DNA of 64,000 nt from Rhizophagus irregularis. Taxonomy: Eukaryota; Glomeromycota; Glomeromycetes; Glomerales; Glomeraceae. Positions 1 to 64,000 of this stretch are shown here, one piece after another (the stretch's first letter is position 1; each line of letters opens with the position of its first letter). The position numbers and the translations under genes are program-made. Location: contig NC_089433.1 of NCBI RefSeq assembly GCF_026210795.1, forward strand, positions 4,427,001 to 4,491,000, given 5' to 3'. The notes beneath the pieces are model-generated. The model was given only the letters and a program-made list of their open reading frames with translations, ran no database searches and was not told the origin of the DNA.

Positions 1-1330
1 GGCCTACAAAAAAAGAAAGCTGAAACGTTAGTAAACGTTTCGCTAAAATAAAAGAAAAAAAGTAAAATGAAATTTCGAAGCCTTACCTTTGAAATAAGAG
101 ACTGGAACCTGCCTTTCGGTTTCTTGTACAGTTGTACCTACGAAAAGTAAAAAAATGAACGTTAGAATTAGTAACGTTCATTAAATAAAATAATAAAAAA
201 AAATCGAAGATTTTACCTTCGATATGGAAGTTCTTTCGGCTTCCTTTACCTAAAAAAAAAAGAATAACGAACGTTAGTGAACGTTCGTTTAAATAAAAAG
301 AAAAAAAAATTCGAAGGTTAAATTTACCTTCGATATAGAGACCCGGAACTCGTTTTCGGATTCCTTTACCTAAAAAAAAGGAAATATGAACGTTGTTAAC
401 GTTCGTCAATAAAGTTAAAAAATATATATATATATTTTTTTTTTTGAAAGGTTTTACCTTCGATATGGAAGTCCGGTTTGTCTTTCGGCTTCCTTTAACT
501 AAAAAAAAGACGAAACGTTAGTTAACGTTCGTCAATATAAATTAATTTTAAAAAAAATTAATTTTTTTTTTCGAAGGTTTATTTCACCTTCGATATAGGA
601 GCCCAGAACTCAGTTTCGGCTTCTTTTATCTAAAAAAAATAAGACGAAACATTAGTTAACGTTCGTCAATAAAGTTAATAAAACAAAATATTTTTTTTTC
701 AAAGGTTTTACCTTCAAAGTAAAGTCCGGAGCCATTTTTTGGCGTCAGGACCTATAAAATACAAAAACGAACGTAACTAACGTTCGTTAAAGTTAAAATA
801 TAAAAAAAAAATATTTCGAAGATTTTTACCTTCGAAATAAGAGTCCGGAGCTGATCTTCAGCATCCAGGACCTAAAAATATGAAAACGAACGTTAGTGAT
901 GTTCGTTAAATAAAATTAAAGATTCGGAAGTTAATATACCTCCGAATTTCAAAATCATCGATAGGTTCCATCCGGAACCTATATAATATAAAAAAAAATT
1001 ATTTTTTTTTTTAAAAAATAAATTAAGATTCAGAGGTAAGCATACCTCCGAATTCCAATATCTTTGATGGGTTCCATCCAGAACCTATATAATATAAAAA
1101 AAATTGTTTTTTTTTTAAAAAAAATAAATTAAATTTCGGAGGTAAGCATACCTCCGAATTCCAACTAAAATCATCGATAGGTTCCATCCGGAACCTATAT
1201 AATATAAAAAAAATTTTTTTTTCTCTAAAAATAATTAAAGTTTCGGAGGTGATATACCTCCAAATTAAAATTGACAATAAGCTCTATTATGTTCTTGACT
1301 TACAAACTGAACGTTAACTGATGTTCATTC
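1..1330 (-). repeat. Tandem array of intron-signal repeats, minus strand
   Basis: Read on the minus strand, units of roughly 110-130 bp repeat about eleven times. Each has a 3' splice-like poly-T plus AG, an exon-like block of 33-51 nt, a 5' splice-like GTAARN, and in the left seven units a palindrome containing CTAAC. Exon-like blocks lie at 137-87, 249-217, 369-328, 498-458, 629-588, 751-712, 871-830, 978-940, 1084-1046 and 1194-1152. Several are multiples of 3 (51, 33, 42, 42, 42, 39, 39). The 5' splice signal lies inside a short inverted repeat such as CGAAGGTAAAATCTTCG. A further acceptor at 4-5 shows that the array continues past the window's left edge. Whether it is transcribed and spliced is unknown. 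Confidence 0.75.
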
Positions 1331-1861
1331 AAAAAAATTTTTTTTTTTCAAAGAAGAAAAAAAAGGAATACGACTCCTTTTTTAGTTCTGATTTCCCTGC
1401 ATGTTGCAGATTATGTGCTGAATGTTGGACGAATTTGCCTTAAAGACTCCGAACCTTGCAAATAAATTTTTTTTTAAAAAAAAAAATTTCTCTGATAAGT
1501 TTCAAAGCTTAAAAAATAATAGAAATATTTTTTCTTTGGAATCTTTAACAGATTATTTCCTGAAAGGTGTTGTAAAAAAAATTATTTCACAAAGTTTTTT
1601 TCTTTAGTAATAAGTGTTGTAGAAAAAATTATTTTTTTAAAGTCTTGTAAAGTTTTTTTTTTTAAAGAGTATTGTAGAAAAAATCATTTAAGTATTAAAT
1701 CAAGTTAGAGTTAATTAAAGTTTAAATATTAAATCAATGATAAAATTGCAGATCGAACTGATATTTTAATGAAAAAAAAGCAAAAATCTGCAAAATTGCA
1801 GACTTCCGCATAAATTTTACATAAAAAAAAGCAGAAATCTGCAAAATCGCAGACTTTCCGT
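1331..1861. other. Non-coding stretch with a short direct repeat
   Basis: No convincing gene. Around 1770-1860 a motif of about 60 bp (GCARAAATCTGCAAAATYGCAG plus flanks) occurs twice in tandem, just before the LINE scrap. The rest is AT-rich with poly-A/T runs. Confidence 0.5.
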
Positions 1862-2043
1862 ATGGATGATACAAATTTCATGGCTGGAAACCAGGAAAAT
1901 TTAGAAAAAATTTTATCAATTGCTAACACCTTTTATAATCTTAATGATATAAAAATCAATAAGGATAAATCAGAATTATTATTAAAAAAACAATATATCC
2001 CGGATTCTCTATCCTTGAGTTTTGAAACATCGATAGTTAATAT
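1862..2043 (+). pseudogene. LINE reverse transcriptase fragment (palm motif)
   Basis: A short open stretch starts with MDDTN and continues with a conserved-looking helix and an NxxKINKDKSELLL segment. This resembles the (Y/F)xDD box and following region of non-LTR (LINE-type) reverse transcriptases. Nothing upstream continues it and the coding resemblance stops where a CACTGGTC terminus begins at 2044, so it is a truncated remnant. It may belong to the same LINE family as the RNase H remnant split around the gypsy element at 8.4-21.3 kb, but the middle of the protein is missing. Confidence 0.55.
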
Positions 2044-2211
2044 CACTGGTCGAAATAAAAACTTTCGGTCATGTGACAAATCGGCTGATCTGTCACACAT
2101 TTCGGCCAAATTTTGGAAATTATTAAAAATCGGCCAAATTTCAACATATATGATTTATGGCCGATTTATTGAATTATTTAATCAAACGTTACGCATTACG
2201 CATTACACGTA

Positions 2212-2262
2212 TTAAAAGTTTAAAAAAGGATCATCTTATACATCCTTTTTTAAACTTTTTTA
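2212..2262. repeat. Short hairpin repeat
   Basis: AAAAGTTTAAAAAAGGAT is followed after about 15 nt by its near-complement ATCCTTTTTTAAACTTTTTT, an inverted repeat that would fold into a hairpin. It lies just upstream of the pyrimidine tract. Confidence 0.5.
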
Positions 2263-2265
2263 ATT

Positions 2266-2400
2266 TTTTCTTTCCCTCCTCTTTCCTTTCCTTCGTTCCC
2301 CTTCCCTGTTTCCCCTTCTTCCCCTTTCCCTTCCTTCGTTCTCCTTTCCCTTCCTTCTCTTTTCCTTCCTTCCCCTTCCCCCTTTCACTTTTTTTACTTT
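2266..2400 (+). promoter_or_regulatory. Pyrimidine-rich (CT) tract upstream of an intron-signal array
   Basis: About 135 nt of almost pure C/T, made of repeated CCTTCC/CCCTTTCC blocks, directly precedes the plus-strand array at 2411. A similar tract at 34493-34635 precedes another plus-strand array. CT-rich tracts are common near fungal transcription starts, so a promoter role is possible but unproven. Long reading frames here are only compositional. Confidence 0.4.
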
Positions 2401-2760
2401 TTTTTTATAGGTTCGGCTTTCAGGTGGGCTTCCGAAGTATAGAAAAACCAAGTTTCGTAAGTACGAAACTTGGTTTATTTTTTTTTTATTTTTTAATTTA
2501 ATATGAACGGTTACTAACTGTTCTTTATTATTTTTTACTTTTTTTTTAGGTTCGGCCATTCGGATGGGCTTCTGAAGTATAGAAACCCCCAAAGATTCAT
2601 AAGTACGAATTCTTTGGAGTTTTTTTTTATATTTTTAATATGAACGGTTAATACTAACCATTCTTTATTATTTTTTTTTTAGATGTGGCCGTTCGGGTGG
2701 GCTTCCAAAGTATAGAAAAACCAAGTTTCGTAAGTTTAAAACTTGGTTATTTTTTTTTTG
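2401..2760 (+). repeat. Tandem array of intron-signal repeats (three units)
   Basis: Three units carry acceptor (T-run plus AG), an exon-like block and a donor: 2411-2456, 2550-2598 and 2683-2729 (46, 49, 47 nt). The blocks share GGTTCGG...GGGCTTCYGAAGTATAGAAA. The donor GTAAGT lies in a palindrome (AAGTTTCGTAAGTACGAAACTT). The first two are followed by a palindrome of the GAACGGTTACTAACTGTTC type holding the branch-point-like TACTAAC. The second unit's donor reads ATAAGT instead of GTAAGT, so that copy is damaged. Confidence 0.75.
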
Positions 2761-4220
2761 TTTATCATATGGGCCGATCCTTGGAATCTAATTTTTTTAC
2801 ACAAAAATAATTTTATTAAAGCAAATATAAATTATCATTTATATAAGAATAATAAATTTATACCAGATAATGCAAAAAAAACTAATTAATTATATAATTT
2901 TTAATTTTTTTTTAATATAAGAAATCATTAAAATTTAAAAGATCAAATATAACTCTCATGACAAAATCATTGATAATTCTTCGTAGAAATAAGCTATACA
3001 AATAAATTTACATTCATTTGAAAGAGAAAATCGAGATCTATCTAATGAATCTAAAATCAAGTGAATTGAATCACTAGTTGTTCAGTAATCACGTTCAGTA
3101 TATTATTGAATTTTATCTAAATTTGATCATTAATTACTTCACATATAGTGATTTAATTTGAATGATCTTTGCTCCCTAGTGTGATGCCAACTTTTATCTT
3201 TAAAATAAATTTAAAATAATTCATTTAATATATGTAGATGTTTAGGAATCATCAATTATATTATTAATATAAAATTTTGTAAGTTTGATAAAATCTGATA
3301 TAAAAAAATTTATTAAATACCTGTAGATGCAAGCTACACGAATGATATTATATTCATTTGAAAGAGAAAATTGAGGTCTATCTAATAAGCCTAAAATCGA
3401 ATGAATTGAATCACTGGATTGTGAATAATTACGTCTAATATATTTATTTTTAATTTTTAAATTTGATTTGACTTTGATCGTTAATTACGCCTCATCCAGT
3501 GATCCAATTTTCCTGATCTTTGATTCTTACGATAGAGCAAATTCTCAGCTTTCAAATGAATGTAAAATGATGACGTTAGCATATCTCCAGGAATAATAAT
3601 GCACGATTTTGTCACCTGCATAAAGTCCGATCTGAAAATTTTATTTCTTACCAAAAAATGCTTTCATAAGAGAATCCCAAATTCTTTTACTTTATTTAAA
3701 AGATTTTATTTGCCATTTAAGGATTTTAGTAGAATAAATCTAATGAAATAATTTTAAAAGATAAAAAACAAATATATAATTAGTTATTTTTTAAAAAAAA
3801 GAATATCTTATTATTCATTTTACAACTATTTTACATCATAATTATTTTTTATTTGCATGTATTTTTTACAAAGAAAAAACAATAAATAAAAATTATGAAA
3901 AAATATGTCTTATCTATGTATATAAAATATTAAGTTTTTTCTTTTACTTACCACTTAAAAATAACTGCTATATTTGCTTATAAACTTTTTTGTCATATTT
4001 AATAAAAGTGAATAGAAAAATGATGGAAAAGTGATGGGAGTGATGGGGAAAAAGAAATGGTTATTACCGTTATTTTTGAATATTGATTAAAAAAATTTTT
4101 TTATTTTTTATTAAATCTGAGTTACGTAAATATGTAACACATATTTAATTTAGATTTGTGTAATGTTAATCTTACTAAAATATTAAATTTTTATAAAAAT
4201 CTTAATTAGACTAATTCCAA
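2761..4220. repeat. Non-coding region with diverged direct and inverted repeats
   Basis: No gene is supported. A block starting CATTCATTTGAAAGAGAAAAT at about 3010 and again at about 3349 (roughly 190-200 bp each) forms a diverged direct repeat, each containing GAATTGAATCACT. An inverted partner (CTTTCAAATGAATG) at about 3549 suggests a MITE-like element ending there. The remainder is AT-rich and featureless. Confidence 0.45.
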
Positions 4221-4229
4221 AAATCGGCA

Positions 4230-5515
4230 CATATGTTTTTAATATTATGAACGGTTATTAATAACCGTTCTTTACTTTTTTTTAGGATCGGATGTTCTGA
4301 AGAATGGGAAAATTCCAAGATTCGTAAGAATCTTGGATTTTTTTTTATTTTTTTTAAAAAAAATATTACAAACGGTTACTAATAACCGTTCTTTTATTTT
4401 TTATAGGTTCGGGTGGGCTTCTGTATTCTGAAGAACGGGAAAATTCCAAAGATAAGAATCTTAGATTTTTTTTTATTTTTTTAAAAAAATATTACAAACG
4501 GTTACTAATAACCGTTCTTTTCTATTTTTTAGGATCTGATGGGCTTCCGAAGAAAGGAAAACCAAGAAACCAAGATTCGTAAGTAAGTACGAATCTTGGT
4601 TTAAGTTTTTTTGTTTTTTTTTTAATATATGAACAGTTCTAACCGTTCTTTACTTTTTTTTTAGAATCTGGCAGGCTTCCAAAAAACGAAAACCCAAAGA
4701 TTCGTAAGTACGAGTACGAATCTTTAATTTTTTATTTATTTATTATTATTACGAATGGTTTACTAACCATTCTTTCTTTTTTTTATAGGTTCGGGTGGGC
4801 TTCTGAAGAATGAAAACCCAAAGATAAAGATTCGTAAGTACAAATCTTTACTTTTTTTTTCTTTTTTTTTAATTTTATTAATGAACAGTTACTAATAACC
4901 GTTCTTTTTTTTATTTTTTAGGTGCGGTAGGCTTCCGACGAATGAAAATTCAAAGATAAAGATTCGTAAGTACGAATCTTTACTTTTTTTTCTTTTTTCA
5001 AAGCTTTCTTTAAAAAAAATTTTTTTTTATTAATTAATTTATTTTCTTTATTTGAGTAGGTTTCGGCTTTGGTTGGATAGGTAATTTTCGTTTCGAACTT
5101 TTTTTTTTTAAAAAAAACAATTTATTTAGTTTTTTTCTATTTTGTAGGTTTTGACTTTGGTTTATGGGCGTTTGATAGGTGAGTTTAGTTTCGAAACTTT
5201 GTTTTCTTTTCAAAACTTTAACAAAAAATATTAATTTTATTTATTTATTTTGTAGTATCGGTTGTGATATCCTTGGGCTTTGGATATGTAAGTTTCGAAA
5301 TTTCGCCTTCTTTCGAAACTTTAAAATTTTATTTATTTTTTTATTTTATAGGTATCGGCTGTGATATCTCCTTGGCGGGCTTTGGATCAGTAAAGTTTCG
5401 TTTTCTTTTCGAAACTGTTTTAAGAAAAAACTAATTCTTTCTTTCTTTTTTTTGTAGGTTTCCACTTTAAACTTTTATTGAACAGATTGTGTAAGTTTCA
5501 TATTTCAAAACGATG
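4230..5515 (+). repeat. Tandem array of intron-signal repeats (about eleven units)
   Basis: Plus-strand exon-like blocks bounded by AG and GT lie at 4286-4323, 4533-4578, 4665-4703, 4789-4833, 4922-4965, 5060-5080, 5148-5178, 5256-5287, 5352-5389 and 5458-5490, plus one damaged copy from 4407. In the first group the donor sits in CAAAGATTCGTAAGTACGAATCTT-type palindromes and the branch-like CTAAT/CTAAC in GAACGGTTACTAATAACCGTTC-type palindromes. From about 5040 the block sequence changes (TTTCGGCTTTGG..., then TATCGGYTGTGATATC...) while the intron signals persist, so this is a second subfamily. Confidence 0.75.
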
Positions 5516-6060
5516 TTACCGATACCTGCCACATATCAGCAGACTGAACTTATACTCAGTTCAACATTATACTTGGTTTAGATTTTATAATCTCTTAACT
5601 TCTCGCTCTCTTTCATTTATATTTCTTACGTTCTCATACATTCTCATAATTTCTCTTTTAAACTGCGAGAGTTCTCTTTACTTCTTATTACAATTCATAT
5701 AATAGTTAAACTGGGATAATTTCCCTTACTTTACTTCTCTGGACTTATAATATAATATTAATTAATTCTCAAGCGTACAATGAGCATATTCATATTTGAA
5801 TAACTTTTAATAATTAATATTTTAATATTATTTTTATTTGAGCCAAAAGTTGACTGCGGAATTCCTATCAAATCCCACCTATATTTATACATTTTTAAGA
5901 AAATTATTTCTACTATTTCTAACTTTTCTACTAATAAAAATTTAAGAATAATAAGAAAATAAAGATGTATTATCATATGACTATCTCGTGACTAAACTAA
6001 ACTAAACTATAAATATTATTTTATCGGTTCATTATTTATCCTTCGGCTAATTATTTATCC
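5513..6060 (-). repeat. Diverged solo or partial LTR (gypsy family of 8605-19866)
   Basis: The reverse complement matches the gypsy LTR over most of its length: TTTAGTTTAGTTTAGTCACGAGATAGTCATATGATA, the CTCATTGTACGCTTGAGAATTAATTAATATTA block and the CTCTCGCAGTTT segment are all recognisable. The inner (5') end of the LTR is lost after about 6060. It is far more diverged than the two LTRs at 8.6 and 19.2 kb, so it is an older insertion. Confidence 0.75.
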
Positions 6061-7393
6061 GTATTATATTTTCAGTTAACTAATTATCACTATCTAACAT
6101 TAATTTCTGTGTAATCTATCCCATATCTTCGATTACAACAAATTTTTTTTTATTGAAGAAATTTTAACTAATCATTTTTTCTTTTTTTTTGTAGGTTTCT
6201 TAACGAATTCTAGATTTTTTAATGTAGATGGTGAGTCAGGTGAATGGTAGCAAGTATCTTTCAGAATGTTTAGGACCTCTGTCTTATCATAATCCTTTAC
6301 TCAATCGTCATTACGTTTAAAAAGGGAAATAGCACCCTTAACTCTACGCGATTTTTTCTAAAATATAACGAATGTTTAGTATCAATTTCGAAATGACAGT
6401 AAAAAGACAGATTTGATCGCCCAAATTCCCTCTGTCATCAATTTACAGAGTTACCACATCAAATGGGCATTCTCATGGTCGAACGAACGAATAATTGAAC
6501 AAACGAACAAATAAACGAACAAGCAAATAATCAACGACATAATTAACAACAACATAATCAACGAACAACATGCAACAACATATAACAACATTCTTGGTTC
6601 ACAACATAAATAGCATTAGTAATATAAAACAACAAATGATATAAAATAAAATTAACTTCTCTAAATTTTCCCCAAATTATATCCACTTTTACCTTTCATT
6701 TCAAAACTTCCATAGCTCTCGCTACGAATTATTACTTTTCAAAAGTATATATTTAATTCATCTTAAAATTTTCATTTTGTTCAATTAAAATTAATTAAGC
6801 AAACATTAATTAAAGTTTAGGGCGAACCTATTACCTTTAATTAACATTAAACTTTACTAACAAATAATTAAATGAAACTTATATTTTTATTGAGTTCTGT
6901 GGATGAGAACTATGGAATTACTTTGAATTCCGCTCTCTATTTATACAAATTTTATGCTACTTTCTATTCTATCTATATATTATCTTTGAACTATCTTTCT
7001 AATATGCTATCTATATTTTAAATACGCTATCTTTTAATATGCTATCTTTTATATATGTTCTTTTTAATATGTTATCTTTTATGTTCCATCTTTATACTAT
7101 CTTTTTATATTATCTTTTATATTATTTTATGTTCTTTAATCTTTCTGACATTATTTTATATGTTCTTTCAATTCGCTTTATATGTTTTGCTTATAATCTA
7201 TCTTTTGTGGCTTATAATTATTCTTTCTAATCATTCTTATTGTTAAAGATTGCTAAGCTGCAATTGATTGACTCTAATTATTCTATTAGTTCTTTGTCAA
7301 TCATTCGATAAATATTACATCATGTAGATCATTACTCTTCCTAAATGTTTATCCTTTTTCGGCTAATTATTTATCCATCTACGCCAATTCATA
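6061..7393. other. Non-coding, probable older LTR-element debris
   Basis: No gene is supported. An acceptor-like T-run plus TAG lies at about 6195. A run of AACGAACAAAY repeats lies at about 6480-6600. Segments near 6900-6960 (GAATTCCGCTCTCTATTTATAC) and near 7355-7380 (TTTTTCGGCTAATTATTTATCC) resemble the reversed gypsy LTR, so a second, strongly decayed LTR copy may end near 7390. Reading frames near 7039-7246 are low-complexity T-rich sequence. Confidence 0.35.
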
Positions 7394-7930
7394 CACAGGT
7401 CGAAAAGTGAAAAATCAGGCATCAATCAGTCACCAATCGGTCACCAATCAGGTACCTGATTGGTGACCGATTGGTGCCTGATTGGCATTTTCGCCAAATA
7501 CCGTCACCAATCAGGCAGTTTGCTAACTTTTGATCCAGTGATCAGAAAAAGATGAAATATAGCTCATTGGAATCGTCTCAATATGACGAATCTAATGGTA
7601 GTAAAATCGCATCTCTAGGATTAATACTTGATGGGAAATTAAGTAAAATATAAAAATGAAAATGTATCATTTATATTTTATTTAATTTTTTATTAACTAT
7701 CAATCCTAGAGATGCGATTTTACTACCATTAGATTCGTCTTGTTGAGACGATTCCAATGAGCTATATTTCATCTTTTTCTGATCACTGGATCAAAAGTTA
7801 GTAAACTGCCTGATTGGTGACAGTATTTGGCGAAAATGCCAATCAGGCACCAATCAGTCACCAATCAGTCACCAATCAGCTACCTGATTGGTGACCGATT
7901 GGTGCCTGATTTTTCACTTTTCGACCTGTG
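7394..7930. mobile_element. Foldback (long inverted repeat) element
   Basis: The first about 240 bp are the near-exact reverse complement of the last about 240 bp: CACAGGTCGAAAAGTGAAAA at the left, TTTTCACTTTTCGACCTGTG at the right. Only a short AT-rich loop lies between (about 7625-7700). ATA flanks both ends and may be a 3-bp target duplication. Each arm contains its own palindrome of CACCAATCRG units centred on a GGTACC-type core near 7450, and a partner near 7875. There is no open reading frame, so it is a non-autonomous foldback/MITE element of unknown superfamily. Confidence 0.85.
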
Positions 7931-8395
7931 ATAATTAATTTGTTTGTTTTTAATATTTGGCAATTACATTTGATGGTTGAATTTTATCATCTTTTCATAC
8001 TTGATATTCGACCGTTTACAATGGTAAATGCTTCGGAATTGAAAAACAGAAGATGAAATATTATATATGTAGACTACATTGTATGTTAGTGTTAAATATA
8101 TTGTATACGTAGGCGAAATATAGTATTAAATATATTGTAGGTGAAATAGGATATTATTAGTATTAAATATATATTATATATTAAATAAAATACAATTTTA
8201 TGAATTAATGTTCAGTATAAAAATGCTATCTGAAACTTATGCGAAACTTAACCAAAATTTAGACGAGTGGCAGTCTGAGTGGTAACACTCGATAAAAACT
8301 TTTGGTTAGAAGATTCGTCCAACTTCGACCGGATTTTAGCCATAATTCGGGCCAAATTTGCCTATACGAAACCTGGCCAAATTGGACTATTTTGA
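7931..8395. other. Non-coding flank
   Basis: AT-rich. Short repeats of TATTAAATATATTGTA with GGCGAAATA occur at 8090-8175. From about 8260 the sequence takes on GGCCAAATTT-type subterminal motifs of the CACTA family. No gene seen. Confidence 0.4.
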
Positions 8396-8403
8396 CTAGT
8401 AGT

Positions 8404-8604
8404 ACCAGATATTATTCAATCACATATTGAGTCAAATATATGGCATGAACATAAATTTATTATAGAGCCAACGCTTTTTAAACAAGATGATATTTGATTA
8501 AATATTTTTGATTTCAATATGCAAAAATCAATGCAAAATTGTATAGAAAAATATGTTAAAAAAGAAAAATTTAATAAGAACTTAACAATCGAAAGGCTAT
8601 ACGT
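8404..8604 (+). pseudogene. LINE ORF fragment, left of the gypsy insertion
   Basis: One reading frame with a single TGA (8495) runs into the left LTR and continues in frame at 19867, directly after the 4-bp target duplication. Deleting the gypsy element and one copy of ACGT therefore rejoins the frame just before the LINE RNase H domain. This is direct evidence that the gypsy element inserted into a LINE coding region. Confidence 0.75.
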
Positions 8605-9310
8605 TGTAACCTGAGAAATCAGGATAATCACGTGAGCGGATGAAAAGACTGAATGGGACAAGGATAAATAATTAACCGAAGGATAAATAATTAACCGAAG
8701 GATAAATAATTAGCCGAAGGATAAATAATTAACCGATAAAATAATATTTATAGTTTAGTTTAGTTTAGTCACGAGATAGTCATATGATAATACATCTTTA
8801 TTTTCTTATTATTCTTAAATCTTTATTAGTAGAAAAGTTAGAAATGGTAGAAATAGTTTTCTTGAAAATGTATAAATATAGGTAGGATTCGTTAGGAATT
8901 CCGCAGTCAGTTTTGACTCAAATTTAATAAAATAAATATTAATTATTAAAAGTTATCTTGAATATGCTCATTGTACGCTTGAGAATTAATTAATATTATT
9001 ATTAAGTCCAGAAAAGTAAAGAAAAGGGAATTATTCTCGTTTTGTTGTATGAAATATAATAAGAAGTTAGGAGAACTCTCGCAGTTTATAAGAAATGAAG
9101 TGGTAATATTTGAAAGAATAAATATTACAGGAAGCATGATATTTTGGGAATATTATGAATAAGTGGTAGTATTGAGAATAAATACTACGGATAAATGAGA
9201 AAGAAAGCGAGAAGTTAAAAGAAAAATAAAATCTAAACCAAGCAAAGTAACGAGAAATAAAGTTAAATGAGAAAGATGTGTTTATCCACAGGTGGCAGAC
9301 GTGGGTGACA
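8605..9310 (+). repeat. 5' LTR
   Basis: 706 bp, starting TGTAACCTGAG and ending GGGTGACA. Near its start a 19-bp motif (GGATAAATAATTARCCGAA) repeats in tandem, with one more copy than in the 3' LTR. GTTTAGTTTAGTTTAGTCACG follows. Reading frames inside are LTR sequence and not genes. Confidence 0.93.
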
Positions 9311-9335
9311 ATTTGGTGCAATGCTCTCGAGAAAG
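9311..9335 (+). other. Candidate primer-binding site
   Basis: TGGTGCAATGCTCTCGAG begins 4 nt after the 5' LTR. It starts with TGG, so it is complementary to a tRNA 3' end of the form ...GCATTGCACCA, as expected for minus-strand priming. The matching tRNA was not identified. Confidence 0.6.
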
Positions 9336-10775
9336 GAAATGATCAATGAATAAAAGAAATGAAATATGATCATTCTGACTATCTTCATATAGTTAGGTAC
9401 CTACGTGATATTCCTAGAGGATCTGGACTTGAGTATAAAAAGAAAAAAAGTTATTAAGTGTACAATGAGAAATAAAAGAAGTACAAGTAATGAAGGATAA
9501 TCAAAGCATGTGTTGCTTGTGATTAGGAGATTTATCAGGAAATTATGAAGTTTATCATAAGAAATTGAAAGAAGTACATGTTAGTATGAGAAAGAACTAA
9601 CACGAATGAAAGAATAGATATTAAATGATGTATAAGCCTGATAAATAAGAAATAAAAGTTGTTAATAACAAACCTAAAAACTACCATACCTCGATGTGAA
9701 GGTAGAGGAAAGCCTAGTATAGGTTATTGGAAGTAAAAGGAGATAATTCTATAAGAATTATTGGAGTTAAGTTAGTCACGATAATGGACTATAAAAGAAA
9801 ATAAGACCGTATCGAGATTTCACGGTAAGAAAGTAAATCTAACGCAAAAGTTGCGGGTGAACTATAAACCCAAGAGGTTGCGTGGGAACCTTATAAGAAA
9901 AACACTAGTGGTTATGTGGGAACCTTTAAAACACTATAAGATTGTAAGTTGTGGGTTAAGCTGTAATAAACCCTCTAGATTGTAAGTTGCGGGTTAAACT
10001 GTAAGAAACCCCCATTATTATTATTGTACGTTGTGGGTAAAGCGGTGTTAAACCCTCATATTAATTTATTTTTGAAGAAACTTGCTGGTCAAGTAAGAGA
10101 ATAATAGAAAAAATAGTTGTGTCACCAGGGGCGTTTGTCAACAGAAATTTCAGTACATTGATCGCTTAAAAATCTGTGGCTATCCAATTATAATAAGAAA
10201 ATAATGAAAGAAATAAGAGAAAGTATAAGTCACGTGGTGAGGCGCAGTAAAATATATATATAGACCTCCCCAGTCTGAGGAGATTGTGGACTTAGATTAT
10301 TTTTAGAAAAATAAAGTTAGTATATAGACCTCCCCAGAGCTGAGGAGATTACGTAAGAATATTATGTGAGAAGTCATGTGAGTAGTACAAATCACATGAA
10401 AAGTAGGTCATATAAAGCGCAGTAAAGTGACGAAAAGAATAAAATGATGCATACCTTGATGCAGTGGAATAAAAATAAAAATGCGAAAAATTGAAATTTA
10501 AAAGGAAAAAGGGTTGTATTTATAATTTTTGGAGTAACACAGATCATGTGTTAAGAGAAAGAAAATGAAAGAAATGAAAGAAAATATAAGTCACATGATA
10601 GGGCGCAGTAGATGAAATGAAATTAGGAGAAGTATGAGAAGTACATGTAATAAATAAGAAAAATATCGATAAATAAAGAAGTAAAATATTTAAAATAAGT
10701 TATAAAAAGTATGGATTTATATTGTAAAAAGAATAAAAGTGTAATTATATTTTGAAAATAAAATAAAGCATTAAA
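9336..10775 (+). other. Retrotransposon leader with repeated motifs
   Basis: About 1.4 kb without a long frame. GYGGGTTAARCTGTAAGAAACC-type motifs repeat at about 9855-10060. ATATATAGACCTCCCCAG...TGAGGAGATT occurs twice (about 10252 and 10320) and can form CCTCCCCAG/CTGAGGAG hairpins. RGCGCAGTA recurs at about 10225, 10418 and 10603. These could be packaging, dimerisation or translation-control structures; that is inference. Confidence 0.5.
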
Positions 10776-11036
10776 ATGGAGATACCAATATTTTATGGCG
10801 TAATAGGAGAAAATCCAAAAGAATGGACAAATCAAGTAGAAAAATATCTGTCAAAGATAGGAATTAAAGACGATAAAAGAATATTTAAGATTGCGAAGAC
10901 ACATTTGTTAGGAAATGCGCTACAATGGTTTGAAAATGAAGGAATGTGTATTACAGATTGGGATAAGAATGAGATCAAATGGTTGAACTTAAAATTTAGA
11001 ATAATTGATAGATATTCAAGTGACAATAGAAGCTGA
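10776..11036 (+). CDS. Short gag-like ORF (86 aa) in the leader
   Basis: It starts MEIPIFYG and contains a pattern, IPIFYG-(about 8)-EWxxQxEKYLSKIG...AKTHLLGNALQWFE, that parallels the gag matrix/capsid start of the large ORF downstream (IPLFYG...DWIRQFEVAFAAIG...AAHLRGAAAQWY). It ends at a TGA after 86 codons and lacks the remaining gag domain and the zinc knuckle. It looks like a duplicated, truncated gag N-terminal module, or the start of an ancestral gag replaced by the longer version. Expression is unknown. Confidence 0.6.
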   Translation: MEIPIFYGVIGENPKEWTNQVEKYLSKIGIKDDKRIFKIAKTHLLGNALQWFENEGMCITDWDKNEIKWLNLKFRIIDRYSSDNRS

Positions 11037-11505
11037 GTAATTGACTATTAGAAAAGTAAAAAGAAATGAATAATGATAAAGTGAAATAATAATAAATAAG
11101 AAATTTTGAATATTAAGGGACTAAATAAATATACGAAAAGACGTTAGAGAATAAAGGGCGAAATAAAAGGATATCATAAGAAGAATAATAAGTGTAATGA
11201 AATTAAGCGATTAAGATGGAAATACAGGAAATATGTAAATAACGAGAATTTAGGGACAAATAATTGTCCAAAAAGACGTTAAACTAATTAGGATTAATGA
11301 AGAATATCAAGTTATGAGTAATAGAATACTATGTGATAAAAGATATAATAAAGAAATGTAGTAGAAAGTTGTATACACAAGGATATAAAAGAAATAAAGA
11401 TTGAAATAATAAATGAATAATTACTATATGAATAAAAATATAAATAGACGGGAAATATGAAATGAAACCATTTTGCAAGTAAATAGGTAAATAAAATAAA
11501 TCGAG
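11037..11505 (+). other. Spacer between the gag-like ORF and gag
   Basis: Purine/AT-rich sequence full of stops in all forward frames. It may be decayed gag sequence following the short ORF. No feature recognised. Confidence 0.4.
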
Positions 11506-14500
11506 ATGTCTGATGTATACGATGAATTAGAAGAGATTAAAAATAGACACGAAATAGAAAAACATAATGAATCAAGAAAAGAGTATCAAGTAGATCCTTC
11601 ATGCCTAAAATGTTATAGTACTGATGGAATAGAGATAGGAGATTGGTTTAAAAGATTTTGGAAGATTTTCCAAAAGGTAATATTAGAAGCAATGAGTTAT
11701 AACAGAAATACATATGTAAAATTAATGGAATACATAACACTAACAAGAAAGGATGGGGAAGAAAGTTATCCATCTAGTAAGAAGAAAAGAAATAGAGAAT
11801 TTGAGAAAATGAGAAAAGAAGGAGAAAAACTGTTAGATATAGTTGTAAGGTCAATTAGGTATAGAAACAAATCAGATTACAGAAAAATGGGAATTATATC
11901 AGTGATAAAAGTGATCTGTGAACATTACATATTGAGTGAAGATAATGAGTATATATTAGACGATCGAACAGAAGAGAATCTATTGGGAAATAGGGAATTG
12001 TTAACATATAGATATATTATAGAAGATGATGAATTAGATGTGAGATTTGCAAAATTTGAAGAGTGGTTAGAAAAAACAGAATCAATAACCATTAAAAACA
12101 AAGGATATGGTACTATGAGATATTTCAAAGAAATATTGCATCTAGAAGAAAATATAGTAGAAGAAGAAAATAGAGAGAAAGTCAAGAAATTTCAGAAAAG
12201 TATAACATATCAATGGTGGGATGGAAATAAATACCCAAAACCATGGATGAACGATGAGTTAACAGATAAGATAATAGAGAAAATTATTGAAACAAAAGGT
12301 TTTGTTGAAGAACAAAGTGATGTAGGAGAACTAGAAAGTTCAGATGATTTAGGAGAATCAAGTTCAAATGAAGGAGATGAACATATAGAAAGAATATACA
12401 GAAATTATTGGTTAGAAAATGGTTATGAGATTGATATTGAAGAAATAAGACGAATAATAAATTTTAGAGTGGAATATGAAATAATGAAAACTAAAGAATT
12501 TATGAGTTTTTACAAAACTATTGAAGAATTAGATGACAAAGGAATAAGAGAAGAATTAAGAATATGGCATTATATGTATACAATAGAATGTCCGTTATGT
12601 AACAAAATGATACTGAAAAAGGAAGCAGTAAAATACAATAAAGAATTTACAGGAGAAATATGTAAAAATTGTTCTGAGAGAGAGGAGAATGATGTTAGTG
12701 AAGCAGAACTAAGAGTAAAAAGAATACAGAAAATATGCGAAGGAGCAGAAGTTGAAGTAACGGAAGGAGAAATATTACGAATGATAAATATGGGTTATAC
12801 AGATGGAGAAATCTTAAATTGGGAGTTTATAAAGTTATTCCAAGAAAATAAGAATGAATTGGAGGGAGTCATAAAAGAAATATTAGTTAAATATTTAGAA
12901 AAACAAATAGAGACAGAGGAAAACAACGAAGAAGAGGATACAAATGATTCAGAAAAGATTGGAGAAATATTAGATCCAGAAGAATATGAGATTTGGGAAG
13001 AAAATTCTGAAGACTTCGATGAAAATGGAGTCGGAAATAATGATGAAAATATTATAAATACAGAAGGTTTTGGCTTAAGTCAAAATTCAGATTCGAATAA
13101 TTCGTTGAATATTAAGGATTCTGATATTGAAAATTTTGATACAGAAAGTGAACTATCTGATTACAATTTACAGGAGAATATATTGTTGAACATGGCGACT
13201 GAAGCTCAAATGAAAAGAATAGTTGAGAATGCTTTAAGATATCCACCTAATACTTTGGATGCAGCAGTAGGGGCAGGAGCACACTTAGTAGATAGGATTG
13301 AAAATGCAGGAAATGAAGCCAGAGGAATAATTAATATACCATTATTTTATGGAAAAGAAGAAGAAGATGTTAGTGATTGGATTAGACAATTTGAAGTAGC
13401 ATTTGCAGCAATTGGAAAAGCAGCAGGACCTAATGGTGGAAGACAAGCGACATTCGCAGCAGCACATTTAAGAGGAGCAGCAGCACAATGGTATCATGAA
13501 ATGAGAGAAGCGAATGCAGGTCATTTAGTGAATTGGGCGGATGCAGATAATGATAATGATTTGAAACATAGAATTAAAAGAAGATTTACCAGAGAAGATG
13601 TTAGAAGAAGAAAAATGTTAGAATTGAGAAAAACTAAACAAGGAATAAATGAAAATGTCGATGATTATACAAGAAGATTTAGACAAGTATTAAGAGTAGC
13701 GACAAGAGGTCATGCATTAGCTGAAAAATATCAAGTAGATTTTTATATTGAAGGGTTAGAAGCAACAGTAGGATACCAAGTTAGAAGACAGAATCCAGCA
13801 AATTTAAATGATGCAATAAATTTAGCAAGAAGAGAAGAAGAAGCAAGAAATGAATTATTTAGAAAAGCAGGAAATATACCAGATAGAGTTTATCCGGAGA
13901 TTGGAAAAGGATATATTGAAGAACGAAATGTTGGAACAAATGTCAGACATAATAAACCATTAAATGAGAATTATGAAGATGAGCTAGCGGAAAAATTAGA
14001 GAAAATGAGAATTGCCAAATTGGAAAAACAAGTACGAAATATGGAAAGGGAGTTGAATAATAATGGGAATAGAAACCAATTGAATCAGAGAAGAAATAAT
14101 GGAGCACCGATTAATTATGATGAAATAACTTGTTTTAGGTGTAATAGAAGAGGTCATTTTGCGACTAGATGTCCATTAGGAAATAATATCAGAAGAAACG
14201 AGAGAAGAGTTAATTTAATAGATATAGAAGACCGTGAAGAAGATTATGACTACGAAGATGAAGAATCAGATGATGATTATGACCATGAAAATAATGAATA
14301 TAATAATTCACAATTGTATAATTACGATCGTGATTTGTATGAAAAAGACAACCCAGTACAAGAAAGAAGAAGAAGTAATAGAATAAATCCTGTACAAGGA
14401 TGGAAAGTCTTTGGAAAACCAGATTTAGATAAAGAAATTGCGGAAAGGGGAAAGGAAGAATATAAATATAGAAATAGAAGAGAAGTTCCAATGGAAGAAG

Positions 14501-14781
14501 ATGTGGGAGATGAACAACCAATGTACGATAGACCAATAGGACCAGATAATACGAATATCCCAAAAAGATATAAATGGAGTAAAAAGAAAGGAGGATATTA
14601 CGACACAATGGAAGGAATAAATAGATGGAAAGAAGCAGGAGGAAAACGCAAACCAAGAGAAGATAAAATTACAGGAGTTAGATCAAAAGATCCAGTAGAT
14701 TATGGAAATCTACTTAATATTGTAGAACAACAAGGAAGAATGATAAAGAAAATGATAAGAAAAGGAGATAAAATGGAGTGA
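11506..14781 (+). CDS. gag: Gag polyprotein with long N-terminal extension
   Basis: 1091 aa. Residues 1-562 are an acidic region of unknown function with a possible zinc ribbon (CPLC at 362-365, CKNC at 386-389). From Met563 a standard gag begins: IPLFYG at about 611, a retrotransposon gag core of about 180 residues (AAHLRGAAAQWY, DDYTRRFRQVLR), then a CX2CX4HX4C zinc knuckle at 876-889 for RNA binding, then an acidic and basic tail. Typical gypsy gags are 300-500 aa, so the N-terminal half is an addition. Met563 could be an internal start giving a gag of normal length. The terminal TGA is followed by CTA and the same frame continues into the protease. Confidence 0.85.
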   Translation: MSDVYDELEEIKNRHEIEKHNESRKEYQVDPSCLKCYSTDGIEIGDWFKRFWKIFQKVILEAMSYNRNTYVKLMEYITLTRKDGEESYPSSKKKRNREFEKMRKEGEKLLDIVVRSIRYRNKSDYRKMGIISVIKVICEHYILSEDNEYILDDRTEENLLGNRELLTYRYIIEDDELDVRFAKFEEWLEKTESITIKNKGYGTMRYFKEILHLEENIVEEENREKVKKFQKSITYQWWDGNKYPKPWMNDELTDKIIEKIIETKGFVEEQSDVGELESSDDLGESSSNEGDEHIERIYRNYWLENGYEIDIEEIRRIINFRVEYEIMKTKEFMSFYKTIEELDDKGIREELRIWHYMYTIECPLCNKMILKKEAVKYNKEFTGEICKNCSEREENDVSEAELRVKRIQKICEGAEVEVTEGEILRMINMGYTDGEILNWEFIKLFQENKNELEGVIKEILVKYLEKQIETEENNEEEDTNDSEKIGEILDPEEYEIWEENSEDFDENGVGNNDENIINTEGFGLSQNSDSNNSLNIKDSDIENFDTESELSDYNLQENILLNMATEAQMKRIVENALRYPPNTLDAAVGAGAHLVDRIENAGNEARGIINIPLFYGKEEEDVSDWIRQFEVAFAAIGKAAGPNGGRQATFAAAHLRGAAAQWYHEMREANAGHLVNWADADNDNDLKHRIKRRFTREDVRRRKMLELRKTKQGINENVDDYTRRFRQVLRVATRGHALAEKYQVDFYIEGLEATVGYQVRRQNPANLNDAINLARREEEARNELFRKAGNIPDRVYPEIGKGYIEERNVGTNVRHNKPLNENYEDELAEKLEKMRIAKLEKQVRNMERELNNNGNRNQLNQRRNNGAPINYDEITCFRCNRRGHFATRCPLGNNIRRNERRVNLIDIEDREEDYDYEDEESDDDYDHENNEYNNSQLYNYDRDLYEKDNPVQERRRSNRINPVQGWKVFGKPDLDKEIAERGKEEYKYRNRREVPMEEDVGDEQPMYDRPIGPDNTNIPKRYKWSKKKGGYYDTMEGINRWKEAGGKRKPREDKITGVRSKDPVDYGNLLNIVEQQGRMIKKMIRKGDKME

Positions 14782-14784
14782 CTA
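14779..14784 (+). promoter_or_regulatory. Stop codon in readthrough context between gag and protease
   Basis: The gag frame ends ATG GAG TGA CTA CAC, and the protease frame is the same frame (14839 minus 14779 is 60). UGA followed by CUA is an established stop-codon readthrough context in eukaryotes and their viruses. There are no other stops between gag and protease, so a Gag-Pro fusion by readthrough is plausible. Confidence 0.55.
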
Positions 14785-14838
14785 CACTCGGAGGTAAAAA
14801 AGACCAAAATAATTGGAGAAAAAGAAGTTACAACAGCA

Positions 14839-15420
14839 ATGAAAACACAGTTTATAATAAATAATAAGGAAATCGAAGTTGTAATAGATTCAGGAGCAGC
14901 AATAAGTGTAATAACAGAGAAATTAAGAAAAGAGTTAGATATACCAATAAAAGAAAAAAGTAATATCACATGTACATTAGCAGATGGGGGAAAAATCGCT
15001 TTATTAGGAAAAGTTAATACGGAAGTAGAAGTTTATAAAGAATTAGTGATACCAGTAACATTAGATGTAATAGACTCAAAACAGAGAGAAATGATTATAG
15101 GAAATGACTTATTGGATAAATGGAATGCGAATATTAATTATAAGGAAAAGGTATTAGAGTTAGAAAATGATGAAGAAATAATAGATATACCGGTGTGGTA
15201 TATTAAACAAGTAGAAGAGTCGGAGGAATCTGACTACGAAAGTGAATCAGAAGAATCTGATTATGAACAAGAAGAAGGGAAGAAACTATATACGATGAAA
15301 GAAGTAATGAAAGGAAATAAAGAAGTAATAAGGAAAAACGAGCTCCAGAAGGATAATGAGAGTTCAAGTGAAGAAAGTTCATCTGATGATAGTGAAATAT
15401 CTAGTGAAAATGAGGATTAA
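14839..15420 (+). CDS. pro: Retropepsin-like aspartic protease
   Basis: 193 aa counted from Met at 14839; the frame is open from the gag stop at 14779. The active-site motif VIDSGAA (Asp17-Ser18-Gly19) and the later IIGNDLLDKW segment (hydrophobic-hydrophobic-G, the second psi-loop) mark a retroviral-type aspartic protease that would cleave Gag and Pol. The C-terminal third is acidic and serine-rich with repeated ESDYE/SEES blocks, which is unusual and of unknown role. The frame closes at TAA; several more in-frame stops separate it from the RT ORF, so RT needs its own initiation or a subgenomic message. Confidence 0.85.
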   Translation: MKTQFIINNKEIEVVIDSGAAISVITEKLRKELDIPIKEKSNITCTLADGGKIALLGKVNTEVEVYKELVIPVTLDVIDSKQREMIIGNDLLDKWNANINYKEKVLELENDEEIIDIPVWYIKQVEESEESDYESESEESDYEQEEGKKLYTMKEVMKGNKEVIRKNELQKDNESSSEESSSDDSEISSENED

Positions 15421-15504
15421 ATTATATAAAAGGGATTAAAATTGTTCCAAAATGTAAAATTGTCAGAATAATAATAAGAAATAAAATAATAAATAAATTT
15501 TAAA
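15421..15504 (+). other. Short inter-ORF spacer in the gypsy element
   Basis: 84 nt with at least five stops in the protease/RT frame. No splice or frameshift signal recognised. Confidence 0.4.
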
Positions 15505-17832
15505 ATGATAAGCGAAAATGGTAAAAATGAAAATAAATGGGAAAAATTCGATAAAAAGATAAATTTGGGAGAAGTAACAGGTAAAAGAAAAGATGATATA
15601 ATAAAGATAATTAAAAGTTACGAAGAAATATTTGAATATGATGAAGAAAAATTGGGAAAAGTGAATACCGTTAAACATAAAATTGAAATTAAGGAAGGTC
15701 AAGAACCGATAGCACAGAAAAGATATAAGGAGACTGAAGAAAAAGGAAAGTTTATAAAGAAAGAAATTGAACAGTTATTAAAAATGGGAAAAATTAGAAA
15801 ATCATGGAGTTCATGGGCGTCTCCAGTAACACTAGCAGGAAAGAAAACAGGAAATTATAGATTTTGCATTGACTATAGAAAATTAAATAATGTAACTAAA
15901 TCGGATGTATACCCATTACCAAGAATAGACGAATTATTAGAAAAATATAGAACGGTGAGATGGTTTACGAGTTTGGATCTAGCGGCAGGGTATCATCAAG
16001 TAGAAATGGTAGAAGAAGATAAAGAAAAGACAGCATTTATATGTTTACAAGGATTATATGAATATAATGTCATGCCATTCGGTTTAAAGAATGCACCAGG
16101 AACATTTCAGAGGTTAATGGACGAAATATTAAAAGAATATATTGGAGAATTTGTAATAGTATATTTAGATGATATAATGATTTATTCGAAAAATTTCGAA
16201 GAACATGAGGAACATATTGATAAAGTGCTGAATAAATTAAAGGAAAACAATCTGATTGTGAAATTGAAGAAATGTAAGTTTGGTGAACGAAATATAGAAT
16301 TTTTAGGACATATAGTTGGGAGAGATGGTTTAAAACCAGATGTGAAGAAAGTGGAGAAGATTAAAGAAATAAAGATACCAGAAACTGTTACACAAGTAAG
16401 ATCATTTTTAGGATTGTGTTCGTATTATAGAAGATTTATAAAGAATTTTGCGAAAATAGCAAAGCCTTTATATCACTTAGTAAAGAAAGATGTACCATTT
16501 GAATGGACAGAGAAACAGCAAGAAGCATTTGAAGAATTAAAAATAAGATTAATGGAGAAACCAGTATTAGATCACCCTAATTTTGAAAAGGAATTTATAT
16601 TGATTACAGACGCATCAGGAGAAGGGTTAGGAGCAGTGTTATCTCAGAAAAACGAGGAGAATAAAGAATTTGTTATCGCTTACGCTAGTAGAAGTTTAGT
16701 GGGAGCAGAAAAGAATTATGCAATAACAGAATTAGAATGTTTAGCAATATTCTGGGGGATCAAGTATTTCCATAAGTTCTTAGCAGGAAGAAAGTTTACA
16801 GTTATAACAGATCATGCTGCATTAAAAGGATTAATGAATGCTAAAGTACCTACAGGAAGAAGAGCAAGATGGGTAATGGAGTTACAACAGTATGATTTCG
16901 AAGTAATACATAGAAGTGGTAAAGAAAATAAGAATGCAGATGCGTTATCAAGACTAGAATTTGAGGAGAAAGTTATAAAAAGGGACCCTGGAGGCTCAAG
17001 TCAAGAAATAATGAAAATGGAACATAATAAAGAGAAAAAGCTGAGATATGTTAGATCAGGAAATGAATGGTTCGACGCTAGAAGATTTAAGGGAAAATGG
17101 GATGATATGAAATATTTTAATGATAAAGAAGCGATATTACTGAACTTAGAAGAAAAGACAGAAAAAGAATTATTAAAGAAATTAGAAAGGAAGAGTAAAC
17201 CACAGATTATTATTGTTGATGGGGTTGATGGTATAGGGAAATCCACCATAGTAGAAAATATAATTAAACGATTAAAAGAAAAGGATGATTTAAAAATAAT
17301 ATTTAATAAGTTTAAAAGAAGAAGAAATGATGATAAGAGATTTGAGGAACCTTCAAAAGAATATGAATGGTTATTCAGAAAACAAGTTGTAGAAGAAATC
17401 AATAGGAGAATAGTTGAATTTACAGATGAAGACATTATAATACTGGATAAGTCACCATATTGTGAATACTTTTATCAAAAGACCAAAAGTTTTGACAGAG
17501 GATATATTACTCCATATGGGAACCATAAAATGGAAAAGGAGATATTTAAATATAAAGATATTATAGATAATGCGATAATAATTTTCTTAGAGAATAAAGA
17601 ATGTTGGAATAATTATATTGAAAGAGAAACTAAGAAAAGTAATGAAGGACATAAAACATCATATGAAACATTGAACGAAGAGGAATATATGGACATGGTG
17701 AAAATGTTTAAAGAGCATCAGAATATTTATGAGAATAAGGGGAAATATAAGAGAATTAAGATTAAAAACGATGATAAAAGTTGGAAAAAAGTATATAAAC
17801 AAGTAAAAAAAATTATTGGAAAAATAAAATGA
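15505..17832 (+). CDS. pol: Pol: reverse transcriptase-RNase H fused to a TMPK/dNK-like kinase
   Basis: 775 aa. RT spans about 75-270 with FCIDYRKLN, SLDLAAGYHQV, MPFGLKNAPGTFQ and the catalytic YLDD. RNase H spans about 365-490, with DASGEGLGAVL, ELECLAI and TDHAAL, ending in the usual ADALSR. Instead of stopping or entering integrase, the frame runs on for about 280 residues. The segment at about 565-770 holds a Walker A/P-loop VDGVDGIGKST (Gly573-Thr581), a DKSPY motif (Asp648-Tyr652) at the DR(S/Y) position, and an arginine/lysine-rich lid-like part (NNYIERETKK). This matches the layout of thymidylate and deoxynucleoside kinases. The kinase frame is intact. Function is inference: supply of dNTP precursors for reverse transcription. 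Confidence 0.88.
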   Translation: MISENGKNENKWEKFDKKINLGEVTGKRKDDIIKIIKSYEEIFEYDEEKLGKVNTVKHKIEIKEGQEPIAQKRYKETEEKGKFIKKEIEQLLKMGKIRKSWSSWASPVTLAGKKTGNYRFCIDYRKLNNVTKSDVYPLPRIDELLEKYRTVRWFTSLDLAAGYHQVEMVEEDKEKTAFICLQGLYEYNVMPFGLKNAPGTFQRLMDEILKEYIGEFVIVYLDDIMIYSKNFEEHEEHIDKVLNKLKENNLIVKLKKCKFGERNIEFLGHIVGRDGLKPDVKKVEKIKEIKIPETVTQVRSFLGLCSYYRRFIKNFAKIAKPLYHLVKKDVPFEWTEKQQEAFEELKIRLMEKPVLDHPNFEKEFILITDASGEGLGAVLSQKNEENKEFVIAYASRSLVGAEKNYAITELECLAIFWGIKYFHKFLAGRKFTVITDHAALKGLMNAKVPTGRRARWVMELQQYDFEVIHRSGKENKNADALSRLEFEEKVIKRDPGGSSQEIMKMEHNKEKKLRYVRSGNEWFDARRFKGKWDDMKYFNDKEAILLNLEEKTEKELLKKLERKSKPQIIIVDGVDGIGKSTIVENIIKRLKEKDDLKIIFNKFKRRRNDDKRFEEPSKEYEWLFRKQVVEEINRRIVEFTDEDIIILDKSPYCEYFYQKTKSFDRGYITPYGNHKMEKEIFKYKDIIDNAIIIFLENKECWNNYIERETKKSNEGHKTSYETLNEEEYMDMVKMFKEHQNIYENKGKYKRIKIKNDDKSWKKVYKQVKKIIGKIK

Positions 17833-17981
17833 CTACCGAAAATATTGGAGTAGGAATATATATTTACATTATACACAGGAATACAAATTATCACTGCGTG
17901 TTATTTGAAGATAAAAATATTAGGTTTATTTTACCTTTTGAAGAAGAAATAGAAGATATACTAATTAATGGAAGAAGATAA
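17829..17981 (+). CDS. 50-aa ORF linking pol and integrase
   Basis: The start overlaps the pol stop as ATGA (17829-17832), and the 3' end overlaps the integrase start by 14 nt (ATG at 17968 lies inside it). It would encode a small protein beginning MTTENIGVGIYIYI, hydrophobic at first and acidic at the end, with no recognised domain. The double overlap suggests coupled termination-reinitiation, or that this is the bridge of a -1 frameshift joining pol to integrase. It may not be translated independently. Confidence 0.4.
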   Translation: MTTENIGVGIYIYIIHRNTNYHCVLFEDKNIRFILPFEEEIEDILINGRR

Positions 17982-19150
17982 ATATAATGAGATAATTAAA
18001 AATATAGATAATGAACAACACTATAGGATGAAAGATGGTTTGTTATATAGAATAAAGGATAATAGAGAATTGAGAGTAATAAGAAAATATGAGTTTGAAG
18101 GATTAATGTATATTGCACACGACCATGAATTATCTGGACATTTTGGAATAGATGCAACATATGAAAGGATTAGAGAGAAATATTATTGGAAAGGAATGAA
18201 ACAAGATATAGAAATATATGTTAAATCATGCGATAGTTGTCAAAGGAGAGGGAAACTGATTGGAAAACATGAATTAAATGTAATAAAAGTTAAAGAACCA
18301 TTTTACCAAATTGGAATAGATGTTGTGGGACCGTTACCAATAACAGAAAGAAATAATAGATACATAGTTACGGCAATGGATTATTTTACGAAATGGCCAG
18401 AAGCCAGAGCTTTAGAAACAGCAGGTGCTAAAGAAATTGCAAGATTCATTTATGAAGATATAATATGTAGACATGGATGTCCAAAAAAGATATTAAGTGA
18501 TAGAGGAAGTCATTTCAATAATAAATTAGTAGAACTATTAATGAAGGAATTTCAGATAAAACACAATTTTTCGACACCTTATCACCCAAAGACAAATGGA
18601 TTAATAGAAAGATTCAATAAGACACTATGTGAATCATTAGCAAAATTGAGTAACATTAAAGATTGGGATTTAAAAATACCAGGAGTTTTATTTGCATATA
18701 GAACAAAGAAGAATGATTCGACCAAGTTAAAACCAGGATATCTAATATATGGAAGGGAAATGAAGACATTATTAAATATGGAAGATGAAAATGTTACAAT
18801 AACACAAAGGATTAATAGTTTAATGGAAGATCTACCGAACATTAGAAGCCGAGCCAGAGAAAATATAGAAAAATCTCAAGAAAAACAGAAGAAATATCAT
18901 GATAAGAAATATAAGACGAAAAAGAATTTTCAAATAGGGGATAAAGTACTATAATGCAGCAAAAGAAAAACAATGGTCTGGAAAACTAGAAGAAAAATGG
19001 AAAGGACCGTATTATATACATGAAATAATTTCTAAAGGATCTTATAAAATTAAAACTATGGAGGGAAGAATACAGAAAACGCCAATAAATGGAGAATTAT
19101 TGAAGGAATATATTGACAGGTCAAGTTTTGAAGTTATAGTTAGAATTTGA
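17968..19150 (+). CDS. int: Integrase, frameshifted near the C-terminus
   Basis: The first open frame is 328 aa (to 18954). It has an HHCC zinc finger (H...HFG...C-D-S-C, about residues 48-90) and a DDE core: Asp in GIDVVGPL, Asp in LSDRGSHF, Glu in GLIERFN, spaced as in Ty3/gypsy integrases. A TAA after GDKVL ends it. A neighbouring frame picks up at once and continues to a TGA at 19148-19150 with a WKGPY motif, the GPY/F domain expected at this place. So a 1- or 2-nt indel near 18948-18955 has split the gene, unless bypassed by frameshifting. No chromodomain was recognised. Confidence 0.85.
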
Positions 19151-19164
19151 TGGGACTCAAATTT

Positions 19165-19181
19165 TTCTTGGGGGGGATAGC
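19165..19181 (+). other. Polypurine tract
   Basis: TTGGGGGGGATAGC lies immediately before the 3' LTR, the expected position of the plus-strand primer for reverse transcription. Confidence 0.7.
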
Positions 19182-19866
19182 TGTAACCCGAGAAATCAGG
19201 ATAATCACGTGCGGATGAAAAGACTGAATGGGACAAGGATAAATAATTAACCGAAGGATAAATAATTAGCTGAAGGATAAATAATTAACTGATAAAATAA
19301 TATTTATAGTTTAGTTTAGTTTAGTCACGAGATAGTCATATGATAATACATCTTTATTTTCTTATTGTTCTTAAATCTTTATTAGTAGAAAAGTTAGAAA
19401 TGGTAGAAATAGTTTTCTTGAAAATGTATAAATATAGGTGGGATTCGTTAGGAATTCCGCAGTCAGTTTTGACTCAAATTTAATAAAATAAATATTAATT
19501 ATTAAAAGTTATCTTGAATATGCTCATTGTACGCTTGAGAATTAATTAATATTATTATTAAGTCCAGAAAAGTAAAGAAAAGGGAATTATTCTCGTTTTG
19601 TTGTATGAAATATAATAAGAAGTTAGGAGAACTCTCGCAGTTTATAAGAAATGAAGTGGTAATATTTGAAAGAATAAATATTACAGGAAGCATGATATTT
19701 TGGGAATATTATGAATAAGTGGTAGTATTGAGAATAAATACTACGGATAAATGAGAAAAAAAGCGAGAAGTTAAAAGAAAAATAAAATCTAAACCAAGCA
19801 AAGTAACGAGAAATAAAGTTAAATGAGAAAGATGTGTTTATCCACGGGTGGCAGACGTGGGTGACA
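19182..19866 (+). repeat. 3' LTR
   Basis: 685 bp, starting TGTAACCCGAG and ending GGGTGACA. It is about 99% like the 5' LTR outside one missing 19-bp subrepeat and a 2-nt deletion near the start (GTGCGG versus GTGAGCGG). ACGT follows. Confidence 0.93.
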
Positions 19867-21290
19867 ACGTTATTAACTACAAATTAATACAACAACATGG
19901 AGAACAAATTTTCGTATATATAGATGGTTCTGTTATAAATAATGGAACAGAAAATATCGATGGAATAGCTGGTTTACATTTTTACAATAAAGATCATAAA
20001 TTAATTGACGAATTTTACATTAATATTGAACATTGGATTTCTCCAAGTAAAGCAGAAGTGACAAGTTTTATACTCGCGTTGCTTATCATTCATAATATTA
20101 ATAATGTCGAGATAATTACAGATAATGAATTTATTCTTAATTACTTTAATGAAATTATATGCAAAATCAAAATTTATAATACACACAAATTACTAAAAAC
20201 ACAGAATAACATTTATATTTGGGCTTTAATTCGACAATTTATAGATTTAAATGAAATAATCATACCAAAAATTACCAAAATCAAAGCACATGACGATAAT
20301 GTATATCATAATTTAGATCAATAAATTAAAAATCGATATTCAGATAGGAATAGGGTATATTCAGTTATTTTTAATTTTTCTCAACTCGATAAAATCGAAT
20401 ATATGCTTACATGGAATAATATTATTATTGAAAAACCGATTAGACGTTTTATATGATATTATAATGAAATTTTAAATTTAGAAAAATTTTTTAATCATCG
20501 AAGGAATCAAAAATATACATTAGATAGCGTAGAATGGGCAATTACGTTTGAATTCTTAAAGGAAAATGAAAATGTTTTACAAACTAATTTCCACACAACT
20601 AAACGACATCATTATAAAATTAAGAATTTAATTGAAGAAATTCTGACTGTAGAACAAAGAAAATTGATTAATTTTGATATATATAAGGATTGGAAATGTC
20701 CTGTCTGTGAGCGAAAGAAAGAAACTTTTGGCCATGTTTGGCGTTGTTATTCAAATCGTAAAAGAATGCGAAATATTATATATTATTCAATAATATGTTT
20801 AATTGAAAAAATTAAAGAATACGATTTATATACTTTTGATGAAGCAAAAATAATCGACTTATTTATAAACAAATCTTTTGGTAAAGTTAAAGTTAATGAT
20901 AATAAATTAACTTTCATTGATATTATTAAAGGAAAACTCTTAGCTGATTTCTTACGACAAGAAATAAAAATGACTAAAGCTCATATATTCGAAACTGGAG
21001 TTAAATTTTTAGATTTCGTTTTTAAATCTACACATAAGATTTGGCTTGATAGATGTGATTTACAAAAAGATAAAGAAAGAAGTTTAGGTGTTACTAAAGA
21101 GGATAAAAAACATTATAGTTATAATAAAAATATGGTTAAAAAAGGTATTAATCATAAAGTCTATCAAAATGTAAAAGGGCTTTTGAATTATATATACTTT
21201 AATATAGAATCTTTGGATTTTATAGTTCGTGTTAATCAGTATACTTTTCAAATATTTTTTCTTTTATTTTATTTTATTTTTTCTTAGGTA
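19867..21290 (+). pseudogene. LINE RNase H and C-terminal zinc-finger remnant
   Basis: The frame entering from the right LTR encodes an RNase H domain: YIDGS (Asp at 19923), SKAEV (Glu), TDNEF (Asp) and KAHDD (final His/Asp). It continues in one frame with in-frame stops at 20322 (TAA) and 20453 (TGA) to a CPVC...HVWRC cluster (from 20697; CX2CX8HX4C), the zinc knuckle typical at the end of many LINE ORF2 proteins, and stops at 21285. No frameshifts are seen, so decay is mild. It joins in frame with 8404-8604. Confidence 0.8.
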
Positions 21291-21600
21291 ATTTCTTTTA
21301 TTTTCGCCCTTATGGGTTGATTTTTTTTTCTTTTATTTCTATTTTTGTTTAGTTATCCTGGTTCATCAGGGATATATTAATTTTTAATATATTCTAGGTA
21401 TTTAGTTTTGTATTATTGTTATGTAGATTTTTTCTATTACTGTTATCAAACTAATGACATGTGCTGTAATATTTCTTTTATAATAAATAAATTTTTGTTA
21501 ACCAGTAAAAAAAAAAAAAATGACAATGACAATGTCAATGTTAGTGACAATATCAATGTCAATGTCAATATCAATGTCAATGTCAATGTCAATGAAAAAA
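21291..21600 (+). repeat. LINE 3' tail: A-run and GTCAAT microsatellite
   Basis: After the LINE stop come about 210 bp of 3' UTR-like sequence, an A-run of 13 at about 21508-21520, and then a (TGACAA/GTCAAT)n microsatellite to about 21595. The A-run is consistent with target-primed reverse transcription. Confidence 0.6.
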
Positions 21601-22420
21601 ACTTCTAATGCCAACTTTTTGCAAAAACTCTTCCTGTGCCACTGAAAATACCTGTTAAATTGAGATATCATTCAATATTTGCATGTTTTCATTTGTTTGC
21701 TAATCAATTTCGCTATTATAATATTATTTACTATTGCAGCATTTTTGCTATAATTTAAAAAATTTTTAAATAATTTTAACAAAAAACGTTTTATCGTTAA
21801 TTAATAAATTATAGTTTTTCAATTTAATTTTTAAAATGTTAATTTTAAAATAATACATGTATTATGACAATTTCTCTCTATAAAAAAAATAAAATAAATA
21901 AAATAAATAATAAGTAGAAGTTAGAACCATCCAAAAAAACCTTACTGGGTATTAAATTTTATATGTATTTATATATCCATTCCTAGGAGATTTTGCAGTG
22001 AAAATTAACTATTGATTATACTATAATAAACAGATTTGAAAATTTGAGTAATTCAGCATTTTCCAAATTAGAAAAACTTTTAATTTATTCATAATTTTAA
22101 TATTATTTTACAATTGTAATAGCAGGAGATATAATTTGGCCTATCGGTCATATATGTAATACGTATTACCAATTTAAATATAGGATTTCCAATTTTAATA
22201 TTGCAACATGTGATCACGTATTACGGTTATTAACAAAGAATTTTTTTATTTTTTCAGCTGATTATTTTTTTGTCTTTTCATTTACAAAAACCTAATAAAA
22301 TAGAAATAAAATTTTATTTTTTTTCCTTAAATATAAACACAAATACATTTTTAAATTAAATAACTCAGAATTTAAATATAAACAAATATTATAGTTTGTT
22401 ACACATATTTCAAATTATGG
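21601..22420. other. Non-coding AT-rich region
   Basis: No gene, RNA or clear repeat recognised. One AAATAAATAAAATAAAT low-complexity run lies near 21890. Confidence 0.4.
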
Positions 22421-22424
22421 TTTG

Positions 22425-23420
22425 AGCATTTTGGCCAAAGTAAATCTTGCTCTTTAATTGAAAGTAGTTCAGCAAGTTGAAGCTGTTAAGATATTAATCT
22501 ACATGAAAGCACAGTTAATATTTTTGGAGTTATTTATATTTTTACATGATAGTACTAAGTTACAAATTTTTTTTACCTTCAAAGCGTATTTTGGGCAGTT
22601 TAGTCAAAGTAAATCGACTTCTTATATTAATTGAAAGTTTTTTGGCGGGTCAAAATCTGCTTGGATATTAATTTTCATGAAGGTACAGTTAATACTTGAA
22701 GGGTTATTCACATTTTTTACAATGGAATTTTATTTTTTCCATTTTATCATTTTAGAGCGTATTTTCGGCACTTTAGTCAAAGTAAATCGACTTCTTATAT
22801 TAACTAAAAGTTATTCAGCAGGTCATAATCTGCTTGGATATTAATTTTCATGAAGGTACAGTTAATACTTGAAGGGTTATTCACATTTTTCACAATGGTA
22901 CTCATTCATGAATTTTATTTTTTCAGTTTTGTCACTTCAGAGCGTATTTTAGGCACTTTAGTCAATGTAAATCAACTTCTTATATTAATTGAAAGTTGTT
23001 CAGCGAGTTATAATCTGTTTGTATATTAGTTTTTATGAAGGTACAGTTAATACTTGAAGGGTTATTCACATTTTTTACAATGATACTCGTTCACGAATTT
23101 TATTTTTTCATTTTGTCACTTCAGAGCGTATTTTGAGCATTTTAGTCATAGTAAATCAACTTCTTATATTAATTGAAAGGTTTTCAGTGGGTCATAATCT
23201 GCTTGGATATTAATTTTCATGAAGGTACAGTTAATACTCGAAGGGTTATTCACATTTTTCACAATGGTACTCATTCATGAATTTTATTTTTTCTGTTTTG
23301 TTACTTCAGAATGTATTTTGAACATTTTGGTCAAAGGAAATTGACTTCTTTTATTAATTGAAAGTTGTCCAGCAGTTAAAATACAATTTTCATGAAAATG
23401 CAGTGGAGTAATTTATATTT
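22425..23420. repeat. Tandem repeat, period about 175-185 bp, six copies
   Basis: Copies share TTTAGTCAAAGTAAATCRACTTCTTATATTAATTGAAAG, CATGAAGGTACAGTTAATACTTGAAGG and GTTATTCACATTTTTYACAATGG. The CGACTTC/CAACTTC landmark recurs near 22445, 22613, 22788, 22973, 23158 and 23342. The outer copies are the most diverged. No coding frame spans the units. Confidence 0.8.
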
Positions 23421-24225
23421 TTTATGATCATACTATACTGAATTGCAAATATATTTACATTCTTTAATGTATTTTTAAAATTTAAATTTTTATTTAATAT
23501 TACTTAATAAAGCATTATTATTTAAAATTAAATTTAATATTACAATATAAATTTTTCTTTATTTTTCACCATACAAAAAAATTGTATATGGATTATGGAA
23601 TCTACATTTTTATATTGGTAATACACTAATGATTTATGAAATTGGCCGTAAAAGTCACAAATTAGACAAATGTAACCAAAAATTGGCTATTCAATTTTTT
23701 GCCAATTTTTACTTATTCTGATTCTTTTTTTAACGCATTTATTTATTAAGTTCATAAATGATTACATAATTAACATACTTATTCTGATAATAGGCAGTAT
23801 ATATAAAGTAAATTGCATGTATACAAAAGGTTAACAATAAATGTGAATAAATGAAACTTAATAAATAAATGCAATGTATAAAACATTATAAATTAATGAA
23901 ATACATTAGTATTAAAAAACAGATGCTTAAATATTGGAATGTATTGTGTCTTTTAATTATATGAAATGTGGAAAAACTTTTAAATGGCCTGGAATTTCAT
24001 GATATGTATTCTATTTATAATAAATATTTGAATTTAATTAAGTACTTTAAAATGTGGAATATTAAAAAATATGGAGATTTTATTTTTTTAAGCATACAGT
24101 ATGAATATACAGTATAAAAAAAGATATATCATTTTATTGTTTCAAAATATAAATGGATTAATGGAGTTTTTTTCTTTATATAAATCATGTTATTTACAAA
24201 ATAAATATAATTTCGTCCATATTAT
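23421..24225. other. Non-coding AT-rich region
   Basis: Nothing supported. A GGCCGTAAAAG...AAATTGGC patch at 23640-23710 weakly resembles CACTA subterminal sequence. Inverted ATTTATTTATTAAGTTCAT / ATGAAACTTAATAAATAAAT lies around 23738 and 23852. Confidence 0.35.
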
Positions 24226-24599
24226 CACTGGTCAGAATAGTCCATTTCGGCAAAATTTTAAATTGCTGAATGTTGGACAAAATTCGGTCTGACATTAGCC
24301 GATCAGTACCAAAAAAATCGGCAACTAATTTTATAGGCGATTTGCACCGTAACGCCTGCCACTCGCAATTAGAAATTGGCAAAATTTCGGAATTAGTTAA
24401 AAAAATCGGCTGTATATATCAATAAAATTTGAACCTGCCATGCAAATGAAATTCGTCATAAACAATCGACTATTCGTCTAAAAATCGATATTGATTTAAT
24501 TTGCCGATTTGCAAAAATAAATAAAATCGACCATAATAATTTTGATGAAATTTAGCAAATTTAAGTTTTAAAACAGCGATTTTATTTCGATTGATTTAC

Positions 24600-24995
24600 C
24601 AATTATTTTAATTAAATCGCAAAAATTTCCTACAAAAATAGTAAAATTTTCCTACGAAAATAATACGAAAATAATAAAAATTTCCTACAACAATAATACA
24701 AAAATAATACTAAAATAATAAAAATTTCCTACGAAAATAATACGAAAATAATAAAAATTTCCTACGAAAATAATATGAAAATAATACTAAAATAATAAAA
24801 ATTTCCTACGAAAATAATACGAAAATAATACTAAAATAATAAAAATTTCCTACGAAAATAATACGAAAATAATACTAAAATAATAAAAATTTCCTACGAA
24901 AATAATACGAAAATAATAAAAATTTCCTACGAAAATAATACGAAAATAATATTAAAATGATAAAATTTCCTACGAAAATAATACGAAAATGATAA
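24600..24995. repeat. Minisatellite inside the CACTA element
   Basis: AAAAATTTCCTACGAAAATAATACGAAAATAATACTAAAATAAT-type units (about 30-45 bp, the TACTAAAATAA part optional) repeat about ten times on the side of the companion gene. Confidence 0.8.
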
Positions 24996-25118
24996 AAAAA
25001 TCCAATCCACAATTCCACAAAAAAACCCATAATTTTCAAAAAAAAAATCAAAAAAAAAACTGACGAATCAATCCAAAATTTGAAAAAAAGTTAGTATAAC
25101 AAAAACTCAAAACAAAAA

Positions 25119-27359
25119 TTAAAGTACAAATTTATACCATTTGTCTGTTTCATCTTCTGTTTCCGGCGATTCTTCCACTCCAATTGGTTCCGATTCATTC
25201 ACTCCCATTGGTTCCGATTCTTCTGTTGGTTCTGATTCTTCCATTCCAGTTGGTTCCGAATCTTCTATTACCTCTATTTCGTCCATCTCCGCCGACACTT
25301 CCACATCTTCCGCCATTATAAGATTATCCATCGTTTGAATCAGCGTTTCCGGCTCAAAAAAGTTAGTATCGGCCAGCGTATTCTGCTCCATGTAGGTCCA
25401 ATTTGGAGCACCTCGTGGATGACGAGAGACGATATTATATATCTCATCATCATAATTTCACGTTCGTATCAGTTGTGCAGATTGAAGAGAGAAAGCGTGT
25501 TGGTCCAAGATATTTCGTAATAAATCTATTAACTATTATTAGAAAAAAAATCAATCCTATTACAAAAAAAATAAAACAAATAAAAAATAAAAAATAAAAA
25601 TACGACAAATAAGTTATCGAACCTCTTCAGATCTCCAAGACGGATTATAAACATTGATATGTCTTTTACCGTCTGGTTGCTCCTCATCCGATTCAGAATA
25701 CTCTGGAGAGTGATATCGGTTGTCGCTTAAAACATTCAAAAGTTCTTTTCGATCATAATTCTCCAGTTTTTCATCATTTTTGTCGAAAAGCAATTTTGCG
25801 CCTTTAACTCGTAGTGCTTTTTTCTATATTTAAAGTTTTGACGAATGATGAGATTTTTTTTTTTGAAATAATAAAGAAATTATTTACCTCATTTAACCGA
25901 TTGTTTCGATGTAGACGATGATTATCTTTGTCTAAAGTGCCGCGTTGTTTATATAACAAACGCACTCTGCAATGTTTATGTAAAGCGGCAAGCTAAGACT
26001 TGACTTGCCTGTATCGTGGAGTATATCTAGGCTTCATCGCTTCAATTAATCGAGGTATAATCTGTCGAAGAATTTCATCATTCGACTCACTGCTAAACTT
26101 TTCATCGTATATTAATTCTAGTTCAATCGGAAAAGTTTTTAGAATCGTCTTCATCTCGGCCTAAATTGAACAAAATATCGGTTTAGCGAGCGTTAAAAGC
26201 ATACATTGAAAGAGGATTTTTGAACGAACCCTAGCTTCTTCTTCATCTACTTCCATTTCATCTCCAGAATCGTGTACCGTATTTTTTCCTTTCCTACGCT
26301 TTGTTGGTCATTGATCCTCTTCAAATTCGATATCTTGAAGGTCAGATGAATGTCGGTGATGCAATCCGTCATTTTCCTGACTAAGTATATTGTTATACGA
26401 TTGTAATTTGCCAATGTCTAGCCGTAGGTCACGCAACTCGCCATTTGCATTATCGAGTTGCCGATTTAATTCGTCGATTCTTCCCTGTAAGTAGGCATTT
26501 TCTTCTCGGAGATCATACGTTTCTAAAAAAACGTTAAAGTCGACCAGAACTCTAAAATGAATACAAAAGTCAATTGTAGCTCACCATTTACATCTCTAGT
26601 CCAATTACTACTATAAGGTTCACGTATAATTGGCGTTGATTCTCTCCTATATGGTTCGGCGGTGCGTACATTGCTCCTATACGGTTCGACGGTGCGTACA
26701 TTGCTTCTATACGGTTCGGTGGTGTGTGTAATGGGCGTTAATTCCCTATGTACATTGCTCCTATACGGTTCGGTGGTGTGTGTAATAGGCGTTAATTCCC
26801 TATGTACATTGCTCTTATACGGTTCGGCTGTGCGTGTAATGGGCGTTAATTCCCTATGTACGGTTACATTACGAATTGGTGGTACCACCCTGCTTTGTTG
26901 CGAGTACAAGCTGGATGGTACCACTAAGCGAAATGGCCCATTATCTTCCGAAGCTTCTGGTATCGACGTTTGTTTTTGAGTTTTGGTAGAACTGGAACCA
27001 GAAGCTGCGGAATTCTGTTTTGACGCTTGTTTTTAAGTTTTGATAGTACCGGAACTGGAAGCTGCGGAATCCTGTTTCGACGCTTGTTTTTGAGTTTTGG
27101 TAGTACCAGAACCGGAAGCTGCAGAATCCTGTTTCAACGCTTGTTTTTGAGTTTTGTTAGAACTGGAACCGGAAGCTGCGGATTCTTGTTTTGACGCTTG
27201 TTTTTGAGTTTTGGCAGAACCGGAACCGGAAGTTGCGGATTGTTGTTTTGATATCAACGTTTGTTTGGGAGAATCGAAACTTACAAATTCCTGTGAAGAA
27301 GTTTGTTTGTGAGACTCTTGATGACTTTTTTCGACACTTTTTTTTCCAGATCGTTTCAT
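25119..27359 (-). pseudogene. CACTA companion gene (spliced, with premature stops)
   Basis: Minus-strand model: exon 1 27359-26585, then 26522-26230, 26160-25888, 25823-25623 and a last exon ending at 25119 whose start (about 25470-25530) is uncertain. The phases of the first four join correctly with GT...AG introns of about 60-70 nt. The protein starts MKRSGKKSVEKS, then has five or six S/T-K-T-Q-K-Q-A-S-K-Q repeats, four YRSNVHRELTPIT-type repeats, a coiled-coil-like DLREENAYLQGRIDELNRQL segment, and an acidic C-terminus with SEP repeats. Premature stops lie at 27035-27033, 26310-26308 and 25995-25993. Function is unknown; it probably served the transposon (DNA binding or accessory to transposase). 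Confidence 0.65.
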
Positions 27360-27654
27360 TCTTTATAGAGATTTTAATAAACAGAAGAATAGTAAAATTA
27401 GTAAATAAAGTAGAACTTTCTTTCAAAATGACGAAAAATATTGTTCGATTTATATAAAAGTTGATCAATATAAAAATGTATTGCAGATTTTATAAAAATT
27501 ACGAGAATTGTTTATCGAAAAAATAAAATTATTTTTGCGAAAAAAATTCGATTGATGGAGCTTTATAAATTCAAAATAAGCTTTCCTGGGAAAAAGTTTA
27601 TTTGATAAAAATAAAACTGAAATTTGATTTATAAGTTAATTAATCGTTAAAAAA

Positions 27655-28315
27655 AGTCTAATCGAAATTAGACTTTTATTAAATCAATTACTAAAGGATC
27701 AATTTAACCGAAATATTCAAATTAATTAAAAAAATTTCTCATGATTGAAAATTTAATTAAATCGACTAAATCAAAATCTCGAAATTAGATTTTATTAAAT
27801 CAATTGCTAACGGATCAATTTAACCGAAATATTCAAATTAATTAAAAAAATTTCTCATGATTGAAAATTTAATTAAATTGACTAAATCAAAATCTCGAAA
27901 TTAGATTTTATTAAATCAATTGCTAACGGATCAATTTTAACCGAAATTTTCAAATTAAAAAAATTTCTCATGATTGAAAATTTAATTAAATCGACTAAAT
28001 CAAAATCTCGAAATTAAACTTTTATTAAATCAATTGCTAACGGATCAATTTTAACCGAAATTTTCAAATTAAAAAAATTTCTCATAATTGAAAATTCAAT
28101 TAAATCGACTAAATCAAAATCTCGAAATTAAACTTTTATTAAATCAATTGCTAACGGATCAATTTTAACCGAAATTTTCAAATTAAAAAAATTTCTCATG
28201 ATTGAAAATTTAATTAAATCGACTAAATCAAAATCTCGAAATTAAACTTTTATTAAATCAATTACTAAAGGATCAATTTAACCGAAATTTTCAAATTAAA
28301 AAAAAATTTCATAAA
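27655..28315. repeat. Tandem repeat, period about 117 bp, between divergent transposon genes
   Basis: Five to six copies of AAATCAATTGCTAACGGATCAATTTTAACCGAAATTTTCAAATTAAAAAAATTTCTCATGATTG and flanks; AAATCAATTRCTAA recurs at about 27681, 27797, 27914, 28027, 28144 and 28257. It occupies most of the intergenic space shared by the two divergent transposon genes, so it probably contains their promoters or transposase binding sites (inference). Confidence 0.8.
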
Positions 28316-28417
28316 ATTTTAATTTTCAAGAGAAAAATTGACTTCATTTGTCAAAATTTCGTTAAATTTTAAAGTACATATTAATTATAACCGATTCTTT
28401 ATCAAATTTTATAAAAC

Positions 28418-31400
28418 ATGATGAGAAGAAGATCGATTAATCAAATTATGGGTTCGGAAAGGATAGCAAACCGACTATCTTCTAGAAGGTTTAGCAAAAA
28501 AAGAACCAAAGTCCCTTGTTATTGTGACAAATGTAATGGAAAACTGGTTGTAATACGAACCAAAATGCTTCACGAAGCGGCGGAAAACACAACTGACTCG
28601 AATCTTAATAGTGGTTTGGCTTCATTGTTACTAATTAATCAAGAAGAGGATTCGACAATAACTTCGTTAGAAGAAAATCCGATAAATGAAGATATTTTGA
28701 TACCTCCATTAAATGAAGAGATTTCGGTAATAACTCCTTTAGAAGAAGATTTGACAACAATTCCATTAAATGAAAAAGATAATTCGACAACTCCAGAATA
28801 CAACGAAAATGAATATATTTTTTTACCTCGAAGCCGTACAAGAAGCTACGCAAATCGCCCACAAATTATGCTCGAACATTTGGGAACAGAAGATTTGAGC
28901 AATTCTGATTATGAACAACATACTGATACTTCTTCTTCTTCTGATGGCAATGAGTCAGATGATGGAACTTTTGCCGATACTTTTGAAAATTATTCACCGC
29001 CAGATTTTAAATCATATCAAGAGGAAGAAAAAATGACAATTGATGATAAATTTTCATGGATTTTATTGTGGATAATGACCTTTCGAAAAAAGTTCAATCT
29101 CCCTGAAACAGCGACCGAATCTCAACTAAAATTCATGAAAATAGTGTTAAAAGAAATCGGTGGAGACATTTACGATAGCTTTCCTGACTCTCTATATCTG
29201 GCAAGAATTCAACTTGGCCTGAAAGATCGTTTCTATAGTTTCGTGCCATGTCCGAAATGTCATAAATTATATAATAAAACAGACATAGACAAAATTCAAA
29301 AAAATGACAGTATCGGTATCATAAGATGCAGTCACATCGAATTTCCAAATTCTGCGTCTCGAAGGACGAAATCATGTCAAATGGTCTTGGCTGAGAGAGA
29401 GGTTAAAAAGCCAGAATTAATATATCCGTTTGTACCGATTCATCAACAATTGGAAACTCTATATCGTCGGCCTCACTTTGAACGGTTACTTCAACATTGG
29501 TCAAATCGTCGACAATTCGATAACATACTGACCAATATATATGACGGTCAAATCTGGAAAACATTCAGAGAAACTGACGATGAAAATTCAGCCAAATTTT
29601 TCTGACCAGAAGTAGCCGATTCACATCTAGGACTAATGATAAACCTTGATTGGTTCTAGCCCTACGATGGTACATTTTATAGTATCGGGGTAATTTACGC
29701 GGCTATCTGTAATTTACCTCGTGACATTCGGTTCAAGCATGAAAATTTGCTGGTTCTTAGTCTACTACCAGGACCGAACGAAGTAAGCTTGCACAAGATT
29801 AATTATTATATTGCGCCTATTGTCAATGAATTAGAGTTACTATGGAGTGGAATAACTTTAAATCGAATATTTGAGTGCCAAAATGGAAAAATATTCGTGC
29901 AGCTTTAGTACTAATTTCGTGCAATATCCCTGCTGCTCGGAAAATATGCGGACATATTTCAGCTTTGGTTTCTTGCCATCGGTGTATGAAACGAGCAAAT
30001 TATGAAGACCACCAACATAATTTTGCAGGTATGGAGGATATAGAGAATTGGTTCATTACTCGCGATTCGACCGAACATCGTCGGAATGCTCTTGCATGGC
30101 GAAGTTGCAATTCCACCAATTCAAGAAAGAATTTTGTTAGTGAAAAAGGGGTTAGGTAGTCGGAGTTACTTCGATTGCCGTACTTTGACCCAATTCGTTT
30201 TATTATTGTAGATCCAATGCACTGCTTATTCTTAGGAATTGCGAGGTGGATAATGAAGAGGATTTGGATCGATGAGGGTGTTTTAACCCCGAACGATCTA
30301 AAGAAGATTCAAGAAAAAATGAATCAATTCAAAATACCGGCTGATTTGGGACGAATTCCCGGAAATATTGAGCGCGGAGAAGGGTTTTCGAACTATACAG
30401 CCGATCAGTGGCGAATTTTCTTTATGATCTATGCAACTACCTCATTGTGGGAACATTTACCGTCAAAAGATCGAAAAATCTTGACACATTTCGTTAGAGT
30501 TTGTTCTATTTTAGTAAGCCGAATTTTAGAAATTGAATTAATGGAAGAAGCTCATGAGAGGCTAATTAAAATAATTAAGCTTATTGAAGAACACTATAGA
30601 AGAGTAAAAATTATGCCTAATCTTCACCTTTCGCTCCATTTGTGCGATTGTTCGAATGATTTTGGTCCATTATATGCATTTTGGTGTTTTTCATTTGAGC
30701 GTATGAATGGAATACTCGGTAAGATATTCTTTTTTTTTACTTTTTTACTTTATTCGGATGTTTACATTGTTAGTCTTATTTTTAATAATTTTTAAGGCTC
30801 ATTGCCAACAAGTAATAGACAAATTGAACCGGAAATAATGCGTCGGATAATGAATGATAATTGAATTGGAGATATCATTAGTTCTGACATTTAAACGAAA
30901 GGTTTAGAATTGCTTGAAGATCGACCCACAACTGGTTCAATATCGGCTGCGGACCAATTTTCTTCAGATGAACTAGAGCGGTTTTGGCTAAATGCTAAAA
31001 ACATACAGGAATCGACTATTACTGGATGCGAGCCGTTTCCTGGAGAAATGCTGAAGCCTAGTTCTGAAGCAATAATGACCGAATCAATGCTCGAACTGAT
31101 GGTTGCTTTTTATAATGCTTCTTATATCGAAATGTACAAGTTTCGCAAACCAGCAGATGAAATTATCCAAGATTCTATAACAATTCGAGTAAAGATAAAT
31201 CAATTTGGAAGATGCCGAATTGGTTCCGAAGTATTTGGCTCCGCAATGTCAGTTCGACATACAAAAAGCTCGTATGTCCTAGCCAAATTTATAACTAGTG
31301 ATGGGGAAGTCGACAGTTATCCTGGACAAATTCAATACTTCTTCAAACATACAGTCGACTTGCCAAATGGACAAATGGAACATAATTTGGCATATATTCG

Positions 31401-31641
31401 TTGGTATCGACCAGCTAGTACGAGTGAAAGTCGATATTATTTTTATATTGATGATGAAGACGAGAGCTGTAACGTCGAGTTGTGGAAATCTGAATTTTAT
31501 GATGAAAGCCGCAACTGTATTATTCCTGTACATAATATCCTTTGTCGATTTATACCATCAAAATATCGAATTTCTACTCGGAGTAATGCTATTGAATATT
31601 TGGCGATTAATCCAATTAATCACAAACTCCAAATTCGTTAA
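28418..31641 (+). pseudogene. CACTA (Tnp2/Plavaka-like) transposase, decayed
   Basis: The frame opens at ATG 28418. It has a basic N-terminus with a CYCDKCNGK zinc pair, acidic repeats, then the conserved transposase region with a CPKCHKLY...CSH zinc motif and an LxxLDW-type segment (GLMINLDW at about 29636). Further parts run on at about 29875 (CGHISALVSCHRC) and 30175 (FDPIRFIIVDPMHCLFLGIARW, a DDE-core-like stretch). Lesions are TGA 29603, TAG 29657, a frameshift near 29875-29885, TAG 30157, TGA 30862 and TAA 30892. A normal intron (30719-30796) is still recognisable. About 1050 codons in all. No longer functional. Confidence 0.8.
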
Positions 31642-32175
31642 TAATTAAGTGTTTTGATAAAAATCGGCCGAATTATTTTTTTTATTTTTTTAAAACATTT
31701 TTATAATTACTTGACGAGAGACACGTTTATTAGATGAAATTTCATTTTTACGAAAAGATTCTTTTGTAGTATTTTTATTATAATTACTTGACGAAAGACA
31801 AGTCGAAATTCATTTTACAATAAAATTTTCGTTAATGATTATGCACTGAATATAATAAACAATGTAAACAAAGTATAAAATTCGAATTAAAAAATAATGT
31901 TTTTACCATTTGGCAAAATTGTGTCGATTTATGTGACCAATCGGCAAAATTTACTGAATGACCTTAAAGGAACAAGTTTTCGTATAACAATCGGTATAAG
32001 TCAATTTTTCACCAAAAGACTGAACGAGTTTTCGTTTAACAATCAGTATCAGTCGATTTGTGATTGATTATACCGATTTTTGCCATTGGTCAAAAAATGT
32101 GACGAATCACATGACCAATTGGCAAAATTTATGCCGAAAGCTCTTAACGGTCGAAAGTTTTGATTTTGACCAGTG
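31642..32175. repeat. CACTA right subterminal region
   Basis: Contains repeated TTACTTGACGARAGACA motifs (about 31705 and 31785) and several ATCGGCAAAATTT/TTGGCAAAATT motifs with TGTGACCAAT and AGTTTTCG, in both orientations, up to the terminal CCAGTG. Confidence 0.65.
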
Positions 32176-32534
32176 TATGTTTCTATATTTTCTATATATT
32201 TTCATATCAATTTTTATTATTTTTTTTTGCCACTATTTTATTAATATAAAATTTAAAAACAAATTTTTATAGTAATAAAAAAATTATTAAAAACACTAAA
32301 TAAATAAAAGAATTACAATGATGGAAAAAAAATTGGCTTTGACTGAAAAAGAAATAATATTCATTTAAAAAAACTGAATTTGTAATTACAAAAACTGAAA
32401 ATAACTGGATAGCTGCATCATTCATTCCAAGAGAATGGGAATAGAAAAATTATTATTAATACAAACTAAGTTTTTTTGTAAAAAAAGTGATTAAAATTTC
32501 ATTAACCAGAAAATTATATTAGCAATAAAGAATT

Positions 32535-32822
32535 GTGTATAATATGACCTGACCACCAATCAAATAACATGGACAGATCATGTTACATACAGATGGTGGC
32601 CTAAATGATCTGGCCACTTTTCAAAATTAAAAAATTTTTATATGTTTTATAAAATGAAAATAAAAATTTAACATGTTTATTACGCCCTCCTTTATTGAAT
32701 TTTACAAAAATTTAATAATTAATTCTATTTCCATTCGTGGAAATAACAGCATTGACCCTCTGAGGCATACTATCAATTAATTTTCAATAATATTCAGGAG
32801 GGAGATCATTCCATGCAACCTT
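32535..32822 (-). pseudogene. Tc1/mariner transposase C-terminal remnant
   Basis: Codons on the minus strand from 32822 to the TAA at 32714-32712 read AWNDLPPEYY, one internal TGA, then DSMPQRVNAVI. This is the characteristic end of Tc1/mariner transposases. The rest of the gene is missing upstream. Downstream (to about 32540) lies a GTGGCCAGATCATTTAGGCCACC-type palindromic end with GGTCAGGTCATATTATA, a likely terminal inverted repeat. Dead copy. Confidence 0.75.
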
Positions 32823-33150
32823 GACGTATACTTAACATTATCATCATATCTAATATTTTATTAAAATCAATACAAACTATTATATTTATATTTATCTTTA
32901 TATTATTACCACTTAACATGTTACAGGATTAATTCATTTTGATCATTAAATATAATATTTCTTTAATAAAACTAATAAACTCAAAATAAACCATAAAATT
33001 TATTATTTGATAAATATACAAAATACAAATCAACTTTTTAATATAAACCCTATTATATTACTTAAAATATATATAAATAATTACTGAATAATGCAATAAT
33101 TATATTATAACTCACTAACAATACCAAATTACCCTAGTTTTATTATTTAA
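32823..33150. other. Non-coding AT-rich region
   Basis: Nothing recognised apart from AT-rich sequence leading into the intron-signal array. Confidence 0.4.
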
Positions 33151-33560
33151 TTAATAGTTTGTTTTTTTATTTTGTAGGCAGTCAGTTCTTCAGATTTTGA
33201 GAGGTGAATATTGAGTTTTTTTTTAAAAAAAAAAATCTTTTTTTAATGAAACAATTACTAATATTTCATTATTTTCCTTTTTTTTAAGCATTTTAAAGTG
33301 GTATCAGATTTATTTTTTATAATTCTTTTTTTTAACGAAATGATCATTAATATTTCGTTACTTTACTTTCTTTCAGATGACAGTTTTTCAAATCTTAAGG
33401 TGTATATTTATTTTGGATACTGATTAGAAGTGTTGGAATTTGGAAATGGTAAGTTTTTTTGCGAAACTAAACCATTTCTCTTCTTTTTTAATAGAAACAT
33501 TAATTAATATTTTTTTGTTTTTCTTTTAAGTTTCGAAGGATCCAATTAGAAAGTTTCCCT
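33151..33560 (+). repeat. Intron-signal repeats (short array)
   Basis: At least three units follow the same plan as those at 2.4-5.5 kb: T-run plus AG, a short block, and a GTRARK-like donor. Examples: acceptor at 33176-33177, block 33178-33203, donor GTGAAT; acceptor TTTCTTTCAG near 33377 with a block ending before GTGTATATT. ACTAATATTTC replaces the usual CTAAC palindrome. Confidence 0.55.
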
Positions 33561-33659
33561 TGATATATACTTTTGGAATTAGATTAGTATAGTTTTAGTA
33601 TAGATTGATTTCAATAATTATTAATTTATTAATGTAATAAAATTATGCTATTATTCGAT

Positions 33660-34010
33660 GAGTGATAATATTTAGGCTACTCAAAAATTAAATAAAAAGC
33701 TACCTATAAATTGCTTAATAACAGCCTAATTACATAAATATTTAGTTACCTATAAGTATTGTAAAAGCTGCTATTATTAAATTATTGGACTATTTATAGG
33801 GAATTTATAGGTCACTTATTTATAATTCATTAAGCTACCTATAACTTTTACAAATTTTCACTTAAAAGCTGCTTATCAAAAAAAATTAAGTTACCTTCAA
33901 GGTAACCTAATTGTATTATTTAGATTAAAATTTGTGTCTGCTATTAGTTGGAATTTAGGTAATTAGTAGGTAACCTAGCAGTATTAAATTATTAGGTTTT
34001 AGTAAAGTTC
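33660..34010. repeat. Repeat region with GCTACCTATAA motifs
   Basis: GCTACCTATAA / TTATAGGTCAC and related motifs recur in both orientations. A perfect palindrome GTTACCTTCAAGGTAAC lies near 33889. AGGCTACTC at the left and GTAACCTAGC at the right may be inverted ends of a MITE. No gene. Confidence 0.4.
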
Positions 34011-34492
34011 TCCTTTTAGAATTATTTGAACACTAGGGATAGAGTAGTAAATATTTTATAAATTTCTTAGTTTGTAATTTAAATAATCTTATTATTAAAT
34101 AATTTATATTTAATTCAATGTATAAATTAAAAATGAATAACGTAAAATTTTTTATATTTATCTCAATAGATGATTGTATTTAATTTGTATTGTTGACTTT
34201 TATTTTTAATACTGTATTATTTAAATATTTTGGTTAACATAGGAAATACACCAAGGACATCTGGATTATATGATGCATTCATCAGTAAATTTTTTAGCAT
34301 ATGGTTCTAGAAGCTGATAATTTGCAGGTTCCTTAAAGTCTTTTAATAAATTATAAAGTTCTTTAAGGTTTCTATAATCAAGGATTTCCAATAAAAAGTT
34401 CTTTAAAAAAATTTTAATCTTTAGGAATCATTAAAATTACGTTTTTACGATCAAACTAATAGTGTATCGCATGATATAATACAATCTTTTCG

Positions 34493-34635
34493 ATCTTTTT
34501 TTTAAACTTTTTCAAATAAACTTTCATTCTCCCTCTTTCCATTTTCTTCATCCTTTCCTCTTTTCTTACTGTTTCCTTCACCCTCATTTACTCTCTTTCC
34601 TTCTCTCATCCTCTCTTTCCGTTTCTTAACCAGTC
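34493..34635 (+). promoter_or_regulatory. Second pyrimidine-rich tract before an intron-signal array
   Basis: A C/T-dominated stretch (CTCCCTCTTTCC, CATCCTTTCCTC, CTCTCTTTCCTTCTCTC) precedes the array beginning at 34741, paralleling 2266-2400. Confidence 0.35.
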
Positions 34636-34699
34636 ATATATAGTATATGAATATATGTGATATATGTGAGTGACTTCAACAAAACTTTAGACATAATGT

Positions 34700-35940
34700 T
34701 GATGTTGACTAATGAACGTTTTGTTTTTTTTCCTTTTTTTAGATGACAGGTTTTTTGGATATTTGAGCAAAACTTTTGTCAAGTAAAAAATATTAATGAA
34801 CATTACTAACTGTTCGTTTCTCTCAAGTAAAAGAATTTTTTTTATATTAATAAATATTATTAACTGTTCGTTTTGTTTTCATTTTTTAGGTGATTTTTTG
34901 AATATTTCTTAATGTGAGATCAGTAAGTAAAACAATTTTTTTTTCAATTATTTTTAATACTAATAAACAATACTAATACTAATAAACAATACTGTTATCT
35001 GTCAGTTTTTTATTCGCTAGGTTAATAAGCGATATATAACTTGAGGTTATGATGAGCAGAAGGATCGGTAAGGTTGGAAATCGGACTTGATCGACGCAGA
35101 TCTTATCTAAAAATTATTAATTCAAATTAAAATCCGATCAGATATGAATAAAGTATAGCTTCCCAATAGCCTATACAATCAGACGTAAATAAAGGATTTG
35201 CGCTAAACCAAAAATAATTAATAAATAAGGATAAGGTGTATAAACGAAAAATAAAATGTAAGTTTAAAAGTGTAAGGAAATATTTTTTTAGTGAATATCT
35301 TAACCGATAATTCTCTTTATTAAATTTATGACGACTCTTTTTATAACAAATTAAACACTAATTACAACATGTTAAATTTATCACATATACAAACTATATA
35401 AACTAAATAAATTATATAACATAAATTAACTATATAAAATACAATAAATATATTAAATATAATAACTATACGTAATATAACAACTATGTTAGCTATGGTA
35501 ACCTTATCAAATATAACAATTATATTTACTATCTTTAACATATTGTATATGTTGAATACATTAAACATTCGCAACATAGATCATCGTCACGTTATAACTT
35601 GATCATGTGACGTTGTTCGACATAACAATACTAACTATTCGTTTTGTTTCCTTTTTTAGGCAATTTTTTAAATCTTTCTTAATGTGGAACTGGGGAGTAA
35701 AAAAATTTTTTGTTTTTTTTTTATATTAACGAACATCACTAACTGTTTGTTATTTCTTTTTTTAAGTGGAGTATTTATGAACATGGAATACTGGCAAGTA
35801 AAAAAAAATTTTTCAATTTTTAACAAACATTACTTGTTTGTTTGTATCTTTTTTAGGCATTCTTTTATCTGTGTCTCTCTGGACATAACCTGTAGTCTAA
35901 TTACGTTTCGGACCTCTTGTTCAACACTCATATAAACATA
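34700..35940 (+). repeat. Intron-signal array, interrupted by a solo LTR
   Basis: Exon-like blocks between AG and GT: 34743-34782, 34890-34922, 35660-35696, 35767-35797 and one from 35857. Each unit carries GAACATTACTAACTGTTCG or a variant, placing the branch-like TACTAAC in an imperfect palindrome, then a T-run and TTTTTAG. The 635-bp insertion at 34993-35627 splits one such palindrome. Confidence 0.7.
34993..35627. mobile_element. Solo LTR or small LTR-like insertion
   Basis: Starts TGTTATCTG and ends GACATAACA (inverted ends TGTTAT/ATAACA, TG...CA), flanked by a 4-bp duplication ATAC (34989-34992 and 35628-35631). Removing it and one ATAC restores AACAATACTAACTATTCG, the array's branch-point motif. 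The 4-bp duplication size equals that of the gypsy element at 8605. The inner sequence does not match that LTR, so it is another family. It holds no coding region. Confidence 0.7.
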
Positions 35941-36000
35941 TACGATCAGAATTTCTCAGAGGGCGTATTGTTTATAAAGAAAGAACTGGAATATAATTAA

Positions 36001-36110
36001 TAAAAAAAAAACGTTTCGGCGTTTTTTTTCTAATAATTTTATATGAAAAAACGCCGAAACGTTTTTTCTTAATAGTAATGCAAAAAAAAAAACGTTTTCA
36101 GCGTTTTTTT
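36001..36110. repeat. Strong hairpin AAAACGTTTCGGCGTTTT
   Basis: AAAAAACGTTTCGGCGTTTT at about 36006 is followed, after a loop of about 20 nt, by its reverse complement AAAACGCCGAAACGTTTTTT. A third related copy (AAAACGTTTTCAGCGTTTT) lies at about 36090. Function unknown. Confidence 0.7.
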
Positions 36111-36790
36111 TTACATATTTGACCCATCTGACCAGAAATATTATGTAGGGTACCAACTAGCATTACTAATTGTTCATGTCTTTGTTCATAGAATGTTGGT
36201 AAAGAAAAAAGACAATAAAGACAATCAAAAGGTTGAGAAATTCAAAAGGTTGAGAAATTGATAAATTCAATTTCAACCTAGCCAGCATTACAAGTTATTT
36301 CTCATGCATTATAATTTCAGGTTGCCCTTTGCGATATTTAACCAACAAGTGTACTTTATTGAAAACAAAAGAAAAAAGTTTATAAATTTTATTGTAAATT
36401 AAATTATCATACTAAAGTATTTATCTGTCTTGAATTTATAAACAATTAGTTTTTTAACCAAATTAAAATGTTTGACTTATTTTCAATTTTTTTTTTTTTA
36501 GATAGGATAGCCCATTGGATGTGTTGGAAATTGATGGGAGAAATTTCATTATTTGAAACATCTGCTAGAATTTTAATTTTTTCTTTTTAGATGTCAGATT
36601 TCTTTAGACATATAAAGATTTAGTAGGTGAAGATTTCTTTGAATCATTTATTTTAACAAGATGTTTATTAACTACTTTATCTTAAAGATAAATATGTAAT
36701 TAATTATTTGTTTTGTTTTTCCAGTCAAAAAATTTAAACTCGGTTCACTGAACTGAGCAAATTTAATACTATTTTATATATAAATTATTA
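36111..36790. other. Non-coding, scattered intron-signal units
   Basis: Two more acceptor-like T-runs plus AG, at about 36490-36500 and 36580-36590 followed by ATGTCAGATTTC, fit the array pattern weakly. CAAAAGGTTGAGAAATT is directly repeated near 36225. No gene. Confidence 0.35.
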
Positions 36791-36829
36791 TATTGAAATT
36801 TCTGTTCATTGCTCCTCTCCTTTTAATTG

Positions 36830-37969
36830 TTATATTAATTTTCTCATTTTGTTATATCTGTAAGTAGAAGGATCAAAAATACCTTTTGTTCCCCAATCAA
36901 AAACATTTCTTTCACCTTCCTCCACAACAGATCCAACATTAACATTTATAATATCAACAAATTCTACTTCATCATACTTTCTCTTTGTTCCAGAAATGCC
37001 ATCAATCTAGTATTTATTTTTACATAAATTATTTAAAGATTATAATATCAAAACAAAAATAAATTTATTAACTTACTGGAATCCCTAGAGTTCTCATTAA
37101 TTCTAATTCATATTTACTTAATTGTAAACAAAATCCACAGTTAGGTTCTACAATTGATCTTTTTTTCTTTACATAATTAAGAGCTCTATTATAAGTGCAC
37201 CCATATTGATTCATTAAATAAGCCAAAATTAATGAAGCAGAACGTGATACTCCCGCCCAACAATGAACCAGAACTCGCCCTCCATCTCGTTTTGCATCAT
37301 ATATAAATTTATTAGAAACCTATAAATTTTATAAGAATTATTATCATCCAATCAAAAATATTTATATAAATAATCATTAAAAAATTATAAAGAGTACTTA
37401 CATTAAAGAACTTTTCTATATTTTCTTCTGGTCTATCCTTAACATATAATCTTAAATATTTAGGAGATTTCCAATTGGGATACCTAATTAAAAAATAAAA
37501 CTAATAAAAAAAAAAGTTAAAATAAAATTAAATATTATTATTTAATCACTTACTTTTGTAAAAGGGAAATAGGAATCTTTGATTCAAAAAAATTTCTACA
37601 TGGTGAAATATTTATGATATGTGTAATTTTATTCTTAGCTAACAAATCACCATTGGCGCCTACTTTTGCTCCTGATAAATACAAGAAGTCTTTTAATATC
37701 ACTGATGGCTTTCTAGCTTTATGGGCTGATGCCAAGGCAATTCGAGATAGACTTTTTTCCTAAAAAAAAAAATTAAATATTTTAATTTAAATATTTAAAT
37801 CCAAATTTATGTTTGGAGTTACATTACATACATTAATAGAAGTTCTAAATCGAGGTACTGTTAATCCTCCAATAACCTGATTTGGATATATAGGTCCAAA
37901 ATAAATGTTATTTGCAACCTCTTTTTTGACATTTTCAGTAGTAATAGTTTTAGTAGCAAGATCAGGCAT
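36830..37969 (-). CDS. Dual-specificity protein phosphatase, five exons
   Basis: Exons 37969-37832, 37759-37554, 37483-37402, 37319-37077 and 37006-36830 join in phase through four GT...AG introns (about 70-82 nt) to give 281 aa. The catalytic loop VHCWAGVSRSAS (Cys162, Arg168; HCX5R) and an upstream general-acid Asp131 in LYVKDRPEEN define a DUSP-type cysteine phosphatase acting on phosphoprotein (Tyr/Ser/Thr). The block with NKITHIINISP before it is the usual N-terminal DUSP strand. The C-terminal exon (IDGISGTKRKYDEVEF...) has no known motif. No membrane or signal segment, so it is probably cytosolic or nuclear. The intact frame suggests a working gene. Confidence 0.88.
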
Positions 37970-39925
37970 ACTAAAAAAATAATAATGATGATAACAATTA
38001 ATATACTAAATTATTTATTTAGTCATTTATCACAAAATAAAAATTGTTAAAACAAAGGCTTTTACCTGATTGTAAAAAAGTAAATAAATAATTGATTTTA
38101 AATATATGTATGATAAGAATAATAAAATTTCAACACTTTAATGGGAAAACTGAAAAAAGAATGGATGTTTCACAGGCACTCTATTAATAAAAAGAAAAAA
38201 GAATTATCAGTATGATTATTAAATATAAAATTTTGAGATGAAATGAAAATTGAATGAAATGCATGTATTGAATTGCAACGAATCTGATATGATAATTCTA
38301 TCTTTCTGATAAAATTAATGTTTTGAGAACATAGCGAATTGATATAAATTACTTGATATAAAAATTCATATATAACGAAAGGGAAAATCTTAAATGTAAG
38401 TATATTTAAACAAAAAGACTTGCATAAGGAAGGGATAAAATCAATTTCTAAAAAGTCATGTATGTCATGTATGTACATGATAAAGAAATTTATTTAAGAA
38501 GTGAAGAAATGAAATTTGTAGGTTGCGTTACAGAGGTTTGAATTCTATAGTAACTAGAAGAAAACCACGCGTTTTGTTTTATTGTTTTGATTATTTTGGT
38601 TAGCTGACTGAACTAAAAGGAAATAATTTACCTGCAGATTTTGCTAATATCAAAGAATTGTCCCTATTAACAGTGATAAATGAAGACAAAAATTTCATAG
38701 TAGGTTAACAAGGATATTGCAGTAATCATTACTAAATATGCGCAAAAAACATTTCTAGAAGATATTTTTGTAAAATTAATAAGGTTACAAAAATATCAGG
38801 TTACAAAAATATCATTTCATGGAAGCGTTCAAAAAATTTATATAGTTCCTTCAAATTAAGCGTTACCTAATCGTTGTTATAAGAAAGCCTAGTCGTTGTT
38901 ATAAGAAGCTATGTTATAAAAAATTTAATAAATTTATAAAAAAGGGGGAGACGTTAATTATATATTGATCTGATCATATATTGTCATTATATATTTCAGC
39001 AACCAATGGTAAACTTAGTCTATTGATGTATCTTAATAACTTAATAAATAAGCTTTTTTGAAACTTTCATATATTTGTACATTAAATGACTCATCAGGAT
39101 TGCTACTGCGCCAAAATAACAATAGAAACAAAAGCAACATATTTAAAAGTAACTACTTTTGTAAACAGTGGTAACAAACTAACAAAGAGACGGTTTCGCT
39201 TACAGTAATTGAATTACGAAACAAATATGAAAGTGTAATATGATATAACTCGCGAATTACTTAGATAAGTAAAATAATTATTATATTTTTCAATCTAACC
39301 GGGAATGAAAATAAACTATGTTACAGTATACATAACGCCTAATGTATAATCAGAAAGATTAACTATTTTTGTTATGATCAAAACATTTTGGTTAGTATGG
39401 AAAAATATATGATTTGTTGAAAATTCACTAAAATTCATTGTTAATTTCGACTATCGAATGAGTCATGCGGTATAAATTTACTACTTTGTTGCACATCATT
39501 TATCACCCATATGACTCATGAATAGATGTTTCTTTACAATATTAACCTGAATTAAAATAATATATTTTCTTCAAATGTATTATTGCTTTATTAAATGTTT
39601 AAATACATGATGGGAAAACTTATTTAAAAAGTTTACCCTCACGTGATCATTTTTCTGAAAAATTTTTTATAGGGTTATTTAATAATTCTCCTAATTATTC
39701 ACTAATCACTAATTAATGATATTTGATATATTATAAAATTTAAAAGACTCAATAGAATGATTATCGCTACATATAATATATCGGTATGTCGAATAACGAT
39801 ATACCGAGTATGGTGGTCTTCGTCTGATATAAAATTTTCTATTGCATTCTTTACAATGTTCTCCATGTCACTAAATATGGATGGTTGGCGCGCCAAAGTT
39901 TTTTTTACGTTTAATATTAATGCAA
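37970..39925. other. Intergenic region
   Basis: No gene supported. Frames at 38170-38478 and 39702-39953 lack recognisable domains and splice context. The first few hundred bases may be the phosphatase promoter. Confidence 0.4.
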
Positions 39926-39929
39926 TAGC

Positions 39930-40300
39930 GGTCATAAGCAACCGACTCCTCATAATTCCTAAAGTTATATAATATGTAAAGTACTGTAAATTTATGCCAT
40001 TCTTTCATTATTTCACGCCTTAACCTTCTAGGTAGTTTTTTTGAAATATAAATTTTCAAGAAGCCATTACACATTTCTCTAGAATTTTTAATTTCACCTT
40101 AGTTCTATCGAAAATTTACGCATAACAAACTATTTTGTAAGAAAAAATCGGTGTTTTGCAGCTAAAATGCATCAATCATAATAAATTATGTTTATAATTC
40201 TACACATTATCAAGGTTAGCATCACACTTAAACCTCAAAAAAATTTTAATGGTGTTGTTACTTGAATTTAGGAATTATGAGGGGCGGATAACTTATGACC
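39930..40300. mobile_element. Short inverted-repeat (MITE-like) element
   Basis: GGTCATAAGCAACCGACTCCTCATAATTCCTAAA at the left is mirrored by TTTAGGAATTATGAGGGGCGGATAACTTATGACC at the right, inverted repeats of about 34 bp around about 300 bp of AT-rich sequence. The layout resembles Tc1/mariner-derived MITEs, but no TA duplication was confirmed. Confidence 0.6.
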
Positions 40301-41075
40301 ACTACTATATTATAATATTTTGGCCCAAATTAATATAATATATTTTTCCAATTTTTTAACCGGACTGGCACTTAAAATGATTTTTAATTTTAAATAATAA
40401 GAAAAATTACTTCACGTTAGAAAGCCTGTAATAATTTATAATAATAAAGTTCAATTCTGTATTAAAATAAAATAGATTTTGATTTTTGAGAATGAAATCA
40501 TCATCTTGTTTTAAAAAATTTAAACGGAATCATTGACTATTGATTGTTGTATAAAGTAAAAAAAAAAACAATGTATTTTTAGATCTGAAACGTTACCATC
40601 ACGTGATAATGTGCAGCTAAAACTGCATGTATACATATCATTCAAAATCACTCTAAATAAAATATATTGCATATAAAAAAATTTTCATACTTAATATTCC
40701 AATTATAAAATCCCATTTTCGGTAAAACCTTTACCGAAGTTCATTAACATGAAACTTTGAATGCATGATTGTGTACAAAAAATAAGCCTTAAATGATTAG
40801 ATCGCATTTTAATTTTAACCTATTATAGAATATTGCCGACTTATAAAGTTCCGAATAAAAATATATAAACACGGAATAATTGAAAAAATGTTTTTTTTTA
40901 AAAGAAATTAATCTTTCTTTTGGAACAGAAAATTTCAAAAAAAAAAACAAATAAAAATAAAATAAAAATAAAAATAAAAATAGAGAAAAAAATAAAATAA
41001 ATAAATAAAGTAAATACATTTTTTTAAGATACTACACTTTTTAATGACAACAATACATTAATAAATTACGTAATC
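40301..41075. other. Intergenic, low complexity near 40870-41010
   Basis: AAATAAAAATAAAAATA-type runs. It includes the probable promoter of the membrane-protein gene at 41076. No gene. Confidence 0.4.
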
Positions 41076-42769
41076 ATGGTTAAGGTATTTTTGATCCTTT
41101 TTTTATGTTTTTTTATGACGTATATTAATATTTGCTGCGGCTAATATTAATAATTTACGTTAATTTCTCTAATATAGTGGGATAGATTAGCGGAATCAAA
41201 GTCCGTAGTATTATTTGCTACAACATCAGTAATTCAAGCTGTTGTGTTAATATGTTTACAATTAAGAATTTTCACTCGTAATGTTTATGGATGGTTGAAT
41301 CTTAATTCAGAATTAGGTGGAGCTGCTGATGCTTGTTTATATTCCGGTACCTTTGATTCGTTTATGATACTTACCTTCGAAAGTGTTATGTTTATTTTCC
41401 TATACTTGTTTCAATTATATGTTTGTATAAGCGCGGTAATGTATCTTTTAATATCTTTAATCTCTCTTGATGAAATTATTATTTTAATGATGATTTTCTT
41501 TATTCTAGGTTCTTCATAAAAATACGATCCAAGTTTTCATGATCGCATTAACAAATTTTTGTTACGTGGTTCTTGGAGTTGTAAGTATAAAATGCGATAC
41601 TGTCGTACTATAATAACTATAATGTTTAATATTCTTTCTTTTCCTCACCAGGTACAACTGATCGAAACCAAAGAAACACATAATAAAATTCTTAACGATT
41701 GTCCCATGATCGCTTTTGATCCGGAATTTATGATACGTGAAGTACCTAATATCATAATGATTACATTATTGGCATTTGTAATGGGATATTTATCATTTAA
41801 ATTATACAAACAATTTGGTTGGATCATTTATAAAAAAATTGGTGATGATATTCAAATGCAATGTAAGTAATTTATGTGATCTATGTGATCTATGTGATTT
41901 ATTTAAGATTTCTATCCTAATTATTAATCAAACTTTTTATTCTAGCGAGATATAGGACTCGATTAATATTTTTAATGTTATTAAAACTCAATTTATTGAT
42001 GATTTTATTGTTTAGTATATTAATTGTACCTTATTCAATTAATGGTTCTGAAAAGACATTAGTTTATATTGATTTTATATTTTTCATGTCAGTAAGTTTA
42101 TTTAACGCTTTGGCTTATAAATCGGTAAGTAAATTTAAATTTATTTAATTTATTTAATAAAATTCAATTAAATAAAATTGTTTACTTTCTCCTATAGATT
42201 ACGAACGAGTATAAGAATGGAATGAATTCATTTTTAACATTCTGGGTGATAGCTATGGCAGTTTATGGGTGGTTTTTTTACATTGGATTTTCTTTGACAT
42301 TCGCTTATAAGTTGTATATTGGTTCTATTTTCGGTAAGTTATTAAATAATTTGTTTCGGGTATTATCGTAGATTATTCGTTATCGCCGACTTACTTTATT
42401 ACATATTTATTCATCTTTATTCATCTTTAAGGTATTTTCTTCTTGTTACTCGGAGTGGTAAGTAAAAAAAAAAACGAATCTTTTATTTCTTCAAAAAATT
42501 AAAATTAAAATTTTGTTTTTTTTTAGTTGACATTTGTAATTGGAATATCCGTTACGAAAAATTTTGGAAAGGGATTAAAAGAATATCGTAAGTTTTTTAT
42601 TATTACATTTTCATTTTTTTTCTTTGAAAATTCCTTCGAACGATCTTATTAACGTTATTCATAAATAAATTTAGTAACAATTCATAAGAGTGGAATTAAA
42701 AAAATCGAAGAATATGAATATAAGTACGATAATAATCATAATAGTAATAGTAATAACAATAATATCTGA
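41076..42769 (+). CDS. Multi-pass membrane protein, nine exons (paralog A)
   Basis: Exons 41076-41084, 41178-41435, 41509-41580, 41652-41862, 41946-42124, 42198-42333, 42432-42457, 42527-42587 and 42675-42769 join in phase to 348 aa. Seven or eight hydrophobic segments are visible, for example VVLFATTSVIQAVVLICL, SVMFIFLYLFQLYV, IIMITLLAFVMGYL, LLMILLFSILIVPYS, IDFIFFMSVSLFNAL and FLTFWVIAMAVYGWFF. The tail is Asn-rich and hydrophilic. No known family was recognised. The 9-nt first exon (MVK) is the least certain. The gene is convergent with paralog B (43188-45118); exon lengths 72, 211, 136 and 26 are identical in both. A receptor or transporter role cannot be assigned. Confidence 0.8.
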
Positions 42770-43187
42770 TAATGATAAAGGTATTATTGATCATGATTCG
42801 AAGGATGAATGATTGAGTTTTTGGTCTAGTTTAGAAATAGATTTTTATTTTTAATGACCTTTTATTTTTATTATAATAAATTTGTCTTTAATTTCTTTAT
42901 AAAATCGATAATTTTAATTGAGACGTTAAAATTTATGTGTTCAGATTCAGAAATTCGTTCGGATTAAAAATTAATGTTCATCGAGATATGACTTATGAGA
43001 TATTCACGTTCGAAGCATAAAATAATAATAATCTTTCATTTTGAATTTTTATTTTTTTTTAAAATAAAAATGTTTTAAAAAAATATTAGGAAATATAATA
43101 ATATAAATATAAATGTTTTTTTTTTTAAAAAAAAAAATATGTACTAATAATATAAAATGAATTAATTTACGAATCCTCTTCTTTTTT
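42770..43187. other. Shared 3' region of two convergent genes
   Basis: About 420 bp between the stop codons of the convergent paralogs. AT-rich with T-runs; no other feature. Confidence 0.5.
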
Positions 43188-45118
43188 TTAAAAATCGATA
43201 ACGAATTTATCTTTTTCAAATTTCGGATCACTAGAATCACGTTTTACCGCGCGTGATTTCGATATTAAATTGCTCTTATCATCATCCGGATGATCATCCG
43301 TGTCCGTCCGTTTTTTTACTTTTTCATTGTATTAAAATAAAAGTTTACGTTAATATATATATATTATATATAAAAGATGTATAATATACAACTTTTTTTT
43401 TTTTACTTACGATTTTTTAATCCTTTCCCAAAATTTTTATATACAAATAACGCATATATTAATGTGCTCTAAAAAAAAAATCAAAAAAAAAGGTTCAAAA
43501 TTAATAAAACAAATATAAATATGATATATATATATATATGCTAGGAATATTATAAAAACTTGCCAACGAAAATCCAAAACAAATAATCCCTATTTTAAAA
43601 AATCAAATTAATAAAATTAATAAAACAATTTTTTTTTAAAAAAAAAAAAATTAGCAATAAATAATAAATAATTGAAATTATTATTATTATAAAAAAAAAA
43701 TTAATTACCCATAATAAATCCAATATACCAACTAGTTTCTAATGATAAATTAAATACCACGACACATAATCCAGCAAAATTAAATAATGCAACTACCCAA
43801 AAAACTATAAATATCAACATCCCAGTTGCCCATTCGTTATTAAGCTATTAAAAAAAAAAATCAACATAAGTAAATTTTTTTTAAAAAAAAACAAAAAAAA
43901 ATATATATATATATTATTTTAATTATTTGAATAATTACCGATTTATACGCTAAAATTTCAAATAAAAATGATATCATCATAATAATAGTACTAACGATCA
44001 TTAAAGGTTTATTATCACCTTCAAATAATATATAAAAAACTGGTACAAGTAATCCAGCAAATAATATGATCATAAGTGCATCTAATTTTAATAACATTAT
44101 AAATATAAGCCTAGTTTTATATAATTCTATAAAATTAAAAAAAAATATGTTAATAATAGATCAGTATTTCAATTTATCGTGAAGTACAGAACGTGAATAT
44201 GCGGAATTGTAATGGATAAAGTTATAATTTACAAACAATTGAAACAATTGAAAATATTGTTATAAAACTTAACTTTGCATCTTAACGTCACTTCCAAATG
44301 CTTTATAAATATCCCAACCAAATTGACGATATAATTTATGTGATAAATATCCCATAATCATTGCTAATATTGCCAAAGCTACAATAAAAAATATCTCAAA
44401 CTTTTCAAATTGTGGATAAAATTCCAATCCTGGGCATGATTTTCTAAAGTCATTACTTGTAGTCCCAATTTCAAATAATTGCATCTATAAAAGAAATTTT
44501 CTTTTTAAAAAAAAATTATTAAGGAAAAAATAATCCTAAGAATATTTACAATTCCAATAAAGATAAACGCCAGATTGATCGATGCGATAGTAATAATTTG
44601 TATTGTATTTCGATGAAATATCTGGAAAAAAAAAAAGATAAAGCATATTTATTGAAACGAACCGTGTATTATAATAAACTCTTTTTCCTATATTATTATA
44701 AAAAAAAAATTTAAGAATGTTACCGCATTAAAACAGAAATATAATTGAAAGAAATAAAAAAAAATAAACATTAAATCTTCCATAGTTAACACATAAAGTG
44801 AAAGAAATTGTTCATCATAACATTTTTCAACTATTTCCGTTCCACTTAATTTACTTGATTTGTACATTTTTAGGAGACTACTCCCATTACGTTGCAAAAT
44901 ACGAAATTGAAGGTAAATTAAAATTAATGCTTGAGCTACTGAAATAAGAATGAAAAAAACCGTATGATTTGATGCAGTAATTCTACTCCACTAATTAAGA
45001 AAAAAAAAAGGAAAATTTTAAGTGATATCTCACATTGATCTCTTTAATATTATAAACTTTATTTTTTGCTTACTTTTTTCTTGAGATCTTGTATCAAATT
45101 CGTGATTATCCAATTCAT
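43188..45118 (-). CDS. Multi-pass membrane protein, nine exons (paralog B)
   Basis: Exons 45118-45074, 44990-44724, 44621-44550, 44484-44274, 44126-43939, 43844-43709, 43589-43564, 43468-43411 and 43318-43188 join in phase to 377 aa. Hydrophobic segments match those of paralog A in order (for example FFIVALAILAMIMGYLSHKLYRQFGWDIYK versus IIMITLLAFVMGYLSFKLYKQFGWIIYK). The intron after exon 7 starts GCAAGT, a GC-AG intron, and the one after exon 4 starts GTTAAG. The C-terminus is charged (DDHPDDDK) and unlike A. The two genes are an inverted tail-to-tail duplication. Last-exon acceptor choice is less certain. Confidence 0.8.
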
Positions 45119-46012
45119 GATTGATTTATTCTTTTATAGAAAGAAAGAAAAAAAATTTGTTAAAAATACGGGAGATTCTCCATATTTAAATAAAAAAAAA
45201 AATGATTTTTTTTAGAATGTACCGGATATAATAATTTATTTTTTTTGTTGATTTTGGATCTGGTTAATTTTCGGTTAAGATCTTGTAATACATCAAGTGT
45301 AAATTTCAATTATTTCAATTAATCAGGTTAATTACAGGTATTTGTTTTTTCGTAATTTACAAATTTTGATCGACCCGTTATGAGAATTGTAAAAGCCAGA
45401 AAAAATTTTTGCACAGCCAAATCTTCATTACTATATTGCATACCGAAGGTAAATCATTAATTATTACTTGTTAAGGAAAATCATTTTCTTTGTAACCAAT
45501 GATCCTTCCCACGAGAGAATTAAAAAAATAACCGGTCCGTACGATCACGTGACATTGTTAAATTTTGAACAAAAACATGGTGGGAACTTCATGTACTAAT
45601 TATATGGAGCTCCTGCCCTATAAACGTTCCGAATTTATATAATTTAATATTTGTGCGTCCAAATAATTTAATTTATTTCACAGATTAAAAATATTTTTTT
45701 TACTTCAAATAAATTTAATTTATAAAATACATTGATAAAGCTATTCATAGATAACATCAAAATAAGAAATATAGAATGAGAATAAATATGAAATATAAAT
45801 AAGAATAAACCACTATATATACCAAAATATAAGACTATATGAGTAAAACTAATTTAGCTACCAATCTTGGAAAACTAAATTACCCGCCCGTCCAATACAC
45901 TCTCGTACATATCGAACTGTAAACAAAATAAAGTTTTTTATTGATGTTTATTAATTTATGTATAAGATATTGTCATTCATATGAACAAAATAACAACGTA
46001 AACGATTTACCT
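45119..46012. other. Intergenic region
   Basis: Upstream of paralog B and downstream of kinase A. AT-rich, no gene recognised. A possible 3' UTR of the kinase lies near 45890-46012. Confidence 0.4.
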
Positions 46013-47596
46013 TCAAGGGATCTGAGATGGTGATGTGTTCGATAAAGTTGGAAGAGCGATAATTTTATCCTCAAAATCTGTTAATTTTAAATATAATCAA
46101 TTTTTTATAAAATTATAAAATCGATTAATTATTTAGCTTACCTTTTATGTTATCATCATTAATTGATGTTGGGAGAGAAAGATCATTTTGACCAGAGTCT
46201 TCTACAAAAATTTAAAATAATAATATTATAAATCAAATTTAATAAAAAATAATTATAAACATTATTACCTAAAGTTAATTTAGCAAGATGTTCTTTAACT
46301 CTTTGAAACGATAAGAAACGACTTGTATAACAAGTACCAGGATTATTACCGGTTAGGTTCATAGTTTTAAGAAGACTATACTTTTTTCTATGTAAATTTG
46401 CTAAATAAGTTTCATTTGGTTCTTTTTCATGATTTTCTAACGTTGTTATAATTTGTTGAGCTGTTGGACGATTTTTTGGGTCTGAATCCCAACATTTTTC
46501 CATTAAATCCATGATATATTTGGAAATACCCATTTTTGGAGAAATTTCTGGACGAAGACCTCTTATAATATCAAGAATCAGAGTCGCATCATGATTTCTG
46601 TTGTTAAAAGGCTCTTCAAATGAATATATTACCCACATAATAATTCCTAAGCTGTATATATCCGATGCTGGCGTATATTGTCTACCAAGAAATATTTCAG
46701 GAGCAATATATGGAATAACACCATAAATTCCTGATGATTTAATTGATGATGATATATTTGCAGGTTGGCATAATCCAAAGTCACTTATACTAAAGTAAAT
46801 GTCTCTACCGCCGTGTTCTCCACCTTTTAGTAAAATATTGCCTATGTGCAAATCACAATGAACTAAACCTGAATTATGCATGATATTAAGTCCTCGAGAA
46901 ATATGATAAACAGTATTTTCATTGGAACTTAAATTAACATCATATACAACGCAATATGCTAATTCTGCAGGTTTCATAATATTTTGTTTTAAATTACCCT
47001 TATTAGCATATTCGGCTACTATTATAAAGTCTTGAGTAATTGGATCATATGAAATTCCGTAAAATCTGATTAAAGAACAAGTCCTAAAATTTGTTCTGTT
47101 GGATTCCATACAATGAATATAATTTTTAACCTACAATTATTATGTAATATGAATTATAAACATAAAAAATCTCATAATTTAAATGTATTGTATATGAATG
47201 CGATTATTACTATACCTCGTTAAGAAAATCCATAGTTATATTTCTTGAATTATATAATTTCTTTAAAGCAACGTCATAAATTCCTTTCCATTTAGCTTTA
47301 TAAATCTCACCAAATCCACCTTTTGCTATATATGTGATTTCACTAAATTGGTTATAAGGTATCCATTTTAAAATTTCATTTGGTTTATTACATTCTTTAA
47401 TAAAATCATCTACAATTTTGTTTCCACTTGACCAATTCGACCAATTCGGATTTTCACATTCGTTGCATAATAATAGTGTTATGCCCCAACAATTAATACA
47501 AATGGACCGAGGGTATTTGTAAATATATTCATTACATTCTTTACACCATTCGATAATTCTACAATTTTCACACAATGTCTCTAATTTTGGTATCAT
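46013..47596 (-). CDS. Protein kinase with N-terminal CxxC cluster (copy A), four exons
   Basis: Exons 47596-47216, 47130-46269, 46201-46142 and 46077-46013 join in phase to 455 aa. Four CxxC pairs (C9/12, C18/21, C33/36, C44/47) suggest a small zinc-binding N-terminus. The kinase domain follows: glycine loop KGGFGEIYKAKW (93-96), VALKK (Lys112), catalytic HCDLHIGNILL (Asp220), SDFG (Asp244), YIAPEIF and SDIYSLGIIMW, with a C-terminal CWDSDPKNRPTA block. HCDLH with SDFG and this C-lobe are typical of the large TKL-like kinase family of Glomeromycotina. It is predicted active. The last exons encode a short Ser/Asn-rich tail. Divergent from the nuclease-like gene at 52145, with the zinc-finger gene between them. 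Confidence 0.9.
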
Positions 47597-48799
47597 TTAT
47601 TTCTTAGTTTTATAATCAAAGTATTTGAAAAAAGAAAATGGTTAATAAAATTGTAGACATTTCTTATATAAGTATTAATATAAACATTACGTTATAAGGA
47701 AGAAATACTCCGTTGTTGTTGCACAATAATTGTATCGAAGATCACTCTAAGGAACATAGGTTCAGTTCCTGGGATGAGCAAAATAATTGGGAATTACGGG
47801 ACATGACGTCATTATCAATAGTCCCTCGTTACACTTCGGACTAATAAGTAATAAGTTATACATACCTTCTAATCTAATAATAAAAAATATACTGTATATG
47901 ACGTATCAAATCTTTATCACTTAAACACTTAAAAGCAACAATTAATGATAACCCACTTTTTTTTTAGAGTTGAATATTTTAGTCAAATGATTTACACGAG
48001 TTGAATTTGACAAGCGGTAAACATTGTTTTTAGAAATGACATTTTGATCTGATTAGTTCTTTTTATAGCATTAATCACAATCCTATTTGACTGGAAAGAA
48101 GAGATGATGGTATTGAAGTTTGATGTAAATCAAAATGTGCCGCAATCAAATTAGGACGTAATCGGTTGATATTAAATATTAAAAAACTCTTACAAGGAAA
48201 CATTTATAACAATTTTAATATACGCCAATTAATAAGTAGTTAGACAATTGTATTTGAACGTCCAAATTATGGTCATATCAATCAATGAAGAATATCAACG
48301 TAAAATATAATTTTTGAAAATTCATAACCATTTGCATGAGTATATTGACTTAACAAGGCAAATATATTATTTTATTGGGTGCGGCTCATTAAAGAATTAT
48401 TTTGTGACATTTTTAACATTAATGTACTAATTATGAAGTTCTTAAAAATAATTACAGTATATTAAAGAATTATTTGGAGTACTTTAATTATAACGTGTTA
48501 TCTTTGCGTGGCAGATTTATACAATGAGTTAAACTACCAACATGATATCATCAAAATACAAAATAAAAAGAATAAACTACTCAAAATACGGAATAATAAT
48601 AAGAATAAACTACTATATACAAAAAGGGAATTGCTAAACGTCGCCTGGGCAATTGTCGCCTGGGCGATCATCGCCTGGGTTTTTTTTTCGAATATGTCAC
48701 ATGATGTATAATATATAAAGAGTATCGACTGACAGCTGATTTTTTAACAGCTAATTTTTGATCGAGGTATAAATGAAAAAATTTTTACTAGGAATAGAG
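47597..48799. other. Kinase A upstream region
   Basis: No gene. ATACTCCGTTGTTGTTGCACAATAA at about 47705 matches a block upstream of kinase B (about 57180). GAGTTGAATTTGACAAGCGGTAAACATT at about 48000 also has a partner near 57370. These are conserved in the duplicated copy and may be promoter elements. CGCCTGGGCRAT repeats three times at about 48650-48680. Confidence 0.45.
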
Positions 48800-49638
48800 T
48801 TAAAGATCAAGATCTTCAAGTCCATAAAATGCTTTTTGTTCTTTAATAAATTTCGAATCGCATTGTTCAGCAAGCGCTTTACATATAACATAATCGTCAT
48901 CTTCATCCTCAAAAGTATCGCCTTGATTATTTTTTTTTTTTTGACAAATAAAGAGAGGATAAAATAAGCTTTAGATAATTCATGATATAATTATATTATT
49001 TCAATAAGAAATAACAGTTATTTTATGAGGTAGTGAAGTAGAAAGCAGGAAAGAGTACCTTTTTCCTTTTTCGTCATATCATTTGTGGCTGTAAAGTCAA
49101 TAACTCTGTCACGATGGATAAAAACCAGGTGTCGTTCTAGTTTACCAAAGGATCCAAATCGAGAACTATTGCAAATTGGGCACTAAACATGAAAGAAATA
49201 AAGTCAATGCAAAGTAGCAGGCAAAACTAATTCTTTGAGCCTACCTTAAATGGCATCTGTTGAGTGTGTTCACGCAAATGTTCTGCAAGAAAGCAATAAT
49301 AGATTATTACAATTCACTACAGCGTCAGGAAGTACTTAAGTACTGGCATATTATTTTTACCTTTTAATTGAGAAATATCATTCTGTCGCCTTTCACAATT
49401 TTCCCACGGACATTGATAAAATTGGCGTCCTTGATGAAACACTCTGCATAAGAACAGATCAGAAAGTAAAAACCTAATGACTCTTCTCAAGTAATAATTA
49501 GGAAACCTACCTTAAATTGGCCAAATCCTTGTGATCATTGTAGACGTGAAGCTCGAGTCCCTTCTGAGTGTAAAAGCACGGTGGTTTAGAATGAGAATCG
49601 GTCCATTTGCAGATAAATGGTGCTATGGAAGAAGACAT
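48800..49638 (-). CDS. C2H2 zinc-finger protein, five small exons
   Basis: Exons 49638-49511, 49443-49361, 49282-49245, 49182-49059 and 48921-48800 join in phase to 164 aa. It contains a clear finger CPICN...HLVFIH (CX2C-X12-HX4H) and an earlier C...C/H...H set (PFIC...CFYTQKGLELHVYNDH), plus a CPWENC pair. The acidic last exon (GDTFEDEDDDY) ends with LEDLDL. Without the last splice the frame closes at 49018 after a short tail. It is probably a nucleic-acid-binding protein; target unknown. Each exon is too short to stand out as a reading frame. Confidence 0.75.
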
Positions 49639-50133
49639 GATAATATTGATCTCAATAAAAATTTATAAAAAATAAATTAATAAATCACAGGCTTCTTGCA
49701 TAATGATTTGAAATGATTTAATGATTTAAGGGGATTGAGTCATAATTCGCTTTTTTTGGTTAATATGACGATGTCCCAGATCGTGATCCTATAGGGCTTA
49801 GTGGATAACAAATATCAATTGCGGAGATGAACTGTGACCTTAGATCATGGTCTCGTTGTTTATTTAATCTATCGACTGTGGAGAAGAATGTTAGTAGACT
49901 AGTAGGATAGAGAATTACCACGTTACCGGAAGATTAATTAGTATTAGTATGACTTCAGCGAAACTGTAAACCGTAGATTCTACTTTTTCTACAGATTGAA
50001 TTGTAAAATCACGTGAGTAGTTGTGAACTCAACAACGTGTAACTGCACCATAATTGAAAACTTTTTTTTATTTGACGAAAAAACTACAAGAATTAAACAA
50101 CCGTATATGTATGTGTATTAACGAATGAATGAT
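49639..50133. other. Intergenic region
   Basis: Nothing recognised. Includes the presumed promoter of the zinc-finger gene. Confidence 0.4.
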
Positions 50134-50418
50134 TTAATCTTTAATTTCTGGGGGATATTGATTTTTGTCAAATACATATTTCAACTCCTCTTTTGTTTCG
50201 TATATCATCATAATACATGTCCAATAAAAGCCATCAAGCGTACTTACTACTGTATATATCGAAATCAATAGTACAATTAAGTGAAGAATAAGCTTTAATA
50301 TGTTGATTATGTTTTTCTTGATATATCCGACGAACCGTTGAGAACGATTAGAGTTTGAGTAAGCAAGATAAAATTCGTAAAATTTTACGGTATCAGGATG
50401 CCACAAATTACGGATAGC
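50134..50418 (-). CDS. Hypothetical membrane protein exon
   Basis: About 94 codons open from a probable acceptor (TTACAG ending near 50420) to a TAA/TGA-type stop at 50134. It has one hydrophobic segment (IINILKLILHLIVLLISIYTVV). No ATG lies at the start of the frame, so an upstream exon is needed. A candidate start (ATG at about 50600) exists but its splice phase did not join, so the gene structure is unresolved. No family recognised. Confidence 0.35.
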   Translation of the reverse strand, partial: AIRNLWHPDTVKFYEFYLAYSNSNRSQRFVGYIKKNIINILKLILHLIVLLISIYTVVSTLDGFYWTCIMMIYETKEELKYVFDKNQYPPEIKD

Positions 50419-51935
50419 ATTTTCTGTAATACAAAGAATGATAATATATAAATCATTTGGTTGCTAATATCCCATCCTAGATTTTGTAATTTTTTCTCTA
50501 TTTGTTTTATTTGCTTCGTTTGCTTGGCCTACGAGAGGATTTTCATGATCATGGTCCGAGTGGTTGGAATATGAACATCAAGTAGATTGTTGTTGTCCAT
50601 TATGATCTGAGGAATTGAAAAGCAAAGTAAACCACCTTTTATATTCATCATCAAACGGTATTGCTGGAGAGATCCGGATTAGCAAAATATTTATTAACAT
50701 CATTGACATGCTAAATATATTAAGTATTTGCGTTATTGCGTTAAGTATTTAATTTAACGTAATGGTGCCATATTGATATTTGATTTGTTCTTGAACTCAC
50801 CGACTTTTTAAATCATGGCAAAACTTAGAACGTTGGGTTGCAAGTCTTCTTTTCGTAGAAATCCTACGTATTATATTTTTAACTCCGCCAACATAAAAGA
50901 TACGTTTCAGTTGTTATATGACCATTAGCTGGCATAGAAGTTATACATTTTTTTGTGACGAGTAAAACATTGTAAGAGGGAATAGTAATGATAATATACT
51001 GTATGTAAAAAAATAGAACGTTGTACTTACTAATACGCCAGCTGCAAGTGCGCATTATATTATAACACTTTAGGACATTTTTTGTTGATCAACGCCGGTT
51101 CGAATCTAGAGAAATAAAACATCAAAGCACAACCGATTTTTGATAAATTAGCTTTCACTGAAATGAGCCAAGCCTAACACATAAATTGACGTATGACCAT
51201 CTTCAAATCGTATTGGAATAATCAGACGTCTGGAGAAATCTTCGGATTGAAGCAGTCTTTCCTGTCCTGTATAATGTTAATATGGGGATGTTAGTTCGCA
51301 TATAAAGTAGTATTCGTTTTGATGTTTGTTGTAACCATGTGCTTTCACATTCTATAATCTCGGGTAATTACAAATAAACATGAATTCTATAAAACGTTTA
51401 TTCATTTATGTATTTTTTTTTTGTCTAAATTTGTCTAACATCATAATATCAAAAAAAAAAAATAATAAATAAAATATCGAAAATAAAAATCTAGTAATCT
51501 CTAATTTGACATGATTTTCTAATTCTTTTGTTATTTCACCATCTTCAGAATTTTTTTTTTGGAGCTAATACTATTAAGTGTAGAAACGATTTCGGAAATA
51601 TCTTTCAAATTCCCAACATCCTATTTAAAGATTAGATAGACTAATTCTGGCTCATTCTTGGATGTCGATCATTGGGCTGGGGTGTATCAATGATACAAAG
51701 GATCTTTTTAGTTTATTTATTTGTTTATTTAGCACTAGAAGAACACGAAGTAAAAGAGAAATCTAATCTAATAGAAAAGAGAACAATGTTGTGACACCCA
51801 GTCTTTATAACCCTCCAAGCCCCCAAAAAATGGGAAACCTTTTTGAGTTAGGTCACAAACTTAAAATCCAAAATTATATATTTGTATGCATCAATTGAAT
51901 CATGCAATGCTTTAAGATTGTTCTAACTCTCAGTT
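50419..51935. other. Intergenic region, possible unresolved exons
   Basis: Short open stretches and splice-like signals occur but no gene could be built. This about 1.5 kb is part of the extra sequence that separates kinase A and nuclease-like A compared with the compact copy B. Confidence 0.35.
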
Positions 51936-52060
51936 TCCGAATAAATCGAGCAATTTATAAGTTTATCAGTGTTTTTGTATCATTAAAAAGGTAATTTCTA
52001 AACCTAAAATTGGAAAACAATAACGTCTTTGCATTTACATATAATTTTTACTCCAAAATA
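51936..52060 (+). promoter_or_regulatory. Conserved upstream block of nuclease-like gene A
   Basis: TCCGAATAAATCGAGCAATTT...TTTATCAGTGTTTTTGTATCAT...AAAGGTAATTTCTAAA...CTTTGCATTTACATATRATTTTTACTC is nearly identical to 57866-57985 upstream of copy B. The conservation exceeds that of neighbouring intergenic DNA, so it likely holds the promoter/5' UTR. Confidence 0.6.
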
Positions 52061-52144
52061 AATGAATAAGTAAATAAAAAAAATTTAATAAATAATTCTT
52101 TATATAACATGCAAGTGAAAAAAAACAATTAACAATTTTTTAAA

Positions 52145-53110
52145 ATGAATTTATCAGATTATATTCGGTCAATCTTCTTTAAAGTCAATATTAATAATGA
52201 ACGACAAAGAACATTTGTTCTTAACCTATGTACAAAATTTTTGTCTTCAGATACCCGTTCTTTTGGAATTCAATCTAATGATCTTAGTCGTTTTGAAATT
52301 GATGAATTGTATAAATTAGTATTTCGATCAAATGATGTCAAAATGTATTTTTCTCCTAATTCTTTTATAACTTTTAACATAATTCAATATTCATTAGCGA
52401 GTATTTTACCAATTTGTAAAGTATGGTTTCAACCTTATGTTGAAAGTTTAAGGAGATTAGACAAAGAAAAAAGAAGAGAATGGAACCAAAATAGTAACAT
52501 GAATAATCAAGTAGATAATATGAAGAATGATTTAATTAATAATATTGGTCAAATTTTACCTGGTTTTAATTATCTTATTGATTTCAATTGGGATGTTTAT
52601 GAGAATCATCGACATCATGAAGTTGGTGATTTGGTTTTTGGATCAGATTATGGTGTTATTATTGTTATTGAAACTAAGTGGTTTAATACTGATACTTTAA
52701 GCAAAGCGCAAGTAAACGCTAGAAAAAAAGCTAGAAACCGAGTTAGAAAGTATAGAGGATACGCGCAAGAAAAATTTATTGCAGTAAAAGCAATTGGGGC
52801 TGTTTTTACAAATGATACAGGAAATTCCATTCAGTTTGTAGATGATCAAGATGCGGGAATCGCCAAAATTATTGAAATTCATACTCAATATCTTTATAAT
52901 TTCGACCGTGGTAGGATTTCATTAGTTAATCTGTGTTTAATCTTTTTTTTTGTTTTCGTAAACTAATGATTTTTTTATAAAATTCTAGAAGAATGGGAAG
53001 AAAGTCCAGAAAAACGGGGAATATTAAAAACCATTCTATATTATATTATAATAGTATTATTAGTCATTGTTGCTGTAATTGTAGGTTTAGCTATTTTAAC
53101 CGTTCCATAA
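52145..53110 (+). CDS. PD-(D/E)XK-like protein with C-terminal membrane anchor (copy A)
   Basis: Two exons (52145-52910, 52989-53110; 78-nt intron) give 295 aa. GDLVFGSDYGVIIVIETKW (Asp162, Asp168, Glu176-x-Lys178) has the D-(x)n-ExK pattern with a hydrophobic strand of the PD-(D/E)XK nuclease fold. It is followed by a basic segment (ARKKARNRVRKYRGYAQEKF) and a QFVDDQD block. The second exon adds a hydrophobic segment (LYYIIIVLLVIVAVIVGLAIL), a likely membrane anchor at the very C-terminus. No signal peptide. Enzymatic activity is inference from the motif. Paralog at 58105. Confidence 0.7.
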
Positions 53111-55527
53111 TCAAATTACTATTTTAAAGCACCATTAATGTATTTATACATTTGAAATGTTTATCTAATAATACTTTTGACACAATGATAAAGATCTTTT
53201 ATGACAAATTAAAGATTCAATATTTTGATATTTTAAATTAGTTTCTACGCACTCGCGCAAAATGCAGGATGTGATAAAATGGAAAAAAAATCTGTTCCTA
53301 GAGTAAACAGTAAAAATGAAAAATGAAAGGTGTGATGCATTGTAGTGATTACCAATATATTATCTCTAATCTAAACTTATTCAACTTATTCAAGCATAAC
53401 TCCGCAGCAAAACAAGTTTTGTGTTGGACGTGTAAATTAAAAATTTTTTTTTTTGACTCCTTATTAAGGAAAATCATTCGATTTTTCGTCAGGAGAATTT
53501 TATATCACATGTAGTTTACTTAGACGACGTTAATAGCCAAACTATTTTATTCGTTATTCGTATTACCCGCCATTCCGCAATTGATCCATTTGCGTCATTT
53601 TTTCTTGAAAAATTGAAATTCAAGTTATAATCAAATTATCTAATCATGAGTCCTATAAATGTCATTGATTTCCATGTTATCAATATCATGTAAAAAATCA
53701 TGTCTTGCAAAATTCGGATGACATTCTGATGAAGTGCAGAAATTTTTTAAGCATAAAGAAAAAGTTTTACAATCTTTTTTTTCCATACAACCCGTATTAA
53801 TATATATTTTGTTGAACAGGCCAAATACAAATTATGTACATACGACAAAAATTTTTAAGCCAATGATAATGTTTTTGTTTTCTAATAATTTAAAATACTT
53901 CATAACCATTCATAGAAAATTTCCTCACTTCTTCGTAAAAGTATAACTTAGGATAATTTTTATAAATTTCTAATGAACCCTACCACAAATTTTGGACCAT
54001 GTTTTGGACCATTTCCTATTGCGTGATTCACATTATTTAAAAATAAAATTAATAAAATATTTCTTACTAAGTTTTAAATGAAATATAAAACTATGACTGT
54101 CTTTACTATAACTATCAGATGGCAATAATATTATATCCACCTTCCGTTTCTTTTACTTTAATAATAGTAATAATAATTAGTTTATTATCACATAATGTAA
54201 CTTTTTAGCATTGTCCATCTCGGCTTCATCAATTCCATCAATATTAATATTTCTGGGAATTGAAATATATAATTAATCGGTTCAATTTTGGGATTCAAAT
54301 TAATAGTAAGTCTTTGTGAAGTTGATACTTTAAAAATTTTTATATGGATAAATGTTTTTAAGAATTCTCGAGAAAATAAACTAAAAATCCGACAATTTTG
54401 TAAAGTATTTAACAATAACACGTGAAATACTGTGATTTGACCCTTAATATCAAGTGCAAACTTTGTTAGGGTGATTGATATGTTTATGCATGGCATTGTA
54501 AAGCAATTTACAGGATAGTTAACTAGAGAATGTCTCAAATATAACTTAAGAAACATGCATATTATCTTGAAAGACTTCCTATACGACAAGAAAAAATGGC
54601 ATACTATGATAGCTCCTTTTCATTCTTAGTGATAATGGATATCAATACTCTTATTTCATTAGCCTAACGTTCTACGTGGTTATTTAACAGTATATCTCAC
54701 ATTCCTGTAGCATCTACTATTTAAAGAACAACTTCAACTTTTTATTGAATGTTAAAAGAAAAAAGAAAGACATATCACATATCGCTCAAAATAAATAATA
54801 TATTAATATTAATAAAATTCTACCTTACTTAATTATCATGTTGCGGCCCTATATTTAAAATCCCATTATACTTTGTTCCATAATAACGATAACAACTCTT
54901 TCGCAAGTCGATTTTTTTTTTATTAAAAGGAGCGAAAATTTTCTAGCTTTAAAAAATAAGGTTCAGATTTTAAAAAATTTAAATTGACGTATAATATATT
55001 CGAAAGATTTAAAAGCTTTGGCTCATAAAATTAGAATGATAAATTAACAATATCAATGATAAATTCAATGTCAATTTGATTCTTTCTTTATGACGTAATT
55101 CTATTACTTAACGCTTTACTGTATGTAAAATATTTAACCGAGCGTGATTTTAGAGTTAGCTAAAAACAGTTTCTTTACTTTTATTAATTCTTTATAATAT
55201 TAACTTTGAAATGTGAGACTACGCACGTTGTAAATATGTTTTTTTAACCGTATTTAATAAAGTAAATAGTTGTGCAGTACATAATATAAAAAGTAGTCAC
55301 GAACATTCTCAGTAAATTTGTTATTTAACTATTTAATCATATAATGAGATAATAAATAAAATAATAAAATAAAAAATATTTAATATAATGGTAAATTATA
55401 TAATAAAATAAAATAAATTTTTTTAGTAATCTGAATTTAATTCGTCAACATCAACACTTCTAAATTTCTTTAATACTCAGGTGTTGCTTATTTCTATACG
55501 TATATGTTAAAACATTTGTGTTTTCTT
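53111..55527. other. Intergenic region between the two duplicated gene pairs
   Basis: No gene supported. ACGCACTCGCGCAAAATGCAGG (about 53248), ATTCGTATTACC...ATTCCGCA..TGATCCAT.TGCGTCAT (about 53555) and TTGGACCATTTCCTATTGCG (about 54010) have partners downstream of copy B, so the duplicated segment extends to about 54.05 kb. A 133-codon frame at 54188-54589 (-) has no ATG or domain and is not annotated. Confidence 0.5.
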
Positions 55528-57089
55528 TCAAGAATTCTGGGGTAGTGATGTTACTGATGTATTTGGTAATGTTGGAAGAGCGATAATTTCATCTCCAAAA
55601 TCTGTTTATTTTAAAATAAAGTCAACCTTTTATAAAATCGATTAATAATTAATATTTAGTTTACCTCTTATAAAATCATCATTATTAATTGATGTTGGGA
55701 GCGAAAGATTACTCTTCCCAGAATCTTCTACAAAAATTTAGAATAATACTATTTAAATTATAAGATCAAATTTAACAAAATAGTTTATAAAAATATATTA
55801 CCTAAAGTTGATCGAGAAAGATGTTCTTTAACACTTTGAAACGACAAGAATCGACTTGTATAACAAGTACCAGGATGATTACCGATTAGATTCATAATTT
55901 TAAGAAGACAAACCTTTTTCCTGTGCGAATTTTCTAAGAAAGGTTGGTTCGGACCTTCCTTTAGCATTGTAATAATTTGTTCAGCTGTTGGACGGTTTGT
56001 TGGATCTGAATCCCAACATTTTTCCATCAATTCTTTAATATAATTAGGAATACTTAACTGAGGAGGAATTTCTGGACGAAGACCTCTTACTATAATTTCA
56101 AGAATTAAATTTGCATCATGGCATCTGTTATTATAAGGTTCTTCAAGTGAATATAATACCCAAATAATAATTCCTAAACTATAAATATCTGACGCTTGTG
56201 TATATGGTTTCCCAAGAAATATTTCGGGTGCAACATATGGAATAACACCATAAATTCCTGATGATTTGATTGATGATGATATATTTGCAGGTTGGCTTAA
56301 TCCAAAATCACTTATACAGATTGGCATTTGATGCTGATTTCTTAATAAAATATTGCCTATATGCAAATCACAATGAACTAAACCAGAGCTATGTATTATC
56401 TTAAGTCCTTGAGCAATATCGAATATAATTCTTTTATTGGTACTAAATTTGTAATAATCATTATCTCTAAAGTTATAATTTGTAAATTCTACAGGTTCCA
56501 TGATATTTTTTTTTAAATCTCCTTTATCAGCATATTCAGTTACCATTATGAAATTTTGAGTAATTGAATCATACGAAATTCCATAAAATCTAGTTAAAAA
56601 AGAAGTATCACAATTTTTTCTATTTGATTCCATAGTCTGAATGTAATTTTTAACCTACAATTATAATACAAAAGTGAGTTATTAATATAATAAATCTCGT
56701 AATTTAAATGTAGTATTATGAGATACCTCATTAAGAAAATCAACGGTTATATTTTGAGAATCATATAATTTCTTTAAGACAACATAAGCTCCTTTCCATT
56801 TAGCTTTATAAATTTCTCCAAATCCACCTTTTGCTAAATATGTAATTTCACTAAATTGGTTATAGGGTATCCATTTTAAAACTTCATTTGGTTTATTACA
56901 TTCTTTAATAAAATCATCTACAATCTTATTTCCACTTGACCAATTCGACCAATTCGGATTTTCGCATTCATTACATAATAGTAGTTTTATGGTTTTACAA
57001 TATCCACAAATAGACGGAGAGTATTTATTAGATTGAACCTTACAATACTCACACCATCCAATTACTCTACAATTTTTACATGTTTCCAT
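55528..57089 (-). CDS. Protein kinase with N-terminal CxxC cluster (copy B), four exons
   Basis: Exons 57089-56727, 56654-55802, 55727-55665 and 55601-55528 join in phase to 450 aa, with intron positions identical to copy A. CxxC pairs lie at C4/7, C13/16, C28/31 and C39/42. Kinase motifs: KGGFGEIYKAKW, VVLKK, HCDLHIGNILL, SDFGLSQPA, YVAPEIF and CWDSDPTNRPTA. All catalytic residues are present. The glycine-loop to VAIK region is one residue shorter than in A (AYVVLKKL versus IYDVALKKL). Transcribed divergently from the nuclease-like gene B, about 1 kb apart. Confidence 0.9.
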
Positions 57090-58104
57090 TGATTTTTTGT
57101 TTATAATTAAAAGAAAAGGGTTAATAAATTGTAGGATTATTGGACAAAATATATAAGCATTACATCATTAGGGAGAAAACACTCCGTTATCGTTTCACAC
57201 AATAACGAATTTGAAAATCCATCCGTTAAGACTTACTGTAAATAGTCAAAATTGCCATTATGCAAACGTGATTTATAGTAACACTTGCCTGACATTAAGT
57301 TACACATTAAATTAATACTTTATTTTTTAGACGATTTAGTTACAATTTGGCGTTCAAATGCTTTACAGTTGAGTTGACTTTACAAGGCGATGGACATTAT
57401 TAATTAAAAATGATATTTTTTTTTGAATCAATTTTTTGAATTTATTTTTTATTTTTTTTTTTAAATTTGATCGTTTCAATCGCAAAAGATTGTGGATAAG
57501 CTGCAAAAAGTTAAGATGATGATACTTAATATTAATTAATTTTTAACATACGTTAAATACTTGAAATAAATTTATAATCCATAATGATAAAACTTAATGT
57601 ATAAAAATATTAATTATTTTTTGAAAGTTTTGCTTGCGCAATTTGCGTAATTTAAATATATTAATATATTAATTTAATTTAACTTTTTGTATAATAATTT
57701 TTTAAATAATTATTAAGTGGCACCAGATAACATGAAATATCAATAATGATAATAAATTCTTGTTTCTTGTAATATACTATACTTTTGTGTACATCCATGC
57801 TTAAAATAGAATCAGGAAAAAAATATTTACCGGCTTTTCATACTGGATCTGCTCTGATTTTTAGATTTCCGAATAAATCGAGCAATTTTTACGTTTATCA
57901 GTGTTTTGTATCATGAAAAAGGTAATTTCTAAATCTAAAGTTGGGAGACAAAGACAGCTTTGCATTTACATATGATTTTTACTCTATAAAAAAAAATAAA
58001 CAAAAAAAAAAAAAATTAAATAAAAATTCTTTATATATATACCACATGCATAACATGTAAATGAAAAAAAAATTTTTATCAATTTTTTTTAAAACTTTCG
58101 AATA
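57090..58104. promoter_or_regulatory. Compact divergent promoter region of copy B
   Basis: About 1 kb shared by kinase B (-) and nuclease-like B (+). It has conserved blocks with copy A near 57165-57205 (CACTCCGTTATCGTTTCACACAATAA), near 57360-57400 and at 57866-57985. In copy A the same blocks are separated by about 3.9 kb that includes the zinc-finger gene. Confidence 0.5.
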
Positions 58105-59053
58105 ATGTCATTCTTCTATGGAGTTGATGTTGACGATGAACAACAAAGAATATTTGTTCTTGACATATGCACAGAAATTTTATCTTCTTCCACGGATACC
58201 TATAATTGTTTTGACATTTCTAAATATAAAGGTCTTTATATTGATAAGCTGCTTAAATTAGTATTTCAATCGAATGATGTTAACGCACATCTTCTTCATC
58301 ATTCACTTGTTCGTGTTGACTTTAATGAAAATACATTAGCGAATGTTTTAAAAATTTGTAAAGTATGGTTTCAACCTTATGTTAGAAATTTAAAGAGAAC
58401 AGACAGAGAGAAAAGAAGAGAATGGGATCAGAATAAAAATATTTATCATCCAGAAGAAAAAATGAAGAATTATTTAATTAATAATATTGACAAAATTTTC
58501 CCCGGTTTCAATTATCTTGTTGATTTCGAATGGTGTGTTAATGAAGATTATCTTCATTATGGAATCGGTGATTTGATTTTTGGATCAGATTATGGTGTTT
58601 ATATTGTTATTGAAACTAAGTGGCTTAATACTAATACTGGAAAAACTGCCCAAGTATCTAGAAATATCGCTAGAAATAAAGTTAAATACCAATCTATAAC
58701 ATATAAAAAATATGCGCAAGAAAAATTTGCGCTAAAAGTAATTGGAGCTTCAGTTACGAATGATGAAGAAAACGCTATTCAGTTTGTAGATAATCAAGAT
58801 GAAAGAATCGCCTCAATTATTAAATATTATCATTCTGGTAAGAAGTATTTCATTAATTAATCTTTTTATCTAATATTTATATTAATCTTTTTTTTTTTAA
58901 TAAACTTTATTAGAATGGGGGACATTTAAAACTATTCTATATTATGTCATAATTTTTCCAATAAAATTAGTCGTTACTGTAATTGGTGTAATAATATTTT
59001 CAGCAATTATTACTGTACTTATAGGATCAATTATGAAAAATACCATTAAATAA
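58105..59053 (+). CDS. PD-(D/E)XK-like protein with C-terminal membrane anchor (copy B)
   Basis: Two exons (58105-58837, 58914-59053; 76-nt intron at the same place and phase as copy A) give 290 aa. GDLIFGSDYGVYIVIETKW keeps both acidic residues and the ExK. YAQEKFALKVIGA and QFVDNQD follow. Exon 2 encodes two hydrophobic stretches (YYVIIFPIKLVVTVIGVIIF and SAIITVLIGSI). The N-terminal about 100 residues diverge most from A while the motif region is well kept, which suggests selection on the nuclease-like core (inference). Confidence 0.7.
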
Positions 59054-60290
59054 TTTTTTGACGGATTAAGAAATAATATTTTATTATTTTAAATTTAGGT
59101 TTTTATTTTCTACGCACCCGCGTGAATGCAGGGTGTGCTATATATATAATGAAATAAATAAATAGCACTTTTTTTAAAAAAAAAAAATTGATAAAACAGA
59201 TGGGAGTGATAAACCTAAAACTAAATTCCGTCTACGATCATAACTTCGTAAATCTTTTAAATCTTTGAAAAAAAAAAAATTTTTTTTTTTCGCAATTACA
59301 ATGTACATCGATAAGTTTCATCCTGAAAACGGTTGCTTGGTCGACGGTTATTATTAAACATATTTAGCTTGTCATTCGTATTACCATTCCGCAGTGATCC
59401 ATCTGCGTCATATCCCAAATTATCTTAATCGCGAATCCTATAAATGTCATTAAATTAAAATTTTAGAAAAATATTCACACGTTATCCATGCCAAATACAT
59501 TCATCGATGAAAAAAAATCATGCCTTTTAAAATTTGCATTGCAAAATGTACAATCGTATGTATTATACAATATTTAGAAAATATTTATTGAATAGTTGTG
59601 TCGCTAAGAATTATAAATTATGTATATACGACACAAAATTTTAAGCCAGGTAGAATAAAAAGAATATGAAGTATTTCAATTGTTAGAAAATAATCTTCCA
59701 TAGAAAATCTGTCATCCCCATTTCTTAATTTTTTTTCGCAGGAAGTATTTACATTTTACATACAAAAACCTATAATAATTTTTATGAACTGAACATCTAA
59801 AACTTATCGCAAAATTTTGTTTAAATCATGTGACCAATTTTTTTTGGATCATTTGCTATTGCGCGGTCCGTATCTTTTACATCGTTTAGAATTATATCGC
59901 TAAGAAAATTATTTTTACTTTTTAATAAATAATAAAATACAACTATTCAATTGCTCAAGAGTTTTTTTATTAGTAATCAAATATATTAAATTTTAAAAGA
60001 AAGTATAATGAAGCATGCATTTAGCGCTAACAACTATCTTTAGTTTTACTTCAGATGACAAATTCAGTATTATTTTAGATGTCTTTTTTTATTTTTATAA
60101 CAGCAATTAGAATTATATTGTGTTATTTTTTTTTTTTAAGAAAATAAATCCAAAATAAACGCTTATTTTATTTGTCATTGATCAATAAATGGCATTATTA
60201 TGATTCAAAAAAAAGAAAAAGCAATCAAATTAACCTATTAAATCCCGGTTTCAATTTTTCTTATTTAACTTATTATACATAATAATATTT
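59054..60290. other. Intergenic, with duplicate-segment homology to copy A
   Basis: ACGCACCCGCGTGAATGCAGGG (about 59115), ATTCGTATTACCATTCCGCAGTGATCCATCTGCGTCAT (about 59372) and TTTGGATCATTTGCTATTGCG (about 59842) match blocks downstream of nuclease-like A, tracing the duplication to about 59.9 kb. No gene. Confidence 0.55.
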
Positions 60291-60309
60291 ATTTATAATT
60301 TTACATGAT

Positions 60310-60525
60310 ATATGGATGGGAAAAGTTCGCTGTTGAACGGTTCAAGACGGCTCGTTCCTGTTCGGTTCAGTACTTTCGGTTCCAATAAATTATTGATATG
60401 AACCGACTCAGTTTTGGACCGAACTAACCAAATCATATTGTGGAATCGGGACCGGTTTATCCATTCGAAACGGTTCACTCAATAGTATCGTTTCAGAACC
60501 GGAACGGATCGAGCGAGCCCTAATT
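60310..60525. repeat. GC-richer repeat fragment with CGGTTC/GAACCG motifs
   Basis: CGGTTC and its complement GAACCG/GAACCGG recur about ten times in about 200 bp, in both orientations, including AACCGGAACGG. It stands out from the AT-rich surroundings. Likely a piece of a dispersed repeat; function unknown. Confidence 0.5.
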
Positions 60526-62768
60526 ATATATTAAAAGTTACGACTCCGTTAAATTCCATTTTAATAAAAAAAAAATTAGTTTTTTAAAGATTAAAGCACC
60601 TTATTTGTGCATGACATTTTAGTATATTAAAAAAATACAAAGGGTCAAGAGCAAACTACAGTTTTATCGTTTTCGTAGTTTCGTTAAACGTTAAATAGAA
60701 CGATCGGCTAAACGATTTTCCATTTCATAAATCTCAGATTTCGAGAATAGATACACAATTTAATGTGCGCACAAAATTTAATTAATTCATGTTCCGTACC
60801 GTTACAATGTGTTTTATTAACAATGTAGAAACTGATATCCTATAATAAAAGCATGCCTTCTATTAATCCTAGTTGTTACCATCAGGTGCAGAGGTGCTAT
60901 ATGAGACTTTTTCAGGGTCATACTATACATTATTTTTTTGTACGTAAAAACAAAATTATTACTTCTTTGAATTTGACAATCTATTATAATAATAATTATT
61001 ATCTTATATATTTATATGTGGATTAGTATTTTTCATAGAGATTAGGGACAAGTTGATCTAAAATTTATTTTTTGGGTGAAACTACTTCTTTACAGTAAAA
61101 TTTTTCGGCTTAATTATTAGAGTTTTCTTTATTTCTTAATTTATCACAAAGTAAAAATATAACATGTTAGTTATAATACTGTATTATTTTCTGACAAAAT
61201 AAATTCTTATGTTATAAGGGATATATTAATTTTCGCCCCAGGTTCCCATTGGAACCGACATGGAATTAGCTCGGATTTCATATAATGACGGCAGAAGACA
61301 TGATTACAAATGATTATAAATCAAAAAAATTCCAGATGTTGATCAATCGATCAATGGAACTAGGGGGCTAAAATTAGTATTATCCACGTGAATTTTTTAA
61401 GAGAATGAAAAAAAAATAGGTTAATCGTCTAGGTATTACTAAAATTAACAAGTGGTGATGCTCACCATACCAGCATTATGATGTACTTTGGCCAGAATTA
61501 AAATCTAAAATACTGGCCGGTATTACATCATAAATTCACCACTGGTGACCGTCACCGCTGGTGATATTTAGTAATACCCTAAAAAATTGCAATATTGAAA
61601 ATCATTTTTTTTTTTTATTTTGTGTAAATTTTGACCGATCATTGAAATTAACGAACGAAAATTCTTCAAACGAACGAATGGCGTAACATCTTCAAACGCT
61701 TAAATATATTATACTATATATTACAATTAATAAAAAATTTATATTTGCTTTTTTTTTAAAAAAAAAAAATGATAGCGGGTTCGAGAAAGTTGAAACGAAA
61801 AATGGACTAAATTAATTAATCATCATTTACGTAATTGCATGGACCATTCATAACGATTTGTAGAAACTTTTTTTTTTATTTGTTTAAATTAACAACTTTT
61901 TGGGCGATAAAAAAAAATTTTTTTTTCCTTTTCAACTATAATATAAATCTGTTGCCAAACCTAAAAGTCTCGATATAGTAACGAAAATTAAAAAAGGGAT
62001 AATTTTTTTTTTAAAAAATTTATTCCCAGATGAACATAGAGAAAAAAACCAATAAAATTTATAGGATATACATTACATTAAAGAAAATTTGGAAATTATA
62101 TCAGAAATGGTTCCGACAAAAAAAAATATTAACTATGACTTAAAGTTCAATTTCGGACCGAATTTGATCAATTATACTTTATGTACTACTTAATTGTTTG
62201 TTTCACGCAATCGGTGATACCTTAAAAAATCATAATTAATTTGCGGAATCGTGTAAAAATAGTAACGAATGTCGATGATTTACAAAAAGTAATAATAATA
62301 ATAATAAACCTGTAATTATGTATCCATTTTCTGTAAATTGAAAAATGTTTATAAATTTCATGAAATTTGTCAGACATTTTTTTTTAAAATAGGTTTCCGT
62401 TTTTAATAGGGGATTCTCCTCTTTAAATATTGTCAGCTAAAATTACATAAACCATTTCCCTAATCCAGTTTCTGAACACAAACCGGATTTTCTTTATCTT
62501 TATGAAACTCTATATAAAATTAACCAATTAAAATCCCGATTTTTTGATTGTAATTCCGAAATAGTCTCAAATTTTAAAAAAAATTGCCTATTTGTTATTA
62601 ATACTTTGATCGACAAAAACTAATGCGTTTCATTAATTTAATAAAATGCATGCAGTAACTTTATTAAGATTTTCACAAATATAAGAAAATATATAAAGGT
62701 CACATCTTTTATCCTGCTAAACAAAAACTTCCAATTTTTATTTGTTGAGCAAATATAAAATAATATCA
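60526..62768. other. Intergenic region with two MITE-like repeats
   Basis: No gene is supported. An imperfect inverted repeat (ATTAATTTTCGCCCCAGGTTCCC at about 61224; reversed ATACTAATTTTAGCCCCCTAGTTCC ending at 61380) may be a 155-bp MITE. A clearer one is listed separately. The last few hundred bases are the presumed promoter of the gene at 62769. Confidence 0.4.
61432..61578. mobile_element. MITE, 147 bp
   Basis: Perfect 12-bp inverted ends GGTATTACTAAA...TTTAGTAATACC with more imperfect complementarity inside (GTGGTGATGCTCACC / CACCACTGGTGACC, GGCCAG / CTGGCC), flanked by CTA on both sides (61429-61431 and 61579-61581), a likely 3-bp target duplication. Non-coding. Confidence 0.75.
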
Positions 62769-63725
62769 ATGGTTGAAGAAGATTCATTAACAAAATTACT
62801 TCAATCATTACAAGATCCCGCACCTCAGTACGTATTAGGTTGCGTACCGGCTATAGCAACAATAGGAGCAGCACCAGATAACGGGTTAACAAATAAATTA
62901 TTATGGATATTACGATGTCTTGGTTGTCCATTTACCGGATTATTTTATACCTGCAACATAGGTAGTGACCCAATAGCAATGAGTACATACTGGCTCACAT
63001 CGGACCATTTTATGAAAGACGGATATAAAATTCCCTACAGACCTTTTGGTCATTATACTATGAAAATAGCGATAGATGAACAGGATAATACTGTTGTTAA
63101 ATTACTCAAGGAATGTATAGCGGAAGCATCTGTGCTAGACAGATTATCGTCATTGGCATCCGCGTACTATATATTTCTCGGTATATTTTCAGGAATAACT
63201 AAGGCGATACGTATAGGACAATGCACTGGAGAGGATTGGCCATATCTACCACTGGCATTAGCCTGGACATTTCCAGCAATTTATAGGAGGGTATCTAGAG
63301 GGAGAATGGTAGTCAACGACCCTAGACAAGTATTAGGAAACATGTATTTAGTTGTAAAAGACCTCCCACACAATGAGAGAAGTTCTCAAGATGCTCAAGT
63401 TATAATCACTTTTGTTTTATTCTCAGTGATCATCCCTTGGATGTCAGTACTTCTTGCCTATTTCACCCGTCCAGTGGGATATGGCTGTCGAGCCAAATAT
63501 CTCACAGTATTGTCTTCTATTTGGTCATTTAACAGTTTTATCGCATACATTTCCCATATTTCAGGAGAAAAATTCGTAGGGGGCAATAGATACGTTAATG
63601 GATGGTTTTGCCTTTGTGGTGTTATAATATCTATACTTTTAATTTTACTAGGTCTGCTAAGTCATACAAAATCTTGGTGGGGAGATCTATTTGGAGAAAA
63701 ATGTAGTGTTACATGTATTAATTAA
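62769..63725 (+). CDS. Intronless multi-pass membrane protein, 318 aa
   Basis: ATG 62769 is chosen over an upstream TTG in the same frame (62742). About six hydrophobic segments: LWILRCLGCPFTGLFYTC, YYIFLGIFSGI, YLPLALAWTFPAIY, VIITFVLFSVIIPWMSVLLAYF, YLTVLSSIWSFNSFIAYI and GWFCLCGVIISILLILLGLL. A charged loop (RRVSRGRMVVNDPRQVLGNM) lies between. No signal peptide seen and no family recognised. The long intact frame without introns and higher codon diversity than the surrounding AT-rich DNA argue for a real gene. Confidence 0.75.
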   Translation: MVEEDSLTKLLQSLQDPAPQYVLGCVPAIATIGAAPDNGLTNKLLWILRCLGCPFTGLFYTCNIGSDPIAMSTYWLTSDHFMKDGYKIPYRPFGHYTMKIAIDEQDNTVVKLLKECIAEASVLDRLSSLASAYYIFLGIFSGITKAIRIGQCTGEDWPYLPLALAWTFPAIYRRVSRGRMVVNDPRQVLGNMYLVVKDLPHNERSSQDAQVIITFVLFSVIIPWMSVLLAYFTRPVGYGCRAKYLTVLSSIWSFNSFIAYISHISGEKFVGGNRYVNGWFCLCGVIISILLILLGLLSHTKSWWGDLFGEKCSVTCIN

Positions 63726-64000
63726 TACTTAGATTTTATTTTTATACATACCGGCGGATATGAAATTATGATGGATGCATAGAGCGTTTTCTATCGATTG
63801 AGGATCATTGGAGAAAAAAGACGGTTTTTAGCTCGCTTGTTATTCATAAAAATAGAAAACTAAAACCGATCATTTTAACAATTGAGGTGCCTGAGAACAC
63901 CCATACGCACACATATTGTACATACACATATTTGATTATATATAGCAAATTACCTATTTCACCATCGGTAATAGGTTAGTAAGTGAAGGAACTAATAAAA
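63726..64000. other. 3' flank at the window end
   Basis: No feature recognised. The region beyond is outside the window. Confidence 0.4.

Follow-up and report, generated by a model that had tools for sequence, protein, structure and literature searches.

Retroelements are thought to live on the dNTP pool of their host, and the one exception among LTR elements that we know of is the dUTPase, which only cleans this pool. The dUTPase has been described in the Pol of LTR elements of fungi, rotifers and planarians; the LTR retrotransposons and retroviruses that carry it resemble the element described here in that an enzyme of nucleotide metabolism is part of Pol and its position varies between families (PMC2864245, PMC5408684, PMC6431247). 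A term search for "kinase" in the main text of these three papers returned nothing. However, the dUTPase differs from the domain considered here in fold and in reaction, since it removes dUTP, whereas the domain in our element has a kinase fold. For the viral dUTPase, a parallel benefit where nuclei are not in S phase is repeated in PMC2864245. Gypsy elements of orchids also captured an enzyme which was kept by the lineage, a 2-ODD RNA demethylase, but it is encoded there by an additional ORF, whereas here the domain lies inside pol ORFs (PMC9289625). Among the best open-access literature matches, no title or beginning of an abstract reported a kinase domain in a retroelement, and the main text of a transposable element survey of Rhizophagus irregularis (PMC11075540) uses the word "kinase" once, for an expanded host gene family. 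As far as the open-access literature searched reaches, the kinase fold and its presumed reaction are new in this place, and accessory nucleotide enzymes in LTR elements are already known.

The stretch of DNA analysed (the window) comprises 64,000 nucleotides of R. irregularis (NC_089433.1, positions 4,427,001 to 4,491,000 of the forward strand). It contains an LTR retrotransposon at 8605-19866 with ACGT on both flanks (Table 1). The order gag-PR-RT-RNase H-integrase, the paired LTRs and the short target duplication are those of Ty3/gypsy elements, and Retrotrans_gag, Ty3_capsid, gag-asp_proteas, RVT_1, RT_RNaseH, Integrase_H2C2 and rve were all matched above their cut-offs in this order. The alignment of the two LTRs, each of approximately 0.7 kb, showed 7 mismatches and 2 gap openings in 707 columns. 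Since the LTRs differ so little and ACGT flanks the element, the insertion looks fairly young. In 12 of the 13 other loci checked, no LTR pair was found, because the stretches of 9.7-9.9 kb were shorter than the element; both ends of L010 carry repeats of 212-264 bp.

The pol ORF (15505-17832) encodes 775 aa, with RVT_1 at residues 113-271 and RNase H at residues 359-463. The initial annotation had described this frame as continuing for about 280 codons beyond the RNase H end ADALSR and as encoding a P-loop, a DKSPY motif about 70 residues later and an Arg/Lys-rich lid-like segment ahead of the integrase ORF. We counted 291 codons past ADALSRL, and the motifs were found in the same order, DKSPY standing 69 residues past the P-loop lysine (Table 1). 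The location 17185-17820 given for the segment was right but its exact ends were not, as the domain begins a little upstream of 17185 and extends to the stop codon at 17830.

Table 1. Features of the LTR retrotransposon and of its kinase domain, in positions of the window
Feature	Position	Strand	Remarks
5' LTR (TGTAAC...TGACA)	8605..9310	+	pairs with 19182-19866; putative target duplication ACGT at 8601-8604
gag ORF	11506..14781	+	capsid and CCHC domains in the C-terminal part; stop context TGA CTA C
Aspartic protease (PR)	14839..15420	+	gag frame, past the TGA
RT and RNase H portion of the pol ORF	15505..16959	+	
Linker between RNase H and kinase	16960..17178	+	alike in some families; nearly missing in L015 and L016
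Kinase domain, TMPK/dNK superfamily	17179..17829	+	follows RNase H as the C-terminal part of this ORF; TGA stop at 17830
P-loop GVDGIGKST (domain G15-T23)	17221..17247	+	G15, D17, G18, G20 and K21 invariant (17/17)
F-K-R-R-R segment	17311..17325	+	K46, R47 and R48 invariant (17/17)
DKSPY	17446..17460	+	K91, S92, P93 and Y94 invariant (17/17); D90 in 16/17 (N in L025)
Lid-like basic segment R149...K153...K159	17623..17655	+	all three invariant in the 17 aligned rows (17/17)
Small overlapping ORF, 50 aa	17829..17981	+	in a different frame, between kinase and integrase; start codon overlaps the kinase stop as ATGA
Integrase ORF (H2C2, rve)	17968..18954	+	328 aa
3' LTR	19182..19866	+	followed by ACGT; G-rich polypurine-like stretch directly before

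Some further features of the ORFs were observed. The integrase ORF of the window (end at 18952-18954) is shorter than those of its relatives, which have 395 aa in L002 and L006-L008. The small ORF in the gap between kinase and integrase (47-50 aa) encodes a similar protein in the window, L002, L006, L007 and L009 and is shorter in L008; its ATGA overlap with the kinase stop occurs in the window and in L009. A different ORF of 113 aa is present between kinase and integrase in L012 and L014. In the same two loci, the PR stop and the start of the RT-RNaseH-kinase ORF overlap as ATGA, as if the pol parts were made separately, with restart coupled to termination, instead of as a single polyprotein. 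At the gag/PR junction (14779-14785 in the window; L010-L025), TGA CTA C was found in 15 of the 18 loci with a protease match, many of which are near-copies; L009 and L024 differ, and L026 lies at an edge. The protease shares 35-47% identity with that of the window in other families despite the common TGA CTA C context. UGA CUA is a known context of stop codon readthrough, so gag-PR may be made by readthrough at this junction.

The proposal that gypsy pol contains a kinase of the thymidylate kinase (TMPK) or deoxynucleoside kinase (dNK) type was borne out by PHROG 761, by a viral HMM and by structural matches, with the cut-offs of the curated Pfam and NCBIfam models unreached. Both Pfam models suggested for the check were consulted: Thymidylate_kin (PF02223) matched 6/6 element domains, but at 18.9-23.0 bits versus a cut-off of 27, and dNK (PF01712) was absent from the matches listed for six element domains at E limits of 1 and 0.1. 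Similarly, NCBIfam DTMP_kinase scored 18.6-24.8 bits versus a cut-off of 83.25 in 5/5 element domains, and no NCBIfam model came near its cut-off in these five. PHROG 761 ("thymidylate kinase") covered the domain end to end in 5/5 element domains, with E values of 3.3e-12 to 2e-15. Since it also scored both TMPK and dNK controls (E. coli Tmk, 132.1 bits; the genome's dNK, 64.6; phage SP-15 dNK, 127.2), PHROG 761 represents the TMPK/dNK superfamily rather than a single activity.

An HMM was built from 22 viral TMPK-like proteins, after two of the 24 viral rows (L073 and L075) had been dropped as over-long; the viral rows were collected with an alignment that contained three element rows, and the HMM itself contained none. 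All 25 element domains, many of which are near-copies, scored 33-53 bits, and the shuffled and reversed controls reached at most 5.1 and 4.2 bits, respectively. The kinase likeness is therefore not due to chance. The same HMM gave 34.5 bits for the SP-15 dNK, 27.4 for the genome's dNK and 22.5 for E. coli Tmk. In the reverse direction, an element HMM gave 41.0 bits for the genome's dNK, at most 21.5 for the viral rows, 8.2 for E. coli Tmk and 2.6 for the SP-15 dNK.

The predicted structure has a TMPK fold across the whole domain; it was built on an alignment in which 22 of 23 rows were viral TMPK-like proteins, so its TMPK likeness is not independent of those rows. The best VIA-align matches were TMPK and dCK with tied Z, and PPK2, adenylate kinase and UMP-CMP kinase were among the further matches. 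Without the viral rows the model was poor (single-sequence AlphaFold2, pLDDT 49), and it had no match in the PDB at E up to 0.001. A PDB search with the A5 profile, of whose 23 rows 22 are viral, placed prophage YorR (2axp) and thymidylate kinases at the top. Matches to NB-ARC, AAA_14, STAND and FtsY were set aside as generic, as they cover the N-terminal part only and mostly the P-loop stretch; that to AAA_14 reaches approximately residue 100 of the domain. When the element-kinase alignment (A1) was compared with viral and genome contigs, no confirmed relative was found, and in a scan of genome contigs with A3, 16 partial matches of bacterial and archaeal origin were obtained. In phages, tblastn with the L012 domain found no match and with the L009 domain two partial ones. 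Single-query scans of viral contigs yielded two loci for E. coli Tmk, one for the SP-15 dNK and none for the genome's dNK.

Many Ty3/gypsy elements of this genome carry the conserved kinase-like domain beside their reverse transcriptase. In the 146.7 Mb searched (32 contigs), the kinase segment had at least 150 matches (150 of 151; 150 of the 184 candidates were scored), and the 150 listed fall into 145 places when pieces at most 3 kb apart are merged. The matched part is free of stops in 126 of the 150. Six of the 24 matches with a stop (L002-L006 and L008) are closely related to the window copy, and their own stop falls two residues before the end of the window domain. A match to the kinase fold thus exists in profile and in structure, and the segment recurs without being broken or absent in all related copies, the two points on which the initial annotation had made its reading depend.

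A1 comprises 17 of the 25 domain rows, and L026, L027 and L028, which are partial or decayed, were excluded from the domain counts. Across identity groups of approximately 89-95, 75-81, 63, 61 and 57%, G-x-DG-x-GK, FN.[FY]KRR, KSPY, R107, R149, K153 and K159 are kept in 17/17 rows. Pairwise Nei-Gojobori estimates, in which pairs share sequences and several have saturated dS, gave kinase omega values of 0.07-0.18 in 23 of 25 pairs; the two others are young pairs with 0.28 and 0.35, on 7 and 16 changes. The values for RT-RNaseH were 0.02-0.19 in 14 pairs. The comparison of dN/dS across copies that had been suggested thus shows clear purifying selection on the kinase. RT-RNaseH is constrained somewhat more strongly, since of the 14 pairs with values for both parts, 11 had the higher omega in the kinase. 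Within Pol, selection has preserved the residues of nucleotide-binding and catalytic type.

As for the kinase motifs, we take F-K-R-R-R to be a possible counterpart of the phosphate-binding F-x-x-R of TMPK; in the sequence alignment, its phenylalanine is aligned with one encoded by exon 1 of the host TMPK. DKSPY is the counterpart of the DR(Y/F/H) of TMPK and the (D/E)RS of dNK, and lysine replaces the usual arginine in 17/17 rows of A1. Compared with the thymidylate kinases (PF02223) of cells, phages and DNA viruses, the element kinase has the same fold, P-loop GxDGxGK[ST], D-x-[SY] strand motif and lid position. However, it remains below the Pfam cut-off, reads DK for DR, and shares its ORF with RNase H or integrase. 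Compared with the deoxynucleoside kinases (PF01712), including the C28 gene of this genome, it agrees in fold, in tree grouping and in the [DE][RK][ST] motif; nevertheless, it lacks a Pfam match, is a part of Pol instead of a free enzyme, and departs from the dNK motifs [DE]RS and E..W, with DKS for the former and N..KRRR where the latter is expected.

Of the few relatives tried as single sequences, the C28 dNK performed best. A search with this sequence alone gave 89 matches, 84 of which were element kinases of the L012 and L015 kinds (best E 9.9e-10), the other five being the gene itself and its decayed kin on C28; the window copy, five close kin, L009, L010 and the five kinase-integrase copies checked were missed. 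The window domain alone showed a weak local match to the C28 dNK. In profile comparisons, A1 was aligned with the genome's dNK over 170 columns and with the SP-15 dNK and E. coli Tmk across the P-loop only. In a tree with 10 rows from elements and 18 further rows, the element kinases are grouped together (97/93) and are joined with the two dNKs by a split (98/94), on very long branches and with few reference rows. Judged from the predicted structure, TMPK and dNK cannot be separated by fold, as the Z values are tied. The kinase tree, the C28 dNK search and the serine after D[RK] appear to lean towards dNK; the Pfam near-misses, the P-loop aspartate and the F-x-x-R-like segment appear to lean towards TMPK.

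The domain does not occupy one position in all families. The kinase and the RNase H end share one open frame in 19 of the 25 loci read, and the kinase is N-terminal in the integrase ORF in five (L018-L022); the kinase frame of L025 is short, without RNase H and without integrase. In the copy L017, an internal deletion joins the gag frame directly to the RNase H end and the kinase, in one open frame of 951 aa. The similarity between families is mosaic. The DNA of L010 and L012 is 91-99% alike as far as the P-loop; this likeness falls to 61-80% over the kinase and immediately beyond it and returns to 87-99% downstream. L012 and L015 are 81-92% alike in the kinase and 47-82% in the other aligned windows, gapped ones aside. 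Because of this mosaic, with its border at the P-loop, the kinase module is most simply read as having been exchanged between families.

By coordinates, a kinase match lies within 2.5 kb downstream in 124 of the 150 RNase H matches listed and none lies there in the remaining 26, and 23 of the 150 kinase matches listed have no upstream RNase H match among those listed. Three of the 26 were read (L026, L037 and L038). L026 has its kinase in two pieces farther downstream. In L037, RT-RNaseH ends with ADAMSRLI and the integrase follows 197 bases on, and approximately 120 bases separate RNase H and integrase in L038; these gaps leave no room for a kinase. As the domain is missing from L037 and L038, elements of this sort can dispense with it. 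Gain and loss of the domain are not distinguished by the RT tree (support 52/56).

We consider it probable that a Ty3/gypsy lineage acquired a gene of the dNK/TMPK superfamily and kept it as a working domain of Pol, which most likely makes dNTP precursors. The gene would have been captured between RNase H and integrase and retained in Pol; most of the families read encode RT-RNaseH-kinase, and another encodes kinase-integrase. The kinase would most likely phosphorylate deoxynucleosides or dNMPs near the reverse transcriptase of the element, so that dNTP precursors would be made where reverse transcription happens and the element would provide part of its own raw-material supply. The host nucleoside-diphosphate kinase would have to complete the path to dNTP. 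Such a role would concern the supply side of dNTPs, as against the purity served by dUTPase, and would be of most benefit where nuclei are outside S phase. A more far-reaching version, which we put forward tentatively and hold to be possible rather than probable, is that the enzyme is packaged, tied to RT or integrase, and traded between families by template switching, which would make this the first retroelement known to have a DNA-precursor phosphorylating enzyme. If this is true, reverse transcription would depend less on the dNTP level of a fungus with many nuclei, most of which are outside S phase. With a kinase attached to RT-RNaseH or to integrase, a retroelement would be seen to contribute to the dNTP supply itself. 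An influence of dNTP limitation on retrotransposition would then become testable in coenocytic fungi, in which the nuclei have a cytoplasm in common. Natural comparisons are offered by the families, with two domain positions, related loci without the kinase, and a mosaic with its border at the P-loop.

Alternatively, the domain could have this fold and be active as a kinase, but on a different substrate or in a different task, for instance on a ribonucleotide or a nucleic-acid end, or in regulation or targeting linked to the integrase. The lysine in place of the DR/ERS arginine, the basic FKRRR where dNKs have the acidic E..W motif, the fusion to integrase in one family, and the presence of PPK2, adenylate and UMP-CMP kinases among the structural matches would fit such a task. 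We nevertheless regard it as unlikely, given that the top VIA-align matches are TMPK and dCK, that the tree split (98/94, long branches) sets the element kinases and the two dNKs against the other rows, and that both fusion partners act on the element's own DNA or its making. The DK in place of DR/ERS, together with a constraint somewhat below that on RT-RNaseH, might also suggest a catalytically dead P-loop domain retained as a structural or binding module. This seems less probable still, because the Walker A lysine, K91, R107, R149, K153 and K159 are invariant in 17/17 rows, even in families with pairwise dS above 1.

A passenger sequence without function, or an assembly artefact, is very improbable. 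The related loci L037 and L038 do without the domain, which is in favour of a passenger, but approximately 145 dispersed places among the matches listed, in several diverged families, speak against it, the omega values are far below 1, so that neutral carriage is at odds with the codon pattern, and the mosaic looks like the transfer of a module between families.

Host kinases may be described in this connection. The dNK gene is a single open frame (PF01712, 110.5 bits) at C28:1223987-1224991 (L033 1480-2487, - strand) and the only PF01712 match found in the genome. Its product has an N-terminal extension of approximately 120 residues, and decayed relatives lie approximately 40 kb away (C28:1181428-1185579). 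The host TMPK was considered as a putative donor and set aside; its first exon aligns with A1 over 39 columns, across the P-loop and beta-2 only. In addition to the TMPK-like gene on C13, another one was found at L029 1402-2124. Since its P-loop reads GCEDTNTT, the encoded protein is perhaps without normal nucleotide binding. The ORF adjoining this gene is HMG-box-like.
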